Notes under the pieces: generated by a model
What the model was told of the DNA's origin: nothing
The model's input: only the letters and a program-made list of their open reading frames with translations
Database searches by the model: none
Made by a program: the position numbers and the translations under genes
Part shown: positions 1 through 64,000 of the stretch, in pieces
How positions within the stretch are numbered: position 1 is the stretch's first letter
Layout of the letters: each line of letters opens with the position of its first letter
Assembly: GCA_022448955.1 (NCBI GenBank)
Contig: JAKVCU010000057.1
Location: 1-64,000 of the forward strand
Direction of reading: 5' to 3'
From: Saprospiraceae bacterium
GTDB taxonomy: Bacteria; Bacteroidota; Bacteroidia; Chitinophagales; Saprospiraceae
Length of the DNA stretch: 64,000 nt

Positions 1-1668
1 AACATTGCAGTATCACCTTTCGAAACACCCAATCTCCAAGAAGACCTCACCTTCTGCTCCGAAAATCAAGTCATCAACTCTAATATTGACGAAAATTACC
101 CACACGAATGGACACTAAATGATCAACTTATTCAATCCTCAGCAGTAGATTCTTTGGTGGTGACGCAAGGCGGCATTTATACCGTCACTGTCTTCAACGA
201 AGACAACTGCTCTGCCAGCGATACCATCATCATCACTCAAGGCGAAATACCCGATATTGAGCTTGGAGAAGATTTAGAGCTTTGTGAAGAAGAACTAGCT
301 AATTTCCTAGTGAATGAAGGCTATATGTATACCTGGTTATTAGACGGAGAAGCAATTGATGATGAAACTGGAAATACCTTAACGACAGATAAGTCGGGAA
401 CTTATATGGTAGTTGCTACAAGTGAGGATGGTTGCGAAAGTACGGATGAGGCAGAAGTGATTATACATCCATTGCCTGAAATTGAATTGGGGATGGATGC
501 AAGCATTTGTCCGGAAGATAGCTATAACCTAGATGCCAGCTGTGTGGATTGTGAAGTCGTTTGGAATGATGGGAGCACAGAGGATGTGAGAGATATCAAT
601 ATGGCAGGTGAATATATTGCGACAGTCACCAATGAATTTGATTGTAGTGTGATGGATACGTTTAAGCTCAATTTATATGAGGCGGCCATGCCTGATTTGG
701 GCGAAGATATCGAGCTTTGTTTAAATGAAACCGTGACCTTGGATCCAGGGTTTTTCTCTACTTATCAATGGTCTATTGGAACCAATACACCTAGTATTGA
801 TCTAATTGCGGCAGATGTCTTTGCTGGGGCCGTTGTCACCTATTGGGTGGATGTCTCTACTCCGGATGGATGTGTGGGCTCAGATAGTATTAGGGTAACT
901 TATCTGCCATTGATCAATGGTTTGATTGAAGCGCCTGCTGATTATGTTTGTTTGGGCGATTCTCTACAATTATTGGCTACAGGGGGTACCTTTTATGAAT
1001 GGTCAGCTATCAATGGAGATGCCGTATCAATCAATGATCCATTTTCTCAAGATCCAATGGTTAGCCCAACTGAGAATACGACTTATCAGGTGATTGTCGG
1101 AAACGATTGTCCGACGGATTTAGATACGGCTTATTATGAAGTGGCTGTATTAGAGCTGCCAAATGGCGATGCGGGCCAAGATACTTGCATTGCAGAGGGA
1201 ACAGATATCTTCCTTAATGCTACTGGTGGTGAAACTTATCTTTGGTCATTAAATGAAATTTATCCATTGAGTAATCTTGAAAGTCCAACACCAAGAGTGG
1301 CACCGATGGAAAGCACCACTTATTTTGTTACGATTACAGGGCTCAATGGTTGTAGTGTAATGGATTCCGTTTTGGTTGCGGTAGCAGAAGACCCTAGTTT
1401 TAATATTATTCCTGTTAATATTATTACGCCGAATGGAGATGGGAAAAATGATTTTCTAGAGTTTGATAATTTGGAAAAATTCCCTAGAAATACACTAAAG
1501 GTGTATAACCGCTGGGGGAATAAGGTCTATGAAAAAGTAGCTTACGAAAATGACTGGGATGGTACTTATCAAGGTAAGCCACTCCCTGCAGGTTCGTATT
1601 ATTATATTCTGTCTTTCCAGTCTTCTCAAGTAGTCGTAAAGAGTGCATTGACCATACTTCGAGAGTGA
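1..1668 (+). CDS. T9SS type B sorting domain protein (5' truncated)
   Basis: The frame is open from base 1, so the N-terminus lies outside the window; about 555 residues are visible. The visible part is a chain of Ig-like/adhesin repeats with a recurring pattern (LGxDxxLC, then YxW), typical of long secreted surface proteins of Bacteroidota. The last ~85 residues carry the gliding-motility-associated C-terminal domain (CHU_C, T9SS type B): NIITPNGDGKND, then YNRWGNKVYE, NDWDGTYQGK and LPAGSYYY. This domain directs export through the type IX system and attachment or release at the cell surface. The stop lies inside the 3' end of the convergent epimerase gene (43-nt overlap). Role inferred: adhesin or surface-layer protein; no enzymatic domain is visible. 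Confidence 0.9.
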   Translation, partial: NIAVSPFETPNLQEDLTFCSENQVINSNIDENYPHEWTLNDQLIQSSAVDSLVVTQGGIYTVTVFNEDNCSASDTIIITQGEIPDIELGEDLELCEEELANFLVNEGYMYTWLLDGEAIDDETGNTLTTDKSGTYMVVATSEDGCESTDEAEVIIHPLPEIELGMDASICPEDSYNLDASCVDCEVVWNDGSTEDVRDINMAGEYIATVTNEFDCSVMDTFKLNLYEAAMPDLGEDIELCLNETVTLDPGFFSTYQWSIGTNTPSIDLIAADVFAGAVVTYWVDVSTPDGCVGSDSIRVTYLPLINGLIEAPADYVCLGDSLQLLATGGTFYEWSAINGDAVSINDPFSQDPMVSPTENTTYQVIVGNDCPTDLDTAYYEVAVLELPNGDAGQDTCIAEGTDIFLNATGGETYLWSLNEIYPLSNLESPTPRVAPMESTTYFVTITGLNGCSVMDSVLVAVAEDPSFNIIPVNIITPNGDGKNDFLEFDNLEKFPRNTLKVYNRWGNKVYEKVAYENDWDGTYQGKPLPAGSYYYILSFQSSQVVVKSALTILRE

Positions 1669-2774
1669 TCTTTAAGATAGTTGACTATGCGTTCAGCAGC
1701 TTTGCCATCGCCATATAAGTGAGCCTTCGGCATTGCTTCCAAGTGGTAAAGTTGCTGAATAGCCATATCCACTATACTTTGTTGATTGATTTCTGCTAGT
1801 TGACAGCATTGACTTAAAAGACCTTCTTGCCTTTCTGTAGCACTTCTCAAAACCATAACAGGTTTTCCTAATGAGGGGGCTTCCTCTTGAATTCCACCAC
1901 TATCCGTAATGATTAAATCCGCTTTTGACATCAGCCACACAAAGGTATCATACGATTGTGCTGGTAGGAGCATAATGTTCGGATTGCCACCTAGGGTGTC
2001 GATAATATAATGTTTGACCTTTGGATTCGGGTGAATAGGTAAAATTAACTTTATAGGATATTCTCTAGTGATTTGCTGAAAAGCAGCGCAGATCTTCTGC
2101 AAATTTGATCCTTGATTTTCTCTTCGATGTATAGTAGCTAAAACAAGTTTTGAGTAGGAAGTTTTTGTTAGTTCTTTTTGAATAGCTTGAATTCGAGGAC
2201 TGCTGGTATCCAGATTTTTAAGCATCCAGAATAGTGAATCGATAGTCGTATTTCCTGATTTAAGGATACTATGCGGAGGGATACCTTCTTGACGAAGATT
2301 TTGAAGCGCTACTTCTGTCGGGGCAAAGTGATAAGTGGCTAGCTTGGCAATCATAGCTCTATTCATTTCTTCTGGGAAAGGACTATACCTTTGGTGAGTA
2401 CGCAGCCCTGCTTCTACATGTGCAATGGGAATTTTTTGATAAAAGGCCGCCAGTGCTCCTACATAAGCCGTCGTCGTATCTCCCTGGACGATAACTGTGT
2501 CCGGCTTCACTTTATTGAAAACTTTTTCTAAAGATGTTAAGAGGCGAGCTGTAAGCTGAGAAAGGGACTGCTCTTCTCTCATGACTTCCAAATCAAAGTC
2601 TGGTGTTAAATCAAAAAGATTCAATAGTGGATATACTATATCTTTGTGTTGTCCAGTGAGACAAAAGTAGGTTTGAAAATGATGAGCTTGCTTTTGGAAA
2701 GCTTTAATCACTGGAGCCAATTTAATTATTTCAGGTCTGGTGCCAGCAATCACCAGAATCTTGTGCTTGTTCAT
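1626..2774 (-). CDS. wecB: UDP-N-acetylglucosamine 2-epimerase, non-hydrolysing
   Basis: The 382-residue product has the usual length of bacterial WecB/MnaA, which interconvert UDP-GlcNAc and UDP-ManNAc for surface polysaccharides in the cytoplasm. Visible family motifs: N-terminal GTRPEIIKLAPV, GDTTT (D99), HVEAGLRT (E121), PEEMNR (E135/E136), TIHRREN (H216) and DSGGIQEEAPSLGKP. The acidic and histidine positions match those used by the family for catalysis. It starts at an ATG only about 17 bases from the start of the divergent glycosyltransferase, so both promoters must sit inside coding DNA or be shared. Its 3' end overlaps the adhesin gene. Context places it in a capsule or O-antigen locus. 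Confidence 0.93.
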   Translation of the reverse strand: MNKHKILVIAGTRPEIIKLAPVIKAFQKQAHHFQTYFCLTGQHKDIVYPLLNLFDLTPDFDLEVMREEQSLSQLTARLLTSLEKVFNKVKPDTVIVQGDTTTAYVGALAAFYQKIPIAHVEAGLRTHQRYSPFPEEMNRAMIAKLATYHFAPTEVALQNLRQEGIPPHSILKSGNTTIDSLFWMLKNLDTSSPRIQAIQKELTKTSYSKLVLATIHRRENQGSNLQKICAAFQQITREYPIKLILPIHPNPKVKHYIIDTLGGNPNIMLLPAQSYDTFVWLMSKADLIITDSGGIQEEAPSLGKPVMVLRSATERQEGLLSQCCQLAEINQQSIVDMAIQQLYHLEAMPKAHLYGDGKAAERIVNYLKDHSRSMVNALFTTT

Positions 2775-2791
2775 ATTTTGTTAGTGTGTTT

Positions 2792-3877
2792 ATGTTGTCT
2801 TCTAAAGTAAAAGTCCTTGTTTTTATGTTAAGTCGTAGGGGATGTATTCCCTATGCGAAAGCTATGGTTGACTTTTTAGAAGGGGTTGATACAAAAATAT
2901 ATGTTTCTCGCTTTGCTAGTGAATCATTGCCCAAAAAACATATTAAAATCACCACTTATACCAATAAATTTAACTTTTTATGGAATACCTTAGTTGTTTT
3001 GCCTTCCCTTTTTAGGAAAACCTTAAGAAATAAACGAGTTGGTTATGGAATAGCTTACTTTCCTGTATTCCATCATTGGAATATTTTTATGCTACTTTTT
3101 TGCAAGCTTTTAGGTATTAAATGTATCATTACCATTCATGATGGTATACTACATGAGGGCGAAAATCATTGGCTACACCGTTGGATGCAGCATTGGACTA
3201 TGCAATTTGCAGACCATATTATTTTCCTAACGGAATATGTCAGGCATTCTGTTCAAAGACAACTTCCCTCAAATGTTCCTACCGCTGTCATTCCTCATGG
3301 TCCTACAGGTTACGATTTTGTCCAAGGGCATTCTGCTACATTAAATATACCTGCAAAGCTTCTTTTTTTTGGGCGTATCGTCGAATATAAAGGGCTAGAT
3401 CTTTTGCTTTCTGCTATGTCTTTTTTACCAAAGCACCTTGTCGGTAACTTGACTGTTGCAGGCATGCTAGTCAATTATCAGTTTCCTGCCAATCTGGATA
3501 ATCGAGTACAACTCCAAGTAGGAAGACAAAGCGAAGAACAGATCAATCAGCTGCTACAGTCTCATGATCTTTTGATTTTGCCTTACCGATCGGCTACCCA
3601 ATCTGGTATTATTCCTTTGGGCCTTTCGGCAAATATTCCAATGGTGATTACGGATGTAGGAGGTTTGAAAGAGCAATTAAAAGCGGATGAAGCGATCTGG
3701 GTATCACCCAATGCTTCAGCGATAGCGGATGGTATCATTCAATTATTGGAAAACCCTCTTCGCTGGCAACAACTAAAGGAAAAACTAAGTACTAAAAAAG
3801 AGCTTATCAGCTGGGAAGATTGTGGTAAAATGCTTAAAAAAGTCATCGAATCAGTTGCAAGTATTGATTCGCAATAA
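2792..3877 (+). CDS. glycosyltransferase, GT4-like (GT-B fold)
   Basis: About 361 residues. The C-terminal half has the GT-B nucleotide-sugar pattern KLLFFGRIVEYKGLDLLLSA followed by an acidic EQLKADEAIWV region. The N-terminal half is the divergent acceptor domain, with IHDG and a HIIFLTEYVR segment. I chose ATG 2792 rather than the GTG two codons upstream (2786), because the protein then begins directly with the first beta strand (KVKVLVFML). The sugar and acceptor cannot be told from sequence. It is divergent from the epimerase and its 3' end overlaps the next, convergent glycosyltransferase by 35 nt. Predicted role: one sugar transfer in surface-polysaccharide assembly on the cytoplasmic face. 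Confidence 0.85.
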   Translation: MLSSKVKVLVFMLSRRGCIPYAKAMVDFLEGVDTKIYVSRFASESLPKKHIKITTYTNKFNFLWNTLVVLPSLFRKTLRNKRVGYGIAYFPVFHHWNIFMLLFCKLLGIKCIITIHDGILHEGENHWLHRWMQHWTMQFADHIIFLTEYVRHSVQRQLPSNVPTAVIPHGPTGYDFVQGHSATLNIPAKLLFFGRIVEYKGLDLLLSAMSFLPKHLVGNLTVAGMLVNYQFPANLDNRVQLQVGRQSEEQINQLLQSHDLLILPYRSATQSGIIPLGLSANIPMVITDVGGLKEQLKADEAIWVSPNASAIADGIIQLLENPLRWQQLKEKLSTKKELISWEDCGKMLKKVIESVASIDSQ

Positions 3878-5141
3878 TGGATAAGTGATACGGTGCTCCT
3901 AATTGCTGAATCACTGCTGGCGAAACTTGCTTTAAAGGAGGATTCCTAAGAAAGGATTGGAATGCTAAGATGTCTTCTATATTATGTTCATCCCGCCGAA
4001 GATTTAGATTTAGAATGGCAGGATATCCATCAAAAAAGGCCTTAAAAGTATCCATTTCATCATAACAAATATTAATGATCGGTTTACCACTCATCAAATA
4101 ATCGGCACTTTTACTCGGCAAATGATAAGTGGTCTTATTACTAATATTGATCAAGAAGTCGGCTGAAAGCATACGACTTTCAACTTCTTGCCGACTTATT
4201 AGCCCATGCAAATGTATGCTGGGCTTTAATTGAGGGAAGGCCTCAAAATAGTCTTGCGCTTCTTGATCTATGCGGCCATAAAAGTGAAATTCATAGTCAT
4301 CCAAAAAACGGGGCGTATCTATTTGAATGCTTTGTAGCAAATTTAGTAGTGCTAAAGGGGTTCGAATGTGATCATAAAATGCGCCAAAGTAAATTATTTT
4401 TTTCCTCTTGGATGCAGCTTTTATCTTTGGTCTTTTTGCCTCAAGGTTTAAATCAAAAACGGGTGGAGTGACAAACATCTTATCTTCCAATTCAGGGAAA
4501 AGCTTTAAATATTTTTGTCGTGCTGCTTCAACCGTTAAGGATATCGCATGGGCACTATTCAGCAATTTCCTTTCCACCCTTTTATTCAGCGATTCGTATA
4601 AGTGAAAGTTATTGACAAAAAACTCTTTGGAATAACAAAAGGGGTCTTCTATGTCTACCAACCATTTTATTTGGGAGGCATTCCTTTTGGCTGACCATGC
4701 GATTAAATGCGCTGTAAAAGGTAAACCGACACTGATGATGGCATCAAAAGAGTATTGCTTTAACAATCTTTTTAATTTTCTTTTTGCAGGCCAGTACCAT
4801 ACTATACTGCCATCTGGCCAATAAAGCGCTCTCCAAGTCCAATCGATGATCTTTTCTAACCATCGCTTTTTTTTTGAAGGGCGGGATGCTTGCTGATTAG
4901 CTTCTGATCGTCTATTGTTTTTATTGCGGAAGTGATACACTAGGTCCATCAATGTATTATGTCCTGCTCGATGTACCTTTACGCCCCTGATTAAATCTTC
5001 TTTGAGAAATCCCTTCCTCTGACTGCACAGCAGATGTACTTCATGTCCTTCTCTGGCCCAATACTCAGCAATGCTACTCCAGCGATATACATTGGGAGTC
5101 TGTACAGGATGATAATAGGAAGTAATGATTAATATGCGCAT
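3843..5141 (-). CDS. glycosyltransferase, GT4-like, putative
   Basis: The 432-residue product begins with the classical GT-B start MRILIITSYYHPVQTPNV and REGHEVHLLCSQR. A middle insert (SEANQQASRPSKKKRWLEK) is basic and probably membrane-associating. The C-terminal domain has KIIYFGAFYDH, HLHGLISRQEVESRMLSADF and a LPSKSADYLMSGKPII segment typical of GT4 donor domains. It is the last gene of a three-gene leftward run: its ATG overlaps the end of the membrane protein gene by 13 nt, which suggests translational coupling. Predicted cytoplasmic enzyme adding a sugar to a lipid-linked glycan; substrate unknown. Confidence 0.83.
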   Translation of the reverse strand: MRILIITSYYHPVQTPNVYRWSSIAEYWAREGHEVHLLCSQRKGFLKEDLIRGVKVHRAGHNTLMDLVYHFRNKNNRRSEANQQASRPSKKKRWLEKIIDWTWRALYWPDGSIVWYWPAKRKLKRLLKQYSFDAIISVGLPFTAHLIAWSAKRNASQIKWLVDIEDPFCYSKEFFVNNFHLYESLNKRVERKLLNSAHAISLTVEAARQKYLKLFPELEDKMFVTPPVFDLNLEAKRPKIKAASKRKKIIYFGAFYDHIRTPLALLNLLQSIQIDTPRFLDDYEFHFYGRIDQEAQDYFEAFPQLKPSIHLHGLISRQEVESRMLSADFLINISNKTTYHLPSKSADYLMSGKPIINICYDEMDTFKAFFDGYPAILNLNLRRDEHNIEDILAFQSFLRNPPLKQVSPAVIQQLGAPYHLSIIANQYLQLIR

Positions 5142-7048
5142 GGCCTTTTGATTAAAATGATACTTGTACCGCTAATAGGATCGTGCATTTCTTTTTCCAC
5201 ACAGGTACTCAAATGCATAGGCAGCTGCACCTCTTTTTCAAGTACAATAAAGTCTGCCTCCATGCTATGAATAAAATCTATCTGGGCTTCATGCCATCTA
5301 TCTTTTGAATAGACAGGTTCGGCAGACAACTGCGCCAAATTTTTCCATTGACCATTCTTTTTTTGCTGCTTCATAAATTGATAAAAAGGAGCAATCGAAA
5401 CAGAATTCCTTTTTTCAGGATATTTCAAGGAATCAAGTGAGGGCACTAAGTCCAAACGATGTATCCAATAATCTTGGCCAATCATTTTTAGTACTCCGCA
5501 GTAAGTACACATTCTTGGATCATAAGTATAGATGTTTTCTAACTGAGGATTGGAAATACTTACACCTATTTTATTTTTATCCTTTAATACCTCTCGAACT
5601 TCTTCAACAAACTTTTTACTGCCCAAGGTATCCTTTTGATGAAAGAAAAATAATAGATTAATAATGCTAAACAGCATGAGGGCGTAAGTCGCCCAAAGAG
5701 CATATTTAAAGGTACTACGCCATTCTGATAAGCCCAGGAAGTAGGCCAGGAAAATAATTACAGTAGGATTGGCGACTAGATAAAAAACCTGATCAATTTC
5801 TGATTCCTGTAGGTTGAAAATGGCCTTGCCTGCCAGTCCACCTGCTATATATCCAGCCAGTAGAACAAATACCAATTGATGCTTTTCTTTTAGCTTTCGC
5901 CAAATAGGAATAATCAAAGATAAAAGTATTAAGAATGGAAACTCAAAGAGGAGTAATCTGACAGCACCACTTCCTATTCCTCGAATTAGACGGTATATAT
6001 AGTCGAATCCGTTTGTTTCTACTGAACTAACACCAGTGAATAGCTTTCCAAAAAGTAAATAAAAGGAAGTGATATAAATTAATCCCAAAACTGGAACTAA
6101 AAATAGTGGAAATAGAGACTTTAAATGAGCCTTATTAGATACGAATAAATATAAAAATATTAGACCTAAACTCCCATAAATAGCAGGTAAAAATAAAATG
6201 TTTGATAAAGGAATTAATGCTAAGCAGATTCCAGTTAGCCAGTAGTTTCGCTTTTGGAGAAATAGAATAGCTATGGATGATAGCAGTAATAAGAAAAAAG
6301 TTTTTGGAGCCGTAAATACATTACAATATAAACCTCGAGTGATAGCATGATAAATACCTACGTTTAAAAGAGTTAAAGCAAGAGAAAATATTAATTGCTT
6401 ACCCCCGTATTTTGTTTGAGGTACCAGAAGACTCATTATACCCCAAAAAGCCATCATACTAACCAAAGGAATAAAGACATAAACATAGGCACTTAATGAG
6501 GGCAAATCGAATAAACTGCTCAGGCAATAGGCACTCAACCACAAATCCCCATAATGATAGGGTTGGGGGACTAGACGAAGGCCTAGAGATGAATTGGCAT
6601 ACCAAGGGGAGGAAATTTCGAGACCAGTATGCATCAAATATTCCGAAACAGTAGCATAAATCCCAAAATCAATATCTGAATAGGAGATAAGTACTGGGTT
6701 AAAATAATCATTGCGGAAAAATTGAATGCCCAATAGAAGGCTCAAAACGCCAATACTTACAAAAAATTCTTTTCGGAAAATATAAAAGCTCCCAAGCTTG
6801 GAGTCAAAAAAGCTCGATAGCGTAATAATATACAAAAGAGGGATAATAACTAGTACCGTATGCCCCATTGTAAAGTAGATGGCATACCCACTCATCACCC
6901 CAAGGATACCTAGAACAAGTTGTAGGAAAAACAAATGATGTCTCGGCCAATCCAATTTTTTGAAAGGAGCTAGGAGCAATACACCTGAGCTATAAAGTAA
7001 AATGAAATGAATAAGTAAGTCTAAGTAGATTTGGAATGCCTCTATCAT
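5129..7048 (-). CDS. multi-pass membrane protein, GT-C-like
   Basis: The 639-residue product has roughly 13 or more hydrophobic helices in residues 5-480, then a soluble C-terminal region of about 150 residues. The first extracytoplasmic loop contains SYSDIDFGIY, an acidic arrangement of the kind seen in GT-C glycosyltransferases, and a PYHYGDLW motif lies nearby. I infer a GT-C-type transferase or polymerase using a polyprenyl-linked donor; no family name can be given with certainty. Its ATG overlaps the TGA of the upstream flippase gene (ATGA, 4 nt), so the two are translationally coupled. A Wzy-like polymerase role would fit next to a Wzx flippase. Confidence 0.7.
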   Translation of the reverse strand: MIEAFQIYLDLLIHFILLYSSGVLLLAPFKKLDWPRHHLFFLQLVLGILGVMSGYAIYFTMGHTVLVIIPLLYIITLSSFFDSKLGSFYIFRKEFFVSIGVLSLLLGIQFFRNDYFNPVLISYSDIDFGIYATVSEYLMHTGLEISSPWYANSSLGLRLVPQPYHYGDLWLSAYCLSSLFDLPSLSAYVYVFIPLVSMMAFWGIMSLLVPQTKYGGKQLIFSLALTLLNVGIYHAITRGLYCNVFTAPKTFFLLLLSSIAILFLQKRNYWLTGICLALIPLSNILFLPAIYGSLGLIFLYLFVSNKAHLKSLFPLFLVPVLGLIYITSFYLLFGKLFTGVSSVETNGFDYIYRLIRGIGSGAVRLLLFEFPFLILLSLIIPIWRKLKEKHQLVFVLLAGYIAGGLAGKAIFNLQESEIDQVFYLVANPTVIIFLAYFLGLSEWRSTFKYALWATYALMLFSIINLLFFFHQKDTLGSKKFVEEVREVLKDKNKIGVSISNPQLENIYTYDPRMCTYCGVLKMIGQDYWIHRLDLVPSLDSLKYPEKRNSVSIAPFYQFMKQQKKNGQWKNLAQLSAEPVYSKDRWHEAQIDFIHSMEADFIVLEKEVQLPMHLSTCVEKEMHDPISGTSIILIKRPCAY

Positions 7049-8541
7049 TTTTCACCATTTTCTTGCTCACCAAAAATGACTAAGTTTTTTACCATATTCA
7101 TAATAGAAGAATGAAAAACTAGCATAAAAACAAGATATAAGATTCCAAATAAAAAAAGACTAAGGAATACGAAATTTTCTGAAGCAGGCAAGAGCTGTTT
7201 TACAAGAGTAGCAACTAAAATACTGATCAATAAAGGACTTAAAATATACTGCCCTATAGCCAATAAAGAGCATGCTATAATTTGCCGTAAGGCGAATAAA
7301 TAGGTATAAGCGGTAAATAAAAACCACATCAATAAAAAAGTAGACAAAATATAATCGTCAGGAATGAAGAGATAAATAAAAAATACCCCTAAAAATACCA
7401 TATTCAAATTGCGCCAAATCGAAATCTTGCCTATTGCAGCATATAGTACATCCACCGGATTGAGCAAAACATGGAAAAGACTAAAAATAGCTATGAATTG
7501 AAAACTTTGTTCCTGATCTTGCCATTCTGTACCAAAAATAGAAAGGATAGTCTCAGGGAAGAAATAACTTCCAATACTAATGGGCAAAGTTAAAAATAGT
7601 ACAATAGACAAGGCTTGCCAATAGTACTGACCTAGTTTATTTGGAGCACTTTGCGCTTGACACATCAAGGGAAAAACTACCTTTTCTACGCTAATGGAAA
7701 TAATATTAATGAGGCGTAAAATGATTCGCTTAAAAACCTCATAAATACCTAAAAAGTCTGCACCCAGTAATGTTCCAAATAATAAAACATCTATAGCGCC
7801 CACTAGATTTGAGATGATTCGCTCTGACCAAAAATCTAAACTTTGAATCAGTTCAGCTTTTATATGTTGGAACCTAAAAATACCTACCCAAGAAATGGAA
7901 GATTTAGCAAATAAAAGGATCGAAAAACCAGCAAAAAAATATTGAGCTATCCATCCTAATACCAATGCAATGGCACCAAATTCATTCACTGCCAAGATCA
8001 TACAAACGATAAAACCAAGACCTACACCAATTAAATCACTAATGGCTAATTGATCAAATTTTAGCTCCCTCTGACTCCAGACTTTGTAAGGAATAAATAG
8101 ACCATTAATTAAAAGTACAGTGGAATGGAAGCACCAAACCAGCCATAGTCCTTCGAATGGATAAATGAGATGGGCAGGAAGGAATAGCATCAATAAAAGG
8201 AAAAATAGGAGGAATCCAAATATTAAATTCCATCCCAAACTAGCACTTAGGAATTCTTTTGAAATGATTTTTTTCTGGATGAGTAGGGTATTAATTCCTG
8301 ATTCTTGAAGCATCGAAGCGATGCCCACAAAAACGCTACTAATAGCAACCAAGGCAAAATCCTGTGTACTCAGAAATTGAGTCAACAAGATAAATTTCAC
8401 CAAATTTAATCCCGCTCCAAAAATATTTGCCAGAAAAGTCCAACGAAGCCCTTGTGTAAATATATCTTTGATAAAAATGGATTTTTGAGCAATAAAGATA
8501 CATACATATCCTTTGCAAAGAGTCAAAAACTGCCTTTGCAT
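7045..8541 (-). CDS. polysaccharide flippase, Wzx/MVF type
   Basis: A product of about 498 residues made almost wholly of hydrophobic helices (12-14). It has the N-terminal QGLRWTFLANIFGAG segment seen in oligosaccharide flippases of the MOP superfamily, and a YEVFKRIILRLINIIS segment mid-protein. It would move lipid-linked repeat units across the inner membrane. The ATG at 8541 gives a 25-residue polar leader before the first conserved residues, and it lies inside the start region of the opposite-strand FemAB-like gene. A later start without a standard codon (ATT near 8478) would fit the family better. First gene of a three-gene operon with 4-nt and 13-nt overlaps. Confidence 0.85.
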   Translation of the reverse strand: MQRQFLTLCKGYVCIFIAQKSIFIKDIFTQGLRWTFLANIFGAGLNLVKFILLTQFLSTQDFALVAISSVFVGIASMLQESGINTLLIQKKIISKEFLSASLGWNLIFGFLLFFLLLMLFLPAHLIYPFEGLWLVWCFHSTVLLINGLFIPYKVWSQRELKFDQLAISDLIGVGLGFIVCMILAVNEFGAIALVLGWIAQYFFAGFSILLFAKSSISWVGIFRFQHIKAELIQSLDFWSERIISNLVGAIDVLLFGTLLGADFLGIYEVFKRIILRLINIISISVEKVVFPLMCQAQSAPNKLGQYYWQALSIVLFLTLPISIGSYFFPETILSIFGTEWQDQEQSFQFIAIFSLFHVLLNPVDVLYAAIGKISIWRNLNMVFLGVFFIYLFIPDDYILSTFLLMWFLFTAYTYLFALRQIIACSLLAIGQYILSPLLISILVATLVKQLLPASENFVFLSLFLFGILYLVFMLVFHSSIMNMVKNLVIFGEQENGEK

Positions 8542-9450
8542 ATTCAGCCCTTCTGGCTGAATGCTGTATGTGGGCAGCAGGGATGGGAGGTAGCGCTAAG
8601 CTACTCAAAAGACGAAAAGATAATTGGGGTGTTGCCTTATTTTAAGCAAGTTTCAAAAGGCCTCACTTTCGTTAAAATGCCTCCATTTACAGACTATCTT
8701 GGGCCTTGGATTCATCTTGAGCACCAAGAGGAAATGAAACAAGAACGAAAGTATACAAAGTATAAGCAGGTACTTTCTGACCTCATCTCTCAACTTCCGA
8801 ATAGCACCTATTTTTTTCAACAGCTTCATCCTACTTGTGAAGATTGGCTGCCTTTTATGCAAGCCCGTTTTCAGCAAACTACCTATTACACTTATCAGAT
8901 TGAATTGAAGCAAGCTGTGGATACTATTTTTGGTCAGTTTAGACGAAATATACGGAGAAATATCACGACAGCTGATTCCTATCTTTCACTGGAGGAGTCT
9001 TTTGATCCAAGGGATCTATATCAATTGGTCAGTACGACTTTTCAGCAACAGGGTATACAAATTGGTTTTTCTATGCAGCAGCTCGAAAGATTGGTAGCAG
9101 CGTTGAAAGATAATAAACAAGGAGTCATTTATTACGCAAGAAATAAAACGAATCATAGAAGGAATGCAGCCGTTCTATTAGCATGGGATGATACACAGGT
9201 CTTTACGATCCTAAGTGCAAGTGCAGAAATGTGGAGAGATAAACCAGCACCCAGTTGGTTGAATTGGCAAATTATTCAAGGGTTTGTTGATTCTCATCAG
9301 ACGCTGGATTTTTGCGGAAGCATTATTCCTGAAATTGAGCACGCAACCATAGGCATGGGAGGAAAGCGAGTTCCATTTTATAAAATTTACAAAAGCAAAA
9401 ATCTGTTTTGGTACTTGCTGGCCAAATTGGCCAAAACGGAGTATGCTTAA
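8452..9450 (+). CDS. FemAB-related GNAT-family acyltransferase
   Basis: A product of about 320-332 residues resembling FemAB/BioF2-like acetyltransferases of polysaccharide loci. The N-terminal PLHIQPFWLNAVCGQQGWEV, then VLPYFKQ, MPPFTDYLGPW, FRRNIRRNI and LDFCGSIIPEI near the end are typical of the family (the duplicated GNAT fold that transfers acyl or aminoacyl groups). No in-frame ATG exists before residue ~76. TTG 8452 and TTG 8485 are the possible starts, and 8485 is nearer the usual length. Either start overlaps the divergent flippase gene. The stop is 8 nt before the next gene, so the two form an operon. Donor and acceptor are unknown. Confidence 0.78.
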   Translation: MCKYIFDKNGFLSNKDTYISFAKSQKLPLHIQPFWLNAVCGQQGWEVALSYSKDEKIIGVLPYFKQVSKGLTFVKMPPFTDYLGPWIHLEHQEEMKQERKYTKYKQVLSDLISQLPNSTYFFQQLHPTCEDWLPFMQARFQQTTYYTYQIELKQAVDTIFGQFRRNIRRNITTADSYLSLEESFDPRDLYQLVSTTFQQQGIQIGFSMQQLERLVAALKDNKQGVIYYARNKTNHRRNAAVLLAWDDTQVFTILSASAEMWRDKPAPSWLNWQIIQGFVDSHQTLDFCGSIIPEIEHATIGMGGKRVPFYKIYKSKNLFWYLLAKLAKTEYA

Positions 9451-9458
9451 CCTTAGCA

Positions 9459-10514
9459 ATGAAAATAGAAGGTGATCATAAAAAATTAGTCATGGACTGG
9501 GTACGAAAAAGTATCCACGTCCATCAAGGAAAGGGTTCTGCTGCTTTCTATGATCTGCTGTCGGGTTGGAGTGATCCTTATCCCGAAACCACGGGTTATC
9601 TCTTACCTACACTTTGGAATGTGGGAATGGAAAAGGAAGCTCATTCATGTGCGCAGTGGCTATTGAGCCTTCAACAGGAGGACGGAAGTTTCCCCGGAGG
9701 CGTCGGAAAGGAAAAGCACAGACCGCCGCTTGTATTTGATACGGGGATGATATTATTGGGGTTAATAAAAATGCTAAGGTATACGAATGATCAAAAATAT
9801 AGGGAAGCTATTGAAAAATGTAGTGTTTGGCTCTTAGCACAAATGGGAGAGGATGGCGTTTTTTCTGCTCATACTTACGTAAAATTCTATAGCCCATCTT
9901 ATCATACAAGAGTATTATGGGCATTGCTAGAGATGAAGCAGATGTTAACAGATAAGGCTTTTCATACTTTAAAGCAGTCCTTTTCGGCTTACCAAGCAAA
10001 AATTCAAGCCAAGCATGCCGTTCTTCATTGGGGCTTTCGCCCAAATGAGGCAGCATTAACGCATACTATTGCTTATACCTACAGAGGACTGCTAGAAAGT
10101 GAACAATTATTAGATGAAGAAGGCCATGTATTAAGGGTTGTAGAAAAAGTATTAAAGAAACTCTACCAGTTAAAAATAGAAAAAGGCAAATTGGCTAGTA
10201 GCTTTGATTTGGAATGGAATGGAAGTTATGGTTTTCGTTGTTTAGTAGGGGAGGTACAATTGGCTTGTTTGGCATTTCGAGTATATCAGATCAATCATCA
10301 AATATTTTTTCGAGTGATTGCTGAGCAATTCCTTGCTGCTGTGACAAAGGCGATCTGGAAATGGCCTTCTTTTGCAAAAGGCGGAATCTCCGGTGCTCAG
10401 CCTATCTGGGGGGCCTACCAACGATTTCGATGGATCAACTGGGGCGCTAAATTTTATTTAGACGCTTGTGTGCTTCGAGAAGAATGCTTATCGAAGGATA
10501 ACCAGCTTGCCTAA
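9459..10514 (+). CDS. alpha/alpha-toroid protein, prenyltransferase/squalene-oxidase-repeat-like
   Basis: About 351 residues from ATG 9459; this start is 8 nt after the FemAB-like gene and is preferred over the upstream GTG at 9408. The protein is helical and repeats short Trp/Gly segments such as WLLSLQQEDGSFPGG and VWLLAQMGEDGVF, the pattern of alpha/alpha-toroid folds (terpenoid cyclase or glycosidase-like). No DxDD motif of squalene cyclases is visible, so a cyclase reaction is not supported. Being coupled to a FemAB-like gene inside a polysaccharide locus suggests glycan modification or turnover. There is no signal peptide, so it is probably cytoplasmic. Its 3' end overlaps the convergent C25 gene by 27 nt. 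Confidence 0.72.
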   Translation: MKIEGDHKKLVMDWVRKSIHVHQGKGSAAFYDLLSGWSDPYPETTGYLLPTLWNVGMEKEAHSCAQWLLSLQQEDGSFPGGVGKEKHRPPLVFDTGMILLGLIKMLRYTNDQKYREAIEKCSVWLLAQMGEDGVFSAHTYVKFYSPSYHTRVLWALLEMKQMLTDKAFHTLKQSFSAYQAKIQAKHAVLHWGFRPNEAALTHTIAYTYRGLLESEQLLDEEGHVLRVVEKVLKKLYQLKIEKGKLASSFDLEWNGSYGFRCLVGEVQLACLAFRVYQINHQIFFRVIAEQFLAAVTKAIWKWPSFAKGGISGAQPIWGAYQRFRWINWGAKFYLDACVLREECLSKDNQLA

Positions 10515-13500
10515 ATCGTTTTTGAAAAAACGATCAGTTCCGTTGTCATACTTTTCATAGGCTTCGCCATTGTTATCTTGAATTAATACTCGATAAAGAT
10601 AAACGCCATTGGCTAATCTACTGCCATATTGATCAGTCCCATCCCAAGTTCCAGAAGTGCGGTGCGTACCAATTTGTAAGGGCCCCAACTCTAATTGGGT
10701 GAGTTCTCTTACTACTCTTCCTGAGACAGTCATTATTTGAATGACAAAATCGTCCGGAGCTTCCGTACCTGTCAAGGTATACACAAATTGGGTAGCGGTA
10801 GAGAATGGGTTAGGATAATTCAGAACATTAGAAATGCGATTTTCTCGAATGACTTCAAAACTTACTTTATAATCATACCTGCCTGATTGATTACCACTGG
10901 CATCCTGAGCTTGCACAATCATCTCGTAAGTGCCATCTTCTAAAAACTCAGCTTGGTATTCGATTCTTGCGGTATTATTAGTACCCGATAAGGCCGGATA
11001 GAAAGTTATATTCCCCTGATCATAAGACACAGGTAGTGCATCTAATTCGTTTGGAAACTTAATGAATACCCTTATACTACTGGTATCAACGAGTTGTAAA
11101 AATGGATTTTCATCTTTTAGACTAATAGATATAAGTGGATGAGGCGAAATAATATCACCATTTATAATATAACGACCATCAAAGCTTACATTCAAAATGG
11201 GATTCTTTTCATCTTCTTGAATATAAAAATCTTTGATCCCAACATTATTAAAACTAAATAGCTCAGGTCTTTCTTGATTAGGATTGAGATTGATGGTGAT
11301 TTGTTGATCACCGGATAGTGATTTAGTGTCTAAGTTCCATCGATGAATAATGGTATCGTTTGATGGTAAGACGGGTAGATGATAAGTAAAAGTCGAATTA
11401 TTATTAAAAGCATCACTCACTTGATATGCTATCCGTACACTATCCATGTTATAGTTACTCAAGTTCTCCAATGCTAATTCCATTTTGAGCATTTCTCCTC
11501 TTAGTACCGTATCTTTTTGGAAAAGAAAATGAGCATTGGGGTTAATGGCAATTTCAGGTATTCCTTCATAAAAGATCCGCCAGTAATCTAATTGGGGAGC
11601 GGTTCTATTTTCTTCATCAGAGGAGAGCAATTGTAATCTTAAAAATGGAAATTCTTCTGCATTAACCCATTGTAAGGTGGTATCTAAGTTGATAATATTT
11701 TCTGCTAGAATAGAACTGGTACTATCTTCCCTTACGCCCCAAAGGTTTAATTGGAAGTCATCGCTTGCTTCCACAGGATTCATGGCCCATTGCAGTTTAT
11801 CCCAGTTTTTGGCTGGCCCAATATTGATGGTGGTTTCAGAACCATTATCCCAAAGTCCAGCAATGTCAAGACTGTGGTTGAGTTCTTGATTGGTTTCTAC
11901 CATTTCTTCATAAACGGGGAAGCTAGGATCATCTTTACGGTAAAAAAAAGCCCAAGGCTTGGCACCTTCGGTAGCGGCATTTCTGATTAAATTAGCACCT
12001 TGTTCTTCGAAAACTTGGAATAGGTTAGTTCCTAGATAAATTGAATCTGCGGCCCACTCTTCTGCTTGATAATCTTCAGTAGTATGTTGTATAGAATATA
12101 CCAAAACATAATGCCCTGCAGGAATAGAATCTCTTAAGAACTTAATTGCTCTTTCCCTCCAATCTTCATCTTGCGTTCTATAAGTGAATGCACCCCAATC
12201 AACTGCCCATGGAGTAGCCAAATGACTTTCATAATCACCGGGATAGTTGTTGGTCCAATAATCAATGGAAACGGGATCTAGAACTGAAACCGAAATTCCT
12301 CCTTTAACAGGATTATCCCAGGGGATGTATATGAACGGGCTATTGCCAAATGCAATCTCAGGCCATGTATTGGGGTAAACCCCATTTCGAATACGGATAC
12401 TCTTTACATCATCCAAGTATTTTTTTCCTCTTGTACTTTCGTCCAATTCCATATCATCAAAGGCGTTTTCTTGAAATTGGAAGAAATGGGATTGGTTCCA
12501 CCCCTCACTCTCCTGAGGAATGTAAATGAACGAACTGTTGGCCCATTGATATCCATTGGTACTTGTACTATCTGTACTTACTCGCCAATAGTAAGTTGTG
12601 GAAGGAAGAAGCATATTTGGAACTTCCCATTCTAAAATTCCACCTTTTTGATAGATTTCTTTCCTTTGTTTTAGAGGGCTATTAAAGTTCTGAGTGCTGT
12701 CTATTTCAATAATATACACTTGTTCATCTGCAAAAACATCAGCAGTACTCGCTTTTAAGGTAGGTGTAGCTGAATTGATTATTGCATAGTTGTTAGGGTA
12801 AATAGGGCTTACTGCATTACTAAAAATATAAATTTCAGCTCCTCGTTCTCCATTTGGATTGAATAGTTCATTGTTTTGTTCTGCCTGAATATTAGGAATC
12901 TCTTCGATTTTATTATTGGGATCTAATTGGACAAAATATTTATTAAAACCAATGCTTCTTTCCCCAAATACGGGCAAATAGGTAGTAATGGTCGATTCGT
13001 ATTTGGGCGCTTCAATATTTAAAGTTCGTAGCAAATATTCTGAACCATCCGGAAACTGGTGATAAATATGCACTTCTAATGAATCTTCTGAAGCTTTTCC
13101 TAAATTTTGAATGGTAAATTCAAATGCAAAACTATCAGTTCGAGCATTTACAGCCTTAGGTGAAAACTGAATAGATTCGTAATCAATGGTATAGTCAGGC
13201 CCATCAAAATAATGGAATTGAATAGCAGGATCGCCGTCTAATGAATATTGCTGATTCAGCGTTGTGTTAGGAATACCTTGGAGTGCGGCAGAGATTTCAA
13301 GAGTAGCCTTCATAATTTCACCAATGCCACTAGTATAATAATCACTTCCTAAAAGTTGATAAAATGATGTATGCATATTAGATAAAGAAGTAATGTATCC
13401 GAAACCAGTAGTGGCAATAAAGCCGATGGCCCCTTTATCCTCTTGAAACACAAAGCGCTCACCAATACTTATTACATTGGAATGCATTTGCCCTGAGAGG

Positions 13501-15476
13501 CAGCCTAAAGAAAAGACGAACGGATATTTATCCTTATTCTGGTAAGTAGATGGATCATCAATACTGACATCAAAACTCCCCGTTCCAGCATGGCCAAAAA
13601 AGGTAATGATATTGGTACCATTATTGATCTTTTCAGTTAATAGAGAAGAGGAAGATTGTTGAATCGGATCAGAACTCGTTTTGGTAAAGGTAAATACATT
13701 GCCCCCAAAAGCGTTATTTTCAATAACTTCCTCCATATTCGCTAATCGAGTTCTAATACTAGCTTGTTCGGAAGGGTTTCCACCCCCTCCCAAATGGATG
13801 ATTTCTTTGCGCCAAGCACGATCTGCTTCTGCAGTGGATTGTTGTAGTTGTTCGTAACCTTTTACTTTTTCTAAGTATAACTGTACATCGGATAGGCTAG
13901 TAGCAGCCAAACGACCAAGTGCAAAGGATGGCGTAGAATTATCATGAGTTGCTAAAAGCAAATTATCTGCACCAGGACGACCAAAGGTCGGTACAGCAAA
14001 ACTGGCAGTAGCATCAGAGGACAATTGACTGTTAGATCTTACTTGAGTATATTCTCGCCCTTTTCCAATAATAAAAAAGTATCGGGGAGGCGATGCCCAA
14101 TTTTTACGAATGTACTGCGCAAAATTGCGAATACTTTGTGGATGCCTATTTATGCCATATCCAAACTGAAGATATAATTGCTCTACATCAACCACCATTG
14201 GATCAAACCCACCCCCTGCCGTGCTGGCACGATATTCGGCGTAAGCCTGAACTGGATGATTACCCGCAAAAAGTTTAGGATGGGAAAGAATGATATAATC
14301 GGAACTTAATGCTTCAAAATTGGTAAAGGAAATACTTTCTAAGGTATTTACGGAAGTGATCTGATTAGGAGCTACTAAAACGAGTGCTCTTGTATCAGAA
14401 GATGGTGCTAGCTTAAATTTAAGCAATGCATTATCTATTACTGCTTCTAATCTAAGGTTATTAGTAAGATCATATAGTATGGGCGTACCTCCAGAAGTGT
14501 TAAAATGATCTATTTCAATATATTGATCCGTAGTACTGGATGATAATTCAAAAGGAAAGTAACTTGCACCATCAAAGTCAAAAATACGGGGATACCTGAT
14601 TTGTGCAACGGCAAGCGCATAACGATCGTTACTAGCTGTACCTCCTCGAATATTTAACTCTTCTGTTTCATTTAATTCGTTACTCGCAATTTGATGGGTA
14701 TATTCTTTCAGCTGAGTACCAGACCAACTTTCTGTAATGATGGTTGATCCATTTCTATCTATTTCCAACTCATGAGTCAAACCATGAGAAGATACTAAGC
14801 GAATTGACAAAGTACTGCTTTCATCGATATTGGCAACAAATGGGGCTTGAATACTGACATTGATGTTGTTTGAATAATTTTTGGCATAACCTTCACCTGT
14901 ATCATAGATAGATTCTGCGACACCATCAAAATTTGTTTTGTGAATAGGATGACTGTGGAATTCTACTACCTTATTATACCAAAACCATTCTTCTTTTGGT
15001 GGTAAATTGAGGAGCTCATTATTCGTTGGGGTAAAAGATAGTCCTTCAGTTGTGGTAGACCAGGTTAAAAAGTAAGCGGAGGAATCCGTATACATACTGT
15101 AAAAAGGATTGAGCAGGTCATCTGGATTTTTGAAAAGGAAGGTGTCCATTTCAGATCGGTTTTGCTTTCCGCAAAACTCAAGATAATCGCCAGCAGATTG
15201 CAAACTTTGCTCACTTCGATAAAGCGGAACTTCTTGACCATTATGAAAAAGCTGAAATTGATGGCCCTCTATTGTGTTGGCAGGAATACCCTGATCAACT
15301 AATGATTCGTATGTGATACGATATACACCATCCTCTGCGATTAAGATCCGATAGTAACTTTGATCGAAATTGATCCATTCATTTCCATATAGAGTATCTG
15401 TACCATTCCACATTTGAGCATACGATGGGGCACTGCTCAAGAAAAGGACAAAAAAGAAAATCAACTTTTTCATCAA
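10488..15476 (-). CDS. C25 (gingipain-fold) cysteine peptidase, PorU2-like T9SS sortase
   Basis: A 1662-residue secreted protein with a signal peptide (MMKKLIFFFVLFLSSAPSYA). The peptidase C25 domain is around residues 400-760, with catalytic His629 in FFGHAG and Cys659 in LGCLSGQ. CARDB/Ig-like domains follow, and the last ~90 residues are FlgD-like (WDGTDQYGSRLANGVYLYR, ending KLVILR). PorU, the T9SS sortase that cleaves sorting domains, is a C25 protein but usually 1100-1300 residues. This longer architecture matches proteins annotated as putative PorU2. It would act at the outer membrane or cell surface. No porV gene is adjacent. An alternative is an ordinary secreted C25 protease, but the missing sorting-domain signature favours a sortase-like role. 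Confidence 0.8.
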   Translation of the reverse strand: MMKKLIFFFVLFLSSAPSYAQMWNGTDTLYGNEWINFDQSYYRILIAEDGVYRITYESLVDQGIPANTIEGHQFQLFHNGQEVPLYRSEQSLQSAGDYLEFCGKQNRSEMDTFLFKNPDDLLNPFYSMYTDSSAYFLTWSTTTEGLSFTPTNNELLNLPPKEEWFWYNKVVEFHSHPIHKTNFDGVAESIYDTGEGYAKNYSNNINVSIQAPFVANIDESSTLSIRLVSSHGLTHELEIDRNGSTIITESWSGTQLKEYTHQIASNELNETEELNIRGGTASNDRYALAVAQIRYPRIFDFDGASYFPFELSSSTTDQYIEIDHFNTSGGTPILYDLTNNLRLEAVIDNALLKFKLAPSSDTRALVLVAPNQITSVNTLESISFTNFEALSSDYIILSHPKLFAGNHPVQAYAEYRASTAGGGFDPMVVDVEQLYLQFGYGINRHPQSIRNFAQYIRKNWASPPRYFFIIGKGREYTQVRSNSQLSSDATASFAVPTFGRPGADNLLLATHDNSTPSFALGRLAATSLSDVQLYLEKVKGYEQLQQSTAEADRAWRKEIIHLGGGGNPSEQASIRTRLANMEEVIENNAFGGNVFTFTKTSSDPIQQSSSSLLTEKINNGTNIITFFGHAGTGSFDVSIDDPSTYQNKDKYPFVFSLGCLSGQMHSNVISIGERFVFQEDKGAIGFIATTGFGYITSLSNMHTSFYQLLGSDYYTSGIGEIMKATLEISAALQGIPNTTLNQQYSLDGDPAIQFHYFDGPDYTIDYESIQFSPKAVNARTDSFAFEFTIQNLGKASEDSLEVHIYHQFPDGSEYLLRTLNIEAPKYESTITTYLPVFGERSIGFNKYFVQLDPNNKIEEIPNIQAEQNNELFNPNGERGAEIYIFSNAVSPIYPNNYAIINSATPTLKASTADVFADEQVYIIEIDSTQNFNSPLKQRKEIYQKGGILEWEVPNMLLPSTTYYWRVSTDSTSTNGYQWANSSFIYIPQESEGWNQSHFFQFQENAFDDMELDESTRGKKYLDDVKSIRIRNGVYPNTWPEIAFGNSPFIYIPWDNPVKGGISVSVLDPVSIDYWTNNYPGDYESHLATPWAVDWGAFTYRTQDEDWRERAIKFLRDSIPAGHYVLVYSIQHTTEDYQAEEWAADSIYLGTNLFQVFEEQGANLIRNAATEGAKPWAFFYRKDDPSFPVYEEMVETNQELNHSLDIAGLWDNGSETTINIGPAKNWDKLQWAMNPVEASDDFQLNLWGVREDSTSSILAENIINLDTTLQWVNAEEFPFLRLQLLSSDEENRTAPQLDYWRIFYEGIPEIAINPNAHFLFQKDTVLRGEMLKMELALENLSNYNMDSVRIAYQVSDAFNNNSTFTYHLPVLPSNDTIIHRWNLDTKSLSGDQQITINLNPNQERPELFSFNNVGIKDFYIQEDEKNPILNVSFDGRYIINGDIISPHPLISISLKDENPFLQLVDTSSIRVFIKFPNELDALPVSYDQGNITFYPALSGTNNTARIEYQAEFLEDGTYEMIVQAQDASGNQSGRYDYKVSFEVIRENRISNVLNYPNPFSTATQFVYTLTGTEAPDDFVIQIMTVSGRVVRELTQLELGPLQIGTHRTSGTWDGTDQYGSRLANGVYLYRVLIQDNNGEAYEKYDNGTDRFFKNDLGKLVILR

Positions 15477-15589
15477 ATCAGTAGTTTTTGCCTGTTCAAT
15501 GATAAATATCGCTATTGTCCTTCAAATATGAAGAAGGATCATCATAATTAATACGGGAAAAGTCGCCTTTTGTATATAAAGAGAAGGGA

Positions 15590-15614
15590 AAAGTGAAGCA
15601 CAAGGCTTCACTTT
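15590..15614 (-). terminator. hairpin after aldo/keto reductase gene
   Basis: A perfect 10-bp stem (AAAGTGAAGC / GCTTCACTTT) with a 5-nt loop lies 22 bases beyond the reductase stop. Read leftward the stem ends in TTT followed by TTCCC, so it is a plausible but not strong intrinsic terminator. Confidence 0.5.
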
Positions 15615-15635
15615 ATTATGGGAAATATCTTTTGA

Positions 15636-16676
15636 TTAAGGAGCGGGATTAGGAATCAGCTCATGTACTGCTTCAATTTCTTTGAGTACTTCATGCGAAA
15701 GCTCTAGATCAATACTCGCTATATTTTCTTTTAGTTGATCCATCTTTGTCGCACCTATGATATTGGCTGTAACAAATGGACGACTATTGATAAATGCGAG
15801 CGCCATTTGCGCAAGCGATAAGTCATGCTTTTGTGCAATTTCAAGGTATTTGGCAGTGGCACTTCGGGCATTTTCTTTATTGTATCGTGACATCTGCTTA
15901 AATTGATTGAGACGAGCACTAGACTCATCTTTTCCTAAATGGTATTTTCCCGAAAGTAGGCCGAACGCCATTGGTGAATAGGCTAATAAACCTGTTTTTT
16001 CACGGATAGACATCTCCGCCATACCAACTTCATAAGTGCGGTTTAGTAGGCTGTACGGATTTTGTATACTCATGCATCTCGGAAGGTCATGCTTTTCAGC
16101 TAAATTCAAATACTTTGAAAGTCCCCAAGGTGTTTCATTGGAGATACCAAAGTGGCGAATCTTTCCTGCTTTTTGCAAATCAGCTAATTTCTCTAGAATA
16201 GATAGGAAATTATCTTGCCAAGGGTCGGTTTCATCATAAACAAAACCTCTTTTACCAAAAAAGTTTGTTCTGCGTTCTGGCCAGTGTAATTGATAAAGGT
16301 CCACATAGTCAGTTTGTAGTCTTTTTAAACTGCCGTTAAGCGCCTCCTCAATTTGGCCTGATGAAAAGTTTAAAGGATTTCTGATGTACTTTAAATTAGC
16401 GGATGGTCCCGTAATTTTAGTAGCTAAAATAACATCTGATCTTCTATTGGTCTTTTTAAACCAGCTACCAATAATTTCTTCTGTACGTCCCTGCGTTTTG
16501 GCTTTGCTAGGTACTGCATAGAGTTCGGCCGTATCAATAAAGTTGACACCTTGATCCAAAGCATAGTCGATTTGCTCATGCCCTTCTGCTTCTGTATTCT
16601 GTTCACCCCAAGTCATAGAGCCCAAACAAATGACGCTGACTTGAAGGTCTGTATTACCTAAATTTCTGTATTTCAT
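15636..16676 (-). CDS. aldo/keto reductase, Tas-like
   Basis: The 346-residue product is close to E. coli Tas along its length, including GSMTWGEQNTEAEGHEQ, SLKRLQTDYVDLYQLHWP, ISIQNPYSLLNR-type segments and a PAP C-terminus. The AKR catalytic tetrad is present: D48, Y53, K87 and H131. It is expected to be a cytosolic NADPH-dependent reductase of carbonyl compounds; the physiological substrate is unknown. It is monocistronic, with the C25 gene beyond a terminator-like hairpin on one side and a long non-coding region on the other. The ATG start gives the standard first beta strand (MKYRNLGNTDLQVS). Confidence 0.92.
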   Translation of the reverse strand: MKYRNLGNTDLQVSVICLGSMTWGEQNTEAEGHEQIDYALDQGVNFIDTAELYAVPSKAKTQGRTEEIIGSWFKKTNRRSDVILATKITGPSANLKYIRNPLNFSSGQIEEALNGSLKRLQTDYVDLYQLHWPERRTNFFGKRGFVYDETDPWQDNFLSILEKLADLQKAGKIRHFGISNETPWGLSKYLNLAEKHDLPRCMSIQNPYSLLNRTYEVGMAEMSIREKTGLLAYSPMAFGLLSGKYHLGKDESSARLNQFKQMSRYNKENARSATAKYLEIAQKHDLSLAQMALAFINSRPFVTANIIGATKMDQLKENIASIDLELSHEVLKEIEAVHELIPNPAP

Positions 16677-17317
16677 GCATTGAAGCTTAATTAAATAAAT
16701 AAGGTTTCTTAAAGAAAATAAAATCTGAGTAGGCCTAAAGAATTATATCAACTCATTTTTATTTTGCCAAAATGATGTAAACGAACTGATTAACGGAAAG
16801 TTCGGAGCATTAATTTGGTGATTTATTAAGAAAAAATGAGTTAATATAATTTAGCCCCATAACTTATGGAATTATTTTTACGTTAAATAGCATCTAACAA
16901 ATGAAGAGATGCTAATTGAATATTAATTTATTTGTGAATTTGATGTATTATCAATACATTCAATTCCGTTACTAGAAAGTTATAGATGGAAGTTGTTTAA
17001 AAGTATATGGCTAATGAAAATAAGTGCTTGAGTGCTAAGGCAAATCTTTTTTGAATAGTATCCTTTGCGGATGAAATGAAAAAACTATCTGCCTAGCAGC
17101 AGCGGCCGTCTTATTCAGTGCTCCATATTTTGTTTGAAAATCACAAAATATGTTTTAAATAACTTCATGGCTAGGCTTCTAATAAGAAGCTTTTACAATC
17201 TTTAATTTTAAAGCTTTGTAGGGTATATCAAGCGTTCTAAGATCAAACCATAGATTATACCTTAGTGTTTAAGACTAGATCCCGTTTTGATGAATAAAAC
17301 GGATAACTAATTAAATT
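16677..17317. other. structured AT-rich intergenic region
   Basis: No ORF of note, but several inverted repeats: TAGCATCT/AGATGCTA (16888-16914); a 14-bp stem with one mismatch and a 3-nt loop (16936-16966); CATATTTTGT/ACAAAATATG (17124-17152); GCTTCT-AATA-AGAAGC followed by TTTT (17175-17194, terminator-like); and CCGTTTT/AAAACGG (17282-17302), ending 16 bases before the next gene. It may hold a small RNA or an operator array for the 932-residue gene. This is inference from folding potential by eye only. Confidence 0.45.
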
Positions 17318-20116
17318 TTGGATAGCAAACACTTTATCGATAATAGCGGCATATTTCTTGGTCTTTCTACCATTCCACTACCTTTAAAACAAGGGAAGGC
17401 TTTTTTTGAACGGGAAATACGACAAGGAATTTTTAGAAAATATAAAGACCGTATTCGTGACTTTTCATTCAACATTGAAAAGGATGACCCATCTATCTTA
17501 GCAGAATTTGAGCAATACTTTTATGAAGTAAGGGCTTTTTATTTATTCGGTCGCTTTGATTTGGCCGTTCTTTCCTTGGTAGATGATTTTAAGTTGGGAA
17601 GCAAAACTTTCCACCCTTACAGTCACCTTACAGAAGATACCTTATTAGATAATGATGGACAACTACTCCAGCCAGAGAATTTTATATTCCAAACGCAAAC
17701 GGGGTATGCGCCACAGTTGATCACAGAGTATCCCAGCTTATTAGAGCAGGCAAAAGATACTTTCCTAAAGGAAAAATCGGCACAGCATGCTGCTTTTCCT
17801 CTATTTGCTAGCTGTTCGCTAAAACTCAATAGTGCCTTTACTATAGGTGCCGGCGATGACTTTTTGAAACTGGTAGCTTCCATGATTTATTCTCGATTAG
17901 AAGCTAGTCCTGATTTCAAAGAGCATTTTGATTTTATCCTGCTCCAGAGCTTTTCATGGAACGAGTTTACCATTTTATTTTTTGCCGATAGCTATGATAC
18001 CATAACAAGGCATATCCTAGAAGTTCGTGAATTAAGTTTTGAGGAATTAAAGCTGTTTGATTACGGTCAAAATAAACTACTAGAAAGCATTCGCAAAGAA
18101 GCATTACTCAGGAAGCTATTAGAGCAGGAAGGAGAACAAGAAGAAAAGTTAGAGAAAGCGCATATCTTTGTGCATTCACAAACTGTATTTGGTTTCGATA
18201 TTGATTTGTTTGACGAACAAAATGGAAAGGTACAGGCTGATAGCCAACTATTTAAGCCTATTTTGGATGATAATTTAAAGCTGAATATTCAACTTTTTGT
18301 AAAACCTGGTCATCTTAAGAGTGTTGCCAAGCATTTCAATGAGAAATCCAAAGATTGGCATTTGCACATTGGCAATGGAGATTTTGTCTATCCTGTGCCC
18401 AACGGCAATTTAGAACTATCGTATAAAGAACTACTAAATAATACTGACTTAGAAGATCTAAACAAGCACATTCGCGGTATCCAAACTCACCCAGAGTTAG
18501 CAGTAGATTTAGATGAAATTGCAGGTAAAGAAGTGGGGGAGCACTACTTCTATACTAATGGATTACATCATTATGCTTTTGGATTCGAAAGCCTGAAAGA
18601 TCTAAGAAAGAATTTAATTGCGTGTAAGGTTTCAAAGACCGTTCGAGAACGAGTCGTCAATATGTATGTCAACTATAATAATGGTATCCAAGATCCGGTA
18701 CTATACGCTTACTTTATTGATCTTAAGCCGTTTTTGGACAAAACTTTATTCGATGTTGCCCAATTAGCAACAGAAGATGATCAATCTGTCGAGGAGTCAA
18801 GCGAGGTCTTGGATATTTTAACGAGTGATTTTGAAAAAGCTTTTCATAATCGTTATCATCTAAGCTACTTAATGTCAGAAATGACAGATTTTAATATGGA
18901 GTTCAATGGTGGCGTGCAGCAGCTAGTTAGTCTTTTTGATTCTGTTTATAAGGTGATGTCAAGTGTTTTATTGCAAGCTTATGATCGTTGTCCTACACTT
19001 TGTGTGAGTAGCATTTCGGGAATTGTTTCGAATGATATGTCCGTCGAAATGAGTTATGCACACCTATTACAGCCAAGTTTGTTTTTATCCACCGCAACCG
19101 CTTCGGCAGCCAAGTCATTTCTGAGTTATGTAGATTTAGGAGATCCTACCTTTGAACGATTTGAAAAGAAAACGACGCTTGTTCAGAGCTTGTCTTTAAT
19201 TGAACAACTACCATTCTTAGAGGATTTATCTGATCTATTCGGGGATATGATTAATTACTATATCACCTTTAATAAGGACACAGAGTTATTCATGTTCTGG
19301 TATTGGCATTACTTTTTGCAGAATCCCAATATGTATAATCAGAAAGGGGAAGTTAATGAAGAGTTATTCCTAATTTTCCTCCTCCGTTTGATGTTGCTCA
19401 TAGAGTATTTGGATCCAGAATCCAACTATTTTAAATCTAAAGTAGTGGCACCAAGCCACGATTTGCAAGATTTGTGGTTTAGATGGTTCCCTCGGACCCG
19501 CCAAAAGCTAGATGAAATCTTAGAAGATGAATCTATTCAAGATCTTAATGAATGGTTCACTCAAGCTAAATCGATAATTGAAGATCGACTCATCATTGAT
19601 AATTATGCTGGATTGGTAGAAAAGGATGTGAAGACAGAAGAACAAAAACGCAAGCTTTATAAAGAAATACTGCGCAATAGCGAATCTTCCAATATTCATG
19701 ACCTCTATGATTTAGAGTCAGCAATGCTAAAAGCCCGAATGGAAGAAATGGCCCTGTTAAGTGAACAAGTATCTTCTTTATTGAAGAAGGGAAGAGTATA
19801 TAATCCTGATCTGCCTTTAGCCAGATCGTCTGCTTTTTATGTTCAAGTGATTGTATATGCTTATTTGAAGCTATTATATAAGGAAAGTAAAGGAAATCTA
19901 TCTATTCTTTATCGAGAGAACGAATCAGGTCAACCATCTGATACCTTCGATACAGATCCAGACTTTAAACGATTGTATCCCAATTTTACTTTTGATCCAC
20001 GAGGTGGGCTATTCTTAACAAGTATTAAAGCTCGTAGGGATTACTTCCAGTATCGAGTAGCACTATATAATTCGTTGTATAGTATAGCCAGCAGAAAGAA
20101 AAGGGAGCTATTTTGA
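17318..20116 (+). CDS. large protein of unknown function (932 aa)
   Basis: I do not recognise this protein. It is soluble, with no signal peptide, membrane segment or NTPase motif. Residues 70-100 (RAFYLFGRFDLAVLSLVDDF) and 200-235 (FDFILLQSFSWNEFTILFFA) look like two copies of a similar beta-alpha-beta unit, followed by charged helices near 245-285. The C-terminus is rich in aromatic and basic residues (ARRDYFQYRVALYNSLY). The start is TTG 17318: the in-frame stop at 17312-17314 rules out anything upstream except ATT, and the next ATG is near residue 190. It converges on a TIR-domain gene, and a structured non-coding region lies upstream. A role in an accessory or defence module is inferred from this context only. 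Confidence 0.75.
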   Translation: MDSKHFIDNSGIFLGLSTIPLPLKQGKAFFEREIRQGIFRKYKDRIRDFSFNIEKDDPSILAEFEQYFYEVRAFYLFGRFDLAVLSLVDDFKLGSKTFHPYSHLTEDTLLDNDGQLLQPENFIFQTQTGYAPQLITEYPSLLEQAKDTFLKEKSAQHAAFPLFASCSLKLNSAFTIGAGDDFLKLVASMIYSRLEASPDFKEHFDFILLQSFSWNEFTILFFADSYDTITRHILEVRELSFEELKLFDYGQNKLLESIRKEALLRKLLEQEGEQEEKLEKAHIFVHSQTVFGFDIDLFDEQNGKVQADSQLFKPILDDNLKLNIQLFVKPGHLKSVAKHFNEKSKDWHLHIGNGDFVYPVPNGNLELSYKELLNNTDLEDLNKHIRGIQTHPELAVDLDEIAGKEVGEHYFYTNGLHHYAFGFESLKDLRKNLIACKVSKTVRERVVNMYVNYNNGIQDPVLYAYFIDLKPFLDKTLFDVAQLATEDDQSVEESSEVLDILTSDFEKAFHNRYHLSYLMSEMTDFNMEFNGGVQQLVSLFDSVYKVMSSVLLQAYDRCPTLCVSSISGIVSNDMSVEMSYAHLLQPSLFLSTATASAAKSFLSYVDLGDPTFERFEKKTTLVQSLSLIEQLPFLEDLSDLFGDMINYYITFNKDTELFMFWYWHYFLQNPNMYNQKGEVNEELFLIFLLRLMLLIEYLDPESNYFKSKVVAPSHDLQDLWFRWFPRTRQKLDEILEDESIQDLNEWFTQAKSIIEDRLIIDNYAGLVEKDVKTEEQKRKLYKEILRNSESSNIHDLYDLESAMLKARMEEMALLSEQVSSLLKKGRVYNPDLPLARSSAFYVQVIVYAYLKLLYKESKGNLSILYRENESGQPSDTFDTDPDFKRLYPNFTFDPRGGLFLTSIKARRDYFQYRVALYNSLYSIASRKKRELF

Positions 20117-20157
20117 ATCTAATTTTTGGTAGACAAAAAAAGGAGGAAAATCAATGA

Positions 20158-20319
20158 TCAACGACGCACTAGCCACTTTAAGACCTTCTTCTTATTTCTT
20201 TTTGGTAAAAATGGTTTTTTCTTGATATTAGAAGAACACAATGCAAGTTCTTCGTGAATCGCTGTACTAACAACAGTAGTAGATCTTTCGTTGATGATTA
20301 GATTGGTTTGTTTTCGCAT
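20158..20319 (-). CDS. possible small basic protein (53 aa)
   Basis: An ATG-started ORF of 53 residues, running leftward between the unknown 932-aa gene and the TIR gene and in the same orientation as the TIR gene. The C-terminal third is strongly basic (IKKKPFLPKRNKKKVLKWL). No domain is recognised and its coding status is uncertain. Start and stop are clean (ATG at 20319, TGA at 20158). It may instead be chance in an AT-rich spacer. Confidence 0.3.
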   Translation of the reverse strand: MRKQTNLIINERSTTVVSTAIHEELALCSSNIKKKPFLPKRNKKKVLKWLVRR

Positions 20320-20570
20320 AAATACACATTTAGCAATTTCAAGTAGTGGTATGCATTTACTTGACCCTTAGATTTATTTATTGACAACAAGGACTTGTAA
20401 CTTATCAAAAAAATTATTCTTTGTGATGGTTTTAGCAACAATTAGATTTAGCGTTAGTGGTATCGGTAAGGACAATGAATAAACTTCTAGCAATTATTCC
20501 ATTCAATATCTTCCCGCTCTCAATAAAAATAGATAAAAATAGCTGAAAAAGCAAGTCCACTTTGCGCTGA
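20320..20570. other. spacer downstream of TIR gene
   Basis: AT-rich spacer with no supported gene. A short inverted repeat TTTGCG/CGCAAA (20561-20581) spans the TIR stop codon. I see no T-rich terminator. Confidence 0.4.
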
Positions 20571-21506
20571 CTAGTCGCAAATTTCTGACTTGGTAAAGAC
20601 TTTATAGGCTATTTTAATCTTACCATTAAAGCCATATTTACGTAGACGCTCTCTCAAAGTCATAAACTTCCCATAATTTCTTGAAAATGACGACTTATAA
20701 GTATTATAGTTATTATAACTGGCTGATTCAAGATCATAAATGACGATACAGTAATAGCGTTGTTCCTCTTTGGCAATACTTTCGTAAAGGACATGTATGT
20801 CATTTGAAATTTCATCTATTTCCTGCTGGATATTCATTTCACGCATGCGAATATTTTCGGCTTCCAGTACCGTCTGCTCCAGCGTTTTCTTGGTCATTCC
20901 AGATATTTCATAACCATGTCGTTGAAGGAAATAGTTCCAGAAATAGGTATTCTGTTGAAACTCCTTATATTTTTCATCGAATACGTCGGAGTACTTTTCT
21001 ACTTCCGTAAAAAACTCCTCCTCTCTAAGCAGCAGCTCTTCAATCTCATAGTTGCCTTGCTCTTGTTCTCTTGATATTTTTTCGTACTGAATGTTTTCCG
21101 CAACAATTTTTATTCCATCCGCAATATTGAGAAAAGCTTCATTGATATTTTTCCAAAGCGTTACAGGGGTTTTAGTTGAAGGAAGCGGTTCCAAATCTGC
21201 AAACGCACTAGTATGCCATAGGCTAGGCCTAATCAAAATCGGAACAAGCTGACGTTCGCGAATCAGATAGCTCAAATCACCAGTAGTCTCTTCTAAAAAA
21301 AAATATAAAAAGGCAGGACTAATCAGGCAAAAGAAAACGTCAAATCGAGCTGCTTCCTGACGACTAATATTAGTAAGATGAATGTCAAATTCCTCTATTT
21401 CTAGTATCTCCTTCCGCTCGAAAGGTGCAATGAACAGCCTTAAATCAGTACAATACTTTTGATCCTCATTTGTTGCGTATAAAAATGCTGCTTTGACTGC
21501 TTCCAC
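20571..21506 (-). CDS. TIR-domain protein with C-terminal coiled coil
   Basis: A 311-residue product starting at GTG 21506. Residues 4-137 fit a bacterial TIR domain (TIR_2 type): first strand KAAFLYATNEDQKYC, LFIAPFER, FDVFFCLISPAFL, LVPILIRPSLW, LPSTKTPVTLW and NEAFLNIADGI. Residues 140-250 are charged and mostly helical (probable coiled coil), and 255-311 form a small basic/aromatic tail. TIR domains act as NAD-cleaving effectors or as scaffolds. The usual S-x-x-[FYW]-L...EL helix here reads SPAFLYFFLEETTGDL, so the catalytic glutamate is uncertain. It has no membrane segment. It converges with the 932-residue gene, and two inverted repeats lie just upstream of its start. Confidence 0.8.
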   Translation of the reverse strand: MEAVKAAFLYATNEDQKYCTDLRLFIAPFERKEILEIEEFDIHLTNISRQEAARFDVFFCLISPAFLYFFLEETTGDLSYLIRERQLVPILIRPSLWHTSAFADLEPLPSTKTPVTLWKNINEAFLNIADGIKIVAENIQYEKISREQEQGNYEIEELLLREEEFFTEVEKYSDVFDEKYKEFQQNTYFWNYFLQRHGYEISGMTKKTLEQTVLEAENIRMREMNIQQEIDEISNDIHVLYESIAKEEQRYYCIVIYDLESASYNNYNTYKSSFSRNYGKFMTLRERLRKYGFNGKIKIAYKVFTKSEICD

Positions 21507-21525
21507 GGAGTATTGGTTAATGGTT

Positions 21526-21585
21526 ATCTGTTAGTGGCTGTTGATTATTAGTTAACAGATTAATATGTCGAACGAACAATCGACA
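21526..21585. promoter_or_regulatory. inverted repeats upstream of TIR gene
   Basis: Two perfect inverted repeats sit 20-80 bases before the TIR start: ATCTGTTA/TAACAGAT (21526-21560) and TGTCGA/TCGACA (21566-21585). They could be operator sites or an mRNA leader fold. The stretch also contains degenerate GTTA-type short repeats common in Bacteroidota spacers. Confidence 0.4.
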
Positions 21586-21821
21586 ACAAGCAACCAACAA
21601 TTAAAAATCTTGTAATTTTAATGAAAAACGAATGAATTAACAATTAAAGTGCCCTAATTGTACATCATGACCTTTAGTTGTAAACGCAAACATAGAAGCC
21701 TCAGAAGAAAAATCCATTGCTAATCATTATTTTTAGAAAACCGATTGGGAAATTTGTCATTTGAGTTTAGAATGGTCAATAGTTTGCTTCTGCAAGACAA
21801 TGAAATAATCTCCAAAGCTTG

Positions 21822-21853
21822 TTTGAAAAAACAATCAAATATTTTTACTTTTG
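21822..21853 (+). promoter_or_regulatory. Bacteroidota-type promoter of rpsU
   Basis: TTTG at 21822-21825, a 20-nt spacer, then TACTTTTG (TANNTTTG) at 21846-21853. This matches the consensus for the primary sigma factor of Bacteroidota and lies 39 nt before the rpsU ATG. Confidence 0.75.
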
Positions 21854-21891
21854 CATCTCATTTTAAAAATTAACCAAAAAGGAGTTATCTC

Positions 21892-22086
21892 ATGCTTATT
21901 ATTGAAGTAAAAGATGGCGAAAGCATTGATCGCGCTTTGAAGCGCTACAAAAGAAAGCACCAACAAACAAAAATGCGTAGAGAATTACGTGCAAGAAAAG
22001 AATTCACTAAGCCTTCTGTAAGAAGAAGAAACGAAAAGCTTGGTGCTATATACCGCAATAGAAAATTAGTAGAGGGCGAAATCTAA
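21892..22086 (+). CDS. rpsU: 30S ribosomal protein bS21
   Basis: A 64-residue, highly basic protein with the bS21 signature: MLIIEVKDGESIDRALKRYK, then MRRELRARKEF and KPSVRRRNEKLGAIYRNRK. bS21 binds the small ribosomal subunit near the mRNA exit site and affects initiation. Length is normal for Bacteroidota. It is monocistronic, with a consensus promoter upstream and a strong intrinsic terminator downstream. A GGAG purine stretch sits about 10 nt before the ATG, notable in a phylum that often lacks Shine-Dalgarno sites. Confidence 0.97.
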   Translation: MLIIEVKDGESIDRALKRYKRKHQQTKMRRELRARKEFTKPSVRRRNEKLGAIYRNRKLVEGEI

Positions 22087-22117
22087 ACTCATTTGCTAGA
22101 CTAAATAATAGAGCAGA

Positions 22118-22159
22118 AGCGGCATACTTGTTTAATTAGTGTGCCGCTATTGTTGTTTT
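22118..22159 (+). terminator. rpsU terminator
   Basis: A 10-bp stem with one T-G wobble (AGCGGCATAC / GTGTGCCGCT), an 11-nt loop, then a T-rich run. It begins 31 nt after the rpsU stop. Confidence 0.8.
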
Positions 22160-22337
22160 CAGGCCTCTAGCCAAATGTTTTTTCCATCCCCTTTTTCCTA
22201 CCACTTTGTTTAAATCTTGATGTTAACTATATCCAATTAGCTTTCTATGCAATACACAGCTTAGGAATGAAGTAATTTTTAATAAAAAAATATTTCGACC
22301 AATGAATTATTGCTGATTAGCACTTTTGCTTTCATCT

Positions 22338-22345
22338 TACCTTTG
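22338..22345 (+). promoter_or_regulatory. possible -7 element TACCTTTG
   Basis: A TANNTTTG match 22 nt before the start of the small outer-membrane protein gene. No good -33 TTTG is seen at standard spacing. Confidence 0.4.
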
Positions 22346-22366
22346 TCCGAAACAAAATAATTAATC

Positions 22367-22873
22367 ATGAAGTTACCTATTTTGACTACACTATTTGTTT
22401 TGTGTTCGTGTGTATTATTTGCTCAAGAATCAGAAAAGAAGTTTTATTTCAATACCAATATTGGCCGAACGGCCAGTATGTTTGATGATGCATCTGGTTA
22501 TCACATAGAACTGATGCCTGGTTTTAAATTAACTAATAGAGTTGATCTTATCTCTCAGATTTCTTTCTCAGCTTTAAATATAAAAAGTTCCTTCATATCC
22601 GGGAGAACAGGCCGAGCAACTTCTAAAAAGCTATTGCTAGGTACTCGATTTTATTTTTCTAAGCCTTCCGCTAGCTTTCGTTTTTACACTAATATCCTTT
22701 GCGGGGTAGATTATTATAATAAACAAAATAATAATGATTTTCACAATATGCCGATAGAGGGAAACATTGGTTTTTCATTAGGTCTTTATGGGCGACATCG
22801 TTCTGGACTTAATGGTGGATTGGCTTTTGAATCATCTGGTATTTTTGTCCTGAAACTAGGTTATCATTTCTAA
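22367..22873 (+). CDS. small outer-membrane beta-barrel protein
   Basis: A 168-residue product with a clear signal peptide (MKLPILTTLFVLCSCVLFAQ). Alternating hydrophobic/polar strands follow, and it ends in YHF, the aromatic C-terminal residue typical of outer-membrane barrels. The size fits an 8-strand OmpX/OmpW-like barrel. No ligand or enzymatic motif is visible. It is monocistronic with a strong terminator. Function unknown; surface exposure is inferred. Confidence 0.75.
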   Translation: MKLPILTTLFVLCSCVLFAQESEKKFYFNTNIGRTASMFDDASGYHIELMPGFKLTNRVDLISQISFSALNIKSSFISGRTGRATSKKLLLGTRFYFSKPSASFRFYTNILCGVDYYNKQNNNDFHNMPIEGNIGFSLGLYGRHRSGLNGGLAFESSGIFVLKLGYHF

Positions 22874-22905
22874 ATTTATTCCTTAAACGCTTTCAAAAAA
22901 TAATA

Positions 22906-22947
22906 GGCACCATAAAATCCTACTAAAGGAATTTATGGTGCCATTTT
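22906..22947 (+). terminator. strong intrinsic terminator
   Basis: A 15-base arm (GGCACCATAAAATCC) pairs with GGAATTTATGGTGCC with one mismatch around a 7-nt loop (22906-22942), followed by ATTTT. Confidence 0.85.
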
Positions 22948-23395
22948 CTGCTTTAATACTAAAATTGGGAGGCAGAAAAATTAGTACATTAAAATTCTAA
23001 GCTAAAGGCTAATAGGTTCAAGTCAGCTCATAAATCATGGGCACCTTTCTTATTATTTTCGAGCTGACCATTTTATTATATCAGCAATGTTGACTAGCCG
23101 CCTTGTTTTTTTGTAGGTATCAAATGTATAATAATCCGAATCAAACACCTAGAGAAATCTTTCTTAGTAAGCCAAATGAAGTTGTTCGTCATAGGCAATA
23201 GAAATACTAATCTATAAAATTTTAGATTCAGACATTTAATGCCTAACTTCCCTTAGTCAAGCTTTAACTGTGAAGTTGTTTTAACAGTAGGCTATTACTC
23301 ATCAAGAATAATCACTAGAATGCTTAGGCAAAGCTCCTGTTGAGTTTCAATTTTTAAATAACTTCTATCAGAAAATTCTAAAATACGGTAAGAAT
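22943..23395. other. non-coding region with dispersed repeat
   Basis: No gene seen. It holds GTCAGCTC/GAGCTGAC (23022-23068) and a 30-bp sequence at 23072-23101 that recurs at 44828-44857 (27 of 30 bases identical). Confidence 0.5.
23072..23101 (+). repeat. 30-bp dispersed repeat, copy 1
   Basis: Identical to 44828-44857 at 27 of 30 positions, with an invariant core TTGACTAGCCGC. Both copies are intergenic and each lies a few hundred bases upstream of a gene on the + strand. Confidence 0.6.
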
Positions 23396-24439
23396 ATGGG
23401 CTTTTTAAATGAAATTAAAAAACTAGTTTTTAGTGCAAAGTCTGTGGCAAAGTCTCAGGCTAAAAAAGCGGCAGAAGAAGGTAAGAAAGCAGGGGAGGAT
23501 ATGTTAGATAAAACAAATGAAACTTTGCAAAAAGCAAAAGAAAAAGCCGAAACATTCACTTCAGAGGTGTCCACTAAAGCCGAGTCTTTATTCGAAACAG
23601 CTAAAGAAACTGCAGAAGATATAGGCGCAAAAATTTGGGAAGAAACAGAAAAGGCTGTTGAAAAAGCAAAAGGTTTGGTTGAAGATAAAGGGCTATCCAA
23701 TCAAAGTGATAATCCGATAGTCATGGGAGTGGAAAAAACAGAAGGAGATCCTAATTTTTTTGAGGATGATGGCTTTGTTCCTGATAAAAAAAGTTCTGGC
23801 ATAAGCGATAATTTGCGCTCAGCAGCTGATAAAGCAGCCAAAGCCGCTGGTAAATTAGGGGATGAAATTATGGATCGTACAGCAGGGGTAAGAAAAGTAA
23901 TTTCAGATACTTCAGAAAAGGTTGGTGAAAAAGTATTAGATGTTTCAGAGCAAGTTGGTGAAAAAGTATTAGATGTTTCTGAAAAGGTAGGAGAGAAGGT
24001 GATCGATACAGCGGAAGATATCGGCAGTAAATTATTTGATAAGGCAAAATCATTTGCCGATAAGGCGACAGAACAAGCAGAAAGTTTATTTGATAAGGCA
24101 CAAGAAGAAGCTGCCAAAGAATCAATGGATGATGTGATTAAAAAGGCGCAGCAAGCGAATGCAGATCTAGAAAATAAGGTGAAAAAAGCGGATGAAACAT
24201 TTGCAGAACGTATGGGTAAAGAGGATGGCCTAGGTAAACATGAAAGTTTCTTCGATAAGGCTGCCCGCTATGCTGATGGTGATTACAGCGCGGAAGGACA
24301 AAACATAGAAGGAGAAATGGAGATTAAACAAAATCCAGATTATAAACCAGCAGAAAAGAAAAAAGGCAATGTACCTGGATTTGAGGATTTGGATGGAGAT
24401 GGCAACGAAATAATAGATGATGCCATTTTGGAAGACTAA
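23396..24439 (+). CDS. LEA-like amphipathic helix repeat protein
   Basis: A 347-residue, very hydrophilic protein rich in Lys, Glu and Ala, with no signal peptide or membrane segment. Most of residues 10-260 are long amphipathic helices with an 11-residue periodicity; the clearest run, near residues 176-215, reads VGEKVLDVSEQ, VGEKVLDVSEK, VGEKVIDTAED. This resembles group 3 LEA and YtxH/apolipoprotein-like proteins that coat membranes or protect proteins during desiccation or osmotic stress. The C-terminus has an acidic DLDGDGNEIIDD segment that could bind calcium. It is monocistronic. A stress-protection role is inferred from composition only. Confidence 0.75.
   Translation: MGFLNEIKKLVFSAKSVAKSQAKKAAEEGKKAGEDMLDKTNETLQKAKEKAETFTSEVSTKAESLFETAKETAEDIGAKIWEETEKAVEKAKGLVEDKGLSNQSDNPIVMGVEKTEGDPNFFEDDGFVPDKKSSGISDNLRSAADKAAKAAGKLGDEIMDRTAGVRKVISDTSEKVGEKVLDVSEQVGEKVLDVSEKVGEKVIDTAEDIGSKLFDKAKSFADKATEQAESLFDKAQEEAAKESMDDVIKKAQQANADLENKVKKADETFAERMGKEDGLGKHESFFDKAARYADGDYSAEGQNIEGEMEIKQNPDYKPAEKKKGNVPGFEDLDGDGNEIIDDAILED
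23921..24019 (+). repeat. 33-bp tandem repeat in LEA-like gene
   Basis: Three 33-bp units encode the 11-residue repeats. The first 26 bases of units 1 (23921-23953) and 2 (23954-23986) are identical, which shows recent duplication; unit 3 is diverged. Confidence 0.85.
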
Positions 24440-24464
24440 AAACGTGATTACTCATAAAAAAAAG

Positions 24465-24498
24465 AAACGGGCAATTGGCGTAAGCTGATTGCCCGTTT
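24465..24498. terminator. terminator after LEA-like gene
   Basis: A perfect 11-bp stem (AAACGGGCAAT / ATTGCCCGTTT) with a 12-nt loop, 26 nt after the stop. The A-run lies on its left side, so it may work in both directions. Confidence 0.7.
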
Positions 24499-25117
24499 GC
24501 TTGAAATTCCACTATAAATCTAGTTTGTTTATTTTTTATTTCTTCAATCAGGTAGAGTGCTCATCCAAGGTTTAAGTGCTGTTGTTAGTGTTTGATAGTA
24601 TAAAATTTTACCATCTAGTGTTGGTAAGTGTTTGCGCTGTTTCTATAACAAATATGCAATGCAAAAGAGAGCAGTATCTAAAAAATTAGGATTTTGGAAG
24701 GAAATGGAAGTTTTCAAGTAGGAATCGACCATTTTTTTGAAAAAATCAATCAAAATTGGATGACCTTTTTCTTTCTCAATTGACTAATAAATAGATCATG
24801 CTAGAAAAGAGCTATGATTTTGACGCATTGTCTCCAGCTCCTTATACAAATGTTGTATGAAGGAGCTTTTATTTTCAATTAAACAAAAATTGTCAGATAG
24901 CGTATAAATTTATTTTATTGTCAGTTGGGCAAAATCAGTTTTACAACTAACTTGGGGCAAATATTGATAATTTTTTGAATAAAAAAAGTATCTTTCGGAT
25001 TGAAGGCCTTTTGCCTACTCTATTGATGCTAGTCAAGAAAAGCAAAAAATTAGACTTAGTTACTTCACTAAGTTTTGATTCCTTCAAGTCATTCTCTTGG
25101 TATTTAAATTAAAGTAT
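24499..25117. other. non-coding region, possible sRNA
   Basis: No ORF longer than about 20 codons is convincing between the two terminators at 24465-24498 and 24836-24874. The second terminator has no protein gene in front of it, so a short transcript could end there. Nothing recognised in 24875-25117. Confidence 0.35.
24836..24874 (+). terminator. orphan intrinsic terminator
   Basis: AGCTCCTT / AAGGAGCT stem (24836-24867) enclosing an inner ATACAA/TTGTAT pairing, then TTTATTTT. It lies in a 680-bp gene-free stretch. Confidence 0.7.
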
Positions 25118-26182
25118 ATGAGATTTTTGAGACCTCTACTCTTAATTTTAGTTGTTGCTTTATCGGGAAATCTACACGCACAAGATATTCACTTTACTCT
25201 ATTTGATATGTCACCGCTTACGCTAAATCCTGCTCTATCAGGTGCGTTTGAGGGAACAGCACGTCTTGGAGGTATCTACAGAGCACAATCGTTTGATGCG
25301 GTAAATGTGGAGCAGTACGAAACACCCTCCTTTTATATTGATGCGCCCATCATTCGTGGCTTCAGGAAACAAGATTGGATAGGTATTGGTGTAGCCTTTT
25401 ATAATGACAAAGCAGGCCGCCTAGGCTTAGAAACCTCTGGAGCTCTTCTGACAGCTTCTTATCATTTTGCTTTAGATAAAAATCGCAAAAATATGTTGAC
25501 CTTAGGACTCCAAGGAGGTCAATTTAATCGTAGGATAAATTTTGATAATGCTTTGTTCGCAGATGGACTTTTATTGGATATAGAGGATGGTCTAAGCCCA
25601 GAATTATATGGACAGAACCCCTCTGAGGATGAAAGTGGAATGAATCCATCAAAGGATGCTATTGACTTTAATGCGGGTTTATTGTTTCGCTCTAATGTCA
25701 GCGAATCCAGTAAATTAGAAATCGGCCTTTCTTTTGGTCACGTTACCCGCCCAGATTATAATCTGGTAATTGCTAACCCGGATGATAAAAATGCTGCAAA
25801 GCGCCCCTTCCGAATTGTAGGGCATGCTGCATATGCCATTGGCTTGAATGAACGATGGGGGATCCGCCCACAGATTTTTGTTCAAACGACAACAGGTGCA
25901 GACCCTGAAATCGGAATTCAAGGATGGGCAAGTTACCTGATCAATCCAGAAAAAGAAATTGCACTGAACTTTGGCCTAGGATACCGAATTTCAGATGCAG
26001 GTAAAGTGCTATTTGGAATCGATTACAAAGATTTCAGAGCCGCACTGAGTTATGATATTACTTTGACAGAATTGAATGAAGTGAACAACTACAATGGAGC
26101 CTTTGAAGTTTCAGCATATTATATTCTGAAAATTTATAAAGAACCAAAAATTAACCAAGCGATCTTCTGTCCTAAATTTTAA
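25118..26182 (+). CDS. PorP/SprF family T9SS outer-membrane protein
   Basis: About 354 residues with a signal peptide (MRFLRPLLLILVVALSGNLHAQ). ATG 25118 is preferred to the TTG seven codons upstream. The family hallmark follows directly: QDIHFTLFDMSPLTLNPALSGAFEG, then RLGGIYRAQ. PorP/SprF proteins are outer-membrane barrels that work with the type IX system, often anchoring type B sorted proteins. The next gene (PorE-like, 114 nt downstream, same strand) supports an outer-membrane/periplasmic T9SS pair. Many Bacteroidota encode dozens of these paralogues, so the specific client is unknown. Confidence 0.92.
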   Translation: MRFLRPLLLILVVALSGNLHAQDIHFTLFDMSPLTLNPALSGAFEGTARLGGIYRAQSFDAVNVEQYETPSFYIDAPIIRGFRKQDWIGIGVAFYNDKAGRLGLETSGALLTASYHFALDKNRKNMLTLGLQGGQFNRRINFDNALFADGLLLDIEDGLSPELYGQNPSEDESGMNPSKDAIDFNAGLLFRSNVSESSKLEIGLSFGHVTRPDYNLVIANPDDKNAAKRPFRIVGHAAYAIGLNERWGIRPQIFVQTTTGADPEIGIQGWASYLINPEKEIALNFGLGYRISDAGKVLFGIDYKDFRAALSYDITLTELNEVNNYNGAFEVSAYYILKIYKEPKINQAIFCPKF

Positions 26183-26296
26183 TCCCAAATGTTTTAACAA
26201 TCTTCCGATTGTTGTTTAACATTTTATTAATCAAATAAAAGGGCATCTTCACGTTGCATTAAATGAAGAAGTCTTTCAAAATAATATCAAGGTTTT

Positions 26297-28840
26297 ATGA
26301 AGCGCATTTTCTTACCATTTATACTTTTGGCATTTGCAGCTCTTGGTTTGCATGCACAGCCAATCTCTAAGTCCACTTACGATAATATGTTATTGGCAGC
26401 TGAGCAAAGCCTTGCTGATAAAAACTACTATGTCGCCTTAGATTGGTATGAACAAGCCTATGATGAAAAAGAGGATAAAACATTATTGCCAATTATCGCA
26501 GATCTTAATTACGAAATTAGGGATTATAAGCAAGCAGCTCGTAAGTACAAGCAGCTACTAAGAAGAGATAAAGAGAATAAATATATTCAATATCGTTTCC
26601 AATATGGTCGTGTGCTCAAAATGAATGGCGATTATGAGGAGGCAATAGAGGAACTACAAACCTACCTTAGTGTGGCATCGAATGATAGTATGCGCACCTT
26701 GACGAAAAACGAAATTACAGGCGCGGAATTAGCACTGGAGTTGCCAGAAGTAGCAAAAGGTTTGAACTTAGAAAATGCAGGTAAAAATATCAATTCTTCT
26801 TTCTCTGAATATTCACCTGCCTTCTCGCCAGATGGAGAATTGTATTACGTGAACTTCAAAACAGATACAGAAACAGCCATCGAGATTGATGAAGAAGCTG
26901 ATGATTACCACGCACGTATCGTTAAATCAAGTAAAGAAGAAACTGGAAAAGGCAGAAGAAAAAAAGTGTCTTGGTCCAAACCCAAAGCACTATCCACCAA
27001 AATTAATCGCCCAGAAGTACATAAAACGCATATCTCCCTTTCTGCAGATGGCGAAACCATGTTCTACACCCAGGCAGATATTTCTGGTAATGTTATTGAC
27101 AACTGCAAAATTTACTACAGTAAAGGCGGTGGTTCATGGGAAGGTGGCCAAGAGGTGAAAGGTGTTAATGGTGATTATGTAGCAAAACATCCAACAGCTG
27201 GAGAGCTATATGGTAATGAAGTTTTATTCTTCTCTTCTGATATGCCTGGTGGTTATGGAGGTTTTGACCTTTATTATGCGACGAAGACTGCTGAAGGAGA
27301 ATATGATACGCCTGTAAATTTAGGTGCAACAATCAATACTCCTGGTAATGAGGAAACGCCTCATTATAGAGATGGAACCCTGTACTTTAGTACGGACGGA
27401 CATCCTACTCTTGGGGGCTTTGATAATATGTATGCTAGTTGGGATGGCTCAAATTGGAGTGAACCTTCTAATATGGGATGGATTTACAACAGCACGGTAG
27501 ATGATCAATACTTTACCTTAGACGCGGAAGGCTATAAAGGTTTCTTAGTATCTAACCGCCCAACAAGAGGAGCAAAGTCTAATAGAAGTAAAACTTGTTG
27601 TTTTGATATCTATGAATTCGAAATCGCCAGAATCTTTGCAGACCTTGTAGTTGGTGTTTTCTCTGAAGAGAAAAAGCCGATCAAAGGCGCTACAGTGGAT
27701 TTAGTTGATCTTAACTCTAAAGCCATTGATTCTAAGAGCAATGATAGAGGTAATCGTTATGATTATGGTTTGACCCTAGAAACACCCTACAAAATCGTAG
27801 CGAGTGCAGAAGGTTTTTATCCCGACTCCATTGAGGTGGCAACAGTAGGGTTGAAGGAATCTCAAACCTTCTCTCATAATTTCTTCCTTAAAGCTATTCC
27901 ACCACCACCACCACCAGTGGATGAAATTATCGTGGTAGATGAGCCTTATGTGCTTGAGAATATTCTTTACGATTTTGATGATGATCGTATCACAAAAGCT
28001 TCAGAGGAGGATCTTCAATTCATCTTAGATTTGATGAACGAGCATATCGATATGAAAATTGAGCTCGCTTCTCATACCGATTTCCGTGGAGAGGCTCCTT
28101 ATAATGAAGATTTATCTCAGCGTCGTGCCAATTCAGCGCGCCGCTGGTTGATGAAACGCGAAATAGATGGTGATCGTATCGTAGCAAAGGGCTATGGTGA
28201 ATCAAAGCCACAAACCATCAGTGAAAAAGTAGCGGCTAAGCACGATTTCTTAAATGAAGGTGATGTACTGACAGAAGAATTTATCAAAGCAATGGAAAGT
28301 CAAGAACAACAAGAAATTGCAAATGCTATCAACCGTCGTACAGAGTTTACCATCACAGAAGGGCCAACTAGTGTTCGTGTAACGAAAAGAGTGCCGATCA
28401 AAGAAACGGAGAAGAAGGGAAAGGATAGAAAAGCGCTACCTGTTCAACCACAGCCTGATACACTAAAAATTAGCTATCTATCTTCTTTGTATGGTAAAAA
28501 AACACTTAAAGGTGTTCCTATAATGGATTTCCAAAATAGAGTAATCGATTTTGGAACTATAAAAAAAGGAGATAAAAAAGAACATAAGTTTGAATTTGTG
28601 AATCGTGGAGATACCGCAGTAGAAATTGGAATTGTGACAGGCTGTGAATGTACAGAGACGGACTATTCTTCTCGCGTGGTAAAACCAGGCGAAAAAGGGT
28701 ATATCCTCGTAAAGTTTGACTCTACTGAAAAAGAGGAAATGCAAGATACCGTCGATGTGGATATATTATTAGATAATGTAGATCCAGAAACGGGTAACCC
28801 CGTTAGAGAAGCTGTCCAGTTTAAATATAAACTGCAGTAA
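26297..28840 (+). CDS. PorE-like OmpA-family protein with added DUF1573 domain
   Basis: An 847-residue product with a signal peptide (to about residue 20). Order of domains: TPR helices (~25-130), WD40-like/PD40 beta-propeller (~160-450, with repeats such as GGYGGFDLYYA), a carboxypeptidase-regulatory-like domain (~455-530), a six-proline linker, and an OmpA peptidoglycan-binding domain (~550-690, SHTDFRGEAPYNEDLSQRRA). This is the PorE plan, the periplasmic protein tying the T9SS core to peptidoglycan. An additional C-terminal ASH/DUF1573 domain (~745-840, VIDFGTIKKGDKKEHKFEF and GCECTE) is unusual. It sits in an operon with the PorP/SprF-like gene. Confidence 0.88.
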   Translation: MKRIFLPFILLAFAALGLHAQPISKSTYDNMLLAAEQSLADKNYYVALDWYEQAYDEKEDKTLLPIIADLNYEIRDYKQAARKYKQLLRRDKENKYIQYRFQYGRVLKMNGDYEEAIEELQTYLSVASNDSMRTLTKNEITGAELALELPEVAKGLNLENAGKNINSSFSEYSPAFSPDGELYYVNFKTDTETAIEIDEEADDYHARIVKSSKEETGKGRRKKVSWSKPKALSTKINRPEVHKTHISLSADGETMFYTQADISGNVIDNCKIYYSKGGGSWEGGQEVKGVNGDYVAKHPTAGELYGNEVLFFSSDMPGGYGGFDLYYATKTAEGEYDTPVNLGATINTPGNEETPHYRDGTLYFSTDGHPTLGGFDNMYASWDGSNWSEPSNMGWIYNSTVDDQYFTLDAEGYKGFLVSNRPTRGAKSNRSKTCCFDIYEFEIARIFADLVVGVFSEEKKPIKGATVDLVDLNSKAIDSKSNDRGNRYDYGLTLETPYKIVASAEGFYPDSIEVATVGLKESQTFSHNFFLKAIPPPPPPVDEIIVVDEPYVLENILYDFDDDRITKASEEDLQFILDLMNEHIDMKIELASHTDFRGEAPYNEDLSQRRANSARRWLMKREIDGDRIVAKGYGESKPQTISEKVAAKHDFLNEGDVLTEEFIKAMESQEQQEIANAINRRTEFTITEGPTSVRVTKRVPIKETEKKGKDRKALPVQPQPDTLKISYLSSLYGKKTLKGVPIMDFQNRVIDFGTIKKGDKKEHKFEFVNRGDTAVEIGIVTGCECTETDYSSRVVKPGEKGYILVKFDSTEKEEMQDTVDVDILLDNVDPETGNPVREAVQFKYKLQ

Positions 28841-28863
28841 AACCCTTTACAGAATGATAAATT

Positions 28864-28900
28864 AAAAAAGGCTATTTACCACAAGTGAATAGCCTTTTTT
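28864..28900. terminator. bidirectional terminator
   Basis: A 13-bp perfect stem (AAAAAAGGCTATT / AATAGCCTTTTTT) with an 11-nt loop between two convergent genes; T-runs on both strands. Confidence 0.9.
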
Positions 28901-28945
28901 CAGCTTTAGTTTAATCAAAGCTTGTATTCTTTCATAGGTGGAGAA

Positions 28946-29785
28946 TTAGAATCGCCTACCCATTCTTCTTAACTCATCTAAAAGGTTAATATCTTGTTCG
29001 TTTTTTAATAAGGCATGAATATGTGGAGGAATGGCTTGTCTGATGTCAATCTGCTCCAATTCAGCCGCCTGTAGTTGCTCTAATAATAATAACTTCAACC
29101 AATCAAGAAACTCACTTGTAGAAGGTCTCTTCTTCATGCCTCGTAAATCTCTGAGGTCATAAAATAACTTCATGGCGTTTTTAACGAGTTCTTCTTGTAT
29201 ATGTGGAAAATGGACATCTACAATTTTCTGCATTGTCTCCCTTTCGGGAAATCGTATAAAATGAAACAAACAACGTCTTAGGAAAGCGTCAGGCAATTCC
29301 TTTTCATTATTGGATGTGATGATGACAATTGGACGTTGCTTTGCTTGGATCGTCTTTTGAAGTTCGTAAACATAAAACTCCATCTTATCCAACTCTAACA
29401 ATAAATCATTTGGAAACTCAATATCTGCTTTGTCTATTTCATCGATAAGGAGCACCAGCTGTTCATCTGCTTCGAAGGCTTCCCAGAGTTTTCCCTTTTT
29501 AATATAGTGGGCGATGTTATCCACATCTGTATTGCCAAGTTGAGAATCTCGAAGTCTGCTTACGGCATCATATTCATAGAGCCCCTGCTGTGCTAAGGTG
29601 GTAGACTTGATATGCCAAGTCAGAAGTCTCTTATCTAAAGCTTTAGAGATTTCATGGGCAAGCATCGTCTTCCCTGTCCCTGGCTCACCTTTTACTAATA
29701 AAGGTTTTTTTAAATGAATCGCAGCATTGACGGCGATTTGCAATTCTTTTGTCGCTACATAATTATCAGTTCCTTGAAAAGCCAT
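28946..29785 (-). CDS. MoxR-type AAA+ ATPase
   Basis: About 279 residues from ATG 29785 (MAFQGTDNYVATKEL). A longer reading from 29848 adds an unconserved 21-residue leader and is rejected. Walker A GEPGTGKT (33-40), Walker B LLIDEID (D116/E117), sensor-1 ITSNNEKELPDAF and arginine finger R170/R171 are all present. MoxR ATPases act as chaperones that mature or remodel partner complexes, usually encoded with a VWA-domain protein. No such partner is adjacent here, so the client is unknown. It is divergent from pnuC, sharing a 98-bp spacer that contains the repeat AGGTGT/ACACCT (29827-29840). Confidence 0.92.
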   Translation of the reverse strand: MAFQGTDNYVATKELQIAVNAAIHLKKPLLVKGEPGTGKTMLAHEISKALDKRLLTWHIKSTTLAQQGLYEYDAVSRLRDSQLGNTDVDNIAHYIKKGKLWEAFEADEQLVLLIDEIDKADIEFPNDLLLELDKMEFYVYELQKTIQAKQRPIVIITSNNEKELPDAFLRRCLFHFIRFPERETMQKIVDVHFPHIQEELVKNAMKLFYDLRDLRGMKKRPSTSEFLDWLKLLLLEQLQAAELEQIDIRQAIPPHIHALLKNEQDINLLDELRRMGRRF

Positions 29786-29826
29786 AGTTTCGTGCAGAGT
29801 TTGAAAAGGTAACAAGAAAGTTGAAA

Positions 29827-29840
29827 AGGTGTTGACACCT
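29827..29840. promoter_or_regulatory. inverted repeat between moxR-type gene and pnuC
   Basis: AGGTGT-TG-ACACCT, six bases each side of a 2-base spacer, lies in the divergent promoter region. It is a plausible operator for a regulator of pnuC, whose transcription is often NAD- or thiamine-controlled in other bacteria. No riboswitch is recognised. Confidence 0.35.
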
Positions 29841-29883
29841 CTGATCAACTACTTTTTGCAATTATAGAAATTAAGATTCACTT

Positions 29884-30495
29884 ATGAATATAATTCAGCA
29901 GCTAATCAGTGAAATCAGTGCATTGCCAACTATTGATTGGATCATTACACTTACTGCGATTATTTATTTACTACTAGCAACAAGAAATAATGTCTGGTGC
30001 TGGTTTTGGGGGATTATAAGTTGCTCTATTTGGGCGTATAGTAGCTTTGTCAATTATCAATTGTACTTAGACGCAGCTTTGCAGTTGTTTTACGTAGTCA
30101 TGGGTTTCGTAGGAATTTATCAATGGAAATATGGAAATAGTAAAGAAGAACTACCTATTTCTAAATTGTCAAGAAAAGACCACTTGCTTTGGTTAAGCAT
30201 CGGAAGTGTTGTTGCTGTCTTGTTTGGGTACTTTTTTGCTAAGCTTACTCCTGCAGCAGCTACCTATTTGGATGCTTTTACGACTATCTTTTCTATCATC
30301 GCTACTTTTTTTCTTGTTCGTAGAAAGTTGGACAATTGGATGTACTGGGTCATTATAGATGCCGTATATGTCTATTTGTATGCAAGCAGAGGGGCCTTTT
30401 TATTCGCCTTATTAATGGTTTGGTATGTTTACTTGGCAGCCAAAGCTTATTTTAATTGGAAAACAGAATGGCAAACAAAAAGTGGTCACTTATAA
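29884..30495 (+). CDS. pnuC: nicotinamide riboside/vitamin transporter PnuC
   Basis: A 203-residue product with about seven hydrophobic helices. Family motifs: NVWCWFWGIISCSIWAY, LYLDAALQLFYVVMGFVGIYQW and a second half with DNWMYWVIIDAVYVYLY. PnuC family members import nicotinamide riboside (or, in some cases, thiamine) by facilitated diffusion. No NadR or kinase gene is adjacent. The nqr operon that follows uses NADH, so a link to NAD supply is attractive but unproven. ATG 29884 is the first in-frame start and gives normal length. Confidence 0.93.
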   Translation: MNIIQQLISEISALPTIDWIITLTAIIYLLLATRNNVWCWFWGIISCSIWAYSSFVNYQLYLDAALQLFYVVMGFVGIYQWKYGNSKEELPISKLSRKDHLLWLSIGSVVAVLFGYFFAKLTPAAATYLDAFTTIFSIIATFFLVRRKLDNWMYWVIIDAVYVYLYASRGAFLFALLMVWYVYLAAKAYFNWKTEWQTKSGHL

Positions 30496-30600
30496 CTACT
30501 TGGAAATGAGATTGAAAATTTCACTGTTTAGATTCAATCTAAATAAATGAAGCAACGCATATTGCCTTGATTAGCTGCTTATATTAAGTAAAAGGTTTTT

Positions 30601-30608
30601 TATATTTG
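30601..30608 (+). promoter_or_regulatory. possible -7 element of the nqr operon
   Basis: TATATTTG matches TANNTTTG 70 nt before nqrA. A TTG lies upstream but at longer than usual spacing (31 nt). Confidence 0.4.
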
Positions 30609-30678
30609 CCGTGATTTTTCGAGACCCTTAATCATTAAATGGCTATCATGGGAGCCATAGACAAACAGCAAAGCGGTA

Positions 30679-32322
30679 ATGAGAAACAAAAATACAAACA
30701 AAATCATTTGCCTAACGGCATTTTTGCTCTTCGCAGAAATGGTATCTGCACAATCTGCTAAGTCAGGAGATTCTAATTACTTAATTTATTCCTTGATGGC
30801 AGTGGCTGTTCTAATTTTCTTTTTCTTATTGGTTCAGGTATCTGATAATTTATTAGCAATTGAAGCTAAGCAATCAGGTGCAGACAAGGATGGAGCAAAC
30901 TTTGGCATTTTTCCTAGTTTGTCTGAAATCTTTGCACCAAAATTGCCAGACTATGTGGCTAACAAAAAGGTTCATGCTTTAAGCAAAGGACATGATATCT
31001 TACTGGAAGGTGGTGTAACAACGAATAATGTGCATCAGGTAAATGTAAAAACTTTTGCGGTACAACCTAAAAACTTCACAGGCCTTTCTCCCATTCCTAA
31101 GGTAGTTGTGGAGGTGGGAGCAACAGTGAAAGCTGGTGACCACTTATTCTACGATAAGAAAGACCCAAAGGTAATGCACGTTGCGCCAGTTAGTGGCGAA
31201 ATCATTGCGATTAACAGAGCTGAAAAAAGATCAATAGCTGAGATCGTTATCCTTGCAGACAAAGAGCAGGTATATCGCTCTTTGGACGAAATTGATCTAG
31301 ACCAAGTAAGTAGAGAAGAACTAGTAAACTTTTTGTTGGATAATGGAATTTGGCCTTTGATCCGTCAACGTCCATTTAATATCATTCCTAGTCAAACAGA
31401 AGTACCTAGGGATATCTTTATTTCAACCTTTGACACGGCGCCTTTGGCTCCCAACTCGAATGTAGTAATTGAAGGGAAAGAAGACGCTTTCCAGAAAGGT
31501 CTAGATGTATTGAATAAGCTAACTGATGGTTCAGTTCATTTGGGTGTAAGCGCAAACGGAGAAGAAGCTCCTTCTAATGCTTTCACTCATGCACAGGGTG
31601 CAGAAATTCATTACTTTAGCGGAAAGCATCCTGCAGGTAATGTGGGAGTTCAAATCCATCATATCAAGCCTATTAACTCGGGTGATAAAGTTTGGACATT
31701 AGGTGTTCAGGAAGTTATCACTATCGGACGTTTGTTCACTGAAGGCCGCTATAATGCTGAACGAGTTGTTGCAGTGACTGGTGCTGAATTGAGTGAACCA
31801 AAATATGTTAGTACCAAATTAGGTGCCAACATGGGAGACTTACTAGTTGGTAATATGACTGGTGATAATAATCGTATTGTTTCTGGTGATGTCTTAACTG
31901 GTCAAAAGAAAGAAACTACTCAATATTTAAATATTTTTGACGATCAAGTAACGGTAATACAAGAAGGAGACTACTACGAAATGTTTGGTTGGTTGATCCC
32001 AGTTGATCCTAGGCCAAGTATTTCAAATACATTCCCTAACTTCCTATTTCCTGATTTAAAGTTCCGCGCGAATACAAACACTCATGGTGAGAGACGTGCT
32101 TTCGTGGTAACAGGGCAATATGAGTCTGTATTACCAATGGATATCTATCCACAACATTTAATGAAGGCAATTCTAGTGAAGGATTTCGAGCGTATGGAAG
32201 GTTTGGGTATCCTAGAATTAGCAGAAGAAGATGTTGCACTTTGTGAATTTGTTTGTACGTCTAAGCAACCATTGCAACAGATTCTAAAAGAAGGCTTAGA
32301 TATCGTTCGCGAACAAAGCTAG
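30679..32322 (+). CDS. nqrA: Na+-NQR subunit A with N-terminal membrane-anchor extension
   Basis: A 547-residue product. Residues ~98-547 are a standard NqrA (HALSKGHDILLEGG, RPFNIIPSQTEVPRDIFIS, HPAGNVGVQIHHI, PQHLMKAILVKD), the ~450-residue quinone-interacting cytoplasmic subunit. The first ~97 residues are extra: a signal-like helix (8-24), a second hydrophobic helix (34-56) and a linker. Canonical NqrA has no membrane helix. The frame is continuous and starts at ATG, so the extension belongs to the gene. It is the first gene of the nqrABCDEF operon that couples NADH oxidation to Na+ export. Confidence 0.93.
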   Translation: MRNKNTNKIICLTAFLLFAEMVSAQSAKSGDSNYLIYSLMAVAVLIFFFLLVQVSDNLLAIEAKQSGADKDGANFGIFPSLSEIFAPKLPDYVANKKVHALSKGHDILLEGGVTTNNVHQVNVKTFAVQPKNFTGLSPIPKVVVEVGATVKAGDHLFYDKKDPKVMHVAPVSGEIIAINRAEKRSIAEIVILADKEQVYRSLDEIDLDQVSREELVNFLLDNGIWPLIRQRPFNIIPSQTEVPRDIFISTFDTAPLAPNSNVVIEGKEDAFQKGLDVLNKLTDGSVHLGVSANGEEAPSNAFTHAQGAEIHYFSGKHPAGNVGVQIHHIKPINSGDKVWTLGVQEVITIGRLFTEGRYNAERVVAVTGAELSEPKYVSTKLGANMGDLLVGNMTGDNNRIVSGDVLTGQKKETTQYLNIFDDQVTVIQEGDYYEMFGWLIPVDPRPSISNTFPNFLFPDLKFRANTNTHGERRAFVVTGQYESVLPMDIYPQHLMKAILVKDFERMEGLGILELAEEDVALCEFVCTSKQPLQQILKEGLDIVREQS

Positions 32323-32366
32323 TTTGAAAAAAATTCTGAAATCGCTATAAAGAGATCATTTAAGAT

Positions 32367-33629
32367 ATGAAAAAGGCATTATTAAATTTCTTCAATCGAA
32401 TTGAGCCAGACAAGAAAAAGCAACCGCTTTTACATACGGCTTATGATGCTTTCTTTACGTTTGCATTTACACCAAATACGGTAACGGCATCAAAAGAGGT
32501 TCACTTACGTGATGGTATGGATCTTAAGCGTACTATGGTACACGTAGTACTAGCAATGCAGCTTTGTTACTTATTTGGTACTTACAATATTGGTCATCAG
32601 CACTTCACAGCACTAGGAATGTATGAAAGTTTCTTTGCTGGGTTTCACTTGAAGTTGGCTTATGGCCTAATCAAATTACTTCCTATTTTCATTGTAGCTC
32701 ACGTTGTGGGGCTAGGTATTGAGTTCTGGTATGCTGCTAAGAAAGGCCACGCTGTGGAGGAAGGATTCTTAGTATCTGGTGCTTTGATTCCACTCATCAT
32801 GCCACCAGACATTCCATTATGGATCTTGGCTATTTCTGTAGCTTTCGCTGTAATTATAGGAAAAGAAGCATTTGGTGGTACAGGTATGAACGTACTTAAC
32901 ATTGCTTTACTTTCACGTGTATTCATCTTCTTTGCTTACCCAACTGATATCTCCGGTGATGCAGTATGGGTGGCAGGTATCGAAGAAGGTGTGAGCCAAA
33001 GCTATGGTATGGTATATGGTGTTTTTGATGGACTATTTGGTGCCCTCGGCTTAGATCAGTTCGGTAGTGGAGGCGTTCCCGTCGTCGATGGATTTACCGG
33101 AGCCACCCCGCTCTCTTTGGCCTTCCAAGGGGGTTGGGAAAATGTAACAAAGGTATATTCTGAATCTGCCATGTTTTGGGGAACTATCCCTGGGTCAATT
33201 GGCGAGACGAGCAAGCCTTTTATCCTCTTTGGTGCTGTATTCTTGATTATCACTGGTATCGCTAGTTGGAGAATTATGGTATCCATGATTCTTGGTGGAG
33301 CAGTAATGTCTTTACTATTAAATGCTTGGGGAGCTACTCCATTTATGGATGTACCTTGGTACTTCCAATTCTATATGGGCAGCTTCTTCTTCGCTATGGC
33401 ATTTATGGCTACTGACCCCGTAACGGCTTCTTCTACCAATGTGGGCAAATGGATATATGGATTTATGATTGGTTTTGTGGGTATGATTGTACGGGTCCTA
33501 AACCCAGCATATCCAGAAGGATGGATGTTAGCTATTTTGTTCATGAATGTATTCGCACCACTAATCGATCACTATGTGTTAGAAGCGAATATGAAGCGCA
33601 GGGCAAGAAGAGCAACAGCAACTGCATAA
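32367..33629 (+). CDS. nqrB: Na+-NQR subunit B
   Basis: A 420-residue, about ten-helix membrane subunit, slightly longer than typical. The covalent FMN attachment motif is DGFTGATPLSL with the flavin-bearing threonine at residue 247. FGGTGMNVLNIAL and FFFAMAFMATDPVTAS are typical of NqrB/RnfD. It carries FMN and part of the sodium path in the inner membrane. It lies 44 nt after nqrA and 45 nt before nqrC. Confidence 0.96.
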   Translation: MKKALLNFFNRIEPDKKKQPLLHTAYDAFFTFAFTPNTVTASKEVHLRDGMDLKRTMVHVVLAMQLCYLFGTYNIGHQHFTALGMYESFFAGFHLKLAYGLIKLLPIFIVAHVVGLGIEFWYAAKKGHAVEEGFLVSGALIPLIMPPDIPLWILAISVAFAVIIGKEAFGGTGMNVLNIALLSRVFIFFAYPTDISGDAVWVAGIEEGVSQSYGMVYGVFDGLFGALGLDQFGSGGVPVVDGFTGATPLSLAFQGGWENVTKVYSESAMFWGTIPGSIGETSKPFILFGAVFLIITGIASWRIMVSMILGGAVMSLLLNAWGATPFMDVPWYFQFYMGSFFFAMAFMATDPVTASSTNVGKWIYGFMIGFVGMIVRVLNPAYPEGWMLAILFMNVFAPLIDHYVLEANMKRRARRATATA

Positions 33630-33674
33630 TTATTTTGTAAAAAAGACTTGATTAAAGTCCAAAAATAAAGCGAC

Positions 33675-34400
33675 GTGAATACAACAAGATATGTTCTAGT
33701 TTTTGTGTTGGCTTTGACCGCAATTGTAGCAGTTCTGCTTACTTCTTTGCGTGAAGCAACAAAAGTACAAGCACAGCTTAACGAAGAAATCTTCGAAAAA
33801 CGTGCTATCCTTAAAGCTGTTCAAGATCACCTAGGTGAAAATGTGGAAGTCGATAACCTATCTGATGATGAGGTATTAAAGATCTTTAATGGTAGTGTTG
33901 AGCAAAAGGTTCTTGATATGGATGGCTCAGAGATAGATGGAATGGCAGCGGAGGATGTAGACATGGCCAAGGAAAAGAAAAAGCCGGAGGAAGAACGAGT
34001 ACTACCATTATTCATCTACTCACCAGAAGGTTCAGAAGATAATTTTTATATCGTATCTGTACGTGGAAATGGTCTTTGGGACGAGATATGGGGTAATATA
34101 GCTTTTGAAAGCGACCTCAACACTATTACAGGTGCCACCTTTGATCATAAAGGTGAAACGCCTGGCCTAGGCGCTGAAATCAAAGATAACCCTACCTTCG
34201 CTAAAAACTTTAAAGGAACAAAAATCTATAAAGATGGAGCCTATGTTTCTGTTGAAGTAAAAAAAGGTGGCGCTCAAGATGAAACTCATCAAGTAGATGG
34301 TATCTCTGGAGCAACTGTAACAGCAGACGGTGTTTCTGAAATGCTTTACAGAGGGATCAAATACTACGAACCGTATTTTGAAAAGGCACGTAGTAAATAA
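33675..34400 (+). CDS. nqrC: Na+-NQR subunit C
   Basis: A 241-residue product with one N-terminal membrane helix (RYVLVFVLALTAIVAVLL) and a periplasmic FMN-binding domain. ITGATFDHKGETPGLGAEI and the flavin-attachment motif SGATVTADGV (threonine 214) are present. The start is GTG 33675, the only plausible start before the membrane helix. It accepts electrons within the NQR complex and passes them on to NqrB. Residues ~75-100 form an acidic, methionine-rich insert between helix and domain. Confidence 0.95.
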   Translation: MNTTRYVLVFVLALTAIVAVLLTSLREATKVQAQLNEEIFEKRAILKAVQDHLGENVEVDNLSDDEVLKIFNGSVEQKVLDMDGSEIDGMAAEDVDMAKEKKKPEEERVLPLFIYSPEGSEDNFYIVSVRGNGLWDEIWGNIAFESDLNTITGATFDHKGETPGLGAEIKDNPTFAKNFKGTKIYKDGAYVSVEVKKGGAQDETHQVDGISGATVTADGVSEMLYRGIKYYEPYFEKARSK

Positions 34401-34439
34401 TTAAAAAATTCATTAGCGAACAATATAAATTGCTTCATA

Positions 34440-35150
34440 ATGGCAGAGACAGCAGTTCAAGAAAAAGAACCTTTATTAGCCTTTGGTAAAAATGAACAAA
34501 AGTTATTATCGGATCCATTAAATGATAATAACCCGATTACTGTTCAGGTCTTGGGGATTTGTTCTGCATTAGCAGTTACTTCTTTGGTCGTACCTTCTGT
34601 GGTAATGTCCATAGCAGTAGTTTTTGTATGTGCATTTTCAAGTCTCTTTACTTCCTTATTGCGTAACTATATTCCTAAGCAGGTACGTATGATTGTACAG
34701 CTTGTAATTATCGCCTCTCTGGTGACGGTTGTAGAGCTGACCCTACAATTTTTGAACTACCCGATTTATAAGCAGCTATCTGTATATATTGGTTTGATCA
34801 TTACTAACTGTATCGTAATGGGCCGTTTAGAGGCTTTCGCAATGGCAAATAAGCCTTGGCGCTCCTTCCTTGATGGTGTAGGTAATGGTTTAGGTTATGG
34901 TGCAATTCTTATCATGGTGGCCCTTATTCGTGAGCTATTCGGTAAAGGAAGTTTATTTGCAGGAAGTGGCATTGAAATGAAAATCATTGGAGCTTCTACG
35001 GATTACTTTATCAATACGCAGACGAATACTTGGTTTGCTTGGTATGCTAATAACAACCTTATGGTATTACCAGCAGCAGCGATGTTTATCATCGGTATCT
35101 TCATTTGGATTCAGCGTAGCTACAATACCAAATTGGTAGATATTTCGTAG
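34440..35150 (+). CDS. nqrD: Na+-NQR subunit D
   Basis: A 236-residue product with six membrane helices and a soluble N-terminal leader of about 30 residues, a little longer than usual. Family segments: DPLNDNNPITVQVLGICSAL, NCIVMGRLEAFAMANKP and DGVGNGLGYG. NqrD and NqrE form the paired channel-like core that holds an iron centre via conserved cysteines (C112-type, in TNCIVMGR). Part of the nqr operon, 39 nt after nqrC. Confidence 0.95.
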   Translation: MAETAVQEKEPLLAFGKNEQKLLSDPLNDNNPITVQVLGICSALAVTSLVVPSVVMSIAVVFVCAFSSLFTSLLRNYIPKQVRMIVQLVIIASLVTVVELTLQFLNYPIYKQLSVYIGLIITNCIVMGRLEAFAMANKPWRSFLDGVGNGLGYGAILIMVALIRELFGKGSLFAGSGIEMKIIGASTDYFINTQTNTWFAWYANNNLMVLPAAAMFIIGIFIWIQRSYNTKLVDIS

Positions 35151-35265
35151 ATATCTTACTTTATTACTTTGTATGAAGTGACAAATAAAACGTATCACAA
35201 TTGATGAATATGTGTTTTTTGATTGCTATTTCATACCTTATTTGCAAACGCACAAATAAAAAACA

Positions 35266-35877
35266 ATGGGCGAGTTTTTTAATGTATTCATAAAAGCGGC
35301 TTTTGTTGAGAACCTAGTTTTGGCCTATTTCTTAGGTATGTGTTCTTACTTAGCGGTTTCAAAAACCGTAAAAACAGCATTTGGTCTTGGTCTTGCAGTT
35401 ATCTTTGTATTAGGTATCACAATGCCAATCAACTGGTTAATTGCAGAGTATTTATTGAGTGAAAATGGTGTTTTTGGAATGGATTTGACTTTCTTACGTC
35501 TGATTCTTTTCATTGCTGTTATTGCATCAATGGTACAATTAGTAGAAATGATTGTGGAGAAATACTCTCCCTCACTATATAATGCACTTGGTATCTTCTT
35601 ACCACTAATTACCGTAAACTGTGCTATTTTGGGTGGCTCCTTATTTATGGTTTCTCGTGAATATGACCTTACTCAATCTGTAGCATTTGGTCTTGGTGGT
35701 GGTTTCGGATGGTTCTTAGCAATTATTGCTATTGCAGCTATTCGTGAGAAAATCCGTTACTCAGCAGTTCCTGCGCCACTTCGTGGCCTTGGTATGGCAT
35801 TCATCATTACTGGTTTAATGGGAATAGCATTCATGAGTTTGATGGGTATTGATCCAGCTGCATTTGCGTCAAACTAG
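35266..35877 (+). CDS. nqrE: Na+-NQR subunit E
   Basis: A 203-residue, six-helix membrane protein. Motifs: [20 protein letters not shown], a [16 protein letters not shown] segment mirroring the NqrD motif, and [13 protein letters not shown]. It is the partner of NqrD in the inner-membrane iron/electron pathway. It lies 115 nt after nqrD, the longest gap in the operon; the gap contains no hairpin with a T-run, so read-through is expected. Confidence 0.95.
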
Positions 35878-35918
35878 TTGGTTAATAGTGTAAACATTAC
35901 ATTTTAACCATTAACTAC

Positions 35919-35933
35919 TCCGCTTCGAGCGGA
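35919..35933 (+). other. intercistronic hairpin nqrE-nqrF
   Basis: TCCGCT-TCG-AGCGGA, a 6-bp stem with a 3-nt loop and no T-run. It may stabilise or process the operon mRNA. Confidence 0.4.
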
Positions 35934-35977
35934 TTGGAATGTGCAAAATAATTTTATAATAATAATCTCCAGATTCG

Positions 35978-37279
35978 ATGATAATCTTATATGCTGTAAT
36001 CGTATTTAGTCTTGTGATTCTGGCCTTGTCTTTCATGCTGATTTTTGCAAGAAAGCAGCTTGTACCACAAGGTGACGTAAAGATCGTCGTAAACGGCGAT
36101 GCTGAGAATCCCATTTTGGTTCAGCCTGGAGCTTCTTTACTGAACGCTTTATCTGACCAAAATATCTTTCTTCCATCTGCTTGCGGTGGTGGTGGTACTT
36201 GTGCTATGTGTGAGTGTCACATCGACAGTGGTGGGGGAGATGTCCTACTGACAGAGCTTAATCACTTAACTCGTCGTGAAGTAGCTGAAAACAAGCGTTT
36301 GGCTTGTCAGGTGAAGGTTCGCCAAGATATGGAAGTTCGTATCCCAGAAGAAATCTTTGGTATCAAGAAGTGGGAGTGTGAGGTGGTTTCTAACTACAAT
36401 GTGGCTTCTTTCATTAAGGAGTTTGTCGTAAAATTGCCAGAGGGTGAAACAATGGATTTTGAATCAGGTGGATATATCCAGATTGATGTACCAACGGTAA
36501 CTGTTGACTATAAGAATATGGATATCTCAGCTCACCCTGAGCACCATGGTGATGATCCAAAGAAATTCCAAAGTGAATGGGATAAATATAATCTTTGGGA
36601 CTTAAAAATGGTTAACGATGAGGAGCAATTCCGTGCATACTCCATGGCTAACCACCCAGCAGAGGGTAACATCATCATGTTGAATATTCGTATTGCTACT
36701 CCTCCACCAGATCGTGTAAATGGTGGTTGGTTGCCAGTTAATCCAGGTGTTTGTTCATCTTACGTATTTGATCAAAAACCTGGTGATAAAGTAACAATTT
36801 CTGGTCCTTATGGTGAATTCTTCATCAAACCGACAAAGAAAGAAATGGTTTATATTGGTGGTGGTGCAGGTATGGCGCCTTTGCGTTCTCACTTATTCCA
36901 CATATTCCATACACTAAAAACAACGGATCGTAAAGTATCATTCTGGTATGGTGGACGTACGCGTCGTGAGTTATTTTACATTGAACAATTCCGTGAAATT
37001 GAGAAGCAATTCCCTAATTTTAAGTTCTATGTAGCATTGGATAACCCACTTCCAGAAGATAACTGGCAGGTTAAAGAAAATATGGATGCTGAGGGTGATG
37101 GCTTCAAAGGCTATATCATGCCTGTAGTGATGGAACAGTATCTTAATAATCATCCAGAGCCAGAAGAAATTGAATACTATTTCTGTGGACCTCCTTTGAT
37201 GAATGCTTCTGTAATCAAAGCTTTAGATGAGTTGGGTGTCCCAGAAGAAAACATTTCTTTTGATGACTTTGGTGGCTAG
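35978..37279 (+). CDS. nqrF: Na+-NQR subunit F (NADH dehydrogenase)
   Basis: A 433-residue product with an N-terminal membrane helix (4-25) and a 2Fe-2S ferredoxin domain with C69, C75, C78 and C110 ([14 protein letters not shown]). The FAD motif is RAYSMANHP and the NADH-binding motifs are [12 protein letters not shown] and [11 protein letters not shown]. It takes electrons from NADH and starts the NQR chain on the cytoplasmic side. It is about 25 residues longer than Vibrio NqrF because of an insert near residues 175-205 ([13 protein letters not shown]). Last gene of the operon, with a strong terminator after it. Confidence 0.96.
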
Positions 37280-37319
37280 ATAGTTAACTATCCCATATAC
37301 AATCCAAAATTAAATAAAA

Positions 37320-37347
37320 GGTCTTCCGCTTGCGGAAGGCCTTTTTT
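37320..37347 (+). terminator. nqr operon terminator
   Basis: GGTCTTCCGC / GCGGAAGGCC stem (one wobble), minimal loop, then six T. It begins 41 nt after the nqrF stop. Confidence 0.9.
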
Positions 37348-37355
37348 GTTGCTAT

Positions 37356-37746
37356 TTGTCAAGCTATCATTTCTTTTATGTCTTAGCTGCTTTATCAGAC
37401 TTGATCTTCTGTGTAGGCGTATTTTTTACTTTTGATGTTAGTATTCACTTAATTGAGGCAATTCCAGTGGATTTGCTTAGTAGAGGGGAGTACTTTTTGC
37501 TGCAATTTTCAGGCATAATAAGTTGGGGATACTTCACAATACTATTTTGGAATCCTGCTCGCTCAACAGCTTGCTAATTATTTGGTCTTTGCAGATCATT
37601 TAGTGAATTATGATATTCCAATGTATCAGGCAGAGCAATTCTTATTAATTGCCTTCACCATTATAATTGGTATTATATTCTATTGCCAAAGCAGAATTTT
37701 GGAGGAAGGCTCCAAATTACAATCATTTCAAGATTTAACCATTTAA
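37356..37746 (+). pseudogene. DUF2975-type membrane protein, frameshifted
   Basis: Two frames together give a small membrane protein. Frame 1 (37356-37577) reads through helices ending in ISWGYFTILFWNPA. The next frame, from about 37530, reads YYFGILLAQQLANY and then FLLIAFTIIIGIIFY, ending GSKLQSFQDLTI at 37746. The QDLTI-like C-terminus directly before an XRE regulator is characteristic of DUF2975 genes. A frameshift around 37530-37577 separates the halves, and the N-terminus runs into the nqr terminator with no proper start. About 130 residues against the usual ~160-180. I read it as a decayed gene; a programmed frameshift or sequencing error is possible. Confidence 0.6.
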
Positions 37747-37776
37747 GCTATACCTATCACTAATAATCCAGATCTC

Positions 37777-37965
37777 ATGTTGGCTAAGCGAAAAATGAAA
37801 TCTAAAGACTTATCCGAAAAAATTGGGATCACTGTCGCTAACTTATCTATACCAAAAACAGAAAAAGCAAAAGCGATACGCTTTTCTACTCTTGAGATGA
37901 TTTGTGAAGCATTGGAATGCCAACCGGAAGATATTCTAGCATTTGAAAAGGAAAAAGAACAATAA
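37777..37965 (+). CDS. XRE/YozG-type small HTH regulator
   Basis: A 62-residue Cro/C1-type helix-turn-helix protein: MLAKRKMKSKDLSEKIGITV, ANLSIPKTEKAKAIRFSTLE, ALECQPEDIL. Relatives are encoded right after DUF2975 membrane proteins, as here. The family normally starts about nine residues earlier (MPI..N.D.MLAKRKM); that position is an ATA codon here (37750), in the same frame. Either the start has decayed along with its partner, or the shorter ATG start is used. Probably a local transcription regulator. A strong terminator lies 320 nt downstream. Confidence 0.75.
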   Translation: MLAKRKMKSKDLSEKIGITVANLSIPKTEKAKAIRFSTLEMICEALECQPEDILAFEKEKEQ

Positions 37966-38284
37966 TCCACCTTTCTGGAACATAGTTGAGAAAAGCTACT
38001 GTAATTCAGGGGTATATTTGTAATATACAAAGAAACAAAACCAAGGAAACCAATAAAAACGCCATACATCAAAAGCAATACAGCAAGGAGCTGATGATTA
38101 TGAAAATTAGAAGTCTTAGGTTTTTCCTTGCATTAAAGTTGTTCTATGATATGGATATAAAGTGCTTATCAGGAATTCTTTGACAAGTGATTGAAGTTGC
38201 TTTAAGAAATAGCTAATACCCCAATAAACTTGATGGGCTCTCTCAATTATTCAGAATTAGCATAAGTTGTTATCAAAAAGTGGT
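37966..38284. other. non-coding region after HTH gene
   Basis: No supported gene. A TTG-started 65-codon frame (37986-38183) has no recognisable features and is not called. The transcript from the HTH gene probably ends at the terminator 38285-38315. Confidence 0.4.
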
Positions 38285-38315
38285 GCCTTGATTCTCCTGA
38301 ATCAAGGCTTTTTTT
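38285..38315 (+). terminator. strong intrinsic terminator
   Basis: GCCTTGATTC / GAATCAAGGC perfect 10-bp stem with a TCCT loop, then seven T. Oriented for rightward transcription. Confidence 0.92.
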
Positions 38316-38317
38316 AT

Positions 38318-40297
38318 TTATTCAAGGATAACAATCTTAACCTCTACCTTCCTATTTCGACTTTTGGGTTCGTCATTATTGATTTCACCTTTTCCTTCTA
38401 AGTAGATTTGATCGACAATAATCTGATTCTCCAAGAGGAAAAGCGCAATCTGTTTGGCTCGATCCTCAGATAACTTCAGGTTGTAGGAGTTGGCACCAAT
38501 ATCATCAGAAAAGCCAATGATTTCTACTCGTTGAATATTTTTTCCATTGAGTGGCTTAATAAAATCGTCTAATCTACCTATTTCTTCTAACTCCAGACTG
38601 GATTTGTCAAATCCAAAAAATACAGTATGCGAGGACTCGACCTCTATAGGGTTTTGCTTTCGTAAAATGCTAGTATCCTTCATTATAGAATCAATTGGAG
38701 CAGGTAAGAAGCTAAATTTTGATTGTAATAAGGCTTCAATTGTATAGAATGTTTTATTGTCCCAAATGGGGATAGGAATAGTAGACTTATATGGATGAAA
38801 TCCGTTATGATCGATTTTTAGATTCAATGTTTCATCTGCATTGATACAAAGGAAAAAACGACCATTTTCATCTGTTTGAATCGTTCCCTTTTCTCCCGTA
38901 TCTACTTCTGTCTGGATGGGGATTCCAAGGATAGAATCGATCACGTAGACCTCTACATAGGTGATAGGATCACTAGTGAGCCGTTCTGAAAGTTCAAATT
39001 CATAAATATCCATTCCACCCTGACCACCAGGTCGATCAGATGCGAAAAGCCCTGTTTGACCATCAGCTGTTAGAAACAGTCCTAACTCTCTGAAAGGAGA
39101 GTTAACTGGCGGACCTAGATTCATCGGCTCTGTCCAATGCCCCCATCGATTTTTCCAAGAAACGAATATGTCTTGGTCGCCTAAGCCTAGGTGGCCAGTT
39201 GAGGAGAAATAGAGTGCTTTTCCGTCATTACTAATGAATGGAGCTTCTTCATCACCAGTTGTATTAATCTTTGGCCCCATATTAGCAGGAGGACTCCATT
39301 TGCCATTAGGCAAACGCGTACAATACCAAATATCTGTACCTCCCATTCCTCCTTCACGATTACTCGCAAAATAAAGAAGTGTACCATCACAACTGATACA
39401 GGCTTGGGATTCCCAACGATTAGAATTGGCAAAGCCCTCTAAATTAGTAATATTAGAAATCTCTACTCCATCTACATCTGCCTGCCAAATATCACAAGGG
39501 CCATATACTCCTTCTCTTGAGCAAGCTGTGAAATACATTTTTTTTCCATCGCGTACGATGGTACACATTCCTTCTACTTCATTGGTATTGAAGTTGCTAA
39601 TTTGTTTTGCCTTTTGCCAAATAGCATCCTCCCGTTTGCTGTAGAAGAGGTTTTCATCATCCTTTTGTTTACCTTCCTTTTTTTTGGTGTAATAAATAAT
39701 ATTACGATCATTGGATAAGAAGGGGAAATATTCGTCTGTCGGAGAGTTGATACGTTCCCCCAGATTGACAATGGCTGAAATATTAACTAGGTTGGTAGAA
39801 TCCATGGATATCCTAGCCGCTCTTTTACTTGATGGAAGTTTTTTGAATAACTTTTTTTCCTGTTGCTTCTCTCTTTCTCCTCTGAGTCTAAAGGTATAAT
39901 CAGGTTGCTTTTGCAAATCTTCAAATGCATCAAAGTACTCTAGTGATTGGCCATAGTTGCCCAGCTTATAATGGGACTCACCTAGCTCGTAATATAATGC
40001 TCTAGAAAATGATGGATTTTCATCTAAGACTTTTTCATAGTACCTGATAGCATTGGCAAAATCTTTTTGAAGGTAGTAACAAAGACCAGCATATCTTCTT
40101 GCAGTATGATTGTCTGCTTGTAATTCAATTACCTTATCATACAATTTGATGGCCTGTTTGTATTTGCGAGCAACCAGCTTTCCTTCTGCTTCTATCATAT
40201 AACTTACAGCGAGCTCTCCAGCGGTTTGTGCAACAGATAGAGTTTGGACAAAAAACAAAAAGAGTAAAAGGCCTAAGGCTTTTTGTTTGAATGGCAT
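38318..40297 (-). CDS. PorE-like TPR/PD40/OmpA-family protein
   Basis: A 659-residue product with a signal peptide (to about residue 24), TPR repeats (~30-140), a WD40-like PD40 propeller (~185-420, with repeats such as GGMGGTDIWYC and GGQGGMDIYEF), a short carboxypeptidase-regulatory-like domain (~430-520) and a C-terminal OmpA domain (~560-659, FGFDKSSLE, IIGFSDDIGANSYNLKLSE). This is the PorE plan without the DUF1573 tail seen in the paralogue at 26297. Predicted periplasmic, bound to peptidoglycan and linked to T9SS or outer-membrane clients. Monocistronic; no PorP/SprF partner adjacent. Confidence 0.88.
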   Translation of the reverse strand: MPFKQKALGLLLFLFFVQTLSVAQTAGELAVSYMIEAEGKLVARKYKQAIKLYDKVIELQADNHTARRYAGLCYYLQKDFANAIRYYEKVLDENPSFSRALYYELGESHYKLGNYGQSLEYFDAFEDLQKQPDYTFRLRGEREKQQEKKLFKKLPSSKRAARISMDSTNLVNISAIVNLGERINSPTDEYFPFLSNDRNIIYYTKKKEGKQKDDENLFYSKREDAIWQKAKQISNFNTNEVEGMCTIVRDGKKMYFTACSREGVYGPCDIWQADVDGVEISNITNLEGFANSNRWESQACISCDGTLLYFASNREGGMGGTDIWYCTRLPNGKWSPPANMGPKINTTGDEEAPFISNDGKALYFSSTGHLGLGDQDIFVSWKNRWGHWTEPMNLGPPVNSPFRELGLFLTADGQTGLFASDRPGGQGGMDIYEFELSERLTSDPITYVEVYVIDSILGIPIQTEVDTGEKGTIQTDENGRFFLCINADETLNLKIDHNGFHPYKSTIPIPIWDNKTFYTIEALLQSKFSFLPAPIDSIMKDTSILRKQNPIEVESSHTVFFGFDKSSLELEEIGRLDDFIKPLNGKNIQRVEIIGFSDDIGANSYNLKLSEDRAKQIALFLLENQIIVDQIYLEGKGEINNDEPKSRNRKVEVKIVILE

Positions 40298-40529
40298 GTG
40301 TAATTGGGATTTGTTTTTGGATTGTATATTATAGCATGTTTAAAATTCCATTAATCAGCTAGGTATGACAAATATGCTATTTCATTTCGTTAAAAAATGG
40401 AAGCGATGCTATAGCTTCGGTGCTATTTTTTGCCGTGTTTCACATTAAATTTGCAAACGCTCACTTAATTATGAAATTTTAAATATACGCTTATTTGTAA
40501 AACTATATTATTTGTGTGTAGTGTGGAAA

Positions 40530-41249
40530 TTATTTTACTTCTTTTGAGAGATATTTCCAACTAATGACTCCTCCAATTAAATCAATTAATACGTGCAATA
40601 TAATAGGAATAAGTAATGATTGTGTGGTGATGTACAATAATCCAAAGAAAATAGATAAGATGCCAATTTTTAATACGGCTTTCCAGCCTTGGTAATAATG
40701 AACTATTGCAAAGAGTATGGATGGTATAGCTAAAGCTAGTGCATATTGATACTCATGCCCCACAAAAAGCATCAAGAAATAGTTGATAAAGAAGCCGCGA
40801 AAAACGATTTCTTCATTGATGCCCGCACTGAAAGCCAGTGGTATGAATTGTATCATTTCCTTCATATTCTCAGGTAAGAAGGGCGTATGTTTCTTCCAGT
40901 GTGCATGTGCTTTAAGGCGAGCTTTCTTAGAGCGAAGTTCAAGCCAAGCATCGAGTACATACAATAAGTTGAAAATTATGAAGAAGATAAGGGGCCAAAT
41001 CCATTCTTTAAAAACGGGCATCTGAAGACCAATATCAGGCCAAGTTCGATCTGTAAAATACCAAGCAGCCAAAACGATAAGAGCCATCACTAATAAGGAA
41101 ATGCTATTGGAAATGTAGAGCATCTGCTTCATATCTGGCTCCCACTCTTCAATCTCTGCTAACTTAGGTTGAGTAGAGAACATAGAATTGATAGGGAAAA
41201 GTAGGCCAAAAATGCCAAAGATGATGTGATCTATCCAATGTAACTCCAT
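40530..41249 (-). CDS. CPBP/CAAX intramembrane metalloprotease
   Basis: A 239-residue, six-helix membrane protein with the CPBP (Abi) motifs: E146-E147-x-x-x-R151 (NEEIVFRG), H184 (AIVHYYQG) and H219-x-x-x-D223 (LHVLIDLIGG). These residues form the glutamate/histidine active site of the Rce1-like family, which cleaves within membranes. Bacterial members act in peptide maturation, immunity or regulation. The target is unknown and there is no peptide gene next to it. Competing hairpins lie in its 5' leader (41322-41360). Confidence 0.9.
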   Translation of the reverse strand: MELHWIDHIIFGIFGLLFPINSMFSTQPKLAEIEEWEPDMKQMLYISNSISLLVMALIVLAAWYFTDRTWPDIGLQMPVFKEWIWPLIFFIIFNLLYVLDAWLELRSKKARLKAHAHWKKHTPFLPENMKEMIQFIPLAFSAGINEEIVFRGFFINYFLMLFVGHEYQYALALAIPSILFAIVHYYQGWKAVLKIGILSIFFGLLYITTQSLLIPIILHVLIDLIGGVISWKYLSKEVK

Positions 41250-41546
41250 GCAATCCTATAAATTCGTGTGTGTTTGGATACTTTGTTAATTAGATTATTA
41301 GAAATTATAAAACGACCTTTTGCCCAATGCACTGGGCTATTGGGCTTGGTTGTTCAGCCCATCAGACCTTATAATTGGTTCAAGCACAAAACGGTAGTTT
41401 TAAGATACCAATCAACCTAGTGTACAAAGTATTGAAGTGTTGCTTTCTTAAAGAACGAAAATATTTTTGTTATTTTCAATGATTCTTAAAGTAATTCTGC
41501 TTTTTATTCGTCTTCCACACTAAACAATGTAAGTCTCTAATATTTT
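41250..41546. other. non-coding leader region of the CPBP gene
   Basis: No gene seen. GCCCAAT/ATTGGGC (41322-41345) overlaps GGGCT/AGCCC (41342-41360), so the two stems cannot form together. This may be a leader switch for the CPBP gene or chance. Confidence 0.35.
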
Positions 41547-41710
41547 AGAGTCTGTTTGGGATTTATTAATTGGCCTACAATTGCCACTAATGTGCTTATC
41601 TTTCGTTAAAGAAATGATCACTTAGCTAAGGCTAAACTCACATTTCTTCGCCTCATTTAAGCAAACTATTGACAATTTCGTTTCATAGAACAAATTCTCC
41701 AACAGACTCT
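41547..41710. mobile_element. MITE-like element, 164 bp
   Basis: A non-coding segment bounded by near-perfect terminal inverted repeats: AGAGTCTGTT at 41547-41556 and AACAGACTCT at 41701-41710, extending to 15 of 18 matching positions. No transposase is encoded. No clear target-site duplication abuts the ends (TTAGAG occurs near both). It sits directly in front of the ECF sigma gene, so it may carry that gene's promoter. Confidence 0.45.
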
Positions 41711-41731
41711 TAGAGATCGTTTAAACCAAAA

Positions 41732-42307
41732 ATGGAAGAATATATTCGAATACCAATGACCGAAAAACGGGAAAGAACTATACAGAAGGCTGTACAGAAT
41801 TATGGACAGCGGTTGTTTCGTTTTATCCGGGACAGGGTAAGGACTAATTCGGATGCAGAGGACATCTTGCAAGATGTATGGTACCAGTTGAGTAATGTGG
41901 TAGATTTGGAAGGTATTGAACAAGTGAGCAGCTGGTTGTTTAGGGTAGCCAGAAATAGAGTAACGGATAGCTACCGTAAAAAGAAACCAGATTTGTTGGA
42001 AGATTATGCATACGAAAATGAAGAAGGTGATATTTCCTTTCGGGAAATATTATTAGCAGATGACCAGACACCTGAAACGGAAGCACTTAGAGAAGCCTTC
42101 TGGGAAGCGCTTTTTGATGCCTTAGATGAACTACCAGAGCATCAGAAAAACGTTTTCGTGTGGAACGAACTGGAAGACAAAACTTTCCAGCAAATTTCAG
42201 ATGAAACAGGAATTAATATCAAAACCTTAATTTCGCGAAAGCGTTATGCGGTACAACATTTGCGGAAACGCCTGCAAAACTTGTACGATGACTTTTTTGA
42301 AGACTAG
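41732..42307 (+). CDS. ECF-family RNA polymerase sigma factor
   Basis: A 191-residue product with region 2 (FRFIRDRVRTNSDAEDILQD, SWLFRVARNRVTDSYRKKK) and region 4 (LDELPEHQKNVFVWNELEDK, FQQISDETGINIKTLISRKR). It starts at ATG 41732; ATG 41756 is an alternative and gives a more typical N-terminus. No classical anti-sigma (FecR or zinc anti-sigma) follows. Instead there are two small membrane proteins and an Hsp20, so control may come from the 112-residue membrane protein directly downstream. Predicted role: envelope or heat stress regulon (inference). Confidence 0.92.
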   Translation: MEEYIRIPMTEKRERTIQKAVQNYGQRLFRFIRDRVRTNSDAEDILQDVWYQLSNVVDLEGIEQVSSWLFRVARNRVTDSYRKKKPDLLEDYAYENEEGDISFREILLADDQTPETEALREAFWEALFDALDELPEHQKNVFVWNELEDKTFQQISDETGINIKTLISRKRYAVQHLRKRLQNLYDDFFED

Positions 42308-42368
42308 AAAATACGCTAAGCTATAATTAATACTTACTTCTTATTTAGAATTCCATAATAGAATAAAA

Positions 42369-42707
42369 ATGTTCGATAATTCAAATAAAAAAAGCTTTAA
42401 CCCACTCAAAATATTAGGCTACGCAGTTTTTGCCATAGGGCTGATCTTTTTAGTAGGCTTTGTAGTAATGCTCCTCTGGAATGCTATTCTTCCAGATGTA
42501 CTGAACGCCAAACCCCTGAATATATGGCAAGCCATAGGCCTTTTAATTCTTTCTAAAATCTTGTTTGGCGGAATGCGTTGGGGCGGACGTGGGAAAGGAG
42601 GATATGGACCTTCGAAGCGGAAACAATGGAAAGAAAAGTGGATGAATATGACACCTGAGGAGCGGGAAGCCATGAAAGAAAAATGGAAAAATCGCTGTAA
42701 AAAATAG
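42369..42707 (+). CDS. small membrane protein, possible sensor or anti-sigma
   Basis: A 112-residue product with two hydrophobic helices (about 17-40 and 52-66), then a glycine/basic linker (MRWGGRGKGGYGPSKRKQWK) and a charged C-terminal helix with MTPEEREAMKEKWKNRCKK. The C-terminal helix resembles the LTxxQ/Spy-like helices of metal and envelope stress sensors. It lies 61 nt after the ECF sigma gene, in the position normally held by an anti-sigma factor. Function is inferred from position only; no family is recognised with confidence. Confidence 0.6.
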   Translation: MFDNSNKKSFNPLKILGYAVFAIGLIFLVGFVVMLLWNAILPDVLNAKPLNIWQAIGLLILSKILFGGMRWGGRGKGGYGPSKRKQWKEKWMNMTPEEREAMKEKWKNRCKK

Positions 42708-42845
42708 TTTGAAGTATAGATAAATAGAGCATTTTGAAAAAAGTCAAAAATATTTAAAGTAATTTTCAAACTGCTTCGTCTTCTTAAATGTAGTTATTGT
42801 TTTTTGGATTGAAAATCCCGATTGTTCAATAAAAATTATTAGAAG

Positions 42846-43145
42846 ATGAAACCATTCAAATTTTTCTTTGCCCTTAGTTTGGGCGTCATTTTATTTTTGT
42901 TCTTTGCTCGTTTCGCCATTATGGCCTTTATCGTAGCAGCCTTTTTAAGCTTTGGATTTTTCCTAGTAAATAAGGTAAAGAACTCTTTCAAACGTATGGA
43001 CTGGGACGATGATCGCGATGCGATTCAGCCATACTACAGACAAAGAGCTTTGGCTGCATGGCAAGAGCGTGAAGAGCCTCTTTTTGGCGAAAGCCAGACT
43101 AGAAGAGAACGAATGGAACGTTTTAGAACGATTGAAATCCGATAA
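42846..43145 (+). CDS. small membrane protein of unknown function
   Basis: A 99-residue product: two closely spaced hydrophobic helices (residues 6-43), then an acidic WDDDRDA segment and an Arg/Glu-rich tail (RQRALAAWQEREEPLFGES). No known domain is recognised. It is probably part of the sigma-Hsp20 cluster, 138 nt after the previous small gene, and is followed by a hairpin. Confidence 0.6.
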   Translation: MKPFKFFFALSLGVILFLFFARFAIMAFIVAAFLSFGFFLVNKVKNSFKRMDWDDDRDAIQPYYRQRALAAWQEREEPLFGESQTRRERMERFRTIEIR

Positions 43146-43171
43146 TTATCTGATCAATAGTAATCGGATTT
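43135..43171 (+). terminator. hairpin after the small membrane protein gene
   Basis: AAATCCGAT / ATCGGATTT perfect 9-bp stem with a 19-nt loop, overlapping the stop codon. Weak T-run. Confidence 0.45.
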
Positions 43172-43305
43172 ATAACTAAAAACATATAGGCGCGACCTAT
43201 ATTATCTAACAAACCAATTGTAATTTAGGCTATTTATTAACTGCTGAATGATCAAGGCCTGATTGCAGTATTCTAAACAATAATAGGTGATTTTATGAGC
43301 GATAA

Positions 43306-43319
43306 CGTCCTAAAGGACG
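43306..43319 (+). promoter_or_regulatory. palindromic hairpin before hsp20
   Basis: CGTCCT-AA-AGGACG ends 12 nt before the Hsp20 ATG, within the ribosome-footprint zone. Possible operator or temperature-responsive leader; inference only. Confidence 0.3.
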
Positions 43320-43331
43320 CTTGGGTTACCT

Positions 43332-43760
43332 ATGTCAAATTTAAAAATTATGTGTAGAGGAAAAGCATATTATCGTAACAGAGGACATCAACATGGGCAT
43401 CGTGCACGTCATTGGAAAGCTGCATGGGCCTGGAACACTCCACCAGTAAATGTAAAAGAGCAAGACGATCAGTACGAATTGTTTGTATATGCCGCTGGTT
43501 ATGAAAAAACAGACTTTCAAGTGCAAGTGAATGATCACATTTTAGTGGTCAAAGTAGAAAAGAAGGAGAGTGATATTGTGGATAGCCCAAATTGGCGTAG
43601 ACAAGAGTTTTATGCTAATGGCTTTGAACGCCGCTTTGAGTTGAATGAAAAGATCAATAAAGATGGTATTCGTGCAGAGTACAAAGAAGGTGTCTTACAT
43701 GTAGTCTTACCCAAATTAGAAGGCTTTGAGACGAGCCGTCAAGACATTGTAGTGGCATAA
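43332..43760 (+). CDS. small heat-shock protein, Hsp20/alpha-crystallin family
   Basis: A 142-residue product with a basic N-terminal arm and an alpha-crystallin domain (~residues 35-130): PPVNVKEQDDQYELFVYAAG, FQVQVNDHILVVKVEKKE, RRFELNEKINKDGIRAEYKEGVLHV and LPKLE. Family members are ATP-independent holdases that keep unfolding proteins soluble. The arm (RNRGHQHGHRARHWKAAWAW) is rich in His/Arg/Trp, unlike the usual hydrophobic arm. ATG 43332 chosen; ATG 43350 also possible. It ends the sigma-containing cluster, with a hairpin and a strong terminator downstream. Confidence 0.92.
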   Translation: MSNLKIMCRGKAYYRNRGHQHGHRARHWKAAWAWNTPPVNVKEQDDQYELFVYAAGYEKTDFQVQVNDHILVVKVEKKESDIVDSPNWRRQEFYANGFERRFELNEKINKDGIRAEYKEGVLHVVLPKLEGFETSRQDIVVA

Positions 43761-43790
43761 ACCACTTATCAAAAATGATCCTGCTTTTAC

Positions 43791-43814
43791 GGATGGAGGT
43801 GTCGGCCTCCATCC
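43791..43814 (+). other. GC-rich hairpin after hsp20
   Basis: GGATGGAGG / CCTCCATCC perfect 9-bp stem with a 6-nt loop and no T-run, 30 nt after the hsp20 stop. It may protect the mRNA 3' end ahead of the true terminator. Confidence 0.5.
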
Positions 43815-43831
43815 TTCCATGGTTATATGAG

Positions 43832-43857
43832 GGCTGCTCCTAGGAGCGGTCTTTTTT
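43832..43857 (+). terminator. hsp20 terminator
   Basis: GGCTGCTCC / GGAGCGGTC stem (two G-T wobbles) followed by six T. The last T bases overlap the stop codon of the convergent TPR gene. Confidence 0.85.
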
Positions 43858-44773
43858 ATCTGCTTAATTCTGCTTCTGCAGCAATATATCCAAAAGCAGG
43901 CCAATAGGAAGTAGCGACAATTTTTTTAAAAATCTCCTTGGCTTTATCTTCTTGCCCATTGTAGAGATACCAATTACCTACGCCATACCCTTGCGTAATG
44001 ATATTCAACTCTGATGCAGGGCTAGGATTGGTTAAATCTATCAATTCCTGTGCTTGGGTTTTTCCTTTATAGAGCATAATTCGTTTGAGGTAAGCATCGT
44101 TTTCGATGACGGTGGTGTTGTCAGGGACAAGTTGTAAAATCGCCTTAGCTTTGTCTTTTTGCCCTGTTCTTTGATAGCACATATACAACCAATCAACGGT
44201 AGCGACTAATAGATCAGGATTGATCGAATAGTTTATACAATCTTCGAATATGGTCGTTGCTTTCGCAAAATCTCCCTTTAAGTAATAAGCCAAAGCCCAG
44301 TGATAATAAATATTGAATTGAAGACTCGATAGGGGTTGATTTAGTTTATTGGGAATGCCATCGGGCTCGATTTCTATTTTCCTACCCTCGGCTAATTTGG
44401 CTGCTACTTCAAAATCAGCAATGGCTTTGTCTAATTTTCGAATGGAGATATAACGATGGCCTCTATGGCGGTATAGCTCAGGTGATTTTGGAAAACGCTT
44501 AATACCTTTTGTATATACCTCAATAGCATCTGCATACTGCGTCTGATAGGCTAGGCGTCGGCCGTACCAAATGATATTATCTAAGTTTTGAGGGTTTTCT
44601 TTGAATTGTATGTGGGCCACGGCGGTAAGGCTATCCTTTTTTGCTTTTACAGATTTTGAATCAAGGATTTGGTAAAGTGCTTCTCCTGTTAATGCCGTTG
44701 CTTCTTGTATTTGCGCTAGGCAAAAAGAGGTGGAGAAAACTGAGTAGAAGATAAGGAGGATTCGGTTTTTCAT
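43856..44773 (-). CDS. periplasmic TPR-repeat protein
   Basis: A 305-residue product with a signal peptide (MKNRILLIFYSVFSTSFCLAQ) and tetratricopeptide repeats over most of its length: YADAIEVYTKGIKRFPKSPE, LYRHRGHRYISIRKLDKAIADF, YYHWALAYYLKGDFAKAT. TPRs bind partner proteins. No catalytic domain is visible. Exported and probably periplasmic, though there is no lipobox or sorting domain. It converges on the sigma-hsp20 cluster. Function unknown. Confidence 0.8.
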   Translation of the reverse strand: MKNRILLIFYSVFSTSFCLAQIQEATALTGEALYQILDSKSVKAKKDSLTAVAHIQFKENPQNLDNIIWYGRRLAYQTQYADAIEVYTKGIKRFPKSPELYRHRGHRYISIRKLDKAIADFEVAAKLAEGRKIEIEPDGIPNKLNQPLSSLQFNIYYHWALAYYLKGDFAKATTIFEDCINYSINPDLLVATVDWLYMCYQRTGQKDKAKAILQLVPDNTTVIENDAYLKRIMLYKGKTQAQELIDLTNPSPASELNIITQGYGVGNWYLYNGQEDKAKEIFKKIVATSYWPAFGYIAAEAELSR

Positions 44774-44827
44774 ATAAATGCAAGTATATAAGTAGTATGG
44801 CTAGAACCTATCTGCCTATGGCTGAAA

Positions 44828-44857
44828 TTTATTATACAAGCAATTTTGACTAGCCGC
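44828..44857 (+). repeat. 30-bp dispersed repeat, copy 2
   Basis: 27 of 30 bases identical to 23072-23101, including TTGACTAGCCGC. It lies in the divergent spacer between the TPR gene and the cysteine-rich T9SS gene. Confidence 0.6.
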
Positions 44858-45039
44858 TTAATTGATCGAATTGGATCGTACAAAATTTAAGATAGGAAAA
44901 TTTTTTTTAAAAAAACTTCATCTAAGAGGTCACAAAGAAGAAGGTTAGTGGTATTGAAGGGTGTAATTTGAATAATTCTCTTTTCTGGCATGAATTAAAA
45001 AGCCCAGCTCAGCACGGAAAATTTATGCTTTAAAACTAA

Positions 45040-48000
45040 ATGAAAATGAAAAAACTGTTATTCTTCTTTGCCTTTTTATGTTGTTGTCATTATTTACAAG
45101 CTAGCAATTACTGCGATGTAGGAACCTCTGGTGGGAATACCATCAAATCTGATGACTTTGATAACTATTACCCTGGAGCGATTTCCAATCAATCGTATCA
45201 TTGGAGTACTTATAGTGGATATAGCGCAAATGTAGTCAGTTATCCCAATCATAGTGCAAGTCGCTCTCTACGGATGCAATATAGCTATAATCATACGGAA
45301 GCGGTTCGATACTCCCTTGGTTATAATAGCTCTGGTCAGTATAAGCTATCTTTTTATGCTTATATCCCTTCTGGGAAAACAGGCAGTTATCGCATTAACA
45401 ATCCTTCTGATGCACTTTCGTACTTAGTTCGGTTTAATGTCAATTCGAGCAATTACCTTATCAATGGGACCGGCTTTGTACAGATAGATGGTGAAGAAAA
45501 GACGGAGTTTGAATTTCCTACCGATGAATGGTTTCAGGTAGTTCAAGTTTTTAATTTGGATACGGATGAAGTAAGTTTGATTATTAATGGTCATTTAGTG
45601 AAAGTATTGGCATATGACTACGGTAGTTCTATTCTGAAAGATGTAAGATTTTACACGGCAGACAATTACAGTAAGTTTTATATAGATGATTTATGTTTTG
45701 GACATTTTATTTGTTATGCTACAACTATTTATAATCCTATTTGTGCCAATGGTTACGAATTTGCAAATAGTAGTGCGGCCCAATGTTATGGTATTACACA
45801 TTATGAACAAGGTACGTGTAATGACGATGATAATGATTATTGCTGCCCTGCTGATCCATATACACAAGCTTGGTATTTAGCTATGATTGAAGACTTGAGG
45901 AATGATTGTCATAATGGCTATGGTCCGAGAGTGTACTGTGCTACTTATTATGGACAGAATGTGATTAGTGTAGTATATGATAGTTATGGAAGTTATGATA
46001 TTGATCATCCATTTGGTTATGTCTACGATTGTGAAGGTAACCTATTATTCCATTGGATTGATGGTTATGTTCAGCAGAATTTAAATAATTATAATGCCTT
46101 ACATGGCGAGGATTTAATTTGGAGTTGTAATGATGCTCAAGATTGCTATCAAGAATATCCTAATTGTAACAACTTTGATTACGAATTGCTTGCGAACAAC
46201 CACTTAGGTCTTTCATCAGATTTACCAGTGAGTGTTTGGATGGTGGATGGTGAAGTGGTAAATACAAATGGTAACGACTATTTTGTATATGACTGTGGGG
46301 ATAGTGAATATGTAGAGGTGGCAATAATTTATTATAGTAATGGCTGTATCTATAAGTGTTATCGCACGATTCAGTGTAATCCTTACCAAGAAGATCCTTG
46401 TTGTTTCAATGGCATCCCTGAATGGCTAAATACCATGATCAACGATAGCTATATTATAGGAAATAGCCTAATAGACTTCTGTACAAATCCAGTCTCAATT
46501 TTTGAACCTAGTGTGTACTGTTGTTACTACAATGGACAGCCCGTATATAGAATAGAGTTGAAGAATGGCAATGCTTACAATGGAAAAGTATATAGTTGCT
46601 CAGGTACCTTCCTATTTTCTTATTCGGACTACCAAAACCAATACTACTACAATCAACTACATGGCTGTGAAAAGATCTGGGGATGTGAAGATATAGAACA
46701 TCCTGATTGTTACGAGTATGCCCATGATGGTGAGAACTGTGAAATCATTCAATACCAATGGAATGGACACCACTTACAGTTAGAAGCAGATTATGGAAAT
46801 AGTGAACATATTGAAATTGACCATTGGGAAATTAATGGATACAACATTCCTACAGATGCAAATAGTTGGACTTACACACCTCCTGCTTGCGGTACGTATA
46901 CGATTTGCTGCTACTACTGGTACAATGATTGCCTATTGAAGTGTTGCCGCGAAATTACTTGTGAATATGAATACGATGATTGTTGTGGAAACGATCCATT
47001 GAGTATGGCGTGGTTAAATGACTTTATTGATAATTATGGCGAAGACTTATGTGATGTTGGTTGTGGGTTGGAAATTTACTGTGGTACCTATTATGGCCAA
47101 GCGATCATCGAAATTCAAACACCTCCTTATGGAAGTGGTTGTACAGATGCCATGGGGCAAGTATATACTTGTGAGGGGCAATATCTATTCTCTTGGGGCG
47201 GAATTGCTGGATTAGCAGGCTATAATCATATCTCACATAGAACATTGATCTGGGATTGTGATGAGTTAGAGGATTGTGATTATTTATACGAGGACTTTGA
47301 AGACTATAATCATGGATTTATCACACCGCAAGCTCCACATTGGGTGACTTATCAAGGTGGTCAGCAAACGGATGAAGATGCCAATGTTACTACTTTTGGT
47401 GGAGATAAAGTACTAAAAATTTATGATGATAATCCTTTTGGTGCAGGTTATGATGATGTTGTATGTAAATGGGATAACCAAAGTGAAGGTATTTACGATA
47501 TTTCTTGGAAAATGTATATCCCACAAGGATACAGCGGATATTTCAATCTTCAAAAATACAATCATGTTTATACTAGTGGTGGATATGTACAAGTATATTT
47601 CTATACAAATGGTACAGCGAGATTAAAGGTAGGAAGTAGCACTTATTACAACTTCACTTACAACCACAATACTTGGATGGACATCAAGTTCCGTATTGAT
47701 ACAGATAATAATCTGCTCTACTTTACACCAAATGGTGGTAACTGGAAAGTGGGATTAAACTATGGTTCATATCACTTACAATTGGGTGGTTGTAATTACT
47801 ACGCCTATAACTATGCTAAGTTTTATGTAGATGATATCCATATTACTCGTTACGATTGTGACAATGGCTACAACTTAAGCGCAGAAGAGCAAACTGTACT
47901 TACAGATGCTTTAAGAGCAGAAGTAGCGTTGGAAACTGCAGATATAGAAATCAAAGAGGTAGCAGGTTTAGATGCAATCGATAGCATCGAAAAACCATCA

Positions 48001-48261
48001 ACTACAGAAATGACCGTGAGTAATTATCCTAATCCATTTATACATCAGACAACGATTCAGTTTGAGTTGCCAGCAGCATCTAATGTAAGCATTGAAGTGA
48101 TGGATGCAGGTGGTCAAACGGTATGGGAAATGAATGGTGACTTTGATAAAGGTGTAAACGAAATAGAATTTAACAATACGGCGAATCTGCCATCAGGAAT
48201 GTATATCTACCGTATTACAACAGAAACACAGTCTATCAGTAAAACAATGATTAAGGGATAA
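45040..48261 (+). CDS. cysteine-rich T9SS type A secreted protein with triplicated module
   Basis: A 1073-residue product with a signal peptide (residues 1-22). Layout: jelly-roll-like domain (~35-225, ending FYIDDLCFG), three related Cys-rich modules (~270-365, ~440-555, ~645-750), a second jelly-roll-like domain (~755-935, ending FYVDDIHI) and a type A sorting domain (~1000-1073, SNYPNPFIHQTTIQFELP). Each module opens with CC, then W-L, a YC.YYGQ segment, Y.C.G..LF and ends in IW.C. These modules resemble small DUF6970-type lipoprotein domains (tentative). It is very rich in Tyr/Asn/Cys. Predicted to be a surface-attached, disulfide-stabilised binding protein; the ligand is unknown. Confidence 0.85.
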   Translation: MKMKKLLFFFAFLCCCHYLQASNYCDVGTSGGNTIKSDDFDNYYPGAISNQSYHWSTYSGYSANVVSYPNHSASRSLRMQYSYNHTEAVRYSLGYNSSGQYKLSFYAYIPSGKTGSYRINNPSDALSYLVRFNVNSSNYLINGTGFVQIDGEEKTEFEFPTDEWFQVVQVFNLDTDEVSLIINGHLVKVLAYDYGSSILKDVRFYTADNYSKFYIDDLCFGHFICYATTIYNPICANGYEFANSSAAQCYGITHYEQGTCNDDDNDYCCPADPYTQAWYLAMIEDLRNDCHNGYGPRVYCATYYGQNVISVVYDSYGSYDIDHPFGYVYDCEGNLLFHWIDGYVQQNLNNYNALHGEDLIWSCNDAQDCYQEYPNCNNFDYELLANNHLGLSSDLPVSVWMVDGEVVNTNGNDYFVYDCGDSEYVEVAIIYYSNGCIYKCYRTIQCNPYQEDPCCFNGIPEWLNTMINDSYIIGNSLIDFCTNPVSIFEPSVYCCYYNGQPVYRIELKNGNAYNGKVYSCSGTFLFSYSDYQNQYYYNQLHGCEKIWGCEDIEHPDCYEYAHDGENCEIIQYQWNGHHLQLEADYGNSEHIEIDHWEINGYNIPTDANSWTYTPPACGTYTICCYYWYNDCLLKCCREITCEYEYDDCCGNDPLSMAWLNDFIDNYGEDLCDVGCGLEIYCGTYYGQAIIEIQTPPYGSGCTDAMGQVYTCEGQYLFSWGGIAGLAGYNHISHRTLIWDCDELEDCDYLYEDFEDYNHGFITPQAPHWVTYQGGQQTDEDANVTTFGGDKVLKIYDDNPFGAGYDDVVCKWDNQSEGIYDISWKMYIPQGYSGYFNLQKYNHVYTSGGYVQVYFYTNGTARLKVGSSTYYNFTYNHNTWMDIKFRIDTDNNLLYFTPNGGNWKVGLNYGSYHLQLGGCNYYAYNYAKFYVDDIHITRYDCDNGYNLSAEEQTVLTDALRAEVALETADIEIKEVAGLDAIDSIEKPSTTEMTVSNYPNPFIHQTTIQFELPAASNVSIEVMDAGGQTVWEMNGDFDKGVNEIEFNNTANLPSGMYIYRITTETQSISKTMIKG

Positions 48262-48319
48262 AAAATTAAATTCAAAAATTGGTTTTGCCCTAAGAAATAA
48301 TAATAGAACTTTTTTAGGT

Positions 48320-48357
48320 GGTGTCGAGTCGTATGACTTGACACCTTTTTTATTTTT
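48320..48357 (+). terminator. terminator of the cysteine-rich T9SS gene
   Basis: An 11-bp stem (GGTGTCGAGTC / GACTTGACACC, one wobble) with a GTAT loop, then a T-rich run. Confidence 0.88.
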
Positions 48358-48454
48358 ATCAAAAAAGTATCTGATTTTTAGCAGCGTATACATCGACTTT
48401 ACCTGTTTACAGCATTAGATCATTTCTGTATTATAAATCTCTTTCATTTACCTG

Positions 48455-48564
48455 TGGCGCGGTTCTTTTCAGTCGATAAAAAGAGCCCAAAAATCTCGGC
48501 AAATTAAATGCTAGGCCTCATAGCCAGCAACCATCCCTACTTAATTTGCCTCTCCTTTCCTGCT
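48455..48564. repeat. dispersed intergenic repeat, copy A
   Basis: Aligns with 53309-53413 over about 105 bp, sharing TTCAGTCGATAAAAAGA, AAAAATCTCG and CTTTCCTGCT, with a GC-rich GGCGCGGTTC start in an AT-rich spacer. Non-coding. Confidence 0.65.
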
Positions 48565-48670
48565 TTAGCACTTAATTTCTTAACCTTTATCACGAAGGCT
48601 TTACTTAATTATGAACACAAAGATGTAACCGATTAACAAACAGGCATTAGGAGAATAAAAGAAATAGCTG

Positions 48671-49094
48671 TGAAAATCATCATTAAACCTGCTTCCTAAT
48701 TTTATACATCTCTTCTATCTCTGCTCAAAACTTTGTACTCAATCCATCTTTTAAGGAAATTAATCGAGTCTCATCGCGCTGGAGAGCAACTTATCTAATC
48801 CTTAATGAAAATATAGAACATTGGAGTTCTCCAATACAAGGTTCTCCCGATATTCTGCATGTTTTAACTTTGGGTAAAATGGTTCCAGCTCGCAAAAATG
48901 TAGATTTAACTCAACATCAGCCACAAACTAGGAAAGTGATGGTTGGTGTAATTGATTGTTTATTAGTATTTATGGCCTATATGATGTTTGCATTTTGCTG
49001 CGAAAAGAAAGGTTTTTTAAAAAAAATAAATTTAGGGGGTAGGGTATTTTTAGTAGTCCTTGTTTCATTCATAAAGCAGCAAATGAGCGCTTAA
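48671..49094 (+). pseudogene. remnant of an OmpA-type outer-membrane protein gene
   Basis: One frame reads LILYISSISAQNFVLNPSFK, then WSSPIQGSPDIL, then QHQPQTRKVMVGVI. This follows the start of large OmpA-family proteins of Bacteroidota (signal peptide, AQNLVPNPSFEE, a W..PT.GSPDYF segment, Q.P..G.AY.G). The signal peptide is broken by a frameshift near 48700 and the downstream part is missing. The 74-codon TTG frame 48870-49094 is part of it. Confidence 0.55.
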
Positions 49095-49144
49095 ATGATA
49101 GGTACGACAGCGGTCTTCTTTTTCATTATTAAAGTTGATAAGTA

Positions 49145-50695
49145 ATGACTACTAACAAAATCTATCATTGGACCATAATTTTTTGCTTTCTGATTCCTAT
49201 TCTATTGATAGGGGTAAAATTGTCACTTGGAGGAAACTATGTACAATTGCCTGATGTGGAATTTCAAGTTCAGATGCAATATGGTATGGATAGCTTTCCA
49301 GCAGAAAAAGAGCTTTTTGTAAAAGCTTATCTACCAGAAGTAAACCAGCATCAGGAAATTCTTGACCCTACTGCTGCATTTGGTGGATTAAGTTTTTCTG
49401 AACAACAATTAGAACAAATTGGTAAAAGAGGTGAATGGAGAGGCCATTCCTCTCATCCTGTAAATATAAATTACAGCTTTCACTATAAGGGAAAAGCACT
49501 AAAATATAATATAGATAAATGGTTGCCAAGTAATATCGCCGTACCAGAAGAAGTACGCCCTTACTTGAAACCAAGTGAATACATTCAATCTACTCATCCA
49601 ACTATTATTGCAAAAGCAAATGCAATAGCAAACACTCAGTCGGGGCTACGCTCTAAGGTTCATGTACTCTTTGACTATGTCAATGAGATGCCTTCCATCA
49701 AAACTAGCCAATTGCTTGATGCAGTGACTACTTTAGAACAAAATAGTGCATCCTGCAATGGGAAAAGTCGATTATTGGTAGCGCTTTTACGGGCTATTGA
49801 TATTCCTGCTAGAGTGGTGGGAGGCATTATTTTAGAAGATATCGAAAAGCGTACTTCACATCTTTGGGTAGAAGTTTGGTTAGGAGGGCAGTGGGTTAAT
49901 TTTGATCCATTAAATGGTCACTTTGCCTATTTACCAGCACATTATTTGCAGTTATATAAAGGGGATCACTATTTGATAACACGGACGTCAGATGTCGCAT
50001 TTGACTATCAGTTTAATATTAAGAAAATCGATTACTTTCAAGTACCTGAAACGGCTTTTCTGTCTCTCTGGCCCTTATTGAATCAGGGTGACCTTTCTCC
50101 AATGTTAATCAAAGCCATTCTATTATTGCCACTATGTGCTTTGTTGATTGGAATATTTAGAAATGTAATTGGTTTTAAGACGATTGGTGTCTTTCTTCCT
50201 GCTCTAATAGCTATTACTTTAGATAATGTAGGTGTCTTCTTTGGTCTAACTGCATTCTTGGCTGTGATACTTGTTGTAGCGATGCTTCACTTCCCCTTGG
50301 AGCGATGGGGAATATTACAGACTCCCAAGATACTTATCATGTTATTAGGCGTAGTTCTGTGCTTATTAGGAATGAGTAGTTTGGGGCAGATGCTAGACAA
50401 TTCTTCCTTGCAAAGTATGTTATTCTTCCCTATAATTATCTTGACTATAGCGGCAGAGAAATTTGCGAAAACAATAGCAGAAGAAGGCGTTCAAGATGCT
50501 ATAAAATTACAGTTACAGACCGTTTTATTGGTATTGATCTGTTATGGTGCTTACCAAGCTGATTTTACGATTAGTTTTTTCCTCAGTTTCCCTGAAATGT
50601 ATCTTTTTATCATTGGGGTATTATTGGCATTAGGTCGTTGGATTGGCCTACGTTTTACAGAGCTGTTTAGATTCCAATTTTTGGCGAAAGCCTAA
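49145..50695 (+). CDS. UUP1-like 7TM protein with transglutaminase domain
   Basis: A 516-residue product: N-terminal helix (12-29), an extracytoplasmic region with a transglutaminase-like domain (~150-275), then about seven membrane helices (~305-510). This is the plan of the 'inactive transglutaminase/7TM' family usually encoded with an ATP-grasp glutamate-ligase-like enzyme, as here. A cysteine-histidine-aspartate triad is visible: C204 (SCNGKSRLL), H239 (SHLWVEVW) and D254 (FDPLNG), so this member may be active despite the family name. Predicted to process or sense an extracytoplasmic peptide or peptidoglycan-linked substrate. First gene of a four-gene operon. Confidence 0.85.
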   Translation: MTTNKIYHWTIIFCFLIPILLIGVKLSLGGNYVQLPDVEFQVQMQYGMDSFPAEKELFVKAYLPEVNQHQEILDPTAAFGGLSFSEQQLEQIGKRGEWRGHSSHPVNINYSFHYKGKALKYNIDKWLPSNIAVPEEVRPYLKPSEYIQSTHPTIIAKANAIANTQSGLRSKVHVLFDYVNEMPSIKTSQLLDAVTTLEQNSASCNGKSRLLVALLRAIDIPARVVGGIILEDIEKRTSHLWVEVWLGGQWVNFDPLNGHFAYLPAHYLQLYKGDHYLITRTSDVAFDYQFNIKKIDYFQVPETAFLSLWPLLNQGDLSPMLIKAILLLPLCALLIGIFRNVIGFKTIGVFLPALIAITLDNVGVFFGLTAFLAVILVVAMLHFPLERWGILQTPKILIMLLGVVLCLLGMSSLGQMLDNSSLQSMLFFPIIILTIAAEKFAKTIAEEGVQDAIKLQLQTVLLVLICYGAYQADFTISFFLSFPEMYLFIIGVLLALGRWIGLRFTELFRFQFLAKA

Positions 50696-50874
50696 TAGAC
50701 CTGTTCACTGTATCACCAAATGACTGCGAATGGCAAAATTTCATCTTGTACTTTGTTGAAAATACTCGCTGATATTAAGGCACCGCCAGTATTTTTTGCC
50801 TTGTACAAAATAAAATTTTAATCATTCTCGCTCATTCGTGATATAATGAACAACTCTAATCACAAAAAACAAGG

Positions 50875-51783
50875 ATGATGTTTCAATTATTCAAGAGCAG
50901 AAGCAAGTATTCCGGGGTGATGGGTATGAATCAACGCAATGTAGAATTGATCTATCCGCACAATCAAAAAAAGTATTACCACTTAGCAGACGATAAGATT
51001 TTGACAAAGTCGATTCTAGAGGAACACGATATCGCTTGCGCGAAAACTTATGCTATTATCGAGCGAATCAGTGAAATCGAAGATGTTTGGCATCAAGTCC
51101 AGGCCTATAAAAAGATCGCGATTAAACCTGCTAATGGAAGAGGTGGAGGTGGGATAAAAATCCTAAAGAAAAACAAAGATGGAATTTGGCTCTCTGGTGG
51201 AAAGCCATTAGAGGAACCATCTTTATTCAAGCACTTTGCTGACATTATTATGGGCGTGTATTCATTAGGAGGGGCAGATCGAGTACTCATCGAATATTGT
51301 ATTGAACCACATGTTTTTTTCCATAAAATCTATCCAGCTGGGGTGCCTGATTTTCGAGTGATTTTACTAAAGCAGCAACCACTACTTTCTATGCTTAGAG
51401 TACCTACAGATCGTTCGGATGGAAAAGCCAATTTGCACCAAGGAGGTCTTGGCATTGGGATTGATATGGAAAAAGGAATACTTATGATGGCTTATGATGG
51501 ATATCATTACCATGAGGTGCATCCTGATGTCAATAGCCAAATCAAAAGGAAGGTTATTCCGCTATGGGAGGAGATACTAACATTAGCGATTCAAACAGCT
51601 AAAGCATTTCCTCTCGATTATTTAGGTGTGGATATCGTGCTAGATCAAGAATTAGGTCCATTAATTATGGAAATCAATGTAAGACCTGGTCTTGGTATTC
51701 AATTGGTAAATCAAATTGGATTAGCTGAAGTTATTAATCAACATGCACAATTTTCAAAAATCTTATCAAAATTGAAAAAATGA
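50875..51783 (+). CDS. ATP-grasp alpha-L-glutamate ligase-like enzyme
   Basis: A 302-residue product of the ATP-grasp fold: KKIAIKPANGRGGGGIKIL (ATP-binding glycine loop), RVLIEYCIEP, FRVILL, GGLGIGID and metal-binding IMEINVRPGLGIQL. Family members join an amino acid to a peptide or other acceptor at ATP cost. Pairing with a UUP1-like gene is established for the family. It starts at ATG 50875 (a second ATG follows) and ends in TGA overlapping the next start (ATGA). Substrate unknown; probably cytoplasmic. Confidence 0.9.
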   Translation: MMFQLFKSRSKYSGVMGMNQRNVELIYPHNQKKYYHLADDKILTKSILEEHDIACAKTYAIIERISEIEDVWHQVQAYKKIAIKPANGRGGGGIKILKKNKDGIWLSGGKPLEEPSLFKHFADIIMGVYSLGGADRVLIEYCIEPHVFFHKIYPAGVPDFRVILLKQQPLLSMLRVPTDRSDGKANLHQGGLGIGIDMEKGILMMAYDGYHYHEVHPDVNSQIKRKVIPLWEEILTLAIQTAKAFPLDYLGVDIVLDQELGPLIMEINVRPGLGIQLVNQIGLAEVINQHAQFSKILSKLKK

Positions 51784-51944
51784 AATTGCAACAATCATCT
51801 TGGCCCTTTATGCTCTTATTTGGATTCATCCTTTTAGGTATTCCTCTAACAGAATACTTCATGGAGAAAAAAGAAGCTTCAGAGGCTATTGTCATTGAAG
51901 TGAAATCAGATGTAGTAAACATTGCAGCTTTAGAAGATAGCTAA
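51780..51944 (+). CDS. small single-pass membrane protein (54 aa)
   Basis: 54 codons, ATG at 51780 overlapping the TGA of the ATP-grasp gene by four bases, which signals translational coupling. One hydrophobic helix (residues 8-24, WPFMLLFGFILLGIPL) is followed by an acidic tail (EKKEASEAIVIEVKSDVVN). No family recognised. The overlap, the clean frame and the position 27 nt before the next gene make a real gene likely. It could be a subunit or peptide substrate of the operon. Confidence 0.72.
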   Translation: MKLQQSSWPFMLLFGFILLGIPLTEYFMEKKEASEAIVIEVKSDVVNIAALEDS

Positions 51945-51971
51945 TTTATTATCTCATAGAACAAAACTAAA

Positions 51972-53096
51972 ATGAAAAAGCTAAGCATCATTTTATTCTT
52001 ATTTCTGCCTGTATGCTTGAGTGCACAAAATCAGTTAAGCGGTTATATCAGTCAACAATTGGGGATGGAAAAAAATCCACTGAGAAATCCATCTAGCTTA
52101 TTTAGCGAAAATGAACAAGTATTCGAATCAGAAGAGTTGACACCAATATTGTTCCAATCCAATACAAACTTGTATTTGAGGTGGCAAAGAAAATGGGAAA
52201 AAGTAGGTTTTGGCTTTAAGCCAAAATTGAGTTACCTATGGTATCCAAGCATGACTGAAACAAATTTGCTAAAGGTAAATTTACAACAACAACTATCATT
52301 CAAGTTAACAAGGAAATGGACGCTTTATCAAACTGCATTTTTGCAAAAACGAAAAAGAAATGGTGCCGATCTTGCAGAGGAAGTATTTACTTTACCACGT
52401 TCTTATAACCAAAAAGGACTAAGCGTAGGCCTACAATATGAATGGAACAAATATTGGTTAGTAGACTGGGAAAATACCATTCTCAATCGCCAGTTTTTCA
52501 CAGAAGAGGATACCGAAATATTTCATAACGGATGGAAAAGTAGTTTAGAACTAAAAGGCAAATGGAGAAAAGCAGATGTACTAAAGAAATTTTACGCACG
52601 ACTACAATATGAACAACGAAATTGGGAACGAATCAGTTTTTTTGAAGAGGAAGAAGAGGAAGCACTGAGTATTACGCTGATGGTTTATAGTAGATTTCGA
52701 ACAGGTGTTAGCCTTGCATTAAATGATCAATTGGAATGGAATCCTTACCTAGAAATATTAAATCGAAATTCTTCTGTCAATAGACAGGATTACATGAATT
52801 ATAAATTAGGTTTTGCATTAAGCTGGGATAAAGATGAGTTTTCTATTGATTGGAAACCTGCGGTATCAAGAAGGATATTTGCAAGTCTTTCACCAGATAG
52901 TTCTTCGACTATCAACTTAGCTTATTGGTATTGGAGCAATAGTTTGCAAGTGAATTATCAGTTAGCATCTAATTGGGAGGTCTACCTTTTATGGAGTCAG
53001 GTGAATAGAGATTCCAACTTCGATTTGGAAGATGCAAGGACATTGAGATCTTATCAACAATATTATATGGGAATAGGAATGAAGTTTAGATTTTAG
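51972..53096 (+). CDS. outer-membrane beta-barrel protein of the ATP-grasp operon
   Basis: A 374-residue product with a signal peptide (MKKLSIILFLFLPVCLSA). The rest is alternating amphipathic strands rich in Trp/Tyr (NLYLRWQRKWEKVGFGF, SLQVNYQLASNWEVYLLW), ending MKFRF with a terminal Phe typical of outer-membrane barrels. A size of 14-16 strands is suggested. No named family recognised. It is probably the outer-membrane component of the UUP1/ATP-grasp operon, 27 nt after the small membrane protein. Confidence 0.8.
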   Translation: MKKLSIILFLFLPVCLSAQNQLSGYISQQLGMEKNPLRNPSSLFSENEQVFESEELTPILFQSNTNLYLRWQRKWEKVGFGFKPKLSYLWYPSMTETNLLKVNLQQQLSFKLTRKWTLYQTAFLQKRKRNGADLAEEVFTLPRSYNQKGLSVGLQYEWNKYWLVDWENTILNRQFFTEEDTEIFHNGWKSSLELKGKWRKADVLKKFYARLQYEQRNWERISFFEEEEEEALSITLMVYSRFRTGVSLALNDQLEWNPYLEILNRNSSVNRQDYMNYKLGFALSWDKDEFSIDWKPAVSRRIFASLSPDSSSTINLAYWYWSNSLQVNYQLASNWEVYLLWSQVNRDSNFDLEDARTLRSYQQYYMGIGMKFRF

Positions 53097-53122
53097 GTTT
53101 ATGGAGTTATTGATCGTTATGA

Positions 53123-53156
53123 TGTCGGAGAAGTTTTCCGACACCGATTTTTTATT
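53123..53156 (+). terminator. terminator of the ATP-grasp operon
   Basis: TGTCGGA / TCCGACA stem with a 7-nt loop, then ACCGATTTTTTA. Confidence 0.75.
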
Positions 53157-53256
53157 ACGATCATAAAATCATTTGTTTTGCAGCTATTCATATAAATTGG
53201 ATTTGCCAGTTTATCATCTAAAGTCATTTTTGCAGTAGATCTCTTCTTGCTTTGCC

Positions 53257-53413
53257 TGCGGCGCGGTTCTTTTTACTCACTTACTCTTATCTATGGTGTT
53301 CGGGAGTGCGGCGCAGTTCAGTCGATAAAAAGAATCTAAAAATCTCGACAAATTTAATACAAGTTCACATAGTCGGTACCCACTTCCCCCTAATTTACCT
53401 TTCCTTTCCTGCT
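53257..53413. repeat. dispersed intergenic repeat, copy B
   Basis: Contains two GC-rich blocks (GCGGCGCGGTTC at 53258, GCGGCGCAGTTC at 53308) and the 105-bp stretch alignable with copy A. CTTTTTACTCA is shared with copy C in the opposite orientation. Confidence 0.6.
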
Positions 53414-53444
53414 ATTAAAGGGCTTATTCCTGTCGGGGGGTGCT

Positions 53445-54254
53445 TTACTCTCCATTTAGCTTTCGCAAAAATTCAAAATTACTCATTCGATTGCTGTGCA
53501 GGTGTTCCATGCCATCGACTTGTAAAGTTATTCCGCTAATATATGCCGATAATGGACTCGCCAAGAAACACACGGCATTGGAAATATCCTCAACACTACC
53601 CAACCTTCCCATAAGATTTTCATCTTTCACTCCTTCTAGTATCATCTTGATCGGTTCAGGATAGGTATCCAAGCCGGATGATCGGATCGTTCCGGGCGCG
53701 ATAGCATTCATTCGTACCTTAAACCTAGCCCACTCGCAAGCGAGTGTTTTGGTAAGGTTTTCAACAGCTGCACGGGCTGCACTACTATGCGCCATTCCTG
53801 GAAAACCACGCATAACATTAGCTGTTATATTTACGATAACACCACTTTTTTGTGCTTTAAAAAAGCTCAAGAGCATTTGCTTACTCATCAGGAATGTACC
53901 TGTCATATTATTATTAATCACTGCATTCCATCCATTTGGACTGATGTTTTCGGCCAAAGCCGGAAACTGGCCGCCTGCATTATTTACCAAAATATCTAAT
54001 CGACCATAAGTTGATTCAATCTGTTCCGCTAAACGAGCGATCTGTTCCACATCACGAATATCGCAGGGATAATAGGCACAGGGGCCAATTTTTGAAAGTT
54101 CTTCTGCTGCTTGACGCAAAAGATCTTCTTTGCGAGAAGTAATAAAAACTTGAGCACCTAATGCAAGCAATTGTTTAGCAATAGCATAGCCAATACCGCT
54201 TCTCCCTCCTGTGATCAACGCAATCTGGTCTTTGAATAAGTCTGAATGGTACAT
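53445..54254 (-). CDS. SDR-family oxidoreductase, enoyl-CoA reductase-like
   Basis: A 269-residue classical-size SDR. NAD(P)-binding TGGRSGIGYAIA (residues 15-26) and NNAGGQFPA are present. The active-site region reads HSSAARAAVENLTKTLACEW: the usual YxxxK is SxxxR, as in peroxisomal trans-2-enoyl-CoA reductase-like SDRs ([20 protein letters not shown]). RMNAIAPGTI and VCFLASPLSAYISG also match. A role in fatty acyl-CoA metabolism is likely but unproven. Monocistronic, ATG start at 54254. Confidence 0.85.
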   Translation of the reverse strand: MYHSDLFKDQIALITGGRSGIGYAIAKQLLALGAQVFITSRKEDLLRQAAEELSKIGPCAYYPCDIRDVEQIARLAEQIESTYGRLDILVNNAGGQFPALAENISPNGWNAVINNNMTGTFLMSKQMLLSFFKAQKSGVIVNITANVMRGFPGMAHSSAARAAVENLTKTLACEWARFKVRMNAIAPGTIRSSGLDTYPEPIKMILEGVKDENLMGRLGSVEDISNAVCFLASPLSAYISGITLQVDGMEHLHSNRMSNFEFLRKLNGE

Positions 54255-54285
54255 ATCCTTTGTGTGAATGTAAAAATGGCAAGAT

Positions 54286-54317
54286 AAAAAAGCCTATCCA
54301 CGATTGGTAGATAGGCT
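54286..54317 (-). terminator. terminator of the endonuclease gene
   Basis: AGCCTATC / GATAGGCT stem with an 11-nt loop. Read leftward it ends in a run of T (AAAAAA on the plus strand at 54286-54291). Confidence 0.85.
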
Positions 54318-54381
54318 CAAAGTTTTTATAATTTCAAGCAAGAGAGTTAGTTATATTCCCCTCTTATATTTTGAATCGTAT

Positions 54382-56454
54382 TTATTGCTTAATAAATTTG
54401 TTGTTGAATACTTTTCCTGTTTCATCTTTAGTGATCAATATGTACATGCCTTTAGCTAGCTGACTTACGTCTAAACTAGTTTGGGTGCCTAAGTAGCCAT
54501 CCATCACTCTAGTTCCATTAGCATTGATAATTTGGTATTCACCAAAGCTAATCGTATTCGTCTTGATGTTGATGAAATCAACGGTTGGATTTGGGTAAAG
54601 ACTCCATTCAACTTTCTGAACTTTCATCTCGTCTTCAGCCCAATCAGATTCAAAGCCATCATTGGCTTCTATATCTGTTTGAATAGCCATAATTCCTTCT
54701 GTTGACTGCAAAGCACTGTTAGCAGGAATACCGGTCACTACAACTGCATCAATATATACCTGATCAGCATTAGAACTTGCATCACATTGGATACGGAATT
54801 TAACATCATCCGTCAAGCTAATGCCATAATTAGAAAGGTCTATAGAAACAGAATAAAAGGCGTTGTTATTAAAGTCTGTGCCACTGGCAAAGGTCTCTAA
54901 AGTCGTCCAAGAAGAACCCCCATTACTAGAGTAGCGAATGAAGAAATCCTCATTGGTTTCCATACTATAAGCATAAAAATCAAAGTCTAAAGTCGCATTT
55001 TGATAAGAGGATAAATCCAATGCTGGCGAAGTCATAGACGAAGCAGTACTAGAGTTATCTCTTAAGCGGATAGAGTAACTGCCTTCAGCTGAGCGCGAGC
55101 CACTGTAACGCGCGCAGTCACCGCCGCCATCCGTCCAGTTGTCCCAGCCTGTTTCGAAGTAACTAGCCAGTACCTCTACTGGATCATTGTTACCACCTGA
55201 GCCACTGCCCATGTCTGTCCATTCAATATTATCGATAGTCACTTGACCAGAGGAAGTATTCTTTTGTACAAATCGAAGCGTAAAGTCCCCATTGATATTC
55301 ACATTGATATCACCTGATGAAGTCACTACATTTTGAGCGCCACCATTTACAGTAGCTACCAAAGTATTATTGACGTAAACATCCAGATTGACTGGTGTGC
55401 TGAATGCCTGCATATAATCAAACTTCAAAGTAGCAATACCACCAGATATAGTTCCTGATTCTACTTCTGCAACTGGAGATCTGTTTTTACCTAGAGTAGG
55501 TGCTGAACCTGTGATCGCAATATCACCTCTTGAACTAGCATACGTCCACGTAGATCCATCCTGACCAGTGAAAGTACCTGATTGATAAGAACCTCCTCCT
55601 GAAAAATTATCAAAGTTTTCAATCGTAGCTACACCTCCACTACCTGAACCTGATCCAGCTCCAGAACAGTCACCACCCCAGATATCACAAACCCAAGAAG
55701 GATTATCAATGAATGGATTGCGGTTACCTTGGTAAGTAAAGACTACTTCATTACGGTTCATTTCGAAAGCATCAACAGGGTCGCTATTGTGCCATTGTAA
55801 AAGTGTAGAAAGCACCGCATGAATAGGGTCTTGCGTGTTGCTTGGAGGCAAATAATCTACTAATTCTAAGTCTGGTTCGCCACTTCCACCTTCGTAACGT
55901 ACTGCCATGTAAAATAACATCCTTGCTACATCCCCTTTTACTTCGGGTCTTGGCTCCCAGATCCATTGCGTGTTACTGGTGTAACATCCTGTAGGACCAT
56001 CGCCATCGATGTATTCAAAATCGGCTTCATCAAACCATCTGTTATTTCTGGCAGAGTTTACAGAAACATCAGAAGGACGGAGGTGGTGCGCATCTGTTCC
56101 AGCTCCTAAAGAGGTACCAAAGTTACCTCTAGATTTTGCCCAGACATGCTCTCTAGTCCAGCCAGCTGCACTATTGTATTCTTGAGCAGCATTGACCGAC
56201 CAGCCAGTATAAAATAAAATAACATTGTTAGCATTATTGGGGTCTCGATCCGTTTCCTTCAAAATATCCCATACATCTGTACCAGAAGAAGTGTAAGGAT
56301 ATTCAATGTGATCATCAATAATGTTGTGAAGCGCGTTCTTTAATGGTGATCCAGCCAAACCATTGGCGGTATCATAATAACCATTAGGCGCTTGTGCAAT
56401 TAGGGGGATCGCCCCTATTACAAAAAGCAAACAAGTGGAAAGTCTTTTAAACAT
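54382..56454 (-). CDS. secreted endonuclease I family nuclease, T9SS type A
   Basis: A 690-residue product with a signal peptide (1-21). The endonuclease I domain (~25-260) has WTREHVWAKSRG (H103), GTDAHHLRPSD (H123/H124) and VNSARNN, the metal-binding/catalytic pattern of EndA/NucM-type nucleases that degrade extracellular DNA. Two jelly-roll/CBM-like segments follow (~275-420 and ~430-580), and the C-terminus (~610-690) is a T9SS type A sorting domain (LYPNPTVDFINIKTN, LAKGMYILITKDETG). Secreted, probably to the surface. Likely role: nutrient scavenging from DNA. Own terminator; long spacer upstream. Confidence 0.93.
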   Translation of the reverse strand: MFKRLSTCLLFVIGAIPLIAQAPNGYYDTANGLAGSPLKNALHNIIDDHIEYPYTSSGTDVWDILKETDRDPNNANNVILFYTGWSVNAAQEYNSAAGWTREHVWAKSRGNFGTSLGAGTDAHHLRPSDVSVNSARNNRWFDEADFEYIDGDGPTGCYTSNTQWIWEPRPEVKGDVARMLFYMAVRYEGGSGEPDLELVDYLPPSNTQDPIHAVLSTLLQWHNSDPVDAFEMNRNEVVFTYQGNRNPFIDNPSWVCDIWGGDCSGAGSGSGSGGVATIENFDNFSGGGSYQSGTFTGQDGSTWTYASSRGDIAITGSAPTLGKNRSPVAEVESGTISGGIATLKFDYMQAFSTPVNLDVYVNNTLVATVNGGAQNVVTSSGDINVNINGDFTLRFVQKNTSSGQVTIDNIEWTDMGSGSGGNNDPVEVLASYFETGWDNWTDGGGDCARYSGSRSAEGSYSIRLRDNSSTASSMTSPALDLSSYQNATLDFDFYAYSMETNEDFFIRYSSNGGSSWTTLETFASGTDFNNNAFYSVSIDLSNYGISLTDDVKFRIQCDASSNADQVYIDAVVVTGIPANSALQSTEGIMAIQTDIEANDGFESDWAEDEMKVQKVEWSLYPNPTVDFINIKTNTISFGEYQIINANGTRVMDGYLGTQTSLDVSQLAKGMYILITKDETGKVFNNKFIKQ

Positions 56455-56551
56455 ACTAAATCGTTTAATTGGAGAATAAGTAAGGCGAAACTAGGTACAC
56501 TGTAATTTGAGTTTATTGAAATTTTAAACCAGCTGATTTTTGCTCAGCTTA

Positions 56552-56621
56552 AGGCGCGGCGGAGTCTAATAACCATAGCTATTCAGGCGAGTACGCAACG
56601 CAGAACTGAGTAAAAAGACGT
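56552..56621. repeat. dispersed intergenic repeat, copy C (partial)
   Basis: Contains GGCGCGGCGG, ACCATAG and CTGAGTAAAAAGAC, shared in reverse orientation with copy B (53257-53290). The match is short and degenerate. Confidence 0.4.
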
Positions 56622-56849
56622 CTTCAAAATATCAAGTAATTTAGATTACAGTATACTAAGCGTGTTTTGTGAATATTTTAATGCAATATATTTAATATTT
56701 ACGATATTAAATAGCTGAAAATTAATTAGTTGTAGGAAGTGTGACTCGTCGTAGTCTATATTATTTTGAAGCAGAGCGCCTAAATTAGTGAAGTATTCCG
56801 TAGGGAAAGCTCAAAGAATGGTTTGTCGGTAATCAATTGTTGTGAATAG

Positions 56850-56881
56850 AGTGGTGCATAAAATAAATGATATGCACCACT
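56850..56881 (-). terminator. hairpin after the M64 peptidase gene
   Basis: AGTGGTGCATA / TATGCACCACT perfect 11-bp stem with a 10-nt loop, 13 nt beyond the stop. No T-run. Confidence 0.55.
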
Positions 56882-56893
56882 ACTCACCTTAAA

Positions 56894-59800
56894 TTATTGT
56901 TTCACTAACTTTGAACTCAATATATTTTGATTTTCTTTGTCGACAATACGTAGGATGTAAGTACCACTTGCCAAATTACTCAATCGTAGTATACAACGGT
57001 CTGAATGGAATGTTGTATTAGCAATAAGTTGTCCACTTAAGTTTAAAATTTGAATATTTCCGGATGGTGGCAAGTTTTCAACAGTCACGATATGTTCCGT
57101 TGGATTAGGGAAAAATGAAATCTCCGAATTTGGAAGGATGGTTTGATTTTGAACAGCTGCTTCCCAAAAAATAGGTACTTTAGGACTTTCTAAATCGGCT
57201 ACACTCATCCATTTTTTTCTCAAAAACTCGGATACCCCAAGCATTTCTTCATCACTCAATGCGTAATCCCACAATAATAACTCGCCTAATTTACCTTCCC
57301 AACGTGTATCTGTACCACGAATATTGGCAGTGGATACAGCTGTCATTCTAGTTCCTAATACACAAAATGCTAAAGGGTTAGCGGTAGATAAGGGATCCAC
57401 TATTTGACCATTAAGGAAGGTGGTTCCTTCAAGTGTCGTATTAGGTGTATTATTACTAAATAATTGACTCTCGTCTTCATGGCGAGGAATATTTGCCGAA
57501 AGGCCAAAGAAAGGAGCCGTCTCAGGAAAAGAAATGGGGTTTTCTTCATAAGCCATCATAATGGTTTGATAATTATTTTCTGCTTGTTCTAGGCTTTGTA
57601 GCCAAATGGTGGCAAAATCAGCAATTCCTAATCCATTCTGATGATTAGAACGATAGGCAAACCAAGAGCCATCAGACCATCGATTGCCATTGGTGAAGTC
57701 CCAATCATAGGTAGAGGCTGTAGGAGGGGCTGGATCATCAATCATGCCATCTCCATTCAAATCGGATGCATCCATCCTAATAATTAGACCTGGAAGATCA
57801 TTCGGATTGATAGGCGAGGGCAAAGGGGCTGTATTTTTTGCGGCAGCAAAATAAATACCTGTACCTTGAGTAGGTGTAAAACTATTGCCAGTGGCCAATA
57901 AGTTGCTACAATCTTCCGTCTTATACCAACGGTATTCCATATCTGGTTTTGGATCAATAATGACTAGTTCGTTGTCCATATTTGTTTCTACTATGGGCGC
58001 ATGATCTAAAATAACCGCAAAACCTTTCCTGTTGCTACTCATACTATTGGAGTTATTATCAACCGCTGCAATGTAATAATTGCCAGTGGATGGAGGTGTG
58101 AAGTTGTTGCCTATTGCTAGTATATCTGTGCCCTCTTCGTCCGAAAGCCAATAATAAGTGTAGTTGGAATTAGGTGCTTGTATTTTTACACGGCAATCTC
58201 CATCTTGAGTGACCTTCAATCCTGTTGCAATGAAGGGATCGCTATACGAAAGATATACTGTATCATGCTGAGCTGTTTGGTTTGCATCTTTTACCGTATA
58301 GACATATGCTCCGGCAGCTAGTTCAAACCTTCTCGATAAGTCTTTCGCCTGCTCATTTATAGTAAACTTATCGTTGGACTGCGTACCAATAAACTCAAGT
58401 TGCTGCAATTGAGTAGCAATATCTCCATTATTTGCTTGTACAAATAGTCGATAGTATTGGTAAGCAGTTGTATTTTCAAATAGAAAGCCCCTTTTTTGGA
58501 AACGTTGGGGAAAATCTTCATTTGTTCTCTGGTCTAGATCAATCCAATTATTACCATCATTGGAGCCTTGGAATACCCAATCTTTAGGATCCCGGGCAGG
58601 TACATCATCAGCACTTGTGATGGTATAATAATTTATTACAGCACCTTCTGGGAGCACATATCCAATCCATGCAGCTGTTGAAACGGCATGCAGCCATTTT
58701 TCATCCAAGTCATCATCAAAAGCATATTGTGGTAAGTGACCCCAAGTGGTTCCACTAGCAATAATGTTATTGGTATTGGCATCGGTGACGTCATTATTCA
58801 ATTTGTCTTCCCAAGTAATGGAATAAGGGGGTATACCTCCAGTGATATCCAAATAGATGGAACCCGTATTTTTACCTACTTCGGAAGGAAAGCTCAGATG
58901 CTCAACGATTAGTGGATTTTCAAAAGTGCTCAACTCCACACTTTCAGAGCGAGTACATCCATCAGCAGTCGTTACGCTTACACTATAAATGCCATCAGAA
59001 AGAAATGAAATTGCTGAACTATTCTGGCCAGTTGACCACACAAAAGAAAGTTGACTTTGGTCGTAATTTTCCGTAGCTACTGATAAATTCCAACTATCTC
59101 CCGTCCATTCTGAACACAATTGCAAATCCAAGAAAGGATTTTCTTCAATAAGGATACTTTTTTCAATACTACATCCACTCGCATCTACAATAGTGAAGAA
59201 GTGTTCGCCTTTCGGCAAATTCATCACAGGCTGCTCAACGATCTGATCTTTGTAGATAATATTATACGGCGCTATACCACCTTGAATATCAAAAGTAACT
59301 AGGCCATTATCAGCTCCGCTGCAATCTAGTACGTTACTCATTAATTCGGCGGTAAGGTCATAGGTTCCAATATCACTCTGTTCAATTGTCCACTTAAATT
59401 CACGGTAAGGCTTAGGATATATTTCATCAAATTTGGGATCGTATTTTACCAAAGTATTAGTATCTGTTACAGCAAATATCAGTTCGTAGCGATCACAGGC
59501 ACCAAAGGTGATATCAACCTCTTCTACTCCTTCTGCAATTAATCTTCCATTTAAGAACCACTCATACTTTTGTGTATTAGGCACTGGTTTGAGTACATCT
59601 GATGAAAAAGTGATTGTTTCATTCCCCGAAACTGTAAGATTTGGTTGAGCAGGTATTGGGTTTTCAATAACGTTTACGTACTGATATAAAAAGCAAATGA
59701 CTCTTTGTCGACAAGGTCCACATAATTCCAGGCCATAACCTTCACCAAAGCCTCCAGCTCCCATGTAACAGCCTCTTGCAGTAGGTCGGTGACAACCAAA

Positions 59801-60928
59801 AAAGTTGGTCAGTGCACCTTCAAATGCACCGTATTTATCCAAGTATTCTTCGGTATAAGGCGTAGGTATTGGTGTGCTAGGCTCTATCCACCTTCTCCAA
59901 GGAATTTCATCTAGGGTGAGAAATCCTGTAGTATTGGGGGTCTCCCAGCATTGGCCATTCGACCATTCGCCACTAGCAGAATACTCATCCAATAAACCAG
60001 GCATGGTATGTCCAAATTCATGCAAGAAGGTTTCCCAACCCATACCATACATTTTTCCATCACCTACGCGCTGCTCGCGGATCAATCCTGCACCGCCCCC
60101 ACCACCAGATTTTGTGGTAGAGAACCAAGTGGCCCATCCTGTTTCATCATTGGCCCATGGAAGGAATATTTCGTTGCGCATATTTTGAATAATCGGAAAG
60201 CTCCACCACTCTTGATCAGAAGGTGCATCTGGCCAAAAAACAGAATAGAGATTAAAGAAATCTTTATACTGAGCATAAGGAATTTGTGCTTGATCATGAC
60301 CTAGTGTGAAGGCCAATAGCAGATCATTTTCAAAGGCTTCTGAAAATTCTTCCGCACTGGAAAATTCATAATCGGGATTAACATCTCCTCTATTTTGAAT
60401 CACCCAATTGATTCGATTATCCTTTGGACCAGAATAACAGATGGTATCAAAAACTTGAACTGCGATCACATCAGAAAGTGTCATACAACTTCCATCATCT
60501 ACTGTAGCGGAAGGATCGTAATTTAGTGCATTGGGATCTAGGCAACCTAGAATAGTAGGTGTACAATCCGATTCATTAATTCCAAAATAGAAAATACCCG
60601 AAGAACCATCAGCTAAGCTATACTGAAGGGTCTCGGAAAGAAAACTAATATTTACTTCACCACCGTTCCATCCATCGCCATAGGAGTCTGCCGCTTCCAA
60701 TGTATAGCAACCATCAGATAGGCAAATGACCGTTTCATAGCTGTTGTCACTTATTCCATTTTCAAAAACAGCGAGCTGCTCTCCAGCTTCATTGATAAGT
60801 ATCCAACTGAGCTCTTCCCCCCAATCGGACGTCTGTGTGGTGATGGTAACTTCCACTTGATCACAATTCTGAGCTACTAAAAAATAGGGTAGCAGCAATA
60901 GACCTAGACAAAAGCAAGCATTTTTCAT
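56894..60928 (-). CDS. secreted M64-type metallopeptidase, T9SS type A
   Basis: A 1344-residue product with a signal peptide (1-19). An N-terminal domain with YGDGWNGG and a GCLDPNALNYDP/TVDDGSC segment (~20-150) is followed by an M64 (IgA-peptidase-like) domain (~150-420) with zinc motif H303-E304-FG-H307 (HEFGHTMPGLLDEY). Further domains: Ig/SprB-like (~545-690), F5/8-type C (~700-860), a LamG-like region (~1040-1250) and a type A sorting domain at the end (FFPNPTEHIVTVENLP). It probably cleaves extracellular glycoproteins. Exported by the T9SS; monocistronic. Confidence 0.9.
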   Translation of the reverse strand: MKNACFCLGLLLLPYFLVAQNCDQVEVTITTQTSDWGEELSWILINEAGEQLAVFENGISDNSYETVICLSDGCYTLEAADSYGDGWNGGEVNISFLSETLQYSLADGSSGIFYFGINESDCTPTILGCLDPNALNYDPSATVDDGSCMTLSDVIAVQVFDTICYSGPKDNRINWVIQNRGDVNPDYEFSSAEEFSEAFENDLLLAFTLGHDQAQIPYAQYKDFFNLYSVFWPDAPSDQEWWSFPIIQNMRNEIFLPWANDETGWATWFSTTKSGGGGGAGLIREQRVGDGKMYGMGWETFLHEFGHTMPGLLDEYSASGEWSNGQCWETPNTTGFLTLDEIPWRRWIEPSTPIPTPYTEEYLDKYGAFEGALTNFFGCHRPTARGCYMGAGGFGEGYGLELCGPCRQRVICFLYQYVNVIENPIPAQPNLTVSGNETITFSSDVLKPVPNTQKYEWFLNGRLIAEGVEEVDITFGACDRYELIFAVTDTNTLVKYDPKFDEIYPKPYREFKWTIEQSDIGTYDLTAELMSNVLDCSGADNGLVTFDIQGGIAPYNIIYKDQIVEQPVMNLPKGEHFFTIVDASGCSIEKSILIEENPFLDLQLCSEWTGDSWNLSVATENYDQSQLSFVWSTGQNSSAISFLSDGIYSVSVTTADGCTRSESVELSTFENPLIVEHLSFPSEVGKNTGSIYLDITGGIPPYSITWEDKLNNDVTDANTNNIIASGTTWGHLPQYAFDDDLDEKWLHAVSTAAWIGYVLPEGAVINYYTITSADDVPARDPKDWVFQGSNDGNNWIDLDQRTNEDFPQRFQKRGFLFENTTAYQYYRLFVQANNGDIATQLQQLEFIGTQSNDKFTINEQAKDLSRRFELAAGAYVYTVKDANQTAQHDTVYLSYSDPFIATGLKVTQDGDCRVKIQAPNSNYTYYWLSDEEGTDILAIGNNFTPPSTGNYYIAAVDNNSNSMSSNRKGFAVILDHAPIVETNMDNELVIIDPKPDMEYRWYKTEDCSNLLATGNSFTPTQGTGIYFAAAKNTAPLPSPINPNDLPGLIIRMDASDLNGDGMIDDPAPPTASTYDWDFTNGNRWSDGSWFAYRSNHQNGLGIADFATIWLQSLEQAENNYQTIMMAYEENPISFPETAPFFGLSANIPRHEDESQLFSNNTPNTTLEGTTFLNGQIVDPLSTANPLAFCVLGTRMTAVSTANIRGTDTRWEGKLGELLLWDYALSDEEMLGVSEFLRKKWMSVADLESPKVPIFWEAAVQNQTILPNSEISFFPNPTEHIVTVENLPPSGNIQILNLSGQLIANTTFHSDRCILRLSNLASGTYILRIVDKENQNILSSKLVKQ

Positions 60929-60947
60929 GATATAAGTTTGGTTTTTA

Positions 60948-60955
60948 CAAATCTA
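60948..60955 (-). promoter_or_regulatory. possible -7 element for the M64 gene
   Basis: Read leftward, TAGATTTG matches TANNTTTG about 20 nt before the ATG. The -33 element is unclear. Confidence 0.35.
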
Positions 60956-61149
60956 TCAATTATACCTAAAAAAATTTCGCTCAACCAACCCGAGCTTTGT
61001 ATGGCAGCCTGCTTATTTCTAATAAATATCTTCACTTTTAAGCTGAATTTTATGGAGAAGTAGATGAAAAGTAGGGTGAAAAAGGAGAAGATTGTTATAT
61101 TTTAGCAGTATACAAGCATTCATTCATACCGTTAAAGTAGAGGGTAATT

Positions 61150-61653
61150 ATGACGGACGATTTATGTAGAGAAGAAAACTTTAAGGCTGTATTCATGGAA
61201 CAGTCGGAGGGGCTTCGCAACTTTATGTTCTACAAAACGAAAAGTTACCAACAGGCAGAAGATATTGTCCAGGAAGCTTTCAGTAGGATGTGGGAAAACT
61301 GTGCTAAGGTGGTGGCTAATAAAGCGAAGTCTTACCTATTTACAATCGCCAATAATTTGTTCCTCAATCAAGTCAAACACCAAAAGGTTGTGCTCAAATT
61401 TGAACAAAGAGGACATACGCAGCGTACAGATGAAGACCCTGCTTTTTTATTATTAGAGCAAGAGTTTAAAGAGCGATTGGAAAAAGCGATAAGTGATTTG
61501 CCGGAAGGCCAGAGAGTTGTATTTTTAATGAATCGTATAGACCAAATGAAGTATAGAGAAATTGCAGATACACTTCAAATTAGTGTGAAAGCAGTTGAAA
61601 AACGGATGCATAAGGCTTTATCAGCTTTACGCAAAATTTCAAAAAAAGTGTAA
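61150..61653 (+). CDS. FecI-like ECF sigma factor
   Basis: A 167-residue ECF sigma with region 2 (QQAEDIVQEAFSRMWENC, KAKSYLFTIANNLFLNQVKH) and region 4 (ISDLPEGQRVVFLMNRIDQM, YREIADTLQISVKAVEKRMH). It is followed at 33 nt by a FecR anti-sigma gene and then a TonB-dependent receptor, the standard cell-surface signalling arrangement of Bacteroidota: the receptor senses ligand, FecR relays it, and sigma activates the operon. ATG 61150 gives a normal N-terminus. Confidence 0.93.
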   Translation: MTDDLCREENFKAVFMEQSEGLRNFMFYKTKSYQQAEDIVQEAFSRMWENCAKVVANKAKSYLFTIANNLFLNQVKHQKVVLKFEQRGHTQRTDEDPAFLLLEQEFKERLEKAISDLPEGQRVVFLMNRIDQMKYREIADTLQISVKAVEKRMHKALSALRKISKKV

Positions 61654-61686
61654 GCCAGCCTGCACTGCTTGCAGAGATGAATTTTT

Positions 61687-62586
61687 ATGAAAATGGAAGA
61701 TAAAGAAACTTTATATGCCCGATGGTTAAGTGGAGCGCTGAATGATGAAGAGGCTAAAGTATTAGCAGAAAGTGGGGAGTTATCGGCACTTCAGGATGTC
61801 GTAGAGGCTGTCGACCAGTTTAAGCTGAAACCTTACAACAAGGAAGAGGCTTTCGCCAAATTGGAATTGAAGCCCAAAGCGAAGGTAAGAAGTTTGCCTG
61901 TTCGTACGATTCTAGCCATAGCGGCTTCGGTTGTGGCCTTGATCATTGCAGGACGGTCCTTCTGGGGGGATGGAATAGTAAATCTAAGTACACCTTATGG
62001 CAAAATATTAACTTTTACATTGCCCGATGGCAGTACAGGACAACTCAATGCAGGCTCTTCTTTGAGTTATAATGAAAATACTTGGCAAGAGGAACGCATG
62101 ATCGAATTGCAAGGAGAGGCATACTTTGATGTAAAAAGCGGTAGTATGTTCCGTGTGCTTTCGCAAAACGGTGAGGTCGAGGTCTTAGGAACCCAGTTTA
62201 ATGTACGGGCATGGAATAAACGACTTATAGTAGCCTGTTATGAAGGAAGCGTAAAAGTACAAGGAGGAAGTCAGCTAGATACATTGACACAAGGTATGAT
62301 GGTGACGATTGCAAATGGACAATCAAAAAAAGAAAATATAGCTCAAAATCAGCCTAATTGGCAAAAAGGAATCATTGTATTTGATGCTGCCGAAGCTATA
62401 GAGGTGTTGGATGAAGCGGAACGACTTTACGATATTCAATTTGAAGTAAAAGAACGACTTATAGGTACTTTTTCTGGTAATTTGCATCGCGATAGTTTGG
62501 AAAAATTCTTAGATAAGCTCATCTTCAATGGTGAAAAATACAAAGCGGTAAAATTAGATCAGAAAAGATATAAAATTGAAAAATGA
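61687..62586 (+). CDS. FecR-family anti-sigma factor
   Basis: A 299-residue inner-membrane protein. A cytoplasmic N-terminal sigma-binding region (1-75) is followed by one membrane helix (~76-92, TILAIAASVVALIIAG), a periplasmic FecR domain (~98-190, STPYGKILTFTLPDG, QLNAGSSLSYN, GEAYFDVKSG, VLGTQFNVRAW) and a DUF4974 C-terminal domain. It transmits the receptor signal to the ECF sigma. Its TGA lies inside the receptor's start region (11-nt overlap). ATG 61687 chosen; 61693 is a possible alternative. Confidence 0.94.
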   Translation: MKMEDKETLYARWLSGALNDEEAKVLAESGELSALQDVVEAVDQFKLKPYNKEEAFAKLELKPKAKVRSLPVRTILAIAASVVALIIAGRSFWGDGIVNLSTPYGKILTFTLPDGSTGQLNAGSSLSYNENTWQEERMIELQGEAYFDVKSGSMFRVLSQNGEVEVLGTQFNVRAWNKRLIVACYEGSVKVQGGSQLDTLTQGMMVTIANGQSKKENIAQNQPNWQKGIIVFDAAEAIEVLDEAERLYDIQFEVKERLIGTFSGNLHRDSLEKFLDKLIFNGEKYKAVKLDQKRYKIEK

Positions 62587-64000
62587 AGGCTTAATAATTT
62601 GTACTTTCTTAATCCTTAGTAGCCAATTTCTTCTGGCCCAAACAACAACTTTAAACTTCAATCAAGCAAGTTTGGTTGAGGTGATTGAGCAAATCGAAAA
62701 GAACTCCAATTGGCTGTTCAATTTCAATCCTGAAATTGTGGCACCTTATGAATATACAGGAATATTAAATACGAAGGAAGGCGAGCAAATGATGTCTCAA
62801 TTGCTCCAGGATACACCATTCACCTTTGAAATACTTGGCACAGATATCTTGATCTACAAAGAGAAAAAAACACTGCAACACGTTTGTGGCTATATTATTG
62901 ACCAAAAAACTCAAGTTCCTTTATCCTATGTAAATGTATTTGCAGATGATCAGATAAACGGAACCACTACAGATGAGAATGGATATTTTGAATTGAATTT
63001 TGAAGCCATCAATCGGCAAACTATTTTCTTCAAGTATATTGGATATCAAGAAAAGCAATTGACCATCAAAGCATTGCAGCAATCGGAAAGATGTCCTACG
63101 ATCTCCTTAAGTATTGATCTTCATTTATTTGATAGCGAAGTCATCGTGAGGGATTATATCCTAGATGGTATTACGGAAGGAGAAGATTACAGTAAAATTA
63201 GCCTAGATTATGCTCAATTGACCAAAATGCATTCGCCTATTGAGCACGATCTTTTGAAGACGGTACAGTTTCTTCCTGGTATAGTAAGCTTGGATGGAAG
63301 TGCGACTAACCTACAAATTAGAGGGAGCACTGCTGATCAAAATCTCCTTCTTTGGGAAGATACACCAATGTATGGAGCAGGACATTTCTTTGGAATGATT
63401 TCAGCGATTAATCCTTTTGTAGTTGATAAAGTGGAAGTCCATAAAGGGGTTTACCAACCATCTTATGATAATAGAGTAGGAGGCGTAATCGATATGTCAC
63501 TTAGTGACTCCATCGCTCATCAATGGAAAGCTGGGGTTGGAGCAACCCTAACTGAAGTTCATGCTTTTGCAGAGGTACCGATCTTAAAAAATAAATTATC
63601 CCTTATCCTTTCGGGAAGGCGTAGTTTTAATAGTTGGATAGAAACGGCCACTATTACTAACTATTCAGAAAGAGTTTTTCAAGGTACAAAAGTGGAAGAA
63701 AATGAGGTAGAAGAAGGCACAATTATCGATCAAATATTGTCCTTTCATGACTGGAATACAAAGCTGTTATTCCGACCAAATTCTAAGCTGTTGTTCACTT
63801 ATAGTAGCCTACGAACTCAAAATAGTTTTAGTTATTCTACTCTTTTTGAAGAGGACCAAACCTTGGATAATGATCAAGTCAATAATAAATCTACTATTGA
63901 TCATATCGATATGCAATTTCAGATTAGCCCTCATTTGCAGATCCTTGCCTCTTACTCTTTTTCTACTTACAAAAGTGGAAGTAGTTTTGCCTTGAGCTCA
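62576..64000 (+). CDS. TonB-dependent receptor with STN domain (3' truncated)
   Basis: 475 codons are open to the window edge with no stop. A TTG start at 62576 gives a clean signal peptide (MKNEGLIICTFLILSSQ, then LAQ) and an 11-nt overlap with fecR. Domains seen: STN (~22-100, NFNQASLVEVIEQIEKNSNW), carboxypeptidase-like (~105-190, NGTTTDENGYFELNF), plug (~205-320, LPGIVSLDGSATNLQIRGS, GGVIDMSL) and early barrel strands. STN-containing receptors signal to FecR, so it is the sensor/importer of this operon. The ligand (metal chelate or glycan) is unknown. No SusD partner is visible within the window. Confidence 0.9.
   Translation, partial: MKNEGLIICTFLILSSQFLLAQTTTLNFNQASLVEVIEQIEKNSNWLFNFNPEIVAPYEYTGILNTKEGEQMMSQLLQDTPFTFEILGTDILIYKEKKTLQHVCGYIIDQKTQVPLSYVNVFADDQINGTTTDENGYFELNFEAINRQTIFFKYIGYQEKQLTIKALQQSERCPTISLSIDLHLFDSEVIVRDYILDGITEGEDYSKISLDYAQLTKMHSPIEHDLLKTVQFLPGIVSLDGSATNLQIRGSTADQNLLLWEDTPMYGAGHFFGMISAINPFVVDKVEVHKGVYQPSYDNRVGGVIDMSLSDSIAHQWKAGVGATLTEVHAFAEVPILKNKLSLILSGRRSFNSWIETATITNYSERVFQGTKVEENEVEEGTIIDQILSFHDWNTKLLFRPNSKLLFTYSSLRTQNSFSYSTLFEEDQTLDNDQVNNKSTIDHIDMQFQISPHLQILASYSFSTYKSGSSFALSS

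Follow-up and report, generated by a model that had tools for sequence, protein, structure and literature searches.

The nqrA gene studied here most likely encodes a lineage-specific, membrane-anchored form of NqrA, in which the N-terminal extension would act as a permanent tether (we put the probability of this reading at about 0.72). NqrA is thus very probably pinned into the membrane in saprospiral bacteria. This form is a confirmed and conserved variant of a well-known subunit, and we found the anchored form described nowhere in the literature searched.

The window, that is the whole stretch of 64,000 nucleotides that was analysed, carries a complete nqrABCDEF operon on the + strand, with nqrA as its first gene and its end at position 37279. 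nqrA is an open reading frame of 547 codons with an ATG start (30679-32322), in which 97 in-frame residues precede the canonical NqrA start. The core (residues 98-547, 30970-32319) was identified from sequence profiles and structure alignment. The Pfam NQRA_N match starts at residue 101, NCBIfam NF003761 covers residues 100-545 (522.7 bits for a cut-off of 450) and TIGR01936 residues 102-543 (449 bits for a cut-off of 321.05). An AF2 model built from a 48-sequence alignment (A1; pLDDT 87.9, pTM 0.84) aligned with Vibrio cholerae NqrA (7xk3_A) over 434 residues, with a Z score of 47.0, an rmsd of 2.0 and 35% identity. Residue 1 of 7xk3_A superposes on residue 98 of the model, so the canonical start that the sequence-only reading had put at "about residue 98" is exact; the in-frame membrane anchor of about 97 residues that it had described is also real. 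The protein is therefore a NqrA by family membership, by fold and by its place at the head of the operon, but it appears not to be of the soluble V. cholerae type, which starts at the core and has no helix, since a helix is predicted ahead of the core. The other genes of the operon were assigned by family profile: nqrB (32367-33629), whose product has an N-terminal arm, nqrC (33675-34400, GTG start as annotated), nqrD (34440-35150), nqrE (35266-35877) and nqrF (35978-37279), whose product has, by eye, an N-terminal hydrophobic stretch of its own. NqrB to NqrF each score above their own TIGR cut-off, NqrC barely so (149.4 versus 144). An open reading frame for a PnuC-like nicotinamide riboside transporter (by eye) lies on the same strand at 29884-30495, 183 bases upstream of the operon.

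Read from its N-terminus, the extension looks like a cleavable signal peptide, then a single transmembrane helix, then a cytosolic linker that contains a conserved patch. The putative signal peptide occupies residues 1-24 (30679-30750) and consists of MRNKNTNK, a hydrophobic core and VSA, with Gln25 next in the sequence. Indeed, the features of a Sec substrate of signal peptidase I obeying the Q-rule (n-region, hydrophobic core, small-x-small site and Gln at +1) are all present in residues 1-25, and Q25 is at least 90% conserved in a 34-row alignment (A2). In our own scan, which used 104 usable sequences out of the 119 distinct extended forms, a small-x-small motif followed by Gln was found before the helix in 98 of 104, compared with a mean of 42 and a maximum of 56 after shuffling. 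A stricter version of the motif was found in 91 of 104 (shuffled mean 35, maximum 49). Residues 25-34 (30751-30780) would form a short periplasmic tail, which is deduced from the topology and contains few charges across relatives. The predicted transmembrane helix (residues about 35-55, 30781-30843) has a hydropathy of 2.86, falls within an AF2 helix spanning residues 32-66, and is kept where the signal peptide is absent. Its position is well defined, as in 122 of 138 loci the best 17-residue hydrophobic window starts 60-66 residues ahead of the core, a count made before the removal of duplicates and of two mis-classified loci.

In 114 of 119 forms, lysine and arginine were more frequent on the C-terminal side of the helix than on its N-terminal side (windows of 20 and 12 residues). 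With equal windows of 12, they were commoner after the helix in 104 forms, equal in 12 and fewer in three. Acidic residues were likewise commoner after the helix. This charge distribution points to a predicted N-out/C-in topology, well supported by inference, leaving the NqrA core in the cytoplasm; NqrA is known to sit on the cytoplasmic face, and a cytosolic core would agree with this. The predicted cytosolic linker, residues 56-97 (30844-30969), was delineated from column frequencies and a profile match. Among 108 Saprospiraceae sequences, it displayed conserved D56 (80%), N57 (73%), E62 (80%), G67 (88%), P79 (87%), F85 (75%) and P90 (85%), and the position of Glu83 held Glu in 41% and Asp in 16%. 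AF2 confidence was low at residues 61-90 (pLDDT 63-71). Pfam also matched the extension to Anthrone_oxy at E 0.02, which is below cut-off and was taken as chance. The sequence-only reading had counted two helices in the extension. Both hydrophobic stretches are present, but they are not equivalent: the second corresponds to a transmembrane helix, whereas the first resembles a signal peptide that would be cleaved off ahead of Gln25, and mature NqrA should therefore have one membrane helix.

Three tests (codon selection, promoter position and profile homology) agree in indicating that the extension is translated. It is under purifying, protein-level selection. In 25 independent pairs, with 70-97% core identity and a start codon before -80 in both members, pooled pN/pS was 0.28 in the extension versus 0.175 in the core, and substitutions in the extension were distributed over the three codon positions as 492/287/1069. 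With a pN of 0.157 versus 0.111, the extension changes faster than the core. Upstream of the gene, the element TAnnTTTG (TATATTTG), which we take to be the Bacteroidota -7 promoter consensus, lies at 30601-30608 on the + strand, 70 bases before the nqrA ATG. It is the sole match on this strand between 30496 and 31200, for a background of 47 per 64 kb on the + strand of the window. Of 79 extended genes, 76 have the same element within 250 bases before the outer start, and six have it inside the extension, scanned as 291 bases from the outer start. These 79 are the distinct extended genes, out of 119, that belong to the first 133 loci and have an assigned outer start with 250 bases upstream available. 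A plain sigma-70 scan, whose model does not cover Bacteroidota promoters, gave no site above shuffles. Finally, profile comparison indicates that the extension is homologous across six families. After removal of core residues, the Saprospiraceae profile matched that of seven sequences from five other families with an hhalign probability of 97.6%, and the linker alone gave 96.0% versus 1.2% for a reversed control; the hhalign controls (reversed sequences and NqrC/NqrF anchors) gave 0.7-1.5%.

The extended form was present in 81 of the 88 genomes of the window's family with a readable NqrA N-terminus, and in 56 of 58 sampled genera. The in-frame fusion put forward by the sequence-only reading therefore holds as a family-wide trait and not as a one-off. 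The seven genomes lacking the anchor belong to genera g75 (four of four readable), g19 (two of three) and g86 (one of one); no extended form was found in g75 and g86, and g19 is mixed. Within the family, the anchor is missing from L067 and L075 (g19) and from L077 (g86), and g19 seems to keep a signal-peptide-like stretch without the helix. Because the anchor is absent in seven genomes, we argue that it is not essential and that NQR can do without it. Ten genomes of the family had no NqrA match at all, and seven others (G001, G011, G013, G014, G020, G235 and G242) fall outside the 88, with only fragments or a broken gene. In G242, the nqrA match (C1:3134630-3136297) is interrupted by stop codons and lies in two pieces.

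NqrA matches were obtained in 46 of 60 nearest-relative genomes, 95 of 248 genomes of the order, 157 of 396 of the class and 64 of 296 of the phylum, each of these draws including members of the window's own family. Ten of the 64 phylum matches, weak only, were read as RnfC-like. These genomes provided 133 loci, of which 132 were classified; L108, a g75 locus cut by a contig end, was left out of the family count. One truncated locus (L029) and 19 of 212 loci, as duplicates, were left out before counting. L106 and L190 were reassigned by eye from extended to short because their hydrophobic stretch lies before their own ATG; L117 similarly has hydrophobic stretches upstream of its own ATG. Within the same order, families f5, f10, f13, f21 and f22 also have extended forms, and f2, f6, f9, f11, f12, f14 and f17 have short ones (one to eight genomes each). 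Outside the order, no stop-free match among those listed starts before query residue 71, and 20 genes, chosen partly for their long open frames, all read as short. Isolates with the extension include Phaeodactylibacter xiamenensis, Neolewinella aurantiaca and xylanilytica, Lewinella sp. IMCC34183 and Membranihabitans, names drawn from a set of at least 584 relatives, of which the best 80 were kept, and not from a census. Such named records put the window's family in Saprospiraceae or next to it. An assembly artefact or a private fusion was rejected, given the presence of the form in isolates and in 56 of the 58 genera.

A tree was computed from 96 NqrA cores, 42 of them extended and 54 not, after thinning by identity. 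It requires 5 changes of the extended state, compared with 31.4 in shuffles, and the Saprospiraceae NqrA group, with 35 extended and 2 short rows, has an SH-aLRT of 100; 51 of 93 inner branches are open, with low support. Constraining the extended rows together with two nested losses, a grouping chosen after the tree was seen, gave a likelihood better than that of the free quick search by 21.83 (p-AU 0.74). One gain followed by losses is compatible with this tree, without being proven by it. Short NqrAs of g75 were found at four loci (L106, L107, L109 and L110). The two included in the tree (L106 and L109) fall outside the Saprospiraceae NqrA group, so g75 may have acquired its NQR separately or represent an older branch. 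Three short NqrAs (L114, L115 and L179), 51-54% identical to that of the window, group together; their sources are families whose placement goes no further than the same phylum, and a bin labelled Acidobacteria, and transfer or mis-binning is possible.

We also searched for a source of the anchor. In the window's own genome, where 150 of 184 candidates were scored, only nqrA matched at E values up to 10. The PDB profile search gave no convincing match (best E 0.083; 6btm_A at E 0.97), nor did Pfam, where matches were scattered over 30 families; the best of these (E 0.00085) was to a putative antitoxin family, matched by 3 of 34 members. In order-mates, at least 16 non-nqrA proteins were found among the profile matches listed. 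Fourteen were examined by eye: nine were CcoP-like, one CcoN-like, two ActA-like and two small and CcmD-like. The CcoP-like and ActA-like matches are weak (E 7.8e-5 to 0.01). Two of these, L230 and L231, were named by eye as an ActA-like cytochrome of alternative complex III; their membrane segment looks similar to the NqrA anchor on visual comparison, with weak profile matches at E about 0.005.

The NqrB subunit was inspected as the docking partner of the core. In V. cholerae, NqrA is held by a C-terminal loop intertwined with the NqrB arm and by a hydrophobic segment, according to the available part of PMC9325719. The window's NqrB and 22 NqrBs from extended lineages (of 112), compared by eye and unaligned, keep an N-terminal arm like that of V. 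cholerae. As the arm is still present, the NqrA core, itself canonical, probably docks in its usual place and would not be re-positioned, an option that the sequence-only reading had raised; the anchor would add to the arm without replacing it. Replacement of a lost NqrB arm by the anchor was thus rejected for the NqrBs inspected. For the same reason the tether looks redundant beside the arm. The median length of NqrB is 423 in extended lineages versus 407 in short ones (112 and 23 sequences), and most of the approximately 16 additional residues fall around positions 204-231 (66 and 23 sequences). The description of NqrA as the quinone-site subunit, given by the sequence-only reading, is contested: the available parts of the two structural papers place the ubiquinone head ring near NqrA (PMC9325719) or report quinone and HQNO bound in NqrB (PMC10643135).

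In the mechanism that we propose, the signal peptide would bring the NqrA precursor to the Sec translocon and be cut off before Gln25, as its sequence features suggest. The helix at residues 35-55 would then stop transfer, giving the N-out/C-in orientation expected from the residue distribution. About 42 cytosolic linker residues would lead into an otherwise ordinary NqrA core, which would dock on NqrB in the usual way. The tether could thereby deliver NqrA to the membrane during translation and keep it beside NqrB, and with the anchor the complex would have 25 transmembrane helices, one more than the 24 found in V. cholerae. A tether aiding both assembly and retention would be the simplest reading.

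Alternatively, the helix and the linker patch might form a docking module that binds another membrane partner, such as a quinol-oxidising complex or an oxidase, to build a larger assembly. We consider this doubtful. The linker is conserved across families beyond the need of a bare spacer, but its conservation may equally reflect contact with NqrB or with NqrA itself. Similarly, the CcoP-like and ActA-like proteins of order-mates might hint at such partners, but their similarity to the anchor stays within the weak E values given above, and the window's own genome provided nothing besides nqrA. A more specific version, in which the helix and a P-x-x-x-[E/D]-hydrophobic-F patch would join Na+-NQR to a second respiratory complex in Saprospiria, seems to us improbable. 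If true, it would amount to a sodium-pumping supercomplex of a kind not formed by V. cholerae-type NQR.

An explanation of comparable, low likelihood is that only delivery matters, the signal peptide and helix speeding co-translational assembly and the helix having no role in the finished enzyme. The retention of nqrA where the anchor is missing (g19, g86 and g75) and the presence of the NqrB arm would agree with it. However, helix and linker are under selection, and 15 of the 119 distinct extended forms retain the helix without the signal peptide. The scripted count gave 97 forms with signal peptide and Gln, 5 with signal peptide and without Gln and 16 without signal peptide, and one form (L085) was a start-codon miss; in L066, scripted as lacking the signal peptide, it is present by eye, bringing the 16 to 15 (L027, L028, L056, L060, L064, L079, L082, L104, L158, L160, L165, L167, L172, L174 and L180). 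L079 was counted as lacking the signal peptide and its sibling L173 as having it, both being ambiguous; no promoter element was seen for L173. Each of the 15 has its nearest promoter element 8-109 bases upstream of the inner start. These inner starts therefore look real, and the helix looks like the selected part. Because it is kept in these 15 forms, we argue that the helix itself is probably what matters. Some of these forms are nearest each other, while others look like separate losses. Saprospira grandis NqrA also has the helix without signal peptide. The possibility that these forms are frameshifts was rejected: a weak signal-peptide-like stretch in another frame was seen in two of the 15 (L160 and L082), and taken as chance, and in none of the other 13.

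Uncleaved signal anchors exist, and cleavage is here predicted from sequence; NqrA could then be a hairpin of two helices whose ends both lie in the cytoplasm. We regard this as quite unlikely, since the cleavage-site motif with Gln at +1, seen in 98 of 104 sequences, fits the Bacteroidetes Q-rule as set out in the available part of PMC5837995. Finally, translation from near residue 93-98, with the upstream frame arising by chance or left untranslated, is hardly credible: a GTG codon (V93, base 30955) does lie near the core start, and some ATG, GTG or TTG falls within the 12 codons before the core in 40 of 119 extended genes, but ATG does so in just five of 119, and codon-level selection, promoter position and cross-family conservation all oppose it. 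(An ATG 4-6 codons before the core was the definition of a "short" gene; the 69 of 69 for this class is by construction and provides no evidence.) An internal start or internal promoter was rejected on these grounds; the sequence-only reading had named translation from around residue 95, with a promoter lying within the extension, as what would speak against it, and codon selection and promoter placement contradict this.

With the membrane-tethered NqrA as the preferred reading, most sampled family members, cultured isolates included, have NqrA as a predicted membrane protein, a device kept under selection. The natural series of full anchor, helix without signal peptide and no anchor lets its effect on NQR assembly and turnover be tested. 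NqrA is also a defined inner-membrane protein for testing the Bacteroidetes Q-rule, described in the available parts of PMC5837995 and PMC10653852; the former states that inner membrane proteins have still to be tested for pyroglutamate. In the parts available of PMC9325719, PMC10643135 and PMC4014512, NqrA is a hydrophilic or cytosolic subunit that has no transmembrane segments. The main text of PMC4014512 contains neither the term "signal peptide" nor "extension", and the available part of PMC10739449 holds nothing on NqrA anchoring. Among the matches listed in the open literature (titles and starts of abstracts, subscription journals being mostly outside this scope), no description of an anchored NqrA was found.

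Compared with known systems, window residues 98-547 share the core fold of V. cholerae Na+-NQR NqrA (7xk3, 8acw), but a signal peptide, helix and linker are predicted in front, whereas V. cholerae NqrA has no transmembrane helix (PMC9325719 and PMC10643135, available parts) and is the sole subunit of six without one (PMC9325719, likewise). NqrC and NqrF are hydrophilic subunits with one transmembrane helix each, in the available part of PMC10643135. The anchored NqrA would resemble NqrF in having the helix first and the cytosolic domain after, although the NqrC and NqrF anchors have no profile similarity to the NqrA anchor (hhalign 0.7-1.5%). RnfC, a NqrA homologue, has the same fold (Z 26.4-27.1), but Rnf alignments start at model residues 92-96 and leave the anchor unaligned. 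CcoP of the Bacteroidota cbb3 oxidase likewise has a signal peptide and then a membrane helix (9 sequences, named from sequence by eye), but carries cytochrome domains in place of NqrA, and the weak similarity may be architectural only. Finally, the substrates of signal peptidase I that obey the Q-rule (PMC5837995, available part) share with NqrA the Gln at +1 of the predicted site.
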